A stretch of 64,000 nucleotides of DNA, taken from Marchantia polymorpha subsp. ruderalis (taxonomy: Eukaryota; Streptophyta; Marchantiopsida; Marchantiales; Marchantiaceae). The notes under the pieces were generated by a model. The model ran no database searches. It worked only from the letters and a program-made list of their open reading frames with translations, and had not been told where the DNA came from. The stretch lies in the NCBI GenBank assembly GCA_037833965.1, contig AP031351.1, forward strand, positions 28,780,501 to 28,844,500, in the 5' to 3' direction. Both the position numbers and the translations under genes were made by a program. Positions 1 to 64,000 of this stretch are shown here, one piece after another. Every line of letters starts with the position of its first letter. Position 1 is the stretch's first letter.

Positions 1-2462
1 AACAAGAAAGGTGCTCGTTTTGGATTCCGAGTATACTTGAAGCTACACCGGAACTGAAGAGGTTTGAGATTGTTCACATGAGGTAAACTCAAAAGACCTT
101 CTAACGTCGCCCAGAGATGTCAGCTCGTTCACCGAGTGAGATAGAAACCAGAAAAAATCCGTCGCATCACATTATTCAGAAGAGAAAGCGTTCTCTCAAT
201 CCATGCATCGAATAGAGCTTCGCACGCCAGAAACACTTGATTCGATTCCAACAAAACACATATGTGAGCTTTTCGAAGTGGGACCCATATCGGATCGAGA
301 AGATCGCGAGATTCGTCTCTGAGCCACAGGTTCCGCCCGCAGCGTGCGTGCAGAATCACTGCGTGGTGGAAGGGTCCTCGAGTGTGGGTTCCAAGGCCTG
401 CTTTTGGTTTTGGTCTGACCACACATCTTTCGAATATCGGGAGTCCATTGCATGACAAGATTGATGAGAACTTCTGGGTCGGAAGATCTCAGGGTAACGC
501 AAAGGTGCACACCTCGTCCAAGTTTTCTGACTCAGACTCAGGTCACTTCCATACCCAAGATTTTGTCTTCTTCAACAGTCCGAAAGGCTTGTCAAGGTCA
601 TTGACGTTCGCCACTTCGACCAATATCCAGCCCTACAATCTCATGAATTTGCGCAATGCTCTTTGGGTCACTTGAGACACTGCTTTCGTATTCGTAACAT
701 TCTCTTCACAGAAGCCAGATCCTCTTGAACTATGAATGAAACGAATCCAATCAAAATCCAGCAACACAGTCTCATGATTTTGCACAATTCTCTTTGGGTC
801 ACTTTAGACTCCGCTTCACAGAAAACAGATCTTCTGGCTATGAATGAACCAATTGCAGCGAGACAAGAAAAGTGATTTCCACAGGTTCATATCCGAAATG
901 ATGTTTTCATATCAGAAGTTCATTGCTTCGCCGTCCTGTACGTCTTGAAGCGTGTAAAAGGCTCAGGTGCAATTGGAGCTTCGGGGAAAGGTATCAACGT
1001 GTCCTTCACATAAACCAAACCCTGTTGTGATTTATGTTGGTAGCTACCAACAGTAGCTTAAATCAAATACAAACTGTACATACAACTTTGCTTCTATTTT
1101 GCCGGGCGACTCGGTGTTCTTTGACAACATATCCTGTCCTTTGCAGAGAAAATCTCGCAGAATACACAAAGAAATAACAGTTGGTTCCACCTCTGCTCTT
1201 CGATCTCCTGCACGCCAGGAATCTGATACATCTTTGAATCTGACCTGCAGGGCTTCAAAGACCAAGTGTCAGACTGAACTATTACGTCACTTCCTGCAAT
1301 GCATAGAGGCATCGCCTCGGCTTCCTTATCGAAAGGTAGGGGATAATCAATCTGCCAAGGATAACGTGCAGTGCTTTCTATCATAAAACTTATCGAACAC
1401 GTGTGAAAGCAGTAGATCCACTGCCTCTAATTTTCATCATAATTCCAATTTGAATTGAATGATATTCGTCCGAGTTTTACTCGTCATCATCAAACTTTAC
1501 ACAATGACCGGACTCTGTAAATCAGCTTCTTCCACGCCAGAGTATTTCAAAGAAGGAAACTTTTAATCATCTGATCACGGCTCCATATGAACATTAAGCT
1601 TTCATTTCGCTCAAACAAGATTCAATCATGAATCTTATGATCGAGGTGGGTCATGCGGATGGGAAGCGTGCACCCTATCAGTATGATCAACTTCATGCAC
1701 CTTTCCAAACCCTTAAGGAACCCAAAGCAGAAACTTTTTGATTTTTCTTGTACGATGAAACTTGCACATATCTGGAGCTCCAATCTAAAGTTTTCATTGA
1801 TAGCAGTCTATCACAGTGTGGTGTATAAATGTACAATTCTTACAATATCTACATTTCACCTAAATTCTTATGGTAAGACTTTCGAAACTCAGATCTACAA
1901 CACGCTGGAGCTTCATTTTCACTCCCTATTCTGCCTCAGTTGCAGATTGCAACTGGCAGATACAGTGTCACAATTTCACTAAAGATTTTGTATATACCAC
2001 AAATCCAAGTCTTCACTCTCGACAGAAATCATCGGACTATCTATACAACTCTCTATATTTCGCAGAAGCACTATCGTGTGTTCTTCCACATGGAGATTGT
2101 ACCGTGCCATCGATTTGTCGGTCCTTCCGTCCAAAATGAATCGCATGTAACAATTAAAGAATGTATGAAGATCTCACTACGTCAAGTCCCTATGGTTCAG
2201 GATTCTCCGGATCCGCCGGTCGAACCAAAATTCCAAGACACGCAAAATTGTTGTTGATCGGTATCAACCCAGGCTGGTCTCGAGCCTGAAAGGGATCTCT
2301 CAGTGTATGCATTTACAGCCCGGAGCAACGCTGATTGCTCATTGATGGGAAAAAATTGTAGCCACAATCGAAGTGCTGTGGGCTGCTCGGATGCATGAGA
2401 TGAGAGGCTGCTGTATGTACAGGGAGGTCGCGGCCACTCACTCAATGCGTGCGGGACAAAAT
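1..2462. other. Intergenic region, no gene recognised
   Basis: Only short overlapping open frames on both strands are present, none with a recognisable domain or a consistent splice model. The one structure I can point to is a degenerate direct duplication at 640-740 and 771-848. The last part (from about 2.2 kb) is the downstream side of the SAUR-like gene on the minus strand. Confidence 0.5.
640..848. repeat. Degenerate two-copy direct repeat, offset 131 bp
   Basis: The first copy begins at 640 and the second at 771. Both contain a 'ctcatga.tttgc.caat.ctctttgggtcact' pattern and both end in 'ctatgaatgaa'. The first copy carries about 20 extra bases in its middle. This looks like an old local duplication of non-coding sequence. 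Confidence 0.6.
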
Positions 2463-3113
2463 TCACTCCTCCGAGTCAACTTGTCGGACAGACTGCAAAT
2501 TCCCGTCGACGACCCTGACCACCTCCAGAAACAAATCCGGATCGCAGACGATCGAAACGCCTCCGTCAGCAGCGTACTCTTTGCCGTACTCGTCCTTGGA
2601 AACCGTGAGCATGACTTGAAAGAGAGGGTGCGCGAGGAGGCTTCTGCTAATCACATACTTGGCGGTGTGCTCGGCTCTCGCTCCGACGATTACAGTCAAG
2701 TACTTGCCCGAATTCGAGAAGGGCAAATTATCGAGCTGCGGGATACAGTGAGTGATCTCCGACGATTTGCCACGTCTCTTAGCTCGGCGAAGCCCGAAAG
2801 ACCACAGCGATCGCTTGGACGAGGAGCAATTGCTGGAATTACTCGAGCCAGCATCGGAGGACACACCAGAAATGCTGGATCCGGATACCGAACGCGAATT
2901 GCAGGACTCGACGGAGCTCCAGGACTCGGTCGACGAATTCAACGACGACGACGAACTCGCCGAGCTGCGATTCGCCGACAGCAGAGTGCTGCGCATGACG
3001 AAGGACCACGAAAAATGCACTCCCGACAGCCCGGACGAGAAAAAATGCGGCTTCCTGTACCGAGGCTTCTCGTCTGCTACTGCTGGCAGCGCGCACGACT
3101 TGCTCGCCGACAT
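2463..3113 (-). CDS. SAUR-like auxin-responsive protein
   Basis: A 216-residue open frame on the minus strand, starting with ATG at 3113 and ending in TGA at 2463-2465, without introns as SAUR genes usually are. The C-terminal part, about residues 137-203, matches the SAUR domain. It opens with KYLTVIVG, continues with the ISRSLLAHPLFQVML segment and an EYG turn, and ends with GGVSIVCDPDLFLEVV. Family knowledge: SAURs are small early auxin-response proteins, many of which inhibit PP2C.D phosphatases and so promote proton-pump activity and cell expansion. The N-terminal 110 residues are unusually long and very serine-rich (about residues 50-100), followed by a basic patch RRAKRRGK; typical SAURs are 90-150 residues. 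A second ATG at residue 40 could be the true start. The acidic open frame on the plus strand is the mirror of the serine-rich part. Confidence 0.82.
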   Translation of the reverse strand: MSASKSCALPAVADEKPRYRKPHFFSSGLSGVHFSWSFVMRSTLLSANRSSASSSSSLNSSTESWSSVESCNSRSVSGSSISGVSSDAGSSNSSNCSSSKRSLWSFGLRRAKRRGKSSEITHCIPQLDNLPFSNSGKYLTVIVGARAEHTAKYVISRSLLAHPLFQVMLTVSKDEYGKEYAADGGVSIVCDPDLFLEVVRVVDGNLQSVRQVDSEE

Positions 3114-3379
3114 CGTCCTCGATCTATCTCCCTGCCAATCCTTCTCACGATCCTCTCCGAGGTGCCACTCGCCTGCTGCTGTCTACGGGCCTCTGATGCT
3201 ACCAGCGCCGCGACACGGGACTAACTATAGGCTCGACCCTTGGGCTCTCGACCCGTGGCCAGTCTGCATGAACCCGCGAGTCCTTGGAGCCAGCGCTCGC
3301 TCACGCCACTGTGATCCGCAGGTCCGATGATGACGACCGGTCAACTCTGTGTCGCTACATTCTCCACATACGGGCAGAG

Positions 3380-3439
3380 TATATAAAAGCTCGCGTCCAA
3401 TGGGCCGCCGGCGGGCCCTCTCTCTCTCTCTCTCTCCCC
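3380..3439. promoter_or_regulatory. TATA box with CT-rich patch, possible core promoter
   Basis: TATATAAAAG occurs at 3380-3389, with a CCAAT sequence nearby and a CT dinucleotide run at about 3419-3439. Read on the minus strand, an ATTGG box precedes a TATATA-type element about 270 bp upstream of the SAUR-like ATG, so it may drive that gene. Read on the plus strand, the TATA box is closer to consensus and is followed by a pyrimidine patch, but no recognisable gene lies downstream. The orientation is unresolved. Confidence 0.35.
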
Positions 3440-6400
3440 TTACGACGTACCCTAAAGCAGCTCTACCATCATTCTCGCCAACCACGTAGGTCGGTGGCGG
3501 GCCTCGGGCCTTCGCTCCGTTCTTCACATGCGTTTCTCCAGGACTCCATTCTATCCAGCGGTATACGCTTTCCTTTTCTTGTGAGCCCGCCTCGGAACCC
3601 TGTGGGCAAAGCCGACCCCCGCGACCGCATGCGGACATGCTTTTCCGAAAAGTGACCTGGTGGCGCCGGTCGTACGCGGGCATGGCAGGCTCCCTGGCTC
3701 GCAAAGTGGGCTGCATGTATGCTTGCGGAATGTGTGCACGACCGGTCGCTCCGGGCTCCGGTCAGGCCCCGGGCATGCTTCGCCTGCACTGCATCCCACT
3801 GAAGAGGCCGAGCATCCGCGAGCGCATTATGCTCTCGAGGGTGCAGCGAAGTCAATTTTCCCCTTCCCTGCGCCAAACGTGATCGTAAATCGGATCGAGC
3901 TTGTCCCGTCTCGGTCACCTTGTGGTACACACAGCTAACCTTTCGCATGCGATGGCCACTGATTGTAGCGCTAGAGTGAAATTTCCCTGGGGGAATCTGC
4001 CACGCGGCTCGGTGCCCGTATTCTCTTGCCGAACTTTCTAAGCTGATGCGCGTGGGCTCTCGCACACCAACTGGATGCTGCGTTTCTTAACCTCGAGGCG
4101 CCGGGCAGCATGATTGTTCGACCAGAATGATCGCCTGAAAACTGGGCTCAAAGCAGCAGTCACCGCACAGTGAGTATTCCTGTTTCACTCCGCACTTCAG
4201 AGCAACACGTAATCTGAAATTCGTCCATCTTCATAATGTATAGTGGCTGTCGTACAGAGGTGAAGATCCCTGGAGTTCAAGCCTGCCTTAAGTTGCGCTC
4301 ATGACTCTACTGATAGAATTTCTGTCATGGACCCGAAGAAGGAGCAGAAAACTTGAAAATTATCGCTTATACATTCCTGCATATTGGTAATATGATCCCT
4401 CTAGCTCTAATTCACTCTCGTGAATTCACTCCAAAGTTATGAAAACAATTTGTTGTTCTTGAGAAGCCCATTATTAAAACATTCAGTATCATTCAGAGGA
4501 CTATCTTCTAGAACTGCATGCCGGGAAGTTCACGGAAACGATTTTGCATGAGTATGTCTTGCTTAAAAACCCCACCATGTCTTTCAAGCTCATTCTATTA
4601 TTTCATACATCAACTGAAAGCTTTCTAGCACACCAAGAAGGCTTTGAAAAGAATGTAGTCTGCTACAAAGCCCGGTCTTGAAGCTCAGAGTTTTAGGTGA
4701 ACTTTAAGAGAGAGAATTCGAGAAAGACGCAGAACAGGAAGTCGAAAAATTCTGCGGGGGACGGCCATTTGCAATATTATACATGCACGAACAGGTGGCT
4801 AGAGCGTTCAAAGGGTCGTACATCGATGACAAATTAGCTTTATCAGACATCCGCATTGACGATTTTTTGCAATTGATCCAAGCGAGCGTTGGTGGCTAAA
4901 CAGAGGGAGACGGCATAAAAGATTTGGATTTCCTGATCCGGTTGACTCCAGTTCACTCTCGAATCCAGACCGGCATTTGTGAAGGAATGAGCGCCGGCGG
5001 ACACTTTTGTCGACTGGCTGCTTCTTACACAGGGGCTAGTGAAAATTACAACATCCGACTGAGAAAGGTTAGGCCTTGAGACAGAGACAGTGACCTATGC
5101 TTAATCGCCCGCCGATCGAAAATCCGACATAATATGAATCTCTGACCTCATATATCCACATCAGTTGCCACTGGAGATTCCATGCCGGGAATTCAGGGAG
5201 AAAATGTTTGTCTGTAATGGACCCTCTGAAGTTTATAGCCAACAGTATAGGATTGCATATCCACACAGAAGTTCTTGACTTCCTATTTTGCAGCTTTCTA
5301 GAATAAACTCTGTAGAGATTCACATAAAGATCTGAGCTCGAGAGAAAGTAAATAGAAAAGTCTCATTATTTCTGGAGTGCTTGAGAAGCACGTAGCGTGT
5401 CTTCGTAACCCAGTCCTTGAAAATCCGCTGAGATGTCACACTGAGATGGCGTTGACTGACTTCACAAATGACCTGATTTGATCAGCTTTGCCTTCATACT
5501 GAATTCTTGACCTACCCATATATATTTATCCGTTTGTGGGTTATGTAGGTTAAAGTCTTTGAGACATTTATATACGCTGGTCTTCTTCTAGTGTTCCATC
5601 GCCAGTAGTGAAAATTGTCTTTGTAAAGTAGGCTCCCAAGAGTATTATCAGAGATTGGAAGGGGGGCCAAATAATACAGCCGTAGATTCTCATATGCAGA
5701 TAATTGCAATCAGGATGCTTACGATCACTGCACCAATTTCTGTCCACACTATTTCTGCTGTTGCTCTTTTGACTGTTTCTGCGCTAAGTACATCAATCAG
5801 ATGACAACACAGGCAAGTAGTTTATCCCAAAGTTTCTTCCTATTGAAAGGAACAGTGGATTTGTTTTTACAAGAAGAAACCAAAAGGATATCTTCAAAGG
5901 TACTGTAGACGTGAAAAAGCCTCGGGTGAAATGGACTGTTCGAAGCATGTTTGAGAAAAGAAAGTCCATTTTTTTCTGGAATTCCGGATTCCAATTCCAC
6001 CTACTGTTAAGCTATCCTTGCTAGGCCTTACGCGGACTCATGTCAGCAATTTTATCATCACTTGTAGAATGTCTAAAGTGGGTGCCTGAATACTGACCAG
6101 TCAATGTTCTATCGTTCCACATGTTTGTGAAGCCCTTGTTAAAAGATTTCCACATGATACGCACCGACTGATTCATTCGCATGATAGAGATCGCAGTACT
6201 TTGCACTTAGCATTTTGTTCTGCAATCACACACAGAGTAACCCAATCAAATGGTCAGCCTCCTTACTTCGACAAATTACATTTCAGTCCAATGAGCTTTA
6301 TGTTACTCTCAGACACCAAGACCTCCTGACCATACATTGAATTATTCTCACTCGCACTATAATCCTTCACTTGTTCAAATGGAATTTCATGCATGAACTC

Positions 6401-7000
6401 ATATGCTCTTCTATACTAAAGCATGTTTGGCACGAAGGACCTTCATCTGTCAGTCCTCCTTCGCGACACTAACTGAAGTAAATATTTTTAATCGGGTCAA
6501 TGTGATAACAGCGAAAATAATCTCTTCTCTACCAGCAGAAATGCTTTCCAGATGTTTGTACGCGACTCATTACATTTGTTAAAAGTGATGTTTTGTGAAT
6601 GAAGAAATATTTCTGAACATTCATGTGACTTGAAATAGTAATTATTACGTACCGAAACGAAAATCCATGATAATTGTGCTGAAATAGTCATGTTGTATAT
6701 ACTAGAAGACATAGAGGAAGATAGCAGAGATAAGATAACCAGAGCATGACTCTTGTGGGCATTTTAGCTCGTAGACTTTTGTCCTAATCAGCAAAAAATA
6801 TGCATAAACAAGAAGAGTACCTCCCTCAGTCTATTTATAATCGAAACGACTTATTTTCATTGACTTTAAAGTAAGAAGGAGGCTTTGTTTGTCCATGTTC
6901 AACGCTCATGTAGATATCAACTGTTCTAACAAGTCTACTCAGACTGGACATGCTAAACGACAATCAGTTGCTAGCTTTCTGCACAAGGCTTGGATACGAT
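3440..7000. other. Non-coding stretch, GC-rich then neutral
   Basis: Up to about 4.1 kb the DNA is GC-rich and many overlapping frames are open on both strands, which is a composition effect and not evidence of genes. From 4.1 to 7.0 kb only short frames exist. I recognise no gene, RNA or mobile element. Confidence 0.45.
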
Positions 7001-7784
7001 AAATCCCAAAAGTTTAGAAAGTGTTCAACAACTGTTGAAGAATTTTATCTCCATGCAGCAATTACCATCTATAATCTTCTTCTAAAACAAGTAAATGGTG
7101 GATGATCTAGGATGATACTCTGCAAATTCAAAATATCTGCTAATTAAATGTAAAATGATAGAGAAAGATAATTGTTTTCTCATCCTTTCTGTAATATTTG
7201 CAACATGAAGGGTACATTTTCTTTCCCGTTACGAGGATTTAGCTAATTCTAGCACCTCCTGTGCTATGTTCTAAATGAAATAGCTGAAACTTACAGTGGT
7301 GTATTTTCTAATTCTTCTTATAAAGTATCACAAATTTCTTTTCTGTTTTTAATGATATCTTTTGTTTCTACTATTTGTAGTTTTCCAGTATGCCAGATGT
7401 GCAGTTGATGAATCAGTAGACTTCTATATATCATCTTTATTTTACTGACATAAATTAATCCTCCTGTCAACGAAAAACGTGAAATACCCGTAGATAGTGT
7501 GCTATGAAAAAGAACCAGCTAGATAATCTAAAAATCTACCACAAACAAACGTTATTTTTTAAGAAGTTTAAAAAGATCTCAAGTATGATGGTGAGATATA
7601 CAAAGTTTAGCAAATTGAATATCTAAGACATTGGATGTCAAAAAAATTACATATATGTTTGATGTATAAATATTCGTTGAATTATCATAACTTGTATGAA
7701 TAATATAAAAACCTATTAAAATAATCTATTATCAATAAAATCGTTAAAACAATTATCAGAATATATTAAATTATTTTAAATGTC

Positions 7785-7839
7785 AAAAATAATATTCTAA
7801 ATAAAAAAGGAGTCCCTTTTTATTTAGAATATTATTTTT
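7785..7839. repeat. Inverted repeat, AT-rich hairpin
   Basis: An arm containing AATAATATTCTAAATAAAAA is followed, after a short GGAGTCC-type centre, by its near-perfect reverse complement. The arms are about 24-26 bp. It could be a small MITE-like relic or a cruciform-forming sequence. Confidence 0.7.
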
Positions 7840-7876
7840 TAATTCAAAATATGTAGAATTAAAAGGATAATTTGAG

Positions 7877-7903
7877 ATAAATAAATAAATAAATAAATAA
7901 ATA
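7877..7903. repeat. TAAA microsatellite
   Basis: About six uninterrupted TAAA repeats within the AT-rich island. Confidence 0.9.
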
Positions 7904-9635
7904 TTTCATTAACTTGAATCAAACTATTGGCAGACTATAGATGCAAATATGTGAATGGTCATTTGTAAATAAGCCATTATAACATGACAGGGCATAAAGA
8001 ACGTGATATTTTAGAATAACACAACAATATATTGATATCAATTTTTACATGATAATTTTGTATACATGTTACATTTATAAATGTATTAATTTAAATTAAT
8101 TTCATTCAAAATGACAAGAAATATATCTTTCATACAACTATATTATTATCATTTATTATCATATATAACATGATTCATAGAAAATAGACACAAACACGAA
8201 TAGAAATCAAATGAATAGAAATAGTACATCAAAGAATTGGAAAGCAATTTTCAGTTTAAAAAAAATATAAAGATATATATTCTGTTTGAAAAATTCAAAA
8301 AAATTGAATTATGTTAGAACCAGAAACATGGAAAATTTGATAGATTCAATACTCATATGTGATATTTTGAAGTCGATAAATAAAATTCAAAAATTCACAC
8401 TTTTTTAAAGTTACACAAAGGTATTAATATGTTAACTTAAAATATCAAAATCAATCACTATAATGCTAATAATTTGAATTTAATATTAGTTTTCAAGTTC
8501 ATGATAATCTAACTGTATTTTTTACGTGAAATTTGATAATTCATAATTGATGCATGGAGCTAAGTTGCAAGGATTATATTTTAAAATATAGATAGATATA
8601 TTATTCTTTCGGTTTATTTCAATTTTCAATAAAGAAATGTTTCTTTTAACTTTGATAGAAATGAAAAAATTGATTGCAGTTTTAGAATATTAATTTTATG
8701 CTTATTATTAAAAAATTAATCAGCAATATTTCTCTATGTGACTAATTTTTTTGATTTAGACAAACTTAATTAATTTTTTTTCATAATATAATTTTTTATT
8801 TAGGCTTGATATATTTAAAATTTATATTCTAATTTAACCAAGAATTGAAATATTATGACCATAAAATTTACATATTGTGAATATCTTAAATCAGTGTAAA
8901 TATATTTTACTTTTTAAAACATACCTTTAAGAAATTTATTTTGATTCATAGCTTGAATTGAATCAAATAAGGAGAGATGAGTAATTGGATTATGTTTGAA
9001 ATAGAAACTTAAGATTAAAACTGAAATCATTTTGAATTGCAAATTTTTTTTTTTTAAAGATCTAGATAAATTTGATCATAGTGATTCAACATAATAAAAA
9101 CTAGAAAGTTTTATTATACATTATTATGAAATTTTAAAATGCGCTTTTTTTTAAAATTTTTTATTTTCATTTAACGGCCAAAAAATTGATTTATACGAGC
9201 AAAGTTTCACATTTTCATTTTCTAAAATATTTTTATTATTTATTTTTCAAACATGAATTTTTTTTAGTTATTTGTATGAAAAATTGAAAAATAATTAAAT
9301 TAATGTTTGAAAAGTACTAATTTGTTTTTCCATAGACTTTTCAATTCTATTGCATCATACATCAGTTAATTGAAAATTTGCTTCTATATCAAACAATGAA
9401 CATAGTAAAAAAATATTTACAAGAATTATAAGAGTAAAATGCATTTTTATGCAGTCTAAAATAAAAAAATAATAATATAAAAAAATAATCAATCTTATAA
9501 AACTTCAGTTTGAAATTTGAATAGATCGAATTCCTTTAAATGAAAAAAATGATATGTGCAGATATGTTTGATACAAAAGATTAAGAAACTTGCATAACAA
9601 CCAGAAATTCAAACGTCTTTTGAGATAGAAAAATC

Positions 9636-9683
9636 TATGTGACACAATATGATAACCTATAGATTATCACATTGTGTCACATA
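9636..9683. repeat. Inverted repeat with 20-bp arms
   Basis: The left arm at 9636-9655 and the right arm at 9664-9683 are reverse complements with one mismatch, around an 8-bp spacer. The arms contain TGTGACACAAT and its complement ATTGTGTCACA. It lies in the AT-rich island. Confidence 0.8.
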
Positions 9684-10074
9684 ATAATGTGCTTTGAGTA
9701 CCAGAGTTTAAAGCATATCATGTAATTTATTACATTTTTTGTGAGATACATGTGATAAATCTAGCATTGTTTAGAAAAATTATCATTCAAAAAAAGGTTA
9801 TACTTGTATGATCTTTTGATTGGTCAATCAATTGGAATATACATTATCATTAGATATCATATAATATGTTTCATTGGAATATTTTTTTCCTCCGATATCT
9901 TGATCATACATCATCCTTGAATGTATTAATATATTTTTTAGACTTTACACTTGATTTTTTTAATTTTTTAATCATATTCTTAAAATATTAGACATATACA
10001 TTTATTTTTGCATGATACTAGATTACACTGCTAAATTTTGAAATAAAGTGAAAATTTCGAAAAATATCACATGA

Positions 10075-10075
<1 letters not shown>

Positions 10076-10119
<44 letters not shown>
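10076..10119. repeat. AT/AC compound microsatellite
   Basis: A run of about 15 AT dinucleotides passes directly into about six AC dinucleotides. Confidence 0.95.
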
Positions 10120-10749
10120 AACACAATATATTATCTTTGAATTGCATAAACTAATTGAATTTTCTTCTCATAAGTTCTAAAATCACTTTATACATAACTT
10201 ACATCATTTATATAACTGATCTCTCAAGCTTAGAAAGTGTCTGAAGTGAAATTTTTTATCTTCTATGAAATCTTCAATATTATCTATTTATTTATTTATC
10301 AAGCTTTCTAAACTTTTCACTATTGTAACTAAATTTTTCTTGTGATAGATTTTCAATTTTTAGAAATCTGTTATTCAGATAGAATTTGGAAAAGATGCCA
10401 AAATCTTGAGCATTTAGTTTTCAAACTACTTTGGATATTGATCAAAAGATAAAATCAATCAATAACTTTTACTTACAAAGTAGCATTGAGTACTTATACT
10501 TGTTTGTTATTCAGTTGTACCTTTTTCACTCTTGATTTGTATCTTTTAACCGCAGACATTTGATTGAATTGCAGATCAATAAAACATAATCACTGTGAGA
10601 TAGTAGATTCAAAAGTAAGAGCATTTATATTCACTTATGGGTTCTATTAACCACAAAGCATGATAAAATGTTTCGATGTGAAATTAACCAGATGAATCCA
10701 AAATTAGCACTAAAGTAGGAGTCTGCACTCATAAACATCTTTCTGGTCA

Positions 10750-13700
10750 TGTTTAACTTTATAACTACTTTACATTGCCGAGATATTTGTCGATATTGAC
10801 AGCCAGGTTTAAGAGTTTATATTATCATCTTCTGGATAACTGACATTTTTTGAAATTTTCACCACACCTGAATCTCAACTGATGAGTCAATGTACAACCA
10901 CATTGAGAAATCGCACGAAAATCAGGATGCAAAGGTTTGTACTCCATTTGAGTGCGTGGTACTAAGATTAAATTGTGAATAAGGATACATATTTGACCAT
11001 AGAGAACCATGGAGATTGGAGAGTATAATTGTCTGGAAAGTGAGGCATTTTGAACACGTGCAAACACTGTTAACCGTTGGCGATGCTCTTCGTTCTTTGG
11101 AAGCGATTTGATCGAAATAATTTTGCATGAAACTGCGGTCGTCGTAGCTCACAGGTTTTGTGCAACGGGCTCATTAGCAAGTCTAGTTTCTGTAGTGAAG
11201 TAAGTGAAGTTCCTGTAAATTTATTTGCAAGAGATTTTTCTAAACCTTTATGTTACATGTACTCTTTGTTGACAGAGTATAGTGTCACGGCGAAACTAAC
11301 AGTGAGGCTTCAGTAACACAAAATTCAACGATACGAAATCTGGATATGCATAAGTCATTCGATATGAGTTTCTCCCTCAGTTAACAGATGAGGTCTCATA
11401 TTCTCTCTGCAGATGGAAAATCCTATCCAAAACCATTCTGGGGAAAGGATGAGCAGGAGCTTTAAGTACGAAATTTCATGTTTGCGTCCAACTATATCAA
11501 GATCTTCATTCAGCCTCGTTGTGTACATCTTACATCTGGTAGATGCATGTTGTTAACTGGCTACGGTGTTAGTGTGTAAAGAATGCTCAGATTCAATTCG
11601 AATAACACAAGAGCGAATCGCAAAAGCAACTGAAAGAGTTGAGAATTCGCTGCTTGAAGAAGTCAAAATTATTGTTATGTATCCATCCCGTCTTGCCGAA
11701 CGTCTGTACAAGTTTGAAATGTGTTGTGGTCGAAACTATAAAGAGGATAGGTATGACAATGCTGAGGTCTAGGCTGAGGCTGCGGCCCATTGCTCTATCC
11801 TCTGATGGAAGGTTTGTTTCTCTAAACGGCCAAAAACAGTATCTGTAGCCGAGAAAGGTCACGTTGACAAGAAAAAGACAGAGAAATTCAGACTCTTGAG
11901 CAGGATTGTAAATCTGCGCTGTCAGTGGGAGTGACCAAACGTATCCATGATAAAGACTGAATACAGTTCATATTCAAGTGTCTGAAATGCCTCAGGATCC
12001 AGGAAGATATTTTCATTACTGAAAAGATACTGGATGTTCTGTGGAAAGAGGTGAATCATGGATCTACTTCTGAAAGCCACCTATATATGCTCCAGGAGCT
12101 TTTATTCTACACGCTGTGCTTGTGTGTCTTTCTTTTCTTCTGTCCCTCGTGTAATCATTCCGCTCATGAATGGCATTTCCAAAATACAGCGACTCAATCC
12201 TGCAACTGCAACGTAGTGCACACCAACGACTGCCATGTTCACATCAGACGTGCATTGTAAGAACTGATTTCACGTGCGGTAACTCGTTCAAGCTGACTCA
12301 AAAGCGAAGACACATATTTATAAAGCCTGCTTCATTCTACTTTTCGTTCACTCATATTCGAGAGCACAAAGCAATGAAGATCACTGGTGTTGGACAAGCT
12401 GAGTATTCACAGAAGTCATTGTGAGGAAGTAAAAACGTTAATGAGAGAAGAGACATTTATAGAGAAGAACACTAGGTTCTCCAAACTTCACCTTCACCCT
12501 AAACCATACTAAGAAGCTTCCTAATGCGAACCATACTGAGAAGCTTCCTATGTACTAACTATAGATGTGAAGCTTCTGAAGCATATAGTGGTGAAGCTTA
12601 TGAAGCAGAGAGTATATTCCAACAACGGGAAGTTGATCAGAGGGGCTTTTAGTATTAGCCTCCAATTTTACTGAAATGCAAGGCTATCAGAACAATGAGG
12701 AAAAAAGGCTCGTGCATACATTTTTAGCAGCCGAACGACTAATCGAACATGAACTCCTCTTGTGCTCAGAGATCCGATTTTGACTCAGTTCAGTGCTTAA
12801 TCGAAAGCGATGATCTTGGATGAAGTCTGAACTGGTCGGCTTTTTCAGAAGAGAAGCAGCAAGATGGCATACAGACTCATACGTTGCAAATCTGTGCCTT
12901 CAGTATGTCACTCACTCTACCCTCTGGAGTGTATTTAACTCAAATTTGTAGCATGGTGTTCACTGGCGCGTTTCTCCCTCATAGAGAAGGTCCAGACTCG
13001 TGTTCGAATATATTGAACAACAGATCGTTTTGTACACAAAGCACCTAGATGTATTGATTCGTCAAAATTTCTTCTGACTCCAATGATGCATGGAGACGAG
13101 GAGGTATACTCTAACTCACACGAGGACACAAACGTTCATAGTCGATCCTATGTTACCCTCATTCTGAAGTGAAAACTGTCCAACTCATTCAAGTCTGAAA
13201 GGTTCATAGCTTTAAACGAGGAACCTCCGTTCTCATGGACCCCTCTGTAGAAACTGACAGGCTGCAAGTTTGAGAACTGCTGTTTCAGTTGTTCAAAGCA
13301 GCCGGTTGCGTACATTATACCATTTGTTCGCATTTTACATGGTAGATAGAAGCTTTTCAGGTTGACAGTTTCAAGCAACTACGCTTCAACAACATGTAGC
13401 CTAGAGGTACTCCTGATCTTGTCTCTGGCCAATCTTCTGTAAAAGACGAATTGTCTTTGTGTGCAACAAAATTATTGGATACCTCTAAACCCAAAAGAAA
13501 ACCAATTCATCATTCGTAAACCGTTCAGAATTACTGGGTCACAAACTGGCCTCGACTCATATGCATTTGATTTGTGGCTCATCTGGTGACCAAGAGAGAG
13601 TGTAGAAACATATGACACTTACGAAACATCTTGAAAACAGTTCTGAAAACAGCATCCTAGAATCTCTCAGTGTGGTGCTTTCACATTGCACAGCAACTGA

Positions 13701-14452
13701 CGAGGATACGTAGACCTGAATTGACAAGACGAATGAAATATTCTTGTTGATTTTAGCAGACCAAGAAGGACTGCGGGGATAGCTGCAACACAATGATGCC
13801 TTCCCCAGTCACCAGATGTCATGACTCGGGCTTAACATAAAATGAAAGCTCGATTCTATGACATTACCAGACGAACGAAAGGAGAAACAATACCCTGACC
13901 GTGAACTGGTTCATCGCAAATACAATTCCTGGAAACAACTCGTTCTTTCGAGCAGGCCATTATCTTCTCGAGAAACGTTCTGTCAAAAGGTTTCTTTAGT
14001 GACGGAAGGGATGAATGCTTCCTCTACATCTTTCGATCGAAATCTGCCAATTCCCTTGCAGTTGGTCCCGAAGCCATCAGGACCATCATCAAGACAGCTC
14101 AGTTACAGTACAGCAGTGCCATGAGTGTTCGATTCCCGTAACCAGACAAGGACACATCTTTCCGGCATAATAAGTACGCAGATATGGACAAACTTGCTGT
14201 TTCGAATGGCCTGTTCGGATTACAATCTCCTCCGTGCTCAACGCAATAATTTAGGTTTGGGTTCTTGGGGCCGTACGTCTAGGGTTTCGTTGGCCTCCAC
14301 AGCAGAGCATACTCTGTCGCAAAATTCTTATGACGTTTCTGTGCAGGTGCTGATGAAGTCGAGATCTTCCGAAGCTGGTCCAGGTCGGGGGTTTGCAGAT
14401 CGCGACGTTGTTTTCATCCGGTTGAGTTACTGACAATTTCAGTGTTGACTCC
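10750..14452. other. Intergenic region upstream of the F-box pair
   Basis: No gene recognised. A 27-bp direct tandem repeat (two copies, starting 12502 and 12529, with AACCATACT and AGAAGCTTCCTA) sits near further GAAGCTT-rich copies. At 14279-14287 there is a CTAGGGTTT telo-box-like motif about 170 bp before the first F-box start, as is common in plant promoters and leaders. The last few hundred bases are probably promoter and 5' UTR. Confidence 0.45.
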
Positions 14453-15877
14453 ATGGATTGGCGTCCGATGAGCAATCGCGAGGAGAGGGATCCGCAGCTG
14501 ACATTGCACATATTGGAAGGCAACTTCGATGGATTGTGTGTGGGAAGGGTTATGTCAGAGGAGATGGCGGTGGAGATGGATGAGGGATTGTGGAGTCAAT
14601 TGACGGTTGACCTCTTGAGGAAAGTGCTTCTCCGACTGCCTTACGTCAGTCAATTCCGCTTTCGGGCAGTTTGTAAAATCTGGCTCGACATGCTATCTTC
14701 GTCTACCTTTTTGAGAGAGAGTGCAGCGATTCGATCGAGCATCCCGGACACTCCTCCAATCTGCGCGTACGAGTACGAATGTCCAAATCTTTTAGAAAGC
14801 AGCGTGTTACTTCCGACCGAAGGGTTCGAAGAGGTGAGGACGCCCTCGCAGACGCCGCAGCAGGGCGGAGAAGAGCTCGTCCAGAGGCTCCGAGATGCGC
14901 TGCACAGGTCCGCCGGACGCCGGAAGATGCAGAGGATGGATCTCTCCTTCGCACCTTCGTGGATCATGGCGAACAAAATCACGGCGTCGAGAGACGGATT
15001 GATCTGCGCAACCCCTTGCAAAACCTCGAGACTCAAGGGCCCCAAGTCCGCCCACGGAGGGCTTTGTGTCCTGAATCCGTTCACGAGGACCTGGCGGGAG
15101 CTTCCGCCCGTGCCCGATCTGGTCGACGGCAAGACATGGCCATGGGCTCACGAGCTCATGGTCGACAGGGCGTCGCCATCGCACTTCCTCGTGTACGTCA
15201 TTCTCGGTACGATGCACGGCGAGTGGTTCATCTGTCGCTACTCCTCGAAGAACAGCGATTGGGCCATCATTTCAGGAGACACCAAGTCTGCTCCCATAGA
15301 TTGCCGCGACCACTTTTTTGCAGGTGGGTTCCTGTACTCGTGGAAAGTGGATGGCAGTCTCTTGGTTTACAGTTCAGAGGATGGCCATCTCCTGACGAGC
15401 AGCCGGCCAGGGTACCCGGACTTGCCATTCCGAGGTACGGATTTCACAACCATCAGCGTGGAGGTATTAGAACACGAGGGCAGGATTGTTGTAGGCTGGT
15501 CGCTGACCTTGAAGAAGCCGGCCATGCCCATCTTGGGGTTCAGCATGCTGAGTACGGCCATGAAGTGGGAGCAGCTAGTGATTCTGCCAGAGGCCATGAT
15601 GCACAACCGAATCTCGGAGCTCGCCCTGGAGGAGGCCGATCCTGATGTGCCGCCACTGTCATGGGAGCTGGAGGATTACAAGGTGCTCAGCCTCGGGCAC
15701 TTCATCTGCTTTAAACTGACCCACCGGGAAACCTCGCACGATTTCGTTTCTCACAACCTAGTGGGCTTTCACACTCCTTCCCAGACCTGGAAAAGCTTTG
15801 ACTCCAGCTTCCCCCATGTACTAGAGTCCACGGACATCGAGTTTTTTGTTCCTACGTGTTTGCAAGTCCGTCTGTAA
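14453..15877 (+). CDS. F-box protein, upstream member of a tandem pair
   Basis: An uninterrupted 474-residue open frame. The F-box lies at about residues 46-90: LWSQLTVDLLRKVLLRLP, then SQFRFRAVCKIW. Family knowledge: F-box proteins bind SKP1 and bring substrates to SCF ubiquitin ligases. The C-terminal half looks like a kelch/F-box-associated substrate-binding region, with GGLCVLNPFTRTWRELPP near residue 202 and repeated hydrophobic blade-like segments (for example FLYSWKVDGSLLVYS near 292). A distinct N-terminal motif, WRPMSNREERDPQLTLHIL, precedes the F-box and is shared with the second gene, which supports the ATG at 14453; an in-frame stop lies just upstream. No introns. It is a paralogue of the gene at 18837. 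The substrate is unknown. Confidence 0.9.
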   Translation: MDWRPMSNREERDPQLTLHILEGNFDGLCVGRVMSEEMAVEMDEGLWSQLTVDLLRKVLLRLPYVSQFRFRAVCKIWLDMLSSSTFLRESAAIRSSIPDTPPICAYEYECPNLLESSVLLPTEGFEEVRTPSQTPQQGGEELVQRLRDALHRSAGRRKMQRMDLSFAPSWIMANKITASRDGLICATPCKTSRLKGPKSAHGGLCVLNPFTRTWRELPPVPDLVDGKTWPWAHELMVDRASPSHFLVYVILGTMHGEWFICRYSSKNSDWAIISGDTKSAPIDCRDHFFAGGFLYSWKVDGSLLVYSSEDGHLLTSSRPGYPDLPFRGTDFTTISVEVLEHEGRIVVGWSLTLKKPAMPILGFSMLSTAMKWEQLVILPEAMMHNRISELALEEADPDVPPLSWELEDYKVLSLGHFICFKLTHRETSHDFVSHNLVGFHTPSQTWKSFDSSFPHVLESTDIEFFVPTCLQVRL

Positions 15878-16547
15878 AGTGCCCGCGGATCACCAGAATA
15901 AGACCTCGTCTCTGAAAGATGACATCGAGTTCAGCTACGGTCGTCTCTGTTCATAGGGTCCGTGCGTGCACTTTGCATAGAACGACAAATGTCTGGATAA
16001 GAATACGTGTACTCCACTGCGCAATCACACATGCACTAGCTCAGCGTAGATTCGGGCTCAGACGAATTCACCATCGGGAAGTGGTCAACACTTCGGGGGG
16101 CAATTCTGAAAGGTATGTATGTCAGAGGGATAGCACACGGAGAAAACGAGCAGTCCAGAAGGAGATGTCAGAGCGTCTGCAGATTCGTAACCGAAGGCAC
16201 AATTCTCTTCAGCCACGAAGAGGGATGGAGAGAGACTCTCAGAAGCAACAGGTCTGCGGGAATGTTGTAACTCCCATCACTGTGCGCACTGTTTTCCTGT
16301 GCAACCTGGGATCGGTGCCGACATGCCGCGATACCTGTCCGATCTCCACCCCTGCACCCACGAAATAGGTGTTCTGCTGCACCGTACGGAAAAAATGGCC
16401 GCGATCTGTGTTCGACACGCCAGTCGTGGAGTTCCACGCTGGGGCCGTGAGTGTAGCATAATCTGTGATCTCGTTCAGGTGAAATTAGAGCCGACTAATA
16501 CACTCTTGGCTCCGTTGCTGATCCGATCTCGGCTGCAAATACGCCAG

Positions 16548-16579
<32 letters not shown>

Positions 16580-18600
16580 CCATCATCATTCATTCACGCA
16601 CATACACACGCCTCGGCTTATCCTCCCGCCTTCCGAAATCACGGGTCGCCATCTCTCCTAGCGCAAAGCCTCTTTGACGCACCAACACGGGCCAGCAGGC
16701 AACGTCGGCCGGCACCCCTCGGCTGCTGACGTGTATCGCGGGTGGCGAAACACACCCCCCCCCCCCGGGCAGGTCGGCGTAGCCCCGGCCGGCACCGGTA
16801 ACCTATGACCCCTCGACGACGACTACGACGACGACGAATATATGCTTTCTGGAAGGAAGGCGTGGACTAAAGGCCGGTATCAGGCGAAAAGAAGAAAGCT
16901 GAGAAGCATCATGAAAGAAACGTGCTCTCTCTCCAAAACCGAGGCTTCGTTGTAGCGTCGCAGCTTCACCCTTTCCGTGAGGCGATCACAGAAATGGACC
17001 TCTCAGTGGGGCAACTTGCCATACTCACCACCAACATACCTTGGCGGGTGTGCCATGGTCGAGAGAGCTGATGAGTTTCCACCTACTGGTATCTCTCGCA
17101 GCTTCCACTCACTCGCTCGGATCCGCTGACTGACTCGGGTTGCTTTCGCTTTTGTCCTCGGGCGATCGATGAGGTCGACGGAAGTCATTGGATCGAACGT
17201 ATTACTCTCTTACCGACCAGCTTTCTCGTGCAGCGAAGATTTTCTACACCCTTTTCTTTATCGTCTGCGAATTCTCGGAAAGATCTGAGCTGATCACACG
17301 CGAATCACGTTCGCAATATATCACGACCTCTGCCTTCGCATCTCGAACAAAACTAATTGAATCAGCGTACACATGACGCACAGTCCATGCCCATCATCCT
17401 TCACTAGATTCCGGGTTAGACTGGGCTACCTCTATTTCTATCTCGCAGCAGCAGCAGCAGCAGCGTTTGACTAGACTGGGCTTCCATTTTGCCATCGCTC
17501 GAATGGAAAAGCTGGGAGATTACAAGTCCGCGTTTCACAGTGAGTCTCCCTCCCAGATTCCCCCAGCCGCTACATCCGATCCTACATCGTCGATCGCAGG
17601 CCCGGGCGGAATACGACGGACCTGCGTGGAGTATGTCTGAAGGTCCGCCAGGGGAGGCCACGTTTACGGGACCGCGAGCTTTGGCGCTATAAGGTGCCAT
17701 GCTGCTATACGCAGCGCATTTGTGGAGGGCAGTAGATTATAAGACGAGAGAGTGGCGTGATCGGAGTCGACAAGGGTTTACTGGAACTTGACTGCGGGGT
17801 TACTGCAATCGAATGCGAGTCCTGGAGTGCCGAAAGTCCAGATCATCGATTTGGACACACTCGGAAATTCCGCCGTGGATTCAGCCGCGAAGTCGTGGCG
17901 AATTTTAAACGCCTATTGGCAGTGGGGGAAGAATCTCCATGAGTGTGTCCGTGACGATTCACCTAATTCGTCGGGGCCCAAGCCCATCGCTCGCCCTGTA
18001 GCAGTCCTGGAAGCGCTCGTTGACATAAGGTTGGTGGAAGATTCTGAGCTGCCTCGTGTATCCGCAGACCTCTTCCACATGGGCGAGACCGGGGCTCTCT
18101 CGTCTCCGCCCAAGGTCCAATGAGTGCTGACGGGACCTCGCATCCTGTTTGAGATCTGGCATGCGCCGGCCTCTGGCTCAATCTCGCTGTCTCAGGGCTT
18201 CGATGAGCGCAACAATCGTCTCTCTTCGAGCCTGATAGTTTGAGCCAAGCATTGCATTGCATCCATACCCCTCGACTGTTGCGGCCGCAGTCGACATAGA
18301 TCTTATGACGATTTGATTCTTGTTTCTGTTGGATAACCAGAAGCCACATGATTTTCTCCTAGCGATTGTTTCTATTTCCGATTTTTTACCGCCGGAGTAC
18401 CGACCGACCGATGTAGGTAGCACGCAGAGTGCAAGAAAATCCAATGTCCATCATCTGAAGAACAGACCTCCGGCCAGCACTCACTCACAGCGAGCACACC
18501 GAGAGGCTTGGAAGAGCTCGAATTTTTGATTTGGGTTCGTGAAGCGGTGCACGAGACGAGGAGCTGCTGCTGCTGTCGGCGCAGAATTATAAATTTTAAG
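15878..18600. other. Spacer between the two F-box genes
   Basis: About 2.7 kb without a recognised gene. It contains a CT microsatellite (16548-16575), a C homopolymer (about 16755-16766), GAC triplet repeats near 16.8 kb and a CAG run near 17.45 kb. A 111-residue open frame at 17788-18123 (+) is unrecognised and may be chance. The last few hundred bases probably hold the promoter and leader of the second F-box gene. Confidence 0.45.
16548..16575. repeat. CT microsatellite
   Basis: About 14 uninterrupted CT dinucleotides in the spacer between the F-box genes. Confidence 0.95.
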
Positions 18601-18836
18601 CATTTGACATTTGCTTTATGCATTTCGTAAGTTTACTTCGGCCGGAGGAGGAGGAGGAGGCGGAGGAGGCCGCACGAGACTGGTCGCCTTTTCGATCCGT
18701 CGAGAGCTGGAGCTCGTCGCTTCGTCCGCTTTCGAGCAGATTCCTGAAATTCATTCGCATGATTCTCAACTGGAAGAAGCGCTCGTGGTCGCCGAACTCT
18801 CGCCTCATTGCGCTGGTCGTACCGGAGAACGAGCCG

Positions 18837-20354
18837 ATGGATAGCAACTTCATACAAAAGTGGCGTCCTATCAGCAACCTGCAGGAGAGAGATCCACAAT
18901 TGAGACTGCACATCTTGCAGGGGACATTCGACGGCTCGACGCACGAAATCTCGAGGCCCGCGCGAAGGGAGCGGTCCTTCTGCAGCAGCTGGGAGATGGA
19001 CTGTCCCGTGCGGGCCAAACTCAGCAGAGATTTGGTGCGGAGGTCCAGAGCAACCGTGTGGAGCAAGCTGAGCTCGGACCTCGTGCTGTCCGTGCTGCTG
19101 CGACTGCCTTCCAAGAGCCAGTTTCGATTCCACGCCGTGTGCCGCGAGTGGCGCGAGAATTTGTCATCGAGCAAATTCGCCGAGGAAAATGCAGCTCTGA
19201 AAGCATCTGCGGCCGGCCCCGATGTCATCTGCGCGTACGAGTACCTGGGGCCGAATCGTGAGGAGCCCGATGTCTACGGGCCTCAAGATTACATTCCCGA
19301 GGGCGCAGTGGAACTCGCCGACAAGCTGCACGACGCCTTCACGAAGTCGCATCGTCGGAAGATTAATGGCATGGATCTCTCGTTTGCGCCCTCGTGGATC
19401 ATCGGGAACCGAATGACGGCCTGCCGAGACGGGCTGCTGCTCTCGTATTCCAAGACCAGGTGGAGGTGCTCGGGTCCTGCTTCGGCTCACGGAGGCATGT
19501 GTCTCATCAACCCATTCACCAGAACCTTCCGCGAGCTCCCTCCCGTTCCTTTCGCGGATGGCGAGCTGCTATGGACGGATCATGTGATGGTGGAGAGGAT
19601 GTCACCTTCTCACTACAGAGCAGTGGTGCTCATGGGTGCCGGCGATGGCAATCAGTGGTCCGTGTACCAGTTTTCCTCGAAGACGAACGAGTGGACAAGC
19701 ACAGCAGGGGACGTGCCGAAGGAGCTTCCTCTGGATGCAATTGGCCGCAAATTCAGATACCTCTCTCAATCTTACATGTTCACGGAGGATCTGCTGTACT
19801 TGTGGAGAGGCAATGTGAACGGGGATTTGCTCATTCACAGCCTGAAAGATGGAAGCCTGCTGAGCATGTCGCGTGTCGGCTACCCCGAGCTGCCTTCGGA
19901 TACGATGGATTGGCGCTTCCTGAAGGTCCATCTGGTGGAGCATCGAGGAGCAATTTATGGCGGGTGGCTGCTGTCGGGCTGGAGGCCTCGGCCAGGATGT
20001 TTGTTCGGAATCAGCAAACTCGATATGGAAACCATGAAATGGGGCGAGCTGGTGGTCTTGCCACAGGAGACTCTGCAGTGCAGCCTTGGATTCCTTGAGC
20101 TTGCGAAAACAGGTATGGATTACCGGCCACATGACTGGAAATTCTACGAGCATAAGGCGGTGGTTGTGGTGGGCGACTACATCTGTATCAGCATCACCTC
20201 CGATCATGTAAATAAGGGAGTGAATCTGCAGTACGTCGGCGGGTTTCACATTCCTTCCAAGTCTTGGCAGAGTTTCGACTTTCATGATCCGTACGTCTCT
20301 GGAACCCACGAATTCGAGCTCTTCGAACCGAATTGCTTACACGTCCACTTATGA
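18837..20354 (+). CDS. F-box protein, downstream member of the tandem pair
   Basis: An intronless 505-residue frame from the ATG at 18837. The F-box is at about residues 75-118 (VWSKLSSDLVLSVLLRLP, SQFRFHAVCREW). The kelch-like C-terminal region holds GGMCLINPFTRTFRELPP near residue 218. MDLSFAPSWI and TACRDGL match the first gene's MDLSFAPSWI and TASRDGL. Both proteins end on similar sequences (FEPNCLHVHL here, FVPTCLQVRL there). I chose 18837 because the shared motif WRPISNLQERDPQLRLHIL then starts at the same place as in the first gene. The frame is open 73 codons further, to an ATG at 18618, with a poly-Glu run, so a longer form is possible. Relative to the first gene there is an extra basic segment between the N-terminal motif and the F-box (about residues 38-70). 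Role by family: SCF ubiquitin-ligase substrate receptor. Confidence 0.9.
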   Translation: MDSNFIQKWRPISNLQERDPQLRLHILQGTFDGSTHEISRPARRERSFCSSWEMDCPVRAKLSRDLVRRSRATVWSKLSSDLVLSVLLRLPSKSQFRFHAVCREWRENLSSSKFAEENAALKASAAGPDVICAYEYLGPNREEPDVYGPQDYIPEGAVELADKLHDAFTKSHRRKINGMDLSFAPSWIIGNRMTACRDGLLLSYSKTRWRCSGPASAHGGMCLINPFTRTFRELPPVPFADGELLWTDHVMVERMSPSHYRAVVLMGAGDGNQWSVYQFSSKTNEWTSTAGDVPKELPLDAIGRKFRYLSQSYMFTEDLLYLWRGNVNGDLLIHSLKDGSLLSMSRVGYPELPSDTMDWRFLKVHLVEHRGAIYGGWLLSGWRPRPGCLFGISKLDMETMKWGELVVLPQETLQCSLGFLELAKTGMDYRPHDWKFYEHKAVVVVGDYICISITSDHVNKGVNLQYVGGFHIPSKSWQSFDFHDPYVSGTHEFELFEPNCLHVHL

Positions 20355-20985
20355 CGACGGTATCTTGGAGCGAAGGGCCAGGCCTCGATTGGGATCTGGA
20401 ATCCAGCCCAGAACAGAATGACTGTGCTTGTGCTGGTCGAGCGAGCAAATTGTTCCATGTACATTGCAACCTGTAAACCATAGAGACGTAGAAAGCGATG
20501 ACGGAGCGTGGGGAGAGTTCATGTTTATAGAGTACGAATGCTCCCCTCGCTCCCTATGTATATAGGGCGGTCTATTTTCTCGAAGCTGTTCTTCTTGAAC
20601 TGGAAGTTTTTTTTTTTCACATTTCCACGAAAGTCTGTCGGAGGTGGAAGCTCTGAGGTTGGCTCCTGTAGATGGTGATTCTGTTGAGTGACTAGTGCTC
20701 GAATGATAGCTCTCACGCTGTATCTAAACTCCAATTCACCATCATCGAAGAAGAGGAAATCCTTTGCAAGGCCCTCTTTCCACTTCAAGTCCTCTTTGTA
20801 GTTGTAGATCGACATGTGGCGGTACCTTATACATAAATCTGGTCCAGGAATTGCTTCTGAAACCTTGTTCTGATTTGCAAATGTATGTCGTTGTCCGACG
20901 TCCAAGAGCTTGACAATCGGTGACGGGCCTTCGTGTCAGTGTCGTGGATTACATTTCCTGTTTCATATCATCCGATCATCAATGG
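20355..20985. other. Downstream region of the second F-box gene
   Basis: Probable 3' UTR and spacer. A minus-strand frame of 126 residues (20525-20905) is open, but it matches no family I know and may be chance. Confidence 0.35.
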
Positions 20986-20990
20986 CACTC

Positions 20991-21460
20991 ACCCTGACAC
21001 GACTCGAAACCATGTGATTGCCCAGGGTCACAGTGGAACCGACTCGAGCCTACTGCGGTTTATTCTCCTCTGACACTACTTGAAACCATGTGATTGCCCA
21101 TGGTCACAGTGGAACCGACTCGAGCCTACTGTGGTTCATTCTCCTCGGCCACAACTTGAAACCATGTGATTGCCCATGGTCACAGTGGAACCGACTCGAG
21201 CCTACTGTGGTTCACTCTCCTCTGACACAACTTGAAACCATGTGATTGCCCATGGTCACAGTGGAACCGACTCGAGCCTACTGTGGTTCACTCTCCTCTG
21301 ACACAACTTGAAACCATGTGATTGCCCATGGTCACAGTGGAACCGACTCGAGCCTACTGTGGTTCATTCTCCTCGGCCACAACTTGAAACCAGGTGATTG
21401 ACCGCGGTAAAAGTTGAACGAACTCAAGCCTGCTGTAGTTCATTCATTTATCGGGAACTG
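20991..21460. repeat. 76-bp tandem repeat, about six copies
   Basis: The marker GAAACCATGTGATTGCC recurs with starts at 21006, 21082, 21158, 21234 and 21310, exactly 76 bp apart, and a diverged copy starts at 21386. Inner copies are almost identical and the first and last are more diverged. Each unit has a TGTGA element and a TCACA element flanking a CCATGG core, followed by ACCGACTCGAGCCTACTGTGG. It lies about 640 bp past the second F-box stop. Confidence 0.95.
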
Positions 21461-23750
21461 AAAGAATTTGCTTGGGCTGGAAGCAATCTTCAGGTCAGCT
21501 CTTCAAATTGCGGGAGTGGACTTCTGAACCCCGTACCGAAGGTACAGTGGTACCATGCAGGTGTTGATGGCGCGCAGCCTTGTTCTGTAACGAACTCTGC
21601 TTTGTTTTGTTAGTTATGGCCCATGACTACATATATGATATATGTAGCCCATAACTTATGGGCGACATCGAGAGTGACCGAGACGTGAAAAATGAAGAGT
21701 TGAGGTGAGGCCATTTGAAGGGAGCAAGCAGCCACGAAGCCCTCACGAAGACACGAGCAAACATGTCTGGCTCCACACACCAGAAATTTGTGAGTTCCCC
21801 ATGTCCGTGTGTACGGAGCCGGAGGTACAAGGTACGTATGATATCATGAATGGATGTCACATGCCGTCTCGGATAGGTTGGGAGAATATTGTTTTGTAAC
21901 ATAATCTGCAATAGGACGTTCTGTATTCTGCAAAGAAAATATTTAATATAAGATAATAAAACATAAACGTCTCTGCAGAGTCACCATGATTCCAAACAAA
22001 ACTTACCATGTTTTGATTTGTGTCAAGTAGTTTATAGAATAATAGCTTTTGGGAGATGATCCATACAAGATTTTCATGATTCTTTAACAAAATAAAAATT
22101 TTAATATAGTTATCAATAGCAATTTTCAAAGAATTATCTTATAGGAAAAATATTCAAAAAAGAATTCTTGTTTAAAGATATCTTCATATTTTTTTTCTAA
22201 TTTAATAACTCTTAGTGCATTTTCATCAAGTATATCATGACAAAATTATTCAATTATTCAATATCTTCTCAATTGTAACAAGTTTGAATACTGTCTAATA
22301 CCATACAAAATATTATATACAAAGTATTTTATATATCTTTATTTTAGTAAAAAAATTGCATATATAAATCTTATTTAAAAAAATAGATTCATATTAATAA
22401 AATAACATTACAAGTATTGAATCGTAATACATTTGAAATAGCACTTTAAAAGATTATGTGATGTCATACTTGCATAACACAAAACATTTGTTCGTATCCA
22501 ACATAATTAGGTTTTCTTGATGTCACAATGCATCATACTGTCATCCATGATTCAATACGACAATTGGGTTAATTACAGCCTGCTTCTGGATTAATTACAA
22601 CCGCTGTAGGCACAATATCCCAGCAGATGGCTGGGATAATAATTTTCTCAATCTTATTGATAGAGTTTCGAGTATCTCTAGAAAAATATGAACTCTTTTT
22701 CGTCCATAACATTTCATTGTCATCATAATGAATCGTTTGAATATCAAAACTTTTAAAAGCAAATTAATATGTTTAACAGCTTAGACATTGTGGAAGTTTC
22801 ATTAGTAACTTTCATTTGACTTTTAATATTTTAATTTTAATTCTTGTACATCGTTTGTGATATGGTTTTGAATCTCATTAGCATTTTTTTTAATCAAATA
22901 TCTATTTTAATTGTACGGAAAATTTTCTTTGTACGACATCAGTAACACCAAGATGATACATCTAATTCTCAATAATTTGTTCTTGTCAAAATATGAGTTT
23001 AAATTCATAAAAAAAAAGTGTTACTTTCAATCACAAGTGATATAATCCCAATAGTCTAGAATTGTCAACGTCACTTGTGTATAAAATTAATACAAATTCT
23101 TGTAGATATGGAAAAAAAATTAAACAAACAAATATTATAGAATGATTTTCATCAACTACGGTTTTAGGCATCGAGTGAGTTGATATATAAAAAAATTGGT
23201 TATACTTATAAGAGAATGAAATTTCAAATAATATATGATATTGATAATATCAGATAAAAATCTATGTAATGTATCAGATTAGTACAGATTATTAGACACA
23301 TTCTCCAATATTTTTTGGTTGAGAATATTTAATACAAACTCTTTTGCAACGTATAAATTATAATGTATACATTCTATACACATAGACTTGAAAATTTGAT
23401 GTAATCTCTTTGCAATCTCACATATTTGTAATCTCTTTGTAATGTGTACATTATGTAAAACTTTGTCAATCATATACCGCACCTGAGACATGAAAAAGTA
23501 AATAGAAGGAACTGTGTATGTGAGATTTGGAGTTCATTGTGAAATACAAGATGATTGTGCGTCGTATAATCATGCTCGGCGTACCACGATTTTGATAGAT
23601 CACATGGATGCATAAAATCTTGTGGCAATTTCTAAACCAGATAGCAAACGTCGAAATCCTTAGATACTACATAATTGAATGATGACAGAGAAATGATTAT
23701 TAATTACACATAAATAGGTCAGAGACCCGATAGATTTTAGCTCTGAGTGA
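21461..23750. other. AT-rich non-coding stretch
   Basis: No gene recognised. It becomes strongly AT-rich after 21.9 kb. Small hairpins are visible, for example CTACATATA/TATATGTAG at 21627-21647 and ATCCCAGC/GCTGGGAT at 22617-22637. Confidence 0.5.
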
Positions 23751-26700
23751 AGCGACATCCACGCAGGTGTCTTAAGAACTCAACCCAAGGATTCAGACTA
23801 AGGTCACTCTGACAAACTTGTCCTTATAGATAATAGCATTTTCCGACATGGCCACACCAACCTCATGTTCCGATGTCAAATTAAACTCCAAAACCACTTC
23901 AAGCATTCTCCTTCTCTTTGAAGGCAGATAATGGGTTTGGGATTTGGTTTCTATGTATGACCTGCAGCCAGAAGGCGTTGCAGACTTATAAGACGTAAGA
24001 GAAGGATGTAAAATAAGTTGCAGTGTAGAAACTTTTATCCCATGCACTTGTAAATGCCAACTGGTATGTCACCGTGGGCATGTGTGAGAAACGTCTAGTA
24101 CATCGTATAAATCCCATCATTGATGAGATACTAATTCTGGCTATGGAAAAGCCATTACATTCACTCTGATCTGCCCGACTCAGTAAAAATATAGCGAACA
24201 AGATGATTCAGTCATGCAGCAGTAATTCTACCGAAAGGAAATCTTAACAAACAGCGATTGATAGAAATCACTCTGACTATCAGACTTGTTAGTGCTTGTA
24301 TAGTGAGACTATCATAGTGGGAGACGATTGAGGGGAGCTTCCAAGACTAATTATGTGGCACTTAGGCATTATTAAGATGTAGACACTTAATGCTCGAGTC
24401 ATACTGTAGAGGGATTAGCTTGAGACATGACATGGGAGTTCCAATCATGGACAAAAGTACTTGAAATCTGTAAGAGTGCAGAGTTTGGGACAGTGGGGAC
24501 TCGAGAAGGCAGATCAAGAGTTCAGGTGAGAATGGAAATCATGAGAAATAGAGTCAGATGTGATTTGGAGGAAGTAGATCCTGTTCAGAGTTTTGACAGA
24601 CGGTGGTGGAGATGGACTAATATAATTGCTCGGTTAGAAGGACATTCCACTGGAGGTAACAGGAGATAAAAGGTATGAGTTCGAGTTTAGACTATGACTT
24701 CTGGCTGCAGACTATGCAGTGCAGAGTCGAGACGTATTTAGTTCGAGATTCAGTTGATCTACACGATACTTTTCATATTGTACTTATTGTTGACCTCAAT
24801 GTCATATGAGCATATGAGTCTCAACGAGACGCTAATCAGTGTAGGTTACTAAGTTTCGGACAAGTATGAGAGTCTTGAGAGTCACATGCATATGCTGTTG
24901 GAAACTGGGAAGACCTGCGAAGAGGCAAAACCAGGAACATGCATCCATCGACTATCTGCCGCTTGGCACTTCAAGAAAGCGGAGAGAGAAATGGATGTGG
25001 AATAGAGAGCTTCCTCCCCTAGGAAGAAAATACGGGTTCCAAGCTGCTGCTTAACAATACGATTTCAAAGGCACCGCCCATTACAAGCAGCACGACAGTA
25101 TCTCCCTCGACCTTTTTTGTGGTTCAGCGGAGAGAGCAACGGAAGGATTGCAAGAAGAACAACAGAGAGTAACTGCAAACTTTTTCATATGATTGTTCAG
25201 AACGTATTATTTATTTATCTCAAGGCTAACATGAGTGGCCTTTGCCGTGTGTCAGATTTTCGATTCCAAGGAACCGGCAGGAACAATCTTTCAACAGTCC
25301 AGGCAGAACCACAAGATTCCAGACAAATGGCGAGAGAGTGGAGCTCAAAATGAAAGTCATGATTGATCGTATCAAATAAGCGACCGACCAAGTTTTGGAT
25401 GACAAAGCAAGGGACATCAAACTGATTACATCTACGATTATGGTTTATCACGACCTTCCCGTTAAGAACTACTGCATGTTCGTATCGAGCGTCCTTAAGA
25501 ATATGACAGTAGCCGGTCGTTAGGGTAGTCCGGGATGTGGAGAAAGGGATCAACAGAACCAAATTGATCATGAGGCGTGACCAAATTATGAAGCAGCTGA
25601 TGGCATTTTGCGCTGACGGATTGTTCAAAAGTTTACAGAAGTATTATAAAGCTAGCTTTCCATATCATCACTTGAGGCAATGTAGATTGAAATCTGTAAG
25701 ACTATGCTACTTTGTACGTTAGCTTGTACATCGACCAAATGATCACCAGTTGCAGATGCAAGAGTAAAAGCACTAAAAGAGATTCAGATAACACGAACAA
25801 TCACCAACTGTCCACTCGGAAAGAAGGTAAACAAGAGTTATGACAATTTTGTAACTTACTTGCAAGATTTGAGGAGGAAGAACCCTTGTGCAACAACTAT
25901 ACATACACGGAAATTCAAAAGAGTAAAACCACCAAGGTACATATTCCAATGAAGTTTTAAGCAAAACTTCTCTCGCAGAAGCAGCTGAAGACAGCAAAAG
26001 ACGAACTACATGTCATGTTTCCCCATTGAAATCTGGTCTGTCAAAGAATTACCGAAATTTACTGAGCACAAAGTTTGTGCCGATGACATGATTAGAATCG
26101 AAGTCCCGCAACTTCATCAGAATTGAATTCAGTTAGGCAGCAGAAAAAAGAAACCTTCCAGTCCAACAAGTTTGTATGTACATTCTCCTTGTTGTACGTC
26201 GCTCTATATACTCGGGAAGACTGAAGAAAACAGTGCTAAAAACCCCACGAACGATTAACGAACATGAGAGGATGAGTCCATGCATTTGCAGAAAAGCTAT
26301 CTGTGATTTCCTGGAGGATACAAAAAGGTGTGAGCTCCAAATAGCTACTTTGAGACTGAACCTCATTCTACCTTTCTTCCCACAAACCAGAGTGTTTGTT
26401 GACAGTCACAGTGAGTTTAAGAAACTATGAGGTCAGAATCTCTGAAGATACTCACTTCAGGGATACAGATGATCTGCTTTCGTCTCCGAATTGAAGAAAG
26501 TAAGCAATCTGTCTGCAATAAGATCTTCAGGGGTGACCTAGACTACCATCGTTCGTGACAGAGATAAATCTACTGGGTCTACTGTGGCCATTGTTTCCAG
26601 AGTAAGTGAGGACCCTGAGTACAGAAAGATTGAATGTTGTTTTGTCAAGCTATTCAACCAGCAAACAGAAGCACTGGTGTGGCATGCTTTCCTGAGCGTC

Positions 26701-27150
26701 TTGGATACAATGTCAGTCATCGATTGATGCTGTACGCTTTCTGGTCTTTGAACTGAGACCATACCGAGAAGTCTAATGAAGTGCAGAGTGCATTGCTTAA
26801 AAACGGCTATCGGGAATTCCGTGGTTACGCAGGTAGCCATTCTACGGTCAGCTACGGTCACGACTAAAGTACAAGTTCAGAGCGACTCACATTCACATGA
26901 TTCCGACCAATGCGACTGACGTGCATACAATCACAGATCGACCTTTCAATCGCGATAAAACGCAGAAGTGGACAACATTCAGGATTGTAATTGAGGACAT
27001 GATAACTCTCTGGCTCTGACATCCTTGCAACGACTTAGTATCCATGCCTCTAGCCATAAACTCGAATTTTACATCTTCTTATCATTACAGAGCTTCATGA
27101 CTCTCACCTAAGAAACGCCAGACGAGTTCAAACCGTGCCTAGCAAGCGGA
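23750..27150. other. Gene-poor stretch
   Basis: Short frames on both strands; the largest are 137 residues (25215-25628, minus) and 107 residues (26538-26861, minus). None shows a domain I recognise. The stretch may contain decayed retrotransposon sequence, given the copia-like scrap that follows. Confidence 0.35.
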
Positions 27151-27169
27151 TTAGAGACTACAATAAATA

Positions 27170-27400
27170 TGCATCATCCCACAAAGAATTTGCAAACCGA
27201 CAATGCACAAGTTGTGTGTCTTACCTCAAGAGTGGAGTGCAAGAGCAGGAAATTCATATTCCATTTGTCCACAAGCGAATCTGAAAGACTGCGATTATCG
27301 TAAACGGCAAGCCCAATGTTTCCATGTCCAGGACTGGATTTCGAAAGGGCTGAACGTGATCGAGCTTTTCACCAAACACGTGGCATGCAACGAATGCTGA
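27170..27400 (+). pseudogene. Possible Ty1/copia RNase H relic
   Basis: In one frame, TDNAQVVCLTSRVECKSRKFI resembles the copia RNase H segment with its DN, LT and K.R.K.I spacing. After a frame change, GLNVIELFTKHVACNEC resembles the closing 'ADIFTKxL' motif of the same domain. At least one frameshift separates them and no matching reverse transcriptase or LTR could be identified nearby, so this is a weak call. Confidence 0.3.
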
Positions 27401-30400
27401 TTACGATACAGTTGAAAAGTACGTGGAAGTAGCTGAGAGCACACTCCGACAAGCAGAGAGAGAGAAAGGGGTACATCGAGGAAGAGACGTGAGCTCAGTA
27501 GGACCCGAGTCACGCCATCATAAAGTACACGGGCCCACCACGAGGGCCATGGACGCAGCTCTAGACCTTGAGAAGGAGACCCGAATGGCTGACCGATCGA
27601 CGAGGAGGTGGGAGACGATCGAGTCCCGAGAATGAAGTGGTATACATTTCAAGTCAGCAGCACGTCAGTGATCTGGTTAGCAGGACTTGTTCTCTAGCGG
27701 TGCAGGAAGTTTGGGACCTCGCAAGTCGTCGGATTGGCATCGTGCAGTCGATGTCAGAACCACGTTGATGTTGATGAGTTGTTGGCGGCGTTAGGAAATT
27801 GTGGTCCACCAGCCGCACCAGCAGCAGCAGCAGCAGGAGGACTGCCTCTTCCCCGCAAAATGTTCTTCATTCCCTTGACTGATTGAGGGGATCGGCCACT
27901 GGATTCTGGAAGGGAGAAAGACGAAAGACTTGGTGGATCGGCAGATCCGTGGCCAGACGATTGCAAGGCTGGGACAATGGCATTTCTAGACGGACAGTCT
28001 GTCCTCGCCCAAGCCCGGAGCTGTAGATTTGGTTGGTCGGCTCGGATGACCCTCTGTTGAAAACTATCGCACAATAAGAGTCGTAGGTTTTACTCCACGA
28101 TTCCGACTTTCTAATCACTTCCGCTGCCTCTCATGCAATCGGTGGTACTCTCTCCAGTACCTGGTGATGGATCTACCACTGCCACAGCTGAGAACAGTCG
28201 TTTGAAGTTACCATCAGAACAGATCCTCGCGACGTCAGCTTCATGTGAAGGATGTTGTAACAGAACCTCTCATGACATCGATATTCTACAAATCCATGTG
28301 AATAAATAAATCCTGCTGAGACCCACTTTTCAACATGAATATCATCAAAGAAGACTTACGCGAGACCCAAGCCTCACGGGTGATAATGGTGAAAGAGTTT
28401 CTGGGATTTTCCTGGACCTCAATCTCCACGTGTCCACGTCAAGGTAATGTTGTGAAGCCTGTCTATCCAACAGCGTGAGCAAAAGAGTATTGGGATAGGC
28501 TGGAAATTAATTTGGACGAGAGAAATGGATCATCCAGCAGTAATGATGAATTTTGAGCTCGGTAAATCTATTTAGCAGATACTTTGAGGCGTCCAGATGT
28601 ACTCACTTTCGTGACAGAAAGTGCAACTGAAAACTGCGAAACTCGTTTGTTTCTCGGTTCTGACCATTGGGAAACTGAAAATATAATTAAGTTCCAACAT
28701 GCTTGCTAGAGCTTTAAGAAAAGCTTGGAAGCTGGAGAGGACTGAAAGCGCGTCAGGAACGTAAACAGCTCGCCGAAAGTGAGCAACTTACACAAGGCGA
28801 ATAATTATGAACAGTCTGCTTTCGGTGGGGAACTAACCTCTATAAGCAGGCGGTCGTAGAGGTGGAAGAGATGGAATGTATGGGTTGAAGAAAATGCTGC
28901 ACTGATTGACAAGTGTATATGTGCAATGTTCAAAATATCTGGGCTTGCGGTTGATGTCTCGCTCATCAACTTTGATGCGGAATGCTGGACGCCGATATGG
29001 TATCAGCATAAGGTTCATGCTGGTCGGGCGGGTGCTTCATCTTCACTTCTGCCCACGCACGCACGCGGACTTTCAACAGAACGAAAGATTCATTTCTCTA
29101 ACAAAGTTCTGTATGCTTTCCGTGAGCAGTGAATCAGATTTCCATGCCGGATTGACCAGTATTCTGGAGGACGCTGGAGGCCGGCATCGAGTGGCTCAAG
29201 TACAAACTTTATGCTCACTTCGAACCTGCACTTTTTTCTTAGTGACTTTCGGCAAAGCAAAGAAGAAAGAGACCATACCTGCATCTTAACCTCAGCGAAA
29301 CTTCTCGCGATTGAGCTTTCTCTGCGTGCTGTCATCTGCGTTTTTGACCACTTCTTGATACATGCTCAGGCCTCGGAACCATGGCCCACCAGGATGGGAG
29401 CAATGAAATGCTCAAATGAGTTCATATCTTTATCTGGGTTTTGTCTGATCGACATCGTCCGCCCTAGACTAGAAACACAATTTTCTTGGAATTTCAAGGT
29501 CAGGAGTACGGGCCACAAAGTCCGAGGACACTGACTCATTGTTCCAAAAGTAAAGATACCGAGGAGGATCCAGAGATGAAAGCCCGTGAGGCCCACACGG
29601 TGTGATGCCGCCCCAGGCAGATAATAGTGAACAAGTTTCTCGCAGGAGATTTAATCTCGATACATGTACAGCGAGAGACTCGCAGACTTCGGCAAGGGAT
29701 CTGAACCAGAAAAAACATGAGCACTCTTTGCATCACTACCAAATTTCCTCTGTTCTAAAAGTGCTCATTCGAAACTTGATGCATATACTACACCAATATA
29801 ACATTGCACATAAAAAATGAATGAGCTCATGTTTTTCCAAACCGAAGTAAAGTAGGACTGTTGAATCGACGTCCATGCACGTGTGGGCTGGAGAACTCCT
29901 CAGGCAGGGAATCGGGATGGCAAAGGACAAAGCACTGACCCCGTGCTCGAAGTAGCACAGAGATGTGACCAAGTTTAGCCACAAGGCAGAGGAGAGTGGA
30001 AACCGGGAGCTCAAGAGGGCCCGGTCGTGAGGTGTAACTGCAAGATACATCGTCATCCAGAGTACAGATTCTCTACACTGTACTTGTCTATGTTGATATT
30101 TGAGTTGATGTGACATTTTGATTGGAAGAGGTGAATCCATGTGAGCATCAGATAACATCCATGAACAGGAACATGTGAGTCCTTGCCAGTTCACTTTTAC
30201 TGAGAAAATCTGATCAGTTTACTATTTCGTGCGAGATTTCTGCGAGTTTTCTAGTTTATGTGAGCAATCCCAAATGCCGGAAGCTGTTTGGGATCGGCTT
30301 TTGCAAATTAAGATATAGCTCGCTGTAAAGCTACAGTTAGTCTAATTTATTGGATCCAGATAAGAGTGTGATAATGAACTATAGAATACGAGTTTCCTCT

Positions 30401-33400
30401 ATATGTCTATGATGCAGCTCTTGTCAGTTTGTTGTGCAAAAAAATCTTGACCGAAGTTTTGCACGTTTACAGTTCAGCTACAGAACCTACAAAATACGTG
30501 TGTGCTCTATTGTCTCCAAGTGTTGGTCACCCATTCTCACTCATTGCCGGAGGAAAACAAGGAGCTTGAAGATTACCATGAAAGACGTGATTGCGCAATG
30601 GCATCAATTGGTGGTAGCCCACATCAGAGTTTATATACACCAAGTGTGGAGAAAGTGTGGTAGGTTTCAGTTGACATGATTAATTTTGTGTTAGATTTCT
30701 GTACAAGTTCGCTTTGAATCGCCCAAGAAGAAAGAGAGAGTATGTGAATGGAAGCCCTGAAAGGAGACTTCTGCCTCATCCATGTATCATTCCAATGGGT
30801 AGTTTATGAACTACCCATTAGAAACCGAAAAGATGTGTAGCCTGACTAGAAGAAAAAATACTTTATGAGAAAAACAAATTGAGGTGGGTATCTCTCTAAT
30901 TGTACAACTTTATGCCGCCTTGAAAATCATGCTCAGTAGTTATCATTTATATCTGGTGAAAATCGTAATGGATTTATAGTAGTGACCAAGTGACGAGAAC
31001 CTTGATTGCGAAGAATGTTTGCACACAAAGTTACTTCTTAAAACGCCGTAACTCTGCTTGCAAGGCATTATCTGCTTGCACAGTAAGAGAGTACCTGACC
31101 ATAGTTTTGCAATTTATTACGATTACTGCTCTGGGTTTGTGACATGGACCAGGCGTTTTACTGCTGTCACTACTTCTCAATTCTCGAGGCCATAGTGTAT
31201 GTGAGAAAAACTCACATATGTTTCTCTCTTGGTTCCTTGAACGGTGGACGCGTCTTGCTTATGGCAGGAGGCGCAAGACTGGCAGTGCAAGGTGAGATTT
31301 GAATAACACACCGAGACTTGATGCTGCTACTCGGGCCTCAGAAGGGCACTCGAAGTGGACCGAATATGTGCAACCATTATACCAAAGTGCACAGTGTCAG
31401 GAATATTGGACTTAATAGTGGCATGAACTGACTGTCACTAATTTGGTACTTCTAACAATTTGCGTTGTCGGATTTTGTGCACGGGCCTCAAACGTACGGA
31501 TTTGTGGTAAGCATGACACGACATGTCTTGTTGGGTGGCATGAGTCGACTCTCATTCCTCCGCAGGTGCGGAACATGCTTTCTTACGAGGGCATGTTAGA
31601 GTAGCTCAACATTTTACACATGCGAAGCGCCGGATTGTAAAGGATCAGCCATACACATTTTGCAGACGTATGAGTGGTTGTAAGGTGTGCATGCACGAGA
31701 CAATTTAGGTCTGTTCGCCCAAGCCAAGCAGCCACAGACGAGTCGCCCCCGGACTCTGGTAGGGTGACATATTCTAATTATGAAGGAGATAATCGTAGCC
31801 AGCAGCTCCTTTTTGTCAGTCCCAATGCATAAATAGTATGAGAGGCTGCTGCTTCATTGGCTGATCTTCTGCTTGTTTCAGAACAAGCGAATCGCAAACC
31901 ATAAAGATGTCAAGAGGTTGACTTGATGGGGCTCGAAACACCCGGAAGATTAGGACACTAAAGAGCAGTGGAGACTAGAAATTGACTGTCGAATTAAGCC
32001 TGACACTTTGAATCAAGGAAATAATGCAGTTGCTAAAATCCTTCACATGATAAAAGTGGTAACTCCTGTCGTCCAGCATTACTCGTGTCAGCAGAAGAAG
32101 TCCAGGCAATCACATTGCCCATAACTCTTTGAAAAGAATCGACAAAACACAGAGACATAAATCGACTATGCATCGAGGTCATGCATGCGACATAGGTGAA
32201 CGTGCAGTGGTCAGAGAAGAGCACCTGAGACAAGTGGGCGAATCCTCGTTAGACCTGAAACGAGGCAAATGTCAACCACTGGAAGAGTGAGGGAGACATC
32301 GTAATGAGAATGAAAACGTATAATGAACAAGCAGACATGAGGATAAGACTCTGCAACGGAGATCCAAACAAAGGCTGCGCCTGTAGCTTTGATTCAGGGT
32401 AGGAAATTAACTTTCACATGACTACTGTCTGGAATGGCTGATATTCTGTCGTAAAATACCAAAAGCTCTCGAAACCTTTTCCAAGTTAGTCTTCCACTTT
32501 GGCAGGAAAGTAAACACATCGAATTTTACTGACTCGTAGCTGGTAAAGTGTAACCTTGTTGCCGAGCTCAAATGAATGCCCTTCTCACATACATAAAATC
32601 GTCGCCCCTAACTGGATGTAAAGACACAACAACAAAAATAATGTTGGAACATCAATCTTGAACTTTGAGTGAAGATTTCCAAATCTACCAGGAGAAAAAA
32701 ATCGGCACTGTTTTCGAATTTAGGAAAACGGATCAACTTAAGAAATTACCTAAAAGATAAACAGTTTGCTACTGCAAAGATGCCACATGGTCATTGAGGT
32801 TTCCAGGGAAAAATGTTTATGTTATCTCTCCTGATTATAGGAGATGTAAGTAAGCGAAAACTGATACTTATACGACTCAAAACGACGAATCCATACATCT
32901 GCAGAACTAGCTGATTTCAAATTACGAGCAAAAAACCTTGGAGAAGAGAGGCCTTCCCATTGACCTTCCAGAACATTTAAGTGAAGACAATGGCAACTGA
33001 TTCTCACATCCCTTTTGAGCCTTCAGCCCTTGATTAGAGTACCCGTTTGTTCTCCGTTTCTGGTGACATACACCAAACCGAAACCTGGGTATAATTTCGT
33101 ATGACTCTAATATTAACGATCCCGATTGACGATATGAAATTCCAGTTTTACACAAGGCATGAAATAATCTCATGTCTAGCCTATCCGATTTTACCGTTCA
33201 CAACATCCACTCACCAAGTGGTCAAATGAAGGATGAAGGATGAATCATTCAATGTGCCAATTAATATTTCACACAGATACTGGAACTTTATTTTTGAAAC
33301 CCCGTAATATTCCAGAATGATGGACAACTGATCCACATCTAATTGGATGCAAGATTGAATCTTATCCTTTTCTCATGAAAAACCTGGTGAATTAGGATTG

Positions 33401-36300
33401 TAGGGAAACACCATACAGACAACAACCAGAGCATGAGCTCAATGATTCACCTGTTTCTGACAGTAAAGCCTTGATTGTGAGAAACATTATTGCTTACTCG
33501 ATCCAACAAATGCCAGCTGTGAGCACTAGGACTGTATACAGGCATTTGAAACGCCGCTTAGAACGAAACGAGTTTACGCTCGACCGTCTCCTTTAGTTCA
33601 AATGTAAATACCTTCTTTCCGAGCAAGAGAGAAGAACGACCCAGATACATAGGACAATTGCAATGGGATTAAAAAATATGGACAGTGGATGCAGATCTTG
33701 AAAAAAAAAATTGTGATTGAAATTCATTCCCTATCAACAGATTGTTTACCCGAAGGCTTAGTATCCTTCAGTAGCTACTAATCAATGAATAAACAATCTT
33801 TTGCCATGATAAAAAGAAACATGTTAGCTTAGAGAACTAAGTCTTTTGATGGCAAAGAGACTTTACACGAACAAAAAATCTAGATATTATATAACTCTAC
33901 AACAGCTTAACCCATTAGAAAAAACTCCAGGTACCGTAGGCTCTGCAAAGACGCATGTTGAAAAGAGAGAAAAATTCCAGATCTTGAATAGAAAGTTCCG
34001 AGGAAAGGAGAAGACTAGGGAGAAAATATGGGAACAATCTCCAGCATAAAAAAATTGATTCTATACAAGGGGAGAGGTGGAAAGCAGATACCAAGAAAGA
34101 AAAGATACTGTCCATTGAGTGGATGGGAGTGGGGAAGCTTGAAGGCCAAGAGGTCTGTCATGGCATGAGGATATGATGACAGTCTAAGAACAGAGAGATT
34201 GTTTTCAGGGTCGTCGAAAAGTATGATTCACGGATGTTTCAGAGGATTTTGGAGTGATCAGAGTTGGAATCAAATATTCTCTTTCGAATGGCATTAGTGC
34301 TCTCGGACAAGGAACAAAGCAGAACCACAAGTAATTTGTAGTCCATCTTCCTCCTTGCAATGTGAGTCACGAAGATTCTGTTTTATACCCTCATCTTCTG
34401 TTGATACACATTATCCGCTTGCGGATACTTTGAGGACCTCGACTTCGGTGCCCACAACTTGATCTGTAAAGGAAAGGTGCAACGGACGATCTGACAAAAG
34501 AAGATCTGAAAATGCTGGAAGTCATGACTGTATCTTCTGGTCGCTTCACTGGCCACAGTTAACTTGATGGAGCTGGTTTTCTTGACTCAGCCAGCCAGTT
34601 GTAAAACTTTGCTACTTCTCTAAGTAAGGCCCACTAGGTCTCTATCGTGAAGAGCGTCTAAGTATAAAATTAACAAATGTTGCCATTGTAGAAAAGCGAA
34701 CAAAAGAATAGAAAGAGCCTTTCAACCATGGATGAAACTAAGCATGTAATATATGCCTCAGACCAAAAATGGCTGCTAAGACTAATTATTTTAGAAAAAA
34801 ATTAATTTTTGAATTTTGTTGAGAATTTTTTCTTAAAAAAACATATAGTTCAGTAGAGATGAAGAGAAATATTGTAATTTATCTTAAAGATCATACATAC
34901 TATGCTCAAAAAGTGATAATGAGATTAGCTTCCTACCGAATTTGAAATAACTAAGATCAGAAACCTCAAGATTTATTCATAAATTATTTCAAAGTAATCA
35001 TGAGATTGCAAGCAATTGTATCATACAAATGTATGTACCTATTAGCCATCTCGCTCTATTCTTATTGAAATTGAAAACATAGAATACTATCGACACTTGG
35101 ATATAAGCATTACCTTGGTTAGACCAGACATTGTCCAATGCTTTATTTGTATTGTTCACATTAAGTATGCGTTATGAGTTTTTCCTCGTCTTCTCAGCAT
35201 AGGATCCATGTTACGTTAGCTAGAGAAACAGTCGTACTCCCTGGGTATGGTAGTTGAACAATAAAAGGAAATTTGTGATGTGTCTTGGGTAACTTTGTGA
35301 AATGAGAAATATAAAAGCAAATCTCTGCAATACACAATGATGATATCTTGTTTGCGAACATGTTATATACCCTCAACAACCTGGTAATGTGAGACACTGA
35401 AATACTTGTCATCAGTGTATATAGTGCACCTTTTGTAACTGTCTGCAGTAGAAGTTGACCATCTTCCACAGTTGGTAGTCTTTTGCATGTAACTTGGACA
35501 GAACACTTTAATGAGAATCACAAGCAAATTGAGTGGCGTGTTGAGCCCTGATACTTCAGCAGGACTATAGGACAAAGTTACTGACTCAAAGAGGGCCTCG
35601 AAGCCAGAGCTTTCTTGTGTTGTTCTTGACGTGGTTCTCTAAATAAGGCAAGTGACTATGTTTTCAGCAGTTCGTACATATAGGAACGAAAAGACAAAGA
35701 GACACGAATCATAACTTTGATGTTAGCATCTCACCTCTTTAGAGATGACCATGTACAGAGCCAAACAACTATAGTTGTTTTCCAGTAACAGCATCTTGAC
35801 CTCATCCAGAATTGGTTTCCATCTCTATCTGCCATCAATCTCTACCCTTCCAATTATTACCCAATTCCCTGCGTCGAGTATTTGTATTCAAGACCGGTAC
35901 CAGATTATATCCTTTCCTCTATGAACGCCAGTAGCATTATTACCTCGACAAAAGTCAATACTGTAACGTTTCCTGACCCTCGTCAGTCAGTGCCAGTTTG
36001 CACCTATCAATCAATGAGTACAATTATCGGTCGGGGTAAAATGGTTTGACGACAATGTGTCGAAAATTTAAAGTTTGACCAGAGAGACAATTTTTCTGTG
36101 GGCTCAAAGAGTCCATCTGTAATTCTTTCTAGACTCAGAAATACTTCTTATAGGCCATGAGCAAACAGACTTTTACTTTCATGTCATTGAGCTGTCTAGG
36201 GACGTGTGGTACGCCAATGAATGACTATGGTTCAATATGATTGGAACCAAAACTCCCTAAAGCCTGCACAGGGGACAAGTTAACGTAACTGGCGGTGCTA
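27401..36300. other. Gene-poor stretch
   Basis: About 9 kb with only short frames (127 residues at 28906-29289 plus; 152 residues at 29736-30194 minus), none recognisable. A perfect 11-bp stem with 4-nt loop (AATGGGTAGTT/AACTACCCATT) lies at 30794-30819. Confidence 0.4.
30794..30819. repeat. Small perfect hairpin
   Basis: AATGGGTAGTT is followed by TATG and then AACTACCCATT. No run of T follows it and no gene is adjacent, so a function is not evident. Confidence 0.7.
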
Positions 36301-39300
36301 AGGGACGAGCGATGTAGGTTCGCGTTTTCCTGACGGAGAGAAAACTGTAGAGACGATGGACTTCTGACGATTTGAAAGCAGGTCCACTTTGGCGTGACTT
36401 TGGCGTCAAAACATGTGTGGGTCAGCTAGGGCCAACTGCTTACACTTATTTAAAATCTCAGAATATCTTGTATGATTATCGGTTAGTCTTACAGTGTTGT
36501 AGAATTCACTTTCTTCCCTCTTCACTCTTCACACTCCTACTCTGCTGTGACTGCACGAGCACTCTCTACTTCACTCAGATGGTAATCATGATTACGGAAC
36601 TTAGGGAGTCATACGTGGTAAGACAAGTGTGTGAATATCGGAGTCCTCTGCATCACAACTGAAGTAAATGTCTGTCAGTATGGGAAGGCATGGACCTCGT
36701 TCGTTCATAGAAACGTCAGTTGAAATGTATTTTAGTCCTGGCACATGTTTGTTTTTGCATGAATTATCAGAGTGTTTCATCCAACCGGTAGAGAAGCTGA
36801 AGCCCAGCTATGCCTCGAAGGATTGGTGCGTCTCCAGGCTGAACGCTTTTGAGAACTATCAACAACAAAACAGGAGGAGATGAGTACTGGTGAGGATGTG
36901 AGCAACGGCAAGTGTTTCCCAAGAGATCCGACACATCCATTTTATCTCTTCCTCTCCTTGCGAATGATCCGGAAGCGCTTCCTGTAGCAATAGTAAGTGG
37001 TTGGCATAGGATCCCGATTCACGAAGAGAGCTTTCGCATTCACATTCTGACTCGGATGGTAACTGAGACGAGAGACGGACCCTTTAAGCACGAGGTGGTA
37101 CTTAGCCTCCAAGGGAAACTTACGGACCAATATGCAGCCCATTGGATACGACGAGAGTACAATAGCTCATTCGAGATTGCGTGGACTGCATCTATACCAG
37201 TAAGTGTGTACGCTTATCGCCTACTCTATATTTGTTTGTAAGTTATGCAATCCTAGGTCCTTTCGGACAACTTACAGGTGCTTTTTATATGTAAATCAAG
37301 CAATTCCTCTCGATTCACTATTATTTACTTATGTTCACATGTATACGATTTTAGAATGAAAGTCTATCGACGGCAAGGGTAAAAACACTCTCTCAAAATG
37401 CCTCGAGAGGAGCCAAAGTTACCACAAGACTTAAGGTAGGGAGGCAAGGTTTGTGTTGGGGTGGGGAAAAGTCCGGTGGAAGAGCTCAGAAGGAAGTAGT
37501 TGTATATGTTGAGAAACAGCTCCAGTCTCTATCAGTGACCATGATATGAAAAGACTATGCACACCATCTAAGAATTTGTAGTTTTAGTAGAACTCGGCTT
37601 ACACGCTGGGAAATAAAGGTCAAGGCGTGGTTAACTCGGACATGCGGTACTTTACGAAAGCAAACCTCCCATGTGCTGTCAAAAGTTGTGACGACAAACA
37701 TTTGTCGCATCCAAAATTATTCTGAAAATAAGTCACACAAAAGATGGTTGATTTCGATATATTGACCGCTTAAAAAATGCATGGACACATGTGGTGATCG
37801 AATGAATGGTAAAGAGAGGTTATGGAGAGTTAGCGTATACTCCCTACATGCCCATATGATACAAAGTGTATTGACTGACGTAGGCGTTTTTACATGGCAT
37901 CCACGACTTCCATGAGAAACTTCCCATTGGAGCTTGGAATGGCGAACTCAATCTAGCAAGAATGTGGAACTGGAGGAGACAGCTACTTTTTTAGACAGAG
38001 GAGCATAAGAGATGGAAAAGAATATGGCACCCCAGTATTTGCCAGAAGGAGTCAACGCTCATGTGGTGCATATTTTACATATTTTACATTGACCACCTTC
38101 AAACATGGCACTCTGCTGTGCGCGACTGGCAAACTCGGGAGGTGCATCAGATGCGGACAGGATGCGGTGGAAGAGGAATTGCATCTCTTGTGGAGAGGAC
38201 TCCCTCTCCTCCAACATTTGGGATTATATGACCTGGATGGACATGGACAGCCGACTTGTCAAGGATTTGCTCGTTGGCTGTAGCATGACGGTTTGGATAC
38301 ATCCACAGGGGCCACAATGTAGAGGCAGGCATGCATCAACTCCCATCTTATGGTCATGTATTAAGCCTGGAGACGTAATTATTCCCCTCCCATCGCATGG
38401 CTTGGGGTAAACGATCTATTCAGAAGCAGAGCGAAGCATCGGTGAGTATTAAGTTGGTTCAAGTGGATCCATCATCTGAAATTTATATCGAGAACTCTAG
38501 CAAAGTGTATCAAAGAAAATCATAGGAAGCCAGCGCTACAGCTGCTCTCACGTTCCGAGCAAACAAACAGTTGATTCATAATCGATCACAAAAATTCTCT
38601 TACTTTTAAAGGAATTACGATATTTTGCACTAGATTCTCAACGTGAAAAATAAAAAGAAATAATGAAATTTCAAATTGACTGGAATTTGTTTTTCATGAA
38701 TTATAAAAAACATCAACATCATTGAATTAGCGTCATCTGAAGAGCTTATCACTCCGCTGGTACGAGAAAGGACTGGTGAACTCATTGGCTACCTCTACAA
38801 TGCCAGATTTCACACATATTCCTTACAAATTTTGCATGTTATAACTGAGAGTTTTTATTACAGAACTTAAGGTTATTAAGTCATTATAAGTTTTATTTAG
38901 AGATCTTAAATTTGCCCAAGGTTGGCAGAATGAGCAATAGCTAACATCTTACTCTCAGAGTCGGATTTAAGCTGTCGACTACAGATTTGCGAACGAAGCA
39001 AAAATTGCACTCAAACGAATGCGACATCATCATCTATAATGTTGTGTTCTCTTCAATTCTCATATTAATTCTATTTTGACGATATTTTTTAAGATAATTT
39101 TATTATAAGTTTATTATTTCTAAAATGAAGTATCAATGAATACAATTCTTTTCAAATGACATGTATCAAAATGTTCAAAATAAGTTCATCATGGCAATGA
39201 TATAAGATGACATCTCTTCCATTAGGCTTTGATGCAACAGAGCAGGATAAGACGAGGTTGCTTGTGTACCATCATTGTCAAAAGTGTGTGTTGCCGGTCC

Positions 39301-42300
39301 GAGGAGGTGAGCTCACCCTTATCCATTCCGGCCAATGACTCCTCCGGGCGAGTCCTTCACACTTCAAAGAATAGACAATCTTACCAAAAGCAAAGGGGAA
39401 AAAAGAAGGAAAAAAAAAGTAAGCTTGCCATAGCGTGAGATCATGAACCGACTACTAGGCCATTCGCGAAACAACAAGTGGTACGTGGCATGCAGAAGAA
39501 TTGTGTGCAATTGTGGATTCCTTCTTGTCATAAACTTGGAAAGCGTCCTGATACGATACCAGTGACGCCTTAATCACGGTGTCCATGGTATTGTCCGATT
39601 TACAAGCGTAATTGGGGGTACCCGATTAACCACGTTTAATTGGGTACCCCCCATTGCGAATTTCAGAATACATGTGATCACTCGTTTTAGGCCACATTCA
39701 CCCGATGTACGTATACCCAAGTTTGATAAGCAAGAAATTACGTGCTTTAAGCCACTTTCCCCTTCTTTCAGCCGAACAAGATGGCTTGTGTGCACATATG
39801 ATTCGACAACGAGCAGACAGGAACCAATGGTAATGAGCTCAACGTGGCATACAGGGCAAATAAAGGTAACCTCCGAGCGACGCAGAGAAGGACCCCCACC
39901 ACCACGACGTTTCAAAATATAATGAATTTCCTTTTTCTAAAAATGGGTTGTTAGTCCATCCCGGTCCTTTATCAACAAAAATTCCACTGATCTAAATTGG
40001 CAATATCTTTCCACACATAGAATGGCTCAAACCACTTCTACTCGTCTTGAATTCGAGAGTGTTTTAGGTTCAAGCGAGTCCGACCGCAACGTCTGCAAGT
40101 ATTGGCACCATAATACTCAGTATTTATAGTTAGACAAGAAAGTAAGAAAGACTGGCACATGGACTCGCAATCTCCGAGCCTTTGTCTTCCAAAAGACTGG
40201 AATACAAACCAATTACATTCTAGTCATCGCCATAAACCCGGTCATACGGTCCAGCGGACTTTCACAATCAACAGCATCTAAGCTGGAGACAGAGGAGTAA
40301 CCTCTTGTTCCACACTGTAGGGACGGCCGTTCATACTGCACGAACCAGTCTCTACAGCGCCGTCTCCTCAGTCAAGTATGGACTATCGACTGTCCAAATG
40401 TTCTACTAATGCGCAGGACCCGTAAGCCAATGAACTCGGCTCATATCCACATTTATGACCGCCGGTTCGTCTCATTGCGCCGCGTCACCGGACCCGGACA
40501 GGGAGTCGGTTTTGCTATAGCCGGCAGCTCCCGCGGGTAATCCCTGCGTCTGAGGAATTCCAGTTACCTCGAGATGTAAATACCCGCAAGGCGTGCGTAT
40601 ATTTAAGTCTGTGAAATGCTGTGCAGTCAATAGTAAAGGTGATCTCTCTCTCCGGTACATAACCTGGACCGAGCCGCCGACGACCTGGAAGGGACCGGCG
40701 TACAGGTCACGTCAGTTTGGAGCGGGCTAGAATCTCTGGGCATCCGGTGAATATGCTGCGGTAGAAAGTATTCACCGATCTAGGGGGCGCGACCTGAGAG
40801 GCGCTCGGGCTAAATTTAGATATGGTTTATTAACGGGTTCTACCAGGGTGTTGGAGGAAGACAAGGTGGGTCCGACCCTTGTCCATGTCGCGAAAGCGAA
40901 TCACGAAAGTGCGAGATGCAGACAGTGTGTTCTGACCTGTTCCAGTATAGCATTTCATGTTGATATAAGGACAATGATAACCGCTGTAGTTTGCTCTGCG
41001 TTGCGGAGAAGCTACACCAACAGTTTAACTCTTCATCTGTCACGAATAATCAGGCCATGAAGAGAGGAGACTCAAGTGCAAGGCTGAATCAATTCAGCAG
41101 CAGTTTGACAGTGCGGTAGTTAAGTGCCAGGCGAGGATTGATGTGCTTACGATATCAATGGTCCCAGTTTTGAACCAGTAAGTTCAGATTCATTTATAGA
41201 TATGTCCTAAAGAAAGAAACAAGTAGCAAATATGGAGTTGTTTTCAAATTAGGTTCTATGGGAACTAACATTGTTCAGCTGAGGTACTAAGGGATTGGAA
41301 ATTGAACCCGTGTGGAAATAATTGTATAGGATGATGGTGATAAGTTTAGTATTCTGAAAGATTCTTCTTTTTACTGCGTTTGTAACGTTGAGATCTGGCT
41401 CAAAAACTATGGACGTCATAATATATCATTATGAATGTTTTTTGAATGTATGGTTTGATCATCTGTTTTTCTTGACGTGAAATGAGGTGTCAAGGTTGCA
41501 GTGTTCAATAGTACACAGTTGATGGAGTGTCATCTACTGTAGCTTCACTTCTCTTCAATAACAAATTTGAAGTGGGTACACCGCGTCAAGATTGTTTATT
41601 TTTCTTTACATTGCAAGTGCATGGGGTACTAATCTACTTTAGAAATATGCTAATAGGTCATTTTCAGATTAAGTGGCACGCAAACTTGAGAAGAATAATC
41701 AGATTGTTATGGATTTTCTTGGAAAATAAGATTGATTACATCAATTGTTCAAGGAAAACTTGCCAAGTTCTCACATAGATACATACCATATTATAAATAT
41801 ATGTTGGATTGAAATCTCATGTCCACACATATTTTACGTTTTCTAATGACTTTCATTACATACTGAATATGTTTTATGTTTGTGGCTTTGATCAATTGAC
41901 ACGTAATATTATGGATGAGTAAGTGTGATTGTTCTTTTATTTGTTACCTTCACAAAGGAATGGAAGACATGAAGAGACGATGTTTAGTGTTTAAAGACTA
42001 CAAAAAGTAAATGAGTCTACAATGCACATAGAGATACTTGTCACGCAATTTCTGATTTATAAATAAATAAATAAAACTCCTCACTTGGTTTAGATTTTTT
42101 GACAGGATATTTTGAATCACACAAGTTTAGAAAAAAGGTCATGAATCAATTATCTCTTGTGTATATTGGGTTGTTTATGCATATATCATGCATTAATAGA
42201 CAAAATCTATCACAATGATATTCAATATACATTGCACAGAAGCCATTGTGTTTTGATAGACAAATATTTGTTAATTTTTATGCATTATTTTTTCCTTAAC

Positions 42301-43900
42301 ATGAAAAGGATATTATTTTATCATACCTTATAAATAACCTATGATAAAGTAATATCTTTTGAGAATTTTTTCATGAATGTGATGATGATTTTGTTTTGCA
42401 AGGTTTTTGAGTAAATATATCAATCACCAAATATAAATAAATGACTAAATGTGGTGTATAAATTATGTTTCAATTAGATTGCGACTTTTGCATCAGACTA
42501 GAATAATAATAATAAAAGTGCTGTAAGTTTTGTTTATTTCATCTTGTTAATTGTTAATTTTAATTAACAATTAATTAATTAATTTGTTAATTTGTTGATT
42601 TTCCATGTCCTTGAAACCTCTTAAATCATTTCAAACATCTTAAATCTTTGTCTACTCAAGCTTGAAATCATCACACCAAAAAGTTGTATAGCTACATTGT
42701 TATACATTGAAGAACTTTTTGTTTCATCAAGATTGAATCTTCTTTGATATACATTAGAAAGATTGATCTATTTATTTCTTTTATTAGGATACTTTATGAA
42801 ACAAGGAAATATTTATAGAGCCTTATTTTATTTTTCTACATTTTTTTAGTCTTTTTTTTCTACCTCAATGGTTTTTTTAATGAAAAAATCAATTTATATG
42901 ATCAATAGCAAAAAAAAATTGCAAAACACCGGTTTTGGTTCAGAAAAAATTTATTTTGAGGTGAATTTCAGTTTCAGTGATTTTTACTATCTAGCATCAT
43001 CTTGTAGGCTTGAAATTCTATTGTCAAAGTTTAGTTTTTGATCTTTTTTTAAACATGACGCATCTTCTAAAGAGAAATGTATGTCATCAACATATGACTC
43101 TATCATTTTGAAATGTCAAATAGTTTTTGAGGAATTTTGTTTCACTGCCAACTTATATAATGTAATTGCAAGCAAAGGTTTTTTTTTCTATGGAGAGTGC
43201 AAATGTGGTATTTGATATATGCCAACCAAATATAACTTAACAATCCAAATATCTTATTCACATTGATCTCCTTTGTATGCATTAATAGCCATTGAGATTG
43301 AGCAGGAAGACATATTTTTGGATATTTCATGTGGCCTAGACGATTTAAGATGTGGGCTTCGGTTTCGAACCCCACTAAGAACAGAGAAAGCACACGGCTG
43401 GAGATGGAAAACCTAGAAAAAATGTCAGAGCAAAACCAGGGATGGAAGTAAGAAGAGAACAGGGAAGATGGATTATTTATTGTTCCTGTGAAGAGTGCTC
43501 TCGTAACGGGAAGTTGCGGTGACTGCACACCGTCGGTGCAGAGCGCGCCGTCGCGAATGGCGATCAGTGCTGGCGATGTCGGGAGAGGACGGCACGGGGC
43601 TGGGTCTTCGAGGCAACAGGGAGGACCGAAAATCGAAAGTAGCGCCGGAGAGCGAACAGCGAATGGGGAAGAGCTGTGGCGATGGCGGAGGAAATCTGGA
43701 ATTGCGAGAGTAGCAGGCGAGTGAGAAAATCTGGAATTGCAGGGCGGAGGGGGCCTCGGTAAAGACTGCAGCAGATGCCCGCATGGGCCCGCGGGGTGAT
43801 GAGGATGCATAGGCGGCAGCAGCAGCAGCAGCCGAAGCAGCAGAGCAGAGCGGAAGAAGCGATTGCCGATGAGGTAATGCATGAGGAATTGTTTTTGTTT
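36301..43900. other. Gene-poor stretch, partly AT-rich
   Basis: No gene recognised. A 109-residue frame at 36912-37241 (+) has no known domain. Around 38.1 kb a short frame has a CxxC and 'EEELHLLW' pattern that weakly recalls a reverse-transcriptase zinc-binding segment. 40.4-40.8 kb is a GC-rich patch with terminal-repeat-like features. 41.8-43.1 kb is AT-rich. From about 43.5 kb the sequence becomes GC-rich toward the TBC gene promoter. Confidence 0.4.
39610..39654. repeat. Imperfect hairpin, 20-bp arms
   Basis: AATTGGGGGTACCCGATTAA at 39610-39629 pairs with TTAATTGGGTACCCCCCATT at 39635-39654 with two mismatches, around a 5-nt spacer. Confidence 0.7.
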
Positions 43901-43929
43901 TTGCGAGGGTGGACGAAACGATGGTGGTG

Positions 43930-44631
43930 GGGAGGCATGGAGGGAGGGAGGGAGGTGGGGGAGAGGACGGAGGCGTGAGTAGCTGCAGCAGCAGCAGCGG
44001 CAGTACGTATTGACTCTTGCGTTCGGTTTCGCGTCTTCCAGTGGCAAAGCAAAGCAAAGCAAAGCAAGGCAGGAGGGCACGCCCGCGCAGAGAGAGACGA
44101 GGGAGGTGGGGAGGAAGAGAGAGAGAGAGTCAGTCGGTCAGTCAGTCGAGCGAAGCAGCGAGGCGCTGAGACGAGAAGGATAGTAGAGAGGCGATCACAT
44201 CGCTGCCGAATCGTCGAGTGTAGAGGGAGAGGGAGAGATTGAGATTGAGAGGGCGAGAGTGTGTGATGGATGGGGGAGAGGGATAGTTGTAGCGAAGAGA
44301 AAGAGATGAAGAAAGGATGGGAGGGTGAAAAAGAGAACATGACGGAGCCCTCGCTTGTCCTCGTCTATGTCGTGATTGATTGATTGATTGATTGATAATC
44401 AGTTCGGAGGACGAGAGGGAAGCGAGACGGGGTCCGTCTGCTGGGTGGGTGGGTGCGAGGAGGGACGGACTAAGAAATGATGGCGGAGTGAGTGTGAAGG
44501 GTGGTAGTGGTGGTGCTGGGGGTTGTAAAGGGAGTAGGAAAGAGCGAGAGGCTCTTGGGCGAGGCAAAAGGGCTGAATCGGTGACGCCGAGCTCGTGCGC
44601 ACGGGTGGGGAGTGGGGAGGAGGAGGAAGAT
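43930..44631 (+). promoter_or_regulatory. Purine-rich probable promoter and 5' UTR of the TBC gene
   Basis: GA-rich tracts, an AAAGC pentamer repeat (44046-44066), a GTCAGTCG repeat and an ATTG repeat (about 44374-44396) precede the first in-frame ATG at 44632. GA-rich leaders are common in plants. No TATA box is obvious, so the transcription start is not placed. The long minus-strand frames across this stretch are low-complexity mirrors of the GA tracts. Confidence 0.5.
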
Positions 44632-47600
44632 ATGCCACAGAGTCAGAATGGGCTCAGTGCGGAAACGGAAGAAGCAGGAGGATGTGCCAATGGGAGCGAC
44701 GATGAAAGTATTAACGGGGGACTGAAAGGCAGCCCCAGGTGGTCACGAGTGAGCAGCGGTACCAAAGGATGGCGTTTGAGAGGGGTGGAATGGCGTGTGA
44801 AGCTTGGCGTCTTGCCAGGCAGCGCTGCCTCTGTCGATGCGATGCGCCGCGCCACTGCCGATGGCCGTCGGAGGTGAGCATGTGGTTTCACACACTTCCG
44901 CACCACCATCAGGATTCTTTTCGCTGAGCTTCATGTCGATCGGTCGTGTATTTGAGATTGAGTCGTATGCTTATCACTGGAGATACTTATGCATCTGCAG
45001 ATCCCACATCTTTCATGCCAGTAAGTATGATTCTCGGCAAGATTAATCTGCTGAGCTCTATGTGAGCAATTCTTATGATGAGAAAATATTCAAACTCTCA
45101 TAGATTTTATCGAACTGGCTGTAGTCACTGAGGAGTTTCTCATTCACTCAATACCCGAGGCCGCAGTGCAGTGCAGTGCAGTTCACTTCAGTTTAGTTTC
45201 AGTAGGCTAGAATAGTGGCCTTTCTCTGGCTGTTCAAGTGACTTACATAAATTCTTGCAATTCTTCTCGTATTCGTTCATTCCATTCTCCTGCAATGGCA
45301 GAAGCCTCGGGTCTCATGTATAAAAGTTACCTTCTTCACTAATCTGAACTAGAGTCTTTGTCTCAGTCGTGGAAAATCCTTGGACTTTGCAAGTGTGTCA
45401 CTTTGAATTGTCATGTTGTATGGGACTGCCGCCTTGACCGTTTTCGTGAGAAACTTGTTTACCTTCTTAAATTATCACTATGCAGCCGGCCCCGAATGAT
45501 TGATGCCTTACATTACAGCTATCCAAATTGTCGTCTGTACCTTTGTCACGCATTGGAGCTTTGGTACTATGCTTTTCTCATGGGGATTTACCTCTAGGTG
45601 TAGAATATCAGTTGACTTTTATGGTGTGTCTTGCTAGTATGGCACATCCACATCAGAACTGACCTGAACCCTCTTTCCCATGATGCCGGTTATCCGATTG
45701 TCTTACAGGCAATTTACAATGCTTTTGGTAGCCAGGAAGGATCAGAGGGAATGCCGTGCTTTATTTAGCTGAGTCTGGATGATTCTCATGCTGGTGCTTC
45801 ATTGAGTTCACTTCGCAAGCCCTTACTGCTTTTTTCTTTTGGTTAAATTTATCATGTTGGGTGGTCGCAGATATGCAGATCTACGAAGACGGCTGCTGGT
45901 CGATCCTCACATTATGGACGATGATGAGGAAGATACTAGCATGGATAATCCACTTTCCCTCGATCCTGGTAAGCAGTTGTAACATTTTTTGGAACATTCT
46001 TTCCTTGAGTTCTTAGTTTGGAAATGTCATGTGCCTTCTCCTCGTCTGTGATGTCCCGCTAATTTTACTGAGGTAATGCGATGGCGTTGGAATGTTTGTG
46101 ATAACAAATCAAAATGGGATGACATGAATGCAGAAAGCGTTTGGGGTCGGTACTTCCGGAATGCCGAATTGGAGAAGACTATCGACAAGGATCTTACACG
46201 GTTATATCCTGAGCACGGCATCTTCTTCCAGAGTGCTCCTTGTCAGGCTATGATGCGACGTATCTTGCTCGTGTGGTCCCTCATCCACCCACAATTCAGC
46301 TACCGTCAAGGTGGGGTTTATAATCTATTTTACGTACAGATACTCAAGTTCCTTTGGTTTGTTGACGAATTGCTCTCGGCTGAAGCTCCATTGAAGAAGA
46401 ACTTCAATGGAGCTTCTGGAGGTTCTCAAAGGAGGTTGTCCGTTCAAATGCGTGTACTCAGATGTACCCGTCGTCAGCAGATTCGACACGGAGAGCAGTT
46501 CGGTTGTTCACGTCCATTTTTAACGAATCTTTTGACTTTTGCAGGCATGCACGAATTGCTTGCACCGCTGCTATATGTTCTACACGTCGATGTTGTGCGC
46601 CTGTCACAAGTGAAGCATCGATTCGAAGACCTTTTTGATGATAGATTTGACAGCCTGTCTCTTCAAGAAGACCATGTGAGGGATAAAGTGGAGTCGGCCA
46701 AGAAATTTGTAGGGGAGATGATAATAGCAGGAGACTCGATAAATTTCGATGATAAAGGGCAGAAAACTGCGGATCCTGCAGCCGATTCTGATGAAAAAAG
46801 GGTTGACCTAAGTGTTATCGTCCAGGGCAGCGATATGTATGGAGTTGAGGGCGAGTTGGGTGCTCTTCTTTCAGCTCGATTTTTAGAGCATGATGCTTAC
46901 TGTATGCTGGATGCCATGCTCATTGGGCAGGGTGGGGCTGTGTCAATGGCTGCCTACTTCTCTTCACCACCAGGTGTAAGTGTACCTCCAGTAATAGAAG
47001 CATCGGCTGCTCTCTATCGGACCTTGGCTGCTGCTGACATCTCTCTTTACACTCATCTCGTGGAACTGGGGGTGGAACCACAGTTCTTCGCTCTTCGTTG
47101 GCTTCGTCTGCTCTTTGGGCGAGAGTTCATTCTTGAGGACTTGTTGCGCGTGTGGGACGCTATCTTAACAGCAGATAACACTCCTCTTTTCGTGGAAGAT
47201 GGAGACGAGGATAGCTGCATTTTGAGGTTCTCCCAGAGAAGTGCGCTCATCTCTTCTATGGCGGTTTCAATGCTTCTCTATGTCCGGCCAGCTCTGCTTG
47301 CAGCCCCTGATGCTACGGCCTGTCTGCAACGCTTGCTCAACTTTCCACAAATTCCGGATGTGAGGAACTTGATTGATAGTGCCAGGTCGCTTCAGCCTCT
47401 CGCACGAGCAGCTGAAAGATCCCCGACCCCAACTGTACCAAGAAGCACTCGTGCGTCTGAAATTAGTAGGAATGGCAAGCATGCTCGCAGTGGTAGTATT
47501 TCTCCACCGACTACTACGCATCATGTCATGCGTCATCAAAAATCAGCCTCGTGTTCTCCGGATGTCTTAAGAGTGTCCATGTCCTTGCCGGGAAGTTATT

Positions 47601-49464
47601 GGGAAGAGAAATGGACTCACTCTGTTCTTCAAAGGAAGTCTCCGGAGGAGCTGTTCAGCCCCAGGACAAGCAAGTTGGAGGCAGTCGTAAGGAATCAGGA
47701 AAATGTCGATAGAGATACGTCTTCGGCGATGCTGAGCAGGAGTGTCAGCGAAGGAAGACATCAGCTCAATCTCCCATTAGCTCAATCTGCTGTAGCTCAG
47801 CCCGCGTCTGGTTCGCCTGACACTTCTCAGGATTCCAGTGACGAAGAGGGAAGGGAGATGCTGGGAAGAAGTGAGAAAGCCCCTGGAGTGACCAGAGACT
47901 CCAAGGACTCTTCGGCTGAGTCGGTTGCCAGTACGAGTGACTGTGACGGTTCTCGTGATAGTGATAGTGAGGGTCAGGAGTTATTGAGTCATCGTAGGGC
48001 ATCTACGGACGAAGAAGGTTCTGCGACTTCTCCAGCTCTAAGGTTGAAGCTTTCATGCGCGGATAGTTGTTTGGAGGATGAAAATCCTGGAAGTCCTCAG
48101 GAGACGAAAATAAACTCTTGTGTCACTTCCGGTTGTTGTCAGAAGCCCGATGAGCAGAAGAAGAGTAGCTCAGCTAAACCATGTCAGAGAAGGGTTTCAT
48201 CGGACTCCCAATTGCCGGTTTCCGGCAGCGGCGGTACTCTGGAGTCAGATGTTAAACCTCGAAATGTGTCTTCCTCAACTCAAATGGGTATAGAAACCGA
48301 GGCAGTTCGGCTGGGAGCTGAGAATGGAAGTGTGTGTTTGCCGGTAAGCAGCAGTAATTCACCCCTTCATGAAGAAAGTACTAAAGTAAAATCACCATGT
48401 GTTTCGGATTCACAATTAAGAATGGGTATTGTATCTAGTGCAAGTTGCGAAAACTTGAAGTCACAGGATGCAGAGTCTACACGTACTTCCCAATCTCCCT
48501 TACCCGAATCTGTAGTTGAGGGCCAAGGAGGTGACCGAAGTGGGGTGGAGGATACGTCAAGAAGTGTCGATAGTTCACCTCTTCCATCGAAGTTCAAAGC
48601 CGAGGCTCCTACAGCGCAACCAGCACGGTTAGGCAGGCTGAACTGGGTTTGGAGTCTCGGCCGGGCCAGCTTTGGAGACAAAACAGCTCCCAGCAAAATT
48701 GAAACTACGACTAGCTCAGTTGTCCATCCCACGAGTGGAAATGTTAGTGACACCGAGGGATTAGGCAGTCCTCTTGCTAATGGGGTGAGGAAGCCGAAGC
48801 GGTGGTGGCGTTCCAACAATGACGTGGTGCCTGAAGAATTTGTGGCAACTACTAGCAGTGATGACAGCATTGCTGCTGAGCATTCTGCTGTTACTCTGCA
48901 AGTCGATGATGTGAAGAACACAAATGAGTCAGTTTTCATTGGCTCGGGTGTGCTGCAGAAGGAGGATGTGTCAGTGGAGACACAAGTTACTTCTCAAGAG
49001 GCCGTTAAGAAGCCAAAGGAGAAAACTCCCTCAGCAGCTTTGCAAGCACTTGGTCAGGCAATGCTGGAGCACGTTCAGGTCTGTTGTCGGAAACTTCTTA
49101 GCAGGGCATCCCTGGCCCACCGTCTGTTAGAAACTTTATCTTCGCTAAAGTGAATCTTCCCTTTTGCTCCTTGTTGGACGATAGGCATTAAGCCTTTTTT
49201 TGCGGACGGAGTAAGGTACAGGGCCAAGTTTGAACCTTGTTTTTCTTGGTTTCTCTCATCTCTGTTTTTCACTTCATGCAGGTTCTTGAGTCTTCTTTGG
49301 CCCAAAAAGCATCGGTTTTGGGCATGGAAACCATGATGTGGACTCCCGCCGTTCGAGAAAAAAGTGAGGGCACCAGGAGTAGTCTTGGTGGCAAGAGTCA
49401 AGCTGCAGCTTTAGCAGCTATCGCTGAGCTTCGAAAAATTAGCAATGCTTTACAGCAAATGTAA
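44632..49464 (+). CDS. TBC1D5-like Rab GTPase-activating protein
   Basis: Five exons: 44632-44873, 45871-45968, 46134-46310, 46545-49078 and 49282-49464. All junctions are GT-AG and the phases agree, giving about 1,077 residues. It should speed GTP hydrolysis on a Rab GTPase and so regulate membrane traffic; TBC1D5 homologues act with retromer and in autophagy. The start reads WRLRGVEWRVKLGVLP, then RYADLRRRLLVDPH, the usual N-terminus of this family. The TBC domain spans about residues 60-390. It has the arginine-finger motif IDKDLTR (residues 130-136) and the glutamine-finger motif YRQ (170-172), so it should be catalytically active. GVEPQFFALRWLRLLFGREF (about 350-370) is the conserved C-terminal part. 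The rest is serine-rich and acidic, probably disordered, with a WVWSLGR segment typical of plant members and a C-terminal helical segment. The start is the first in-frame ATG. Confidence 0.9.
46311..46544 (+). other. Stop-free 234-bp intron inside the TBC domain
   Basis: The donor follows TACCGTCAAG and the acceptor is TTTTGCAG; splicing restores YRQGMHELLAP, the expected family sequence. The intron is 78 codons long and open in the coding frame, so retention would insert 78 residues directly after the catalytic YRQ. It also holds a perfect 15-bp stem at 46382-46416. I call it an intron because splicing restores the family sequence exactly. Confidence 0.85.
46382..46416 (+). repeat. Perfect hairpin within the TBC intron
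   Basis: GAAGCTCCATTGAAG at 46382-46396 and CTTCAATGGAGCTTC at 46402-46416 are exact reverse complements around AAGAA. Confidence 0.95.
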
Positions 49465-52100
49465 TTTTGTATGTAGAATATGAGAAAAAGTCTTTCAGGC
49501 AACCACTGACATCCTCCTCTTAATCCAGTTTTTGTGTCCAAACTCTGCAAACAGGAGTTGGCCTTTAGGGTAGCAAGAATTTGACTGACTTTTATGACTT
49601 CCATCTTATCCAGCGCCTTGACCACATTGGACGAGTGCACGTGTATCCGATCCCATTAAGAGCACAGATAAAACATAGACTGATTACTCTCTAGATTCTT
49701 TCTTAGAACCAAAGAAAGGGCACCATTGTGACCTACCACCATTTGTAAGTGCAGCGCCAAGTTATTGTACAGTAGGATATGGGTTGAACGGCCGACTTCA
49801 AAGAGCAGGTGGCCGAGAACCATGACGACAAGTTTCAAAGATGACATCGAGTTTGAAGGGCTTTCTCTATCAGTTACTGTACATACCAAGTGGGCTGATT
49901 CTCGAGATTCCTTATATACATATTTTTGAAGTGAAGTAAAGGCTTGGCTGCACATTCTGCTTTGAGTTCTACCGTCTTATGGATTGCTGCAGAAATGGGG
50001 TGGCACAAAGAGTGGTTTGCTTGTAACTGTTGCGGAAGAATTGGAGTGACAAACACCAGTGGAAGTTGCAGCCTAACACGTAGTGGACACAAGACGTTGA
50101 GTTCGTTGCGACTCGTGTCGAGGTGATTCTGGAGCTTAAAGGGTATACATCTGCAGAGGAAGGTCGAACTTGACTTAGAGCTTGTACTGGAACGTTATTG
50201 ACGGTGCTGATCTACAGAGCCACAGCTTGGGTGAAATTCGTGTTTTCAGGACTAGAAGTCGAAAGACTAACTTCTTGGCTAGGGTTAGTGAAGGTCGGGG
50301 AACTATGCACTTAGTTGATCAGGCTTTTGCCAATACAGGATGGATTTGCATCTATAAGTTCAGTCCGGCTTTGCATGTTACAGAATTGTTGCAGAGATAT
50401 TTTTGCCTCCGATAATTCTTCGCCACTGAGACCCTCGAATGTCGAATGCCGCGTAGGTTGGTTCATTAGTGTACTCGATGAAACTCCTGGAATTTTCGTG
50501 ATGTCGAAAAACCTCGACATTGAGCGTCCAAGATGCCTTCGAAGCTCTGGCTGGCTGTACACAGGGATGTAACAAACCATTCTCCGCGGAGCCTCGGCCC
50601 TTCTCTTGTATACTCTGTCTCGCTTTCCTTGCAGCTGACATATATGTTTACTTGAACAACTTTCCCTTCTTCTGGCAACGACCGAGGACCATGAACTTCA
50701 ACATCTCACGATTCTTCAGCGCAGTTCGTTCACAGACACTGCCCCCAGCTCTCGTTCAGGCATGGATATCCAGGTAATGTGGTAAGTTCAGCGGATGCTG
50801 TTGGACAAGAACAGGGCTCCTGTACATCAGGCCCCCACGTCAAGATGTCATTACAGACGATAGTATCGAAATGTACAATGTATAAGTTAAAATATACATG
50901 AATTAATCAAAGTACAATGATTTCCTGAATGTTGCATGTGCTTAATTTTACCACAGTCATACGTAAGATAGTAGTGTAACATTGTTATAAATGTAACATA
51001 TTGTACATTGAGGAATAGTCTTCGATCAACTGTACTTTATCATATGCTTAACCATGGCCACGGAGAAGGTACAAGACATGGCTAAGAACAATGTACCATA
51101 CTTTGTTCAGTTTGTTAAGGTGTTTAACAAGGTTTTGAAGATCCATGGGATTAACTTTGTTATTAAACAATAACTATTTTTAAATAGTTAAATTGTTTAA
51201 GATAACAAATAGATATTGTGTTTAAGAAAGATTTGATTTGGCTAGATGCGATAGAAAGTTTCAACGTGAAGTTTTAGGGTGATGTTTCCAAGAAACTAAA
51301 CACTAAAAGGAAAATTAAATTCTGAAAATTGGAACAAAACATCTCAAAATGTGATAAATGATTTCCGTTATTTTATGTTTCTAAAAACTAATAATAAAAA
51401 TACACGAATCTGCAAAAATGAGAAATTTGATAATCTCATAAATATAGGGTTAATTTTTTCATTCACATTTCATTATTGATACAAAGTTTTGTATCAATAA
51501 TTGATCTCGTAAAAATAATACTAACAAGATGAGACTAATTGCATTGCAAGATGTATTTTTAGAAAGAATGACAGCCAAAAAATCATGTTAGAAAAATCTT
51601 TCAACGAATTCATTCTATTGAATTGATTATACATCATCACCGACTTGACTGCAAAATTATGAGAATAATATTTTGTAATTTTCTTGCAAATTATTACTAA
51701 TCAAAAAATATTTACAGATCATATTTGACACTAAAGTATGTATAGTGTTTTGGTTTCAAATAAAAAATGACAAAAATATTAAAAAATGACTTATACATTT
51801 TTATAGATTTATATATTTATAAGAAATAAATTATAACCTGTAAATTAATTTTCACTATAAATAAAAAAAGTAAAAATCTGAAAAAAATAAAAAACTTACG
51901 AATCAAAGTTTTTATTTTTATTTTTTATAATTAATAAGAAAAATGTGAAACGATAAAAATAAACAAAAATATGCAATCAGCAATACTTTTCAAATATTAC
52001 ATTGTGTGCGGTTTGTGCCAAATTTATCATAAATAATATTTGCGGGATGCCATAAATAAAAGTGAAAGTATGGTTTGAAGGTTTCTCGAGTCGAGGGTTG
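49465..52100. other. TBC gene 3' region, then AT-rich spacer
   Basis: The first few hundred bases are probably the 3' UTR. Short frames at 50.2-50.8 kb show no known domain. From 50.9 kb the DNA is AT-rich without open frames. Confidence 0.45.
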
Positions 52101-52134
52101 CTCTTTTCTATTGCTGTTGAACGAATAACAGTAA

Positions 52135-52199
52135 AATTTTAAAGGTGAAAAATAACTAATACGGTTGAACCGTATTAGTTATTTTTCACCTTTAAAATT
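52135..52199. repeat. 65-bp perfect palindrome
   Basis: The arms at 52135-52166 and 52168-52199 are exact reverse complements over 32 bp around a single G. The arms end in ACGGTT/AACCGT at the centre. A partial further copy of the central motif (AATACGGTTCAACC) follows immediately. This may be a foldback transposon relic or a recent inverted duplication. Confidence 0.97.
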
Positions 52200-52236
52200 A
52201 ATACGGTTCAACCTGTATTGTATGTACAATAACACC

Positions 52237-52277
52237 TTGTTATTCTCTTTACCCACCATAGAGAAGATGAAAAATCT
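52237..52277. repeat. 41-bp dispersed repeat, copy 1
   Basis: The 41 bases beginning TTGTTATTCTCTTTACCC and ending GATGAAAAATCT recur exactly at 56084-56124, inside the hAT-like relic. Just before this copy stands TACAATAACACCTT, whose reverse complement precedes the other copy. It may be a terminal or sub-terminal part of the same transposon family. Confidence 0.9.
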
Positions 52278-52622
52278 GAGTTGCGTTTATAATTGTCTGC
52301 TGTTGAAGAGATCATGATGTTTATTCTTTGTTGTTGAAGCATTGATATCGATGAAATGTCATCAAACAAGCTCAAAACTCTATTCAAGTCCGTTCATGAA
52401 CTTGAGCACGGTGTGAGCACAAAATTGTGCTCACATGTATTTTTACCCTTATGAAAGTTAAAAGTTTGGATTTAAGCTCTTGCAAAATTATGCTTGGGGT
52501 TTTCTGAAAGTTTCTGTAAGATTAGGAGTTGGTGTGATGGTTAGGGGCAAGAGGTGCGGAAGGAGGCCATCGGGGCAAGGTCTTCGGCGAAGTGCCTTTG
52601 GTGAAGTCTCTTCGGGAAAAGG

Positions 52623-53930
52623 CCTTCGGCGAAGGAGTGAAACTCTCATAACGTTTTCAATGTGTGACGCCTTAACTCAGTTAGAGTCTTGTTGAAAAGA
52701 GCTCGCGACACTCGTTCCAACAAGACCAAGAACTCTTGAAACGGATGAGGCATCACCGAGTTAGGAGCGGCGGAAGTTTCTGATATGGAGGGCCTTCGGC
52801 GGGTGGCGCGTAGGCGGCTTGCGTGTAAGACGCGGACGCCTGCGCGTAGGCGGCCTGCGCATAGGCAAACGCCTTCGGCGGAAGGGTAAAATCGTGATAA
52901 CGTTTTCAATTCTTAACGGTTTGCGTTGGTTAGGCTCTCGTTGGAAAGGGCTCGACACGCTCGTTTTAACGAGCCCAAAAACGCTTGGAACAGATGAGAA
53001 CTTAGGGAGTTATCACTATCAGAAGATACGTAGACGTTCGCCTCCGGCGGGAATTCCGCCTACGCGGAAGGGAGTTCAACTTTTGTCCTATGCGCGGACG
53101 GATGCCTTCGGCGGTTACAGGCCTTCGACGAAGCAGTAAAACCGGCATATCTTTTTCAATTCTTAACGGTTTGCAATGGTTAGGATCTCGTTGGAAAGAG
53201 CTCGACAAGCTCGTTCTAACGAGCCCAAGAACGCTTGGAACGGATGAGGACTTAGGGAGTTATGACTATCGGAAGATATGTAGACGTTCACCTTTGGCGA
53301 AAGGAGTTCGCCTCCGCCGGAAATTCCGCCTACGCGGAAGGGAGTTCAACTTTTGTCCTATGCGCGGACACACGCCTCCGGCGGTTGCAGGCCTTCGGCG
53401 AAGCAGTAAAACCAGCATATCTTTTTCAATTCTTAGCGTTTTGACTTGATTCGGGTCTCGTTGGAAAGAACTCGACGCGTTGGTTCCAACGAGACCAAGA
53501 TCTCCTGAAACGGATCAATCATCAATGAGTTATGAGCGTCGAAAGCGGCTGTCATGGTTAGGCGAGAGGCCTTCGGCGTTAACAGTTAGAGGGGCCTTCG
53601 GCGTTAACATATAGAGGGGCCTTTGGCCAAGGACGCCTGCGAGTAGGCGGCCTGCGTGGAGGACGCGGACGCCTGCGAGTAGGCGGACGCCTGCGGGTAG
53701 GCAGCCTGCGGGTAGGACGCGGACGCCTGCGGGTAGGCAGCCTGCGGGTAGGACGCGGACGCCTGCGGATGGGCAAACGCCTTCGGCGGAAGAGTAAAAA
53801 CCGTCATAACTTTCTCAATTCTTATTGTTTTGACTTAGTTAGGAGCTCGTTGGAAAGAGCACAACACGCTTGTTCCAACGAGCCCAAGAACGATTTAAAC
53901 GAAGCAGGGATCCGTGAGTTATGGGCGTCG
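52623..53930. repeat. Array of five structured GC-rich repeat units
   Basis: The units lie at about 52623-52776, 52872-53025, 53122-53275, 53392-53545 and 53780-53930. Each begins with a CCTTCGGCGAAGG-type hairpin, then A.TAAAA, then TTTTCAATTCTTA, then a longer hairpin with CTCGTTGGAA and TTCCAACGAG arms, then AAGAACGCTTGGAACGGATGA, and ends near GAGTTATGA. The spacers after units 2 and 3 are also related to each other, giving a larger period of 250-270 bp. Some frames stay open across the units, but units 1 and 2 have stops in the matching frame, so I do not call a protein. CCTTCGGCG itself occurs about nine times in the region. Confidence 0.9.
53630..53775. repeat. 36-bp GC-rich minisatellite
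   Basis: Lying between structured units 4 and 5, it is built from GGACGCGGACGCCTGCGGGT followed by AGGCAGCCTGCGGGTA, 36 bp in all. It has about four full or partial copies and is nested in composition, since shorter CCTGCGGGTAGG modules recur inside. Confidence 0.85.
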
Positions 53931-54360
53931 GGGTGACTGTTATAGATAGGCAAAGGTGCAGAAGAGTGTCTTCAGCGGGGGATGCCTTCGGCGGTGCGCG
54001 GAAGACAATTTCGGACGGCGGATGTTGACGTGATCATAAATAAAGACTGTACAGGTGTGGCAGCGGCGGGGCATGAAGTTGCACATGGGAGCCAGGCCGT
54101 TGCACATCATCGCGGGAACGGCATTCACGTGGGCTGTGGGTGACTCGGCCCTTGAACGTTGGAGAGGAATTTTCGACCTGGGGATAGAGATCGTGTGGTG
54201 CGCCATTGTGTGGAGACGCTGGTGGTATCGGTAGGAGGATAGAGTGTGGACGTGAGTGATTTTCGCAGGGAAGTGGTGAGGATTAGGAGGGGAGTGTGGA
54301 GAGTTCGAAGTAGGAGAAAGCAACTTCTCGTGGGTGATGAGTCGTATCGGAGAGTGAAAT

Positions 54361-54540
54361 TAGATTGGGATCTGAGATTGAGGTGCGACATCTGTGAGTG
54401 GGATCTGAGATTGAAGTGAAATCTGTGAGTGAGATCCGAGATTGAAGTGTAATCTGTGAGTGGTATCTGAGATTGAAGTGAATTCCGTGAGTGGGATCTG
54501 AGATTGAAGTGTAATCTGTGAGTGGGATCCGAGATCAGAG
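54361..54540. repeat. 31-bp minisatellite
   Basis: A TCTGTGAGTGGGATCTGAG-type start recurs at 54391, 54422, 54453, 54484 and 54515, exactly 31 bp apart, with GATTGAAGTG in each unit. Related, more diverged GAATCTGAGAG-type sequence continues to about 54.7 kb. On the minus strand the array stays open in frame; this is a repeat artefact. Confidence 0.92.
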
Positions 54541-55530
54541 TGGAAGACCTGAGAATGATAGCTGTGAGTGAAGCGAAATCTGAGACTGAAATCTGACAGT
54601 AAGGACTTGAATTTGAAACTGAAAAGGGAGAGTTGAATCTGAGAGAGGAATCTGGTGGGGTCTGAAAGTGGATGCTGAGAAATCGACACTGAAATCTGAG
54701 TAGGAATTGGGAGTGGAACTCGGAGCTAGTATAGACCACAACGATTGTGGTATTGAGAACGTCACCAAGAGTTGGGTTAGATCTTTATGTAACAAAGAGC
54801 TTGTATGCTGCTCTTGTGGAGATAGCAGATAGCAAGTTATTATTTTCAGTTTTGGATAATTTGTCTGTGAAAGAGCAAGTGTTTATGATCTCATTGTCTT
54901 GAATACATTTTGACCACATGGTTGAGATCAGAGAAGTTAGATTATGGGAGCTCGAACCCCCACCTGGACTACAAACGCTGAAGGGTGGGGAGTTTAGGCT
55001 CACACACGGATTAAAATTTTTGACACGGAAACCGTTGTTTGATTACGTTACATTAGTTTTGTGTCGCTTTTGTCAAGTATAGTACCCTGAAGAAATGATC
55101 AGATAGAAGCGCAAGCTGGCTAATACCACAAAGTACTTTAAAGTTCCAAAGTGATTAGAATTGTACTCAAAACATCTCAAAATCCAACACTTGACGAAGT
55201 GAAGTGAATATTGTTATCTATCACTAGACGTTGAGCAAATTTTCTTTAATGCTATTGCTTTAATGAATACAAGTCATGCTCATTTTGTTGAATCAGTTAT
55301 ATTTTGATAAAAACATAAACATCGTCGATACAATCTACGCACGCATCTATTTGATTCGGAAGTTGAAGATATTTCTATTGATTGTTTGTTGAGATTCTTT
55401 GAGCCAATCAAATCTGACAATGCGATTGTATGTTATTAAGTTCATAGTTTTAAATCCAAACATTCTAAGTTTGTTTTTGGGATGGTTGGTCTTGGCTCTT
55501 TGTTTAGTTTAATAGCGTATTAAGTGGAGT

Positions 55531-57320
55531 GTGCACGCAAAGAACTCGCTTCTGGTTATTTTAGCGGATGAGAGTCAAAAGTATCATTGTTTGTTTGAGT
55601 TTCTGTTGTCGTTTGACTTCAAAAACTCAATAAATTACTCGTTGATTGTTAGAACTATTCTGTTGCGTTCGATTCATCAACTATTGAGAGCAACTCGTAT
55701 TTTGACATTCAAGTGAAATTTGTTGTAGAATTCAAGCTGTATTGCTTTCATTTATGTTGTATTCTTCTTTACGGGCGACACAAAGGAGAAAATTTGTTCA
55801 AGATGTTTGAGAAGGCTATGGATTCAATTTGTTCATCTTGGGAATATAAACTTTTATCAACATGCTTTGAAGATACTAGGAATATGTTTTCACTCAAGTT
55901 GAACAAGAAAAATGCTACTTGATATGATTTTGATGTGATGTACATCAATTCAATCATGTTGTTTAAGCTGTTATTTTTATATATCTTAACAAAGAATTTT
56001 ATTCGACGTTAATTGCCATCATTGGAGATCTGAATAAGCAGATCTCCAATAACAAGAATGACAAGGTGTTATTGTATATAATGTTGTTATTCTCTTTACC
56101 CACCATAGAGAAGATGAAAAATCTACTTGATATGATTTTGATGTGATGTACATCAATTCAATCATGTTGTTCAATCTGTTATTTTTATATATCTTAACAA
56201 AGAATTTTATTTGACGTTAATTGCCATCATTGGAGATCTGCGTCAAGAACAAAAGTTGATCAACAAAATGCGATCTAAATGTCCGAAAGTCGCTACGACT
56301 AGCTGGTTATTGTTGACGAAAGTATTGCTTTGGTTTTCAACTCATCGTTGCCGTATTATTGAATACATAAACCAAGAGAATTTTGATTTCAATTCAACTA
56401 TCATGCGGTGGATTGTTTTATTATCATTGATCACAAAAGTAATAGAGATTGACATTGTGTTCAAAACCTTGTAGCATTCTACATTATTGGTTACACAATA
56501 AGAAGTCATCTTCTTTAGGTTCAATTCATGTCTTTGGTATGTGACAACATGCAAGGTACATTCTCCAGATTGCTATTCCAGGAACAAGATCAAGACATAT
56601 GCTGTTGTGACAAGTTTTTACACTATTGCCAAGAACGATGTTGTGCATTTTGTTCAAATGTGTGGTTTGTTTATTTTGAAATGATTTGATAGCTTATCTC
56701 AAGTTGAGAAGAATGTTGTGGTTTGTTCTGTTGAAAACTAAATCATTAGTATTGCAGCAAAAATATATTCTGATCAAGCCAGATTGGATTGATAATAATG
56801 CATCGGCAGTGTTACATGTTTTTTTTGTGAATTCGCGATCATGCTTGCATCAAGCTTTGTGGATCTGATCATTTGATTACGATCTTGGCTTGAAAAGAAA
56901 TTCACCAACGAGTACTTTGACCGCTTAAAACAGGAACACAAAGAACTGCGGACTGCTTGAAGATTTACTTCGTGAAATATTCGATCAAATGCCGAAGTCT
57001 GTAGATTTTCATGAAGCATGGAGTACTTTCAAACCTCAATTTTCCAAATTATGCATGTTTGTTGGAGTATTTGCTAATGTATATCCTGGTAATACACGTG
57101 TGGAAAATGATTTTTCCGTGGTTAGTTGGAAGAAAGACGACTACATATTGTACTCAATGGATTTGTCACTCGAGTGCATCATGCATTGTAATCAATTCAA
57201 GTAAATTCAAACCATTTAAAACGTTGGTAATATTTTTGATAAAAAATTTTGATGATGCCATGATAAACTTATTTATGACAGATTTGGCAAATGCCAAGTT
57301 AACTGATGCATGTCAATGAT
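55531..57320 (+). pseudogene. Relic of a hAT-like transposase gene
   Basis: Broken frames on the plus strand resemble parts of a hAT-type transposase. One piece (about 56.27-56.47 kb) has KCPKVATTSWLLLTKVL, like the segment before the insertion domain. The last piece (56989-57204) has PGNTRVENDFSVVSWKKDDY then LSLECIMHCNQFK, like the C-terminal dimerisation region that usually reads as a variant of 'ESDFS...LSLEGI..KQ'. Stops and frameshifts separate the pieces, so it is not functional. A 118-bp direct duplication and a foldback interrupt it. Target-site duplications and complete ends were not found. I rely on remembered family patterns, so the superfamily is probable but not certain. Confidence 0.6.
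55915..56240. repeat. 118-bp direct duplication with a foldback between copies
   Basis: The copies at 55915-56032 and 56123-56240 (offset 208) differ at only a few bases. The first copy ends ATTGGAGATCTG, followed by AATAAG and then CAGATCTCCAAT, a perfect 12-bp foldback (56021-56050). The 41-bp dispersed repeat (copy 2, 56084-56124) fills the rest of the gap. It lies in the hAT-like relic. Confidence 0.95.
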
Positions 57321-58330
57321 CTTTAATCAATGTGAATGCTATAATATATTGTACTTAGAAATAAATTTTCATTGATACTTGTGATGAATGCTAATAAAAA
57401 ATCTATTATATTTGATTTTTTAAAATTACGTTTAAGAAACATAATTTGATTATGCTGAGTTAAAATTGAGTAAATATATATTGAGATCAAAATACTCTAA
57501 AAACGATGTTTGATATTATAAATAAAACATATTTTCTTATTTAATATATTATGAAGCAAATTAATTTTATGCAGGAAAGTAGATAGATGTGTATAATTTA
57601 AGAATGGTTTGAATTGGATATTATAAAAAATTATAATTTTGAAATTGTTTTTAAAAATTTTGATCTGATGATATTATGTAATATGATCAGAACTTCTTTC
57701 ACATCCAATAAAACTTTCAAGCTTGACTTTTGAAAAAATATGCACTCAAAGAAAACTTCAAAAATTTATCTTTCTTGAAAAAAATTATAGTAATAATATC
57801 TATGATGAGATATTTTTTAAAATTTGGATTTCAATGAAAAATTTTTAGACTTGATCAAGTATTTTTTTATGTTTTCAAATATTTTGGTACTTGTATCTGA
57901 AATTCTTTTGGATACTTCTGCAAAACTAGGTCAACAATAACTTCGTGATACACACGTACATATAACAAAGGATACATATTTCTAAGCTGAAAATTTATTC
58001 AAGTCACATCAAATATTACTTCATATGAAGCATACAACAAGCATAACTTTCCGAATGACATCGAAGGGTAACTAGCCATATTCCCTATGAAAAAAATTCG
58101 TAGAGTCATGTGGATCTACTCGAGCAGGTTAGGTTTCTGAAAGCGAGCAAAAGCATGGAGTGAGTCCGGGCATTGCAAGAATGACAATTGGAGAAAGTAG
58201 AGTGATGCAACGGGGACAAGACTCACGTTCCCTCCTCATGTGGGCAACCTATTTGGGACAAAGTTGACAGTTGGCATAGACGGACAAACCTGCGGAGAGT
58301 AGGCAGTGCGAGCATAAGAATAACATTCAC
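57321..58330. other. AT-rich non-coding stretch
   Basis: No open frame of note. It becomes GC-richer after 58.3 kb toward the phospholipase gene. Confidence 0.5.
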
Positions 58331-59734
58331 ACTTCCCGACCATTATTGCCTGTCAGAGGTGCGGAGACCGACCCGAGTCCAGACCTTATCCGACGGTCCT
58401 CTCTGCTGCCACATGAACAAACCCGCCGGATCTCTGCCGCTCCATCGTGAGACCACCTCCCGACCGCATTTCCTGTCAAACGACGGACGGGTGGCCAATC
58501 TCAGAGCGGACAACGAAGCTGCGGGCGAGCCGTCCGATGCCCACAATCTTGCGGCCGGAAGCCCGTGGAAGACGGGGGAGGGGAAGGGGTACCAGTTCCC
58601 GTTGCGCGTGCAAAAGGACTTTAGACGGCGACCGGTGAGTGAGAGAGAGAGAGAGAGGCTGTGGGGCCCCCCGGGGGGACCGTAACGAATGGGGAGACGA
58701 GGATCGATGTCGCCGCGCGGAACCCGGAGCGCGATGCTCGGGCGTGGATGGTCGGCCTCTGATTTGCTGCCATGTGAACGAAGTGCTTTAATGTGGAGAT
58801 TCGCAGGATGCCAATCGGAGCACCGGAGGGAGCATCTGCAGAATCTGCAGATGCTGCGATCGGCTGGTGTGCGGAGTATCATGCGGAATGTCCTTCGATG
58901 CCTCTGGCACCGATTCGCCCTCGGCCGCAAGCTTCCCGTCGCTCGCTCCTGACGTGCCGGCCCGCGCTCGAGCCACGGTCGAGTTTGAACCTGCTTTTTC
59001 TTCGATGGTTTTGGCTGCTTCTTGCGGCGACGTGTTGCCCGCACGAGAGGTGCAGCCCGCCCGTCGTCGTCCAAAGCGGCCAATGTCTTGCAGCTCACAG
59101 CTCGTTTTCTTTCCGCGGTAAGACCTCAGAGGTGATGATGTGTTGGGTCGCATCGCCGTAATCAGACGACGCGTGCCACGGAGTGAGATGTGGATGAGGA
59201 GAACATCGATTTCGCGAGCTTTCAATTGAGCTCTTCTCAGCTTGTGTATCTGCTGACCTTCCGGATTTAACCCTGAAGCCGGCCGCAGATGTCGAAACGA
59301 AACCTTGATTTTCGTCCGTTGTGGCGAATCGAATGCTCTCAGTCTGATGCGACGGGCTCTGAGGTGTTTCGTTTATGACAAATCTTACAATTCCTCCGAG
59401 ATATGCGAATTGAGTGAATTGAGAGCTGTCGATCGAGGATTTGTCCCTGACCGTATGGGTCAACATGGAGGAATAGATGAGCGTGTGTTCTTGACAGTTT
59501 TCTGCTGCTCGGGCCGATACCAGACCGTGGAATCAGATATCTCCGAGGAAAGGAAAGGAGTTAGAAATTTATAAATGCATGCCTCAAATCCGTAGCTCGA
59601 GATTACCCTCATCAGCTGGAAGTACACGCAGATAGTGGAAGCACTGGGTTCCAGCAGCTGATACGCTCAGAATCAACTTCAATATCAAGATCAGCGACAA
59701 CGACATTTCGGCTGTCCGTGCTGACCAAAACGCA
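58331..59734 (+). promoter_or_regulatory. Upstream region of the phospholipase A2 gene, possible extra 5' exon
   Basis: GC-rich with a GA repeat at about 58637-58652. Several long frames overlap on both strands. On the plus strand, one frame contains the hydrophobic stretch LNLLFLRWFWLLLAAT and ends at a good donor (GTAAGA at 59118). Joining it to the acceptor ending at 59654 would keep frame with the phospholipase. This would add an N-terminal secretion or anchor segment, but the model is not proven. Confidence 0.35.
58831..58855. repeat. 25-bp perfect palindrome
   Basis: AGCATCTGCAGA, one A, then TCTGCAGATGCT: exact 12-bp arms in the region upstream of the phospholipase gene. Confidence 0.95.
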
Positions 59735-60703
59735 ATGAAGATCGACGTCCTGAACCTGTTTCCGGCGATCAACCTTCCGACGTTTCCGAGCTTTGGATCG
59801 CAAGGCGTGTCGCAGGACCCAGCAGGAAATGTGAGGACTGTCACCGATGTCGAAGAAACCGGATGCCAGCTGCCCCCGTTCGTCCCGTACGCTTCCAAAA
59901 TCCCATGGCACTCGGGGCCCCGAGGTCTCTTCTCGAGGATGTTTCCCCGCTACGGCAACTACTGTGGACCGAACTGGTCCAGCGGCAGAGAAGATGGTTC
60001 TCTGTTCTGGGACAAAGCGCCCATCGACAGACTCGATCATTGTTGTTATCGCCACGATATGGGATACGATAGCTACGAACAGGCCGATCTTCATCGAGCC
60101 GACCTGCGATTTTTGGGCTGTCTGGAGAAAATAGACAAACAGGGCCACAAGGCTGGCGACTCACCCTTCGCCGAGGCCTATCGGAAGATGTATATCCTTG
60201 GTGAGTACTACTCTCAAACGGCCGGTACTGAAGCCTACTCGCACCTTCTTATTGCATCGGATGTCTTTGAGCCTCTGCCATTGTCTCCCCCTGCACTGAA
60301 CTGGCTTTCAGTTGTTAACTTCCAGCTAAGAAATTTACAACTTTCTAAGCTGGAAGTGTCATAGCTGAGCACATTGTGGGGGTTTCGGCTGGACATAGTG
60401 CCGCTGATGGGCAGTTCGTTGTAAAGCCTGCAGCTGATGATCTGAATGGAGGCGTAGTATATACCGTGGGTTCTGGGGTTTCCTGTCTCCGATTCTGGTA
60501 GTTTTTTGATTCGCTTTTGGAACGTGGGAAGCAATTTTATTGGACTGACCGATTTACGCCTCTTGTTTTTGTACACAGGTTTGCGCAATTTTTTGATACC
60601 ATACAGGAAGTTTTTGCTTCAAAAGGTGGATGAGAAGACGAGGAAAAGGCTTACCGAGGAAGAGATCTTCGGCAAAGATCGAAGAAAGAATCCGATGTCT
60701 TAG
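59735..60703 (+). CDS. Secretory-type phospholipase A2
   Basis: Two exons, 59735-60200 and 60579-60703, with a GT-AG intron of 378 bp in phase 1, give 196 residues. It should hydrolyse the sn-2 ester of phospholipids with calcium. The calcium loop is YGNYCGPNWSSG (residues 73-84) and the active site is DHCCYRHD (101-108), with the catalytic histidine at 107 and aspartate at 108. PWHSGPRGLFSRMFPRYGNYCG resembles the plant PLA2 subgroup with a long N-terminal part. After splicing, exon 2 begins inside LGLRNFLIPYRKFL and ends with the basic tail KDRRKNPMS. Without splicing the frame continues into the intron to a stop at 60364, giving an ending that does not look like the family. No signal peptide is visible from this ATG, and the frame stays open upstream to about 59638, so a 5' exon is likely. 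Confidence 0.88.
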
Positions 60704-62400
60704 AATATTTTTCTAGCGCTTATGCTGCCGAAACAGGGAGCTGTGAAGTGACTCTGTCGTGTTAGCTGTGTACACTAAGTCCGTTGGGATAGATCTATCT
60801 TTGCAGTCCGTTGCGCACCTGGATTTGCACATGTTTCATAGTAGGACTTAATTTAATTCCTGCGCAGTGTCGTCTTCTACTGGCATTAACCTTCAGGATT
60901 CAGACGGAAGCCTGCAGATAGTCGCTGAGAACTCAAGTTCTCAATGTAGTTAAATTGTATCATCATGTTCGAGCTCACTGTCATGCCTGGCTAGCTGGCA
61001 TTATTGCTTTACTTTCTGGCCACTCAATACACCACTTGAAAGTGGATCTACCGTCTCCATTATGGCTCTCACGAGCGCCTTGTATGTAAAGATTCTATAC
61101 TGCGGTGCCTAGCTCTCAATTGGCAAAATTTGAACGAGCACATCATTCTGTAACCTGATTCAGTTCAAATTAGACCTTTGCTGTGCAGCTGTGGGAATTT
61201 TTTTGGAGAGGTGAATTGCTGCTACTCTTCTTTGTTATGAGAGTGGGCGCTTATGAGAGCTGAAGCCGCTGCTGCGACAAACGACTTAATAGGCCGGATA
61301 TATCACGGCAGAGCGCACGGTCAAATGTTGAATAGGAAACACTGGCCATCACGAGATTACAGGTTGATGTATGCGTCAGTGGCAGGTCGGTCTCATCATT
61401 GGCAGAGCGAACACTGATTAAAGATAGTCTATACTTGGACGAAAAAAATGAGAAAAAGAAAAGAAGAGAAAACCTGGTAATACTATTCATAAATCTGTAA
61501 ACATATACTACGTGCAGGTTTGGCAATCTCTGCGAAAATGTCTAGAGTGAGTGAAGATAACATTACGACATGCCATAATGATGAAAGGATGAAATTAAAA
61601 CGTGGGACGAAACACATTACAACCACACTTCTCACCCTTAACATCTTACCTTGCATGTATTGATTCATTGCACGAGCGGCTGTGACAACTGACAACCTCA
61701 ATTGTCGAACTCATACTTGATGCGAGTGAAGCAAGTCAAGCATGTAAGTCGGAGTCAAAGTCACACTAAACGGAAGACATATTTCAACTCATTATTTCCA
61801 TACATTGACCTTTAACAATGCTTATGTGAGTGAAGCAAGTCAAGCTCGAAATTCGTGAAACCAATAGAAAAAAATATTTCAACTAATTATATTCATACAT
61901 TGACTTTTGAATATATATTATTATACACTCTCCAGTGTTGATATGGTATTTATATATATAAAATATGAAAACATATATATTCAAATATATTATAATTGAA
62001 TAAACTTACACATCCCACTTGCAAACATGAAATTTCACATCCAATTTAGCCAACTCACTCCATCTAAGTTCAAAGTTAGCGGAAATCAAACACTCTCTAC
62101 ACAATACACTCAATTTGAAGAACCTACAATTATTTGAGTTTCTTCAATTCTATATTTGACCCTTAACTTTAGACCGACATTAGAAATAGCAAATACTAAG
62201 ACATATGAGATCTGTCATGCTAATATATATCGCCATACACTATACATAGTTGACATGCTACTCACACACACACATAACACAAGAGTTTTCACACTCAAAT
62301 ATATCACAACTCGTCCCCGTAACTAGCAGTTAGGTCCTTCTGACTCCCAGGTAGCCCTATTTACAATTACATGCTATACATCTTCATGGCGTGCCAAACC
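60704..62400. other. Downstream region of the phospholipase gene, AT-rich in part
   Basis: No gene recognised. A direct repeat with TGAGTGAAGCAAGTCAAG and CATACATTGAC.TTT occurs in two copies starting near 61722 and 61827. Confidence 0.45.
61720..61920. repeat. Two-copy direct repeat, about 105-110 bp unit
   Basis: GTGAAGCAAGTCAAGC, then a TATTTCAACT.ATTAT segment and CATACATTGAC, appear in the same order in both halves, with small insertions and substitutions. Confidence 0.75.
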
Positions 62401-62462
62401 AGTAGGTTGGGTGCTATGTAGCCCCATCGTTAGTTGTCTATCTGCAACATGTGAAGATCGAG

Positions 62463-64000
62463 TCATCTACCCTTCCAAAGTACATCAAGGACAAACCCAT
62501 CGTCCAGTGAAGTCAAGCACGACATTTGCCATCCCATAGAGTATAAAACACACAACAACATGCGGGCCGTCATACCGGCATGAGTAACTCTGATGTTGGA
62601 ACTAGTCGACTCAAAATAAGAAACAGACACTCCAAAGTAACTCCGGTGTTGGGGCATTGAATGATGAACTCACTTGATCACAAAGCATGCAATATGATAC
62701 CAACTACTGTACATGAGTATGCATATCACGCCACCAATACTGTCAAAGGAGTAAGTTGTATGTATGCTTCATTTCAAAATGTCACACCTCCTCATTAGCA
62801 TGTCGCATGATGTGCGTTCTTTAAACTCGATGTGCTACTTCATACGCAGAGTACTTCTCGTACTCTGCGTATGAACTCTGCGTACTCCCACACTTGGAGA
62901 ACATATAATTCCTCCAATCGGTATCTCTTTGGCCGTTGCAGAACACGATCTTGCTCTTTTGCACCATACTAATCCGTAAGAACTTCAATACTAAGGCATC
63001 ATCGTGAATATCACACTAATCCATAACACCATCTTCAATCTTTAAATCTGAAGATTGACCATCCACTCATTGATTAGAGTCAGATGTTGAGGGGCCCTCC
63101 GTACTAGAGTGTTAATGTAACATCTCCTCATACACATCACCATGCCATCTAGTTTCATTATTATCCGCCTGGCTAGTGCATGGGTTCTGACTCAAATCAT
63201 TGATATCAAAGTTCGCCACTCCAGGTCTATGCATCATCTGAAAAACATACTTCTGTAAGATAAAAGCTCACCGTGCAAGCTTTCATGTGAGCTTGTTGGA
63301 CTCCATCAACCACTTGAGTGGTTGGTGATCAGTGACAAGGGTAAACTGCATGTCAAACAAGTAACATCTGAAGTGTGCCAAAATCCATACTGCTGCCAAA
63401 AACTCGTTATCGTATGAATTATATCGCGACTTTGCTACATTGTTCGAACGGCTAGCATATGCAACCACGAACTCCTTGCGCTCATTATCACGCTGCGTCA
63501 ACACCGCTCAAAGTCCCAACATACTTCAATCAATGTGCAACTGGTATGGACGACACCTGATGGATCTTCTCAAGATAGGAGTGGCCATCAACCTGACCTT
63601 GAGTTCAACAAAAGCTCTTTCCTGTTCATCTTCTCGTTGTCACTCCTGATCCAACTTCATCAACTCGTTCAAAGGTTTGGCTATAACATCAAACCCCTTC
63701 ACGTACCTCCGATAGTAGTTTGCTTAACACATGAATTCACAAACTCAACTCACATCCGTCAACGAGTGATGCTTGCAATAGCCTTCATCTTTGCTTGCTG
63801 AACTCCCAAACCATTTGAGTAGATCACATGATCCAAGTACTCTACGTTCTCTTGGAATAACTTACACTTCTCCAGATGTAACCGGAAACCATGAATCTTC
63901 AATTATTCAAACACAATCTGCAAATGTATCTAGTGTTACTCCACCGTATCACTAAACACCAAGATATCATCAATGTAACAACTCACAAATTCCAACCTCG
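62463..64000 (-). pseudogene. Ty3/gypsy retrotransposon pol fragment
   Basis: On the minus strand, read from 64000 downward, the reverse-transcriptase box CYIDDILVFSDTVE appears first. It is followed, past stops, by HGFRLHLEKCKLFQENVEYL and NGLGVQQAKMKAI, as in Ty3/gypsy elements. Then comes the RNase H frame at 63283-63504: EFVVAYASRSNN, YDNEFLAAVW and TLVTDHQPLKWLMES. HRPGVANFDINDLSQNP lies just beyond. Stops and frameshifts break it, so it is inactive. The 5' part of pol lies outside the window. The stretch below 63.1 kb has no clear integrase; a 64-residue frame at 62463-62657 is probably the decayed continuation. Confidence 0.9.
62841..62873. repeat. Perfect 14-bp hairpin
   Basis: CATACGCAGAGTAC, loop TTCTC, then GTACTCTGCGTATG. 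A third partial copy (AACTCTGCGTACTCC) follows directly. It lies in the decayed retrotransposon. Confidence 0.95.

Follow-up and report, generated by a model that had tools for sequence, protein, structure and literature searches.

Five tandem units between positions 52623 and 53930 of the window, the whole 64,000-nucleotide stretch of Marchantia polymorpha subsp. ruderalis DNA analysed here, raise the question of what kind of element they belong to and whether the hairpin that each carries is selected as a fold. The initial annotation took matched changes in the hairpin arms as a sign of selection on a fold, or of copying from a family with a conserved fold, and knew no named element with this layout.

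Repeat units in the window

Reading of the sequence and a repeat search both bear out five related hairpin-bearing units, each with its palindrome, which is imperfect and about 44 nt long. The arm coordinates first given for units 1 and 2 match on a base-by-base check, and the arms of units 3-5 are present by reading, as is a short CTTC-GGC/GGCG/GAC-GAAG hairpin preceding each unit. With a 169-nt reference, the repeat search places the starts of the five copies at 52620, 52869, 53119, 53389 and 53778, with the last copy ending at 53946. Successive unit starts are 249, 250, 270 and 389 bp apart, and units 2-5 are 61-73% identical to unit 1. From these positions and spacings, the units share a conserved core of about 170 bp, and the spacing (249-389 bp) is wider than the unit size of about 150 bp originally proposed. 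The units, all identified by HMM match and sequence, are as follows:

52620..52789, + strand: unit 1 (class A1), arms 52686-52694 / 52718-52726
52869..53039, + strand: unit 2 (class A-mid), arms 52937-52946 / 52964-52973
53119..53289, + strand: unit 3 (class A-mid), arms 53187-53196 / 53214-53223
53389..53559, + strand: unit 4 (class A-pen), arms 53454-53466 / 53484-53496; on average 95% identical to unit 4 of family B
53777..53946, + strand: unit 5 (class A-last), arms 53845-53855 / 53873-53883

The spacers between the units hold further short GC-rich tandem repeats (Tandem Repeats Finder). When up to three mismatches are allowed, CGTTGGAAAGAGCTCGAC has four matches in the window, all inside the array, against 0.04 expected. 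The hairpin fold z values for units 1-5 are -1.8, -1.7, -4.2, -4.8 and -6.5 on the sense strand and -3.3, -1.2, -3.4, -4.7 and -5.5 on the opposite strand; the folds are above chance in units 3-5 and weak in units 1-2 on the sense strand, and the two strands are similar.

The solo LTR and its element

The array lies inside a long terminal repeat (LTR), for which the following features were assigned:

52407..52411, no strand: 5' target-site duplication CACGG (sequence reading and script)
52412..55004, + strand: solo LTR, family A, 2593 bp, TGTGAGC...GCTCACA (homologous copies, ends, duplication)
55005..55009, no strand: 3' target-site duplication CACGG (sequence reading and script)
54035..54049, + strand: TATA-like motif CATAAATAAAGACTG, putative promoter, about 89 bp past the last unit
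54366..54535, + strand: 31-bp tandem array distinct from the units, 3' part of the LTR (Tandem Repeats Finder)

The boundaries at 52412 and 55004 are the ends of homologous copies among the BLAST matches listed, and copies of both LTR ends are present elsewhere in the genome. Given the TGTGAGC and GCTCACA ends and the CACGG on both sides, this is a solo LTR, and the array occupies its 5' part, which by its position would be U3.

The genome searched comprises 241 Mb in nine contigs. Each of the two Mp-EF1 primers published for M. polymorpha (PMC9701658) has one exact match in it; the two matches converge and enclose 110 bp, which fits M. polymorpha or a very close relative. For each LTR end, the best 40 of 653 and 693 first-look candidates, respectively, were scored, and these figures are not copy counts. 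The LTR sample consists of 28 family A and six family B LTRs that are complete in the fetched loci; it is not random, since the loci were fetched mostly with unit queries. In family A, 16 of the 28 LTRs have an exact 5-bp duplication, eight are followed by the primer-binding site TAAAATGGTGCGTCTG, and four have neither. The family B LTRs, with ends TGTGGTAACCCAC...GTGGGTTATTACA, show an exact 5-bp duplication in five of six cases. A tRNA-Gly(TCC) of the genome is complementary, at its 3' end, to the TAAAATGGTGCGTCTG primer-binding site, and the gag behind one LTR with this site matches PF03732 (E 3.1e-11) and, under the cut-off of 29.1 bits, PF19259 (Ty3_capsid; E 5e-6, 26.5 bits). Because other copies of the LTR lead into the tRNA-Gly primer-binding site and gag, the element is classed as Ty3/gypsy, a placement made by its predicted gag (Retrotrans_gag and Ty3_capsid models). 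The layout for which no named element had been known can be placed in this way as the LTR of a Ty3/gypsy retrotransposon.

The family A element that carries this gag seems to span C7:2627437-2643802, the first 4 kb of its interior being covered by the reading. GGCGG precedes its 5' LTR and follows the end of its 3' LTR, and 306 bp at its LTR ends are 97.4% identical. Nested in its interior (L077:2506-4001) is a third, LTR-like repeat (type C, start TGTGGTACCCCAC) with one unit.

The possibility that the units are a protein-coding repeat in which the pairing is incidental was not supported, the longest ORF over the units being 119 aa (53090-53449). A 127-aa minus-strand ORF (53940-54323) reaches unit 5 only in its final 7 bases, and for another on that strand within the LTR (54125-54739, 204 aa) all Pfam matches are below the cut-off.

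Several other repeats and genes are found around the LTR. At 52135-52199, 212 bp upstream of the LTR, is a perfect inverted repeat of 32 bp with a loop of 1 nt, and a perfect 41-bp direct repeat (52237-52277 / 56084-56124) flanks the LTR at a distance of 3.8 kb, with a 124-bp duplication (55909/56117) nearby. These 41-bp repeats and the 124-bp duplication perhaps belong to an older element that received the LTR insertion. Further upstream are a 1025-aa ORF with a RabGAP-TBC domain (46076-49153), F-box/KIB1-4 beta-propeller ORFs at 14453-15877 and 18618-20354, the second with a propeller match just under the cut-off, and, downstream of an F-box ORF, a 76-bp tandem array (20994-21445, 5.9 copies, 93% matches).

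Array layout and promoter context

All 131 units in the 34 LTRs of the sample are sense-oriented and lie in the 5' part of the LTR, with two to five units per LTR in family A and two to four in family B. The first unit begins at LTR position 210-211 in 25 of the 28 A LTRs, in most LTRs of both families the array starts around 200-210 bp, and it ends 35-63% along the LTR. The observed/expected CpG ratio in the array averages 1.30 in the 28 A LTRs and 1.39 in the six B LTRs; that of the LTR part behind the array is 0.72. The TATA-like motif is a plain sequence match: CATAAATAAAGACTG, with two or fewer substitutions, is found in 26 of 27 A LTRs (LTR L014 is without a match), and among the 27 A copies measured its distance behind the array is 88-90 bp in 26 and 72 bp in one.

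On the basis of the CpG-rich 5' array, the TATA-like motif and a plan resembling that of the Sirevirus LTRs (vide infra), the units are read here as U3 enhancer repeats. That the array represents promoter/enhancer repeats in U3 of a Ty3/gypsy solo LTR, most likely acting as DNA, is the explanation that we consider somewhat probable, its function being deduced from this context. The array is copied along with the element, and its size ranges from two to five units per family A LTR. Proteins may bind the palindrome of each unit, in a CpG-rich stretch that lies upstream of a TATA-like promoter, and such a binding-site array would be expected to raise transcription of the element. Counting against the enhancer reading is the TATA-like motif itself, which is identified by plain match and is distant or absent in family B, where TATAAAA occurs about 420-460 bp behind the array in four of six LTRs and is absent in two. 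Also against it, family A units show no greater conservation than the remainder of their LTR, and the stem pairs more than its tree-aware null predicts, as it would with an RNA fold too.

Exchange of units between LTR families

A comparison of unit classes between the two families, from which L043 was left out as a near copy of L042, gives a mean identity of 0.95 for A-pen and B4, 0.87 for A-mid and B3, and 0.73 for A1 and B1. When the A locus L011 is compared with the B locus L016 by BLAST, 506 bp match at 95% around two units; among the matches listed, the others are shorter unit-to-unit matches and one 281-bp match at 88%, which represents an A-type LTR end about 2.7 kb before the B LTR. 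Among the matches listed for L011 and a second B locus, L012, other parts are without a BLAST match at 1e-20. Two units are thus 87-95% identical across families A and B but the first units only 73%, and on these identities unit blocks, in this case a block of two units, have been exchanged between the two LTR families. Template switching in the course of reverse transcription is the probable route of this exchange.

Type C and units of other loci have about 195 bp in common, starting at the palindrome, at 82-93%, and both type C and type D contain sequences that can still be identified as units, with 59-75% identity to the A and B classes. It is conceivable, if on balance doubtful, that the array constitutes a palindromic promoter cassette that recombines between otherwise unrelated LTR families of a single plant genome while keeping its orientation and position, and that this cassette may be old, given its presence in A, B, the LTR-like type C and D. 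Flowering plants have similar repeats that contain GTTGGAAAG. The consensus of a wheatgrass satellite (satellite 19-202), in the part of the source that gives it, contains an 11-base match, CGTTGGAAAGC, to the first part of the palindrome, which could be due to chance (PMC7349979).

Covariation in the palindrome stem

The palindrome might instead be preserved as RNA. The units would then form stem-loops at the 3' terminus of the genomic RNA, where U3 precedes R, with a role in packaging, dimerisation, stability or 3'-end formation, and the fold would be under selection. We regard this reading as rather unlikely, despite the shared sense orientation of all 131 units, which fits it; against it, the folds are similar on both strands, and the deepest unit (L012:6691-6862, minus strand) has a largely broken stem.

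For tests of covariation, 245 distinct units were kept of 337 non-overlapping matches; units were dropped if they ran off a locus end, had a model span below 70, contained N or were identical, as overlapping loci repeat units. In the null, the changes of each column are relocated along a FastTree tree; in an improved version (300 replicates), the commonest base is placed at the root and tip and inner changes are treated separately. The mean G of the ten stem pairs in the 245 units is 8.3, against 13.6 in the first null (p 0.67, 200 replicates) and 11.9 in the improved null (p 0.64, 300 replicates). None of the ten pairs is individually significant on G, the largest value being 52.9 for pair 7-39 (p 0.195 and 0.167), and neither the inner pairs nor the outer CATAAC/GTTATG stem is above the null as a group. 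There are no compensating double changes on any branch of the tree, and RNAalifold, one of the checks proposed in the initial annotation, predicts 0 pairs on an alignment of 30 diverse units (less than 90% identity) taken from the 245. The proposal that covariation reveals selection on a fold is not supported by these tests: a lack of significant covariation over many copies, which the initial annotation had named as a refuting outcome, is what the G test on the 245 units and RNAalifold on the 30 gave.

The arm changes themselves are dominated by two types. On inner branches, 17 are C to T and 13 are G to A (30 of 38 changes; p 0.58), and at the tips 35 are C to T and 41 are G to A (76 of 120). 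Changes that leave a sense-strand wobble are not preferred among the arm changes on the tree, where 16 wobbles turned into Watson-Crick pairs and four into mismatches. The matched changes seen in the window units stem mainly from these common C-to-T and G-to-A hits. The three arm positions at which matched changes had been described are indeed matched in the five units of the window. In other copies, pair 18-28, where the AGC/GCT set becomes AAC/GTT in unit 4, is an A.C mismatch in 18 of 24 A-pen units and A-T in four of 24. Pair 7-39, which is T-A in unit 1 and lies at a CpG, is T.G in 15 of 27 A1 units and T-A in 11 of 27. Pair 4-42 is T-A in 26 of 27 A1 and 24 of 24 A-pen units, G-C in 22 of 24 A-last units and unpaired T.C in 30 of 33 A-mid units; with p 0.02 for its pairing share and p 0.053 for G under the improved null, it is the best residue of covariation among the three positions.

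The share of standard pairs in the stem is 0.958 against 0.866 in the improved tree-aware null (p 0.003), and that of Watson-Crick pairs is 0.892 against 0.784 (0 of 300 replicates). The majority-base share of the 20 arm columns is 0.930 against 0.880 in the null (3 of 100), compared with 0.807 against 0.811 for the 152 other columns, and the excess in arm conservation is reached by 9 of 2000 matched column sets. The excess in pairing over the null is largely single-column conservation. What pairing adds to column composition is small (0.958 against 0.950 in shuffles that ignore relatedness, 0 of 500). In the 30 diverse units, 94.3% of cells pair (reached by 15 of 500 shuffles) and the covariation score is reached by 17 of 500, both above slid controls, but pairs changed on both sides are not above the shuffles (309 of 500). 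A 15-pair version on the same units gives 3, 27 and 265 of 500 for pairing, covariation score and changes on both sides, and an inner-to-tip comparison of the arms is not significant (p 0.08). The arms are conserved beyond matched columns and pairing is above the null, which points to constraint on the palindrome as such, whether in DNA or in RNA. The hairpin is real and its units are copies of a larger family, as had been suspected, and a fold is possible given the pairing share and the shuffle scores above the controls. Matched changes in five paralogous palindromes are insufficient to infer a selected fold.

A further reading holds that the units have no function and have been amplified passively, like a satellite, within an LTR that changes fast, with the palindrome reflecting descent from one palindromic ancestor. 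Units within family A (again without L043) are no more conserved than the remaining LTR, their number varies there, and the spacers contain other tandem repeats, all of which would be expected under this reading. It is nevertheless improbable in view of the arm conservation described above, of an orientation and start position that are the same in most A and B LTRs even though other parts of L011 and L012 are without a BLAST match at 1e-20 among those listed, and of units that can still be recognised in types C and D. Finally, the inverted repeat could hold the element in check by giving rise to precursors of small RNAs or by serving as a target for silencing, which the stable stem of units 3-5 would allow, but this is very improbable: a stem of only 10-13 bp is short for a plant microRNA precursor, and Rfam gives 0 matches at the gathering score in the window and eight weak matches in 52500-54100, all below the cut-off, the best of them to a microRNA family at a chance-level 22.9 bits against a cut-off of 97.

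Comparison with known systems

The reading as U3 enhancer repeats can be set beside what is known of other LTRs. The Ty3/gypsy superfamily is common in Marchantia (PMC9985172); the passages of that liverwort study that deal with it are without mention of LTR repeat arrays, and the word 'solo' occurs 0 times in its text. In the Marchantia literature on LTR retrotransposons, transposons and palindromes or tandem repeats, no title or abstract opening among the papers listed describes the array, which may still have been published. A literature search with the letters of the palindrome motif found no paper on such an element, and an eLife paper matched by GTTGGAAAGCTC has 0 occurrences of it in the main text. 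The motif also had 0 matches in a virus collection (two patterns) and in a prokaryote genome collection, neither of which is a plant collection.

In grass centromeric retrotransposons (CR), LTR segments have been exchanged between subfamilies, according to the sections of the study that treat them (PMC4079200). LTR parts are likewise swapped between families here. Unlike in the CR elements as those sections present them, the shared block is about 500 bp and contains two units, and the families are otherwise without a BLAST match among the matches listed. If the array is the enhancer of its element, regulatory repeats have passed from one retrotransposon family to another in Marchantia, and such exchange is relevant to the ways in which silenced elements retain or recover their expression.

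The plan of the array resembles that of the Sirevirus LTRs. As set out in the relevant passages of the Sirevirus study, the upper half of the LTR contains repeats of a palindromic motif, from 200-400 bp in, and these palindromes sit upstream of a TATA motif, together with a CpG island (PMC2829016). The repeated motifs, or RM boxes, number at least eight copies per element, are 10-20 bp long and have a CGG-CCG core in all but one case; the authors propose a role in regulation and call for experiments (PMC2829016). Like the RM boxes so described, the units here start about 210 bp into the LTR and form a CpG-rich array followed by a TATA-like motif. Unlike the Sirevirus elements, which are Ty1/copia, the element here is Ty3/gypsy by its gag, and it has two to five units per LTR, each with a core of about 170 bp and a palindrome of about 44 nt. 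The match of gag to the Retrotrans_gag and Ty3_capsid models would place the element outside the Sirevirus lineage (Ty1/copia), and the Sirevirus-type layout, with a repeated palindrome upstream of a TATA motif in a CpG-rich part of the LTR, is found here, the TATA being recognised by match only.
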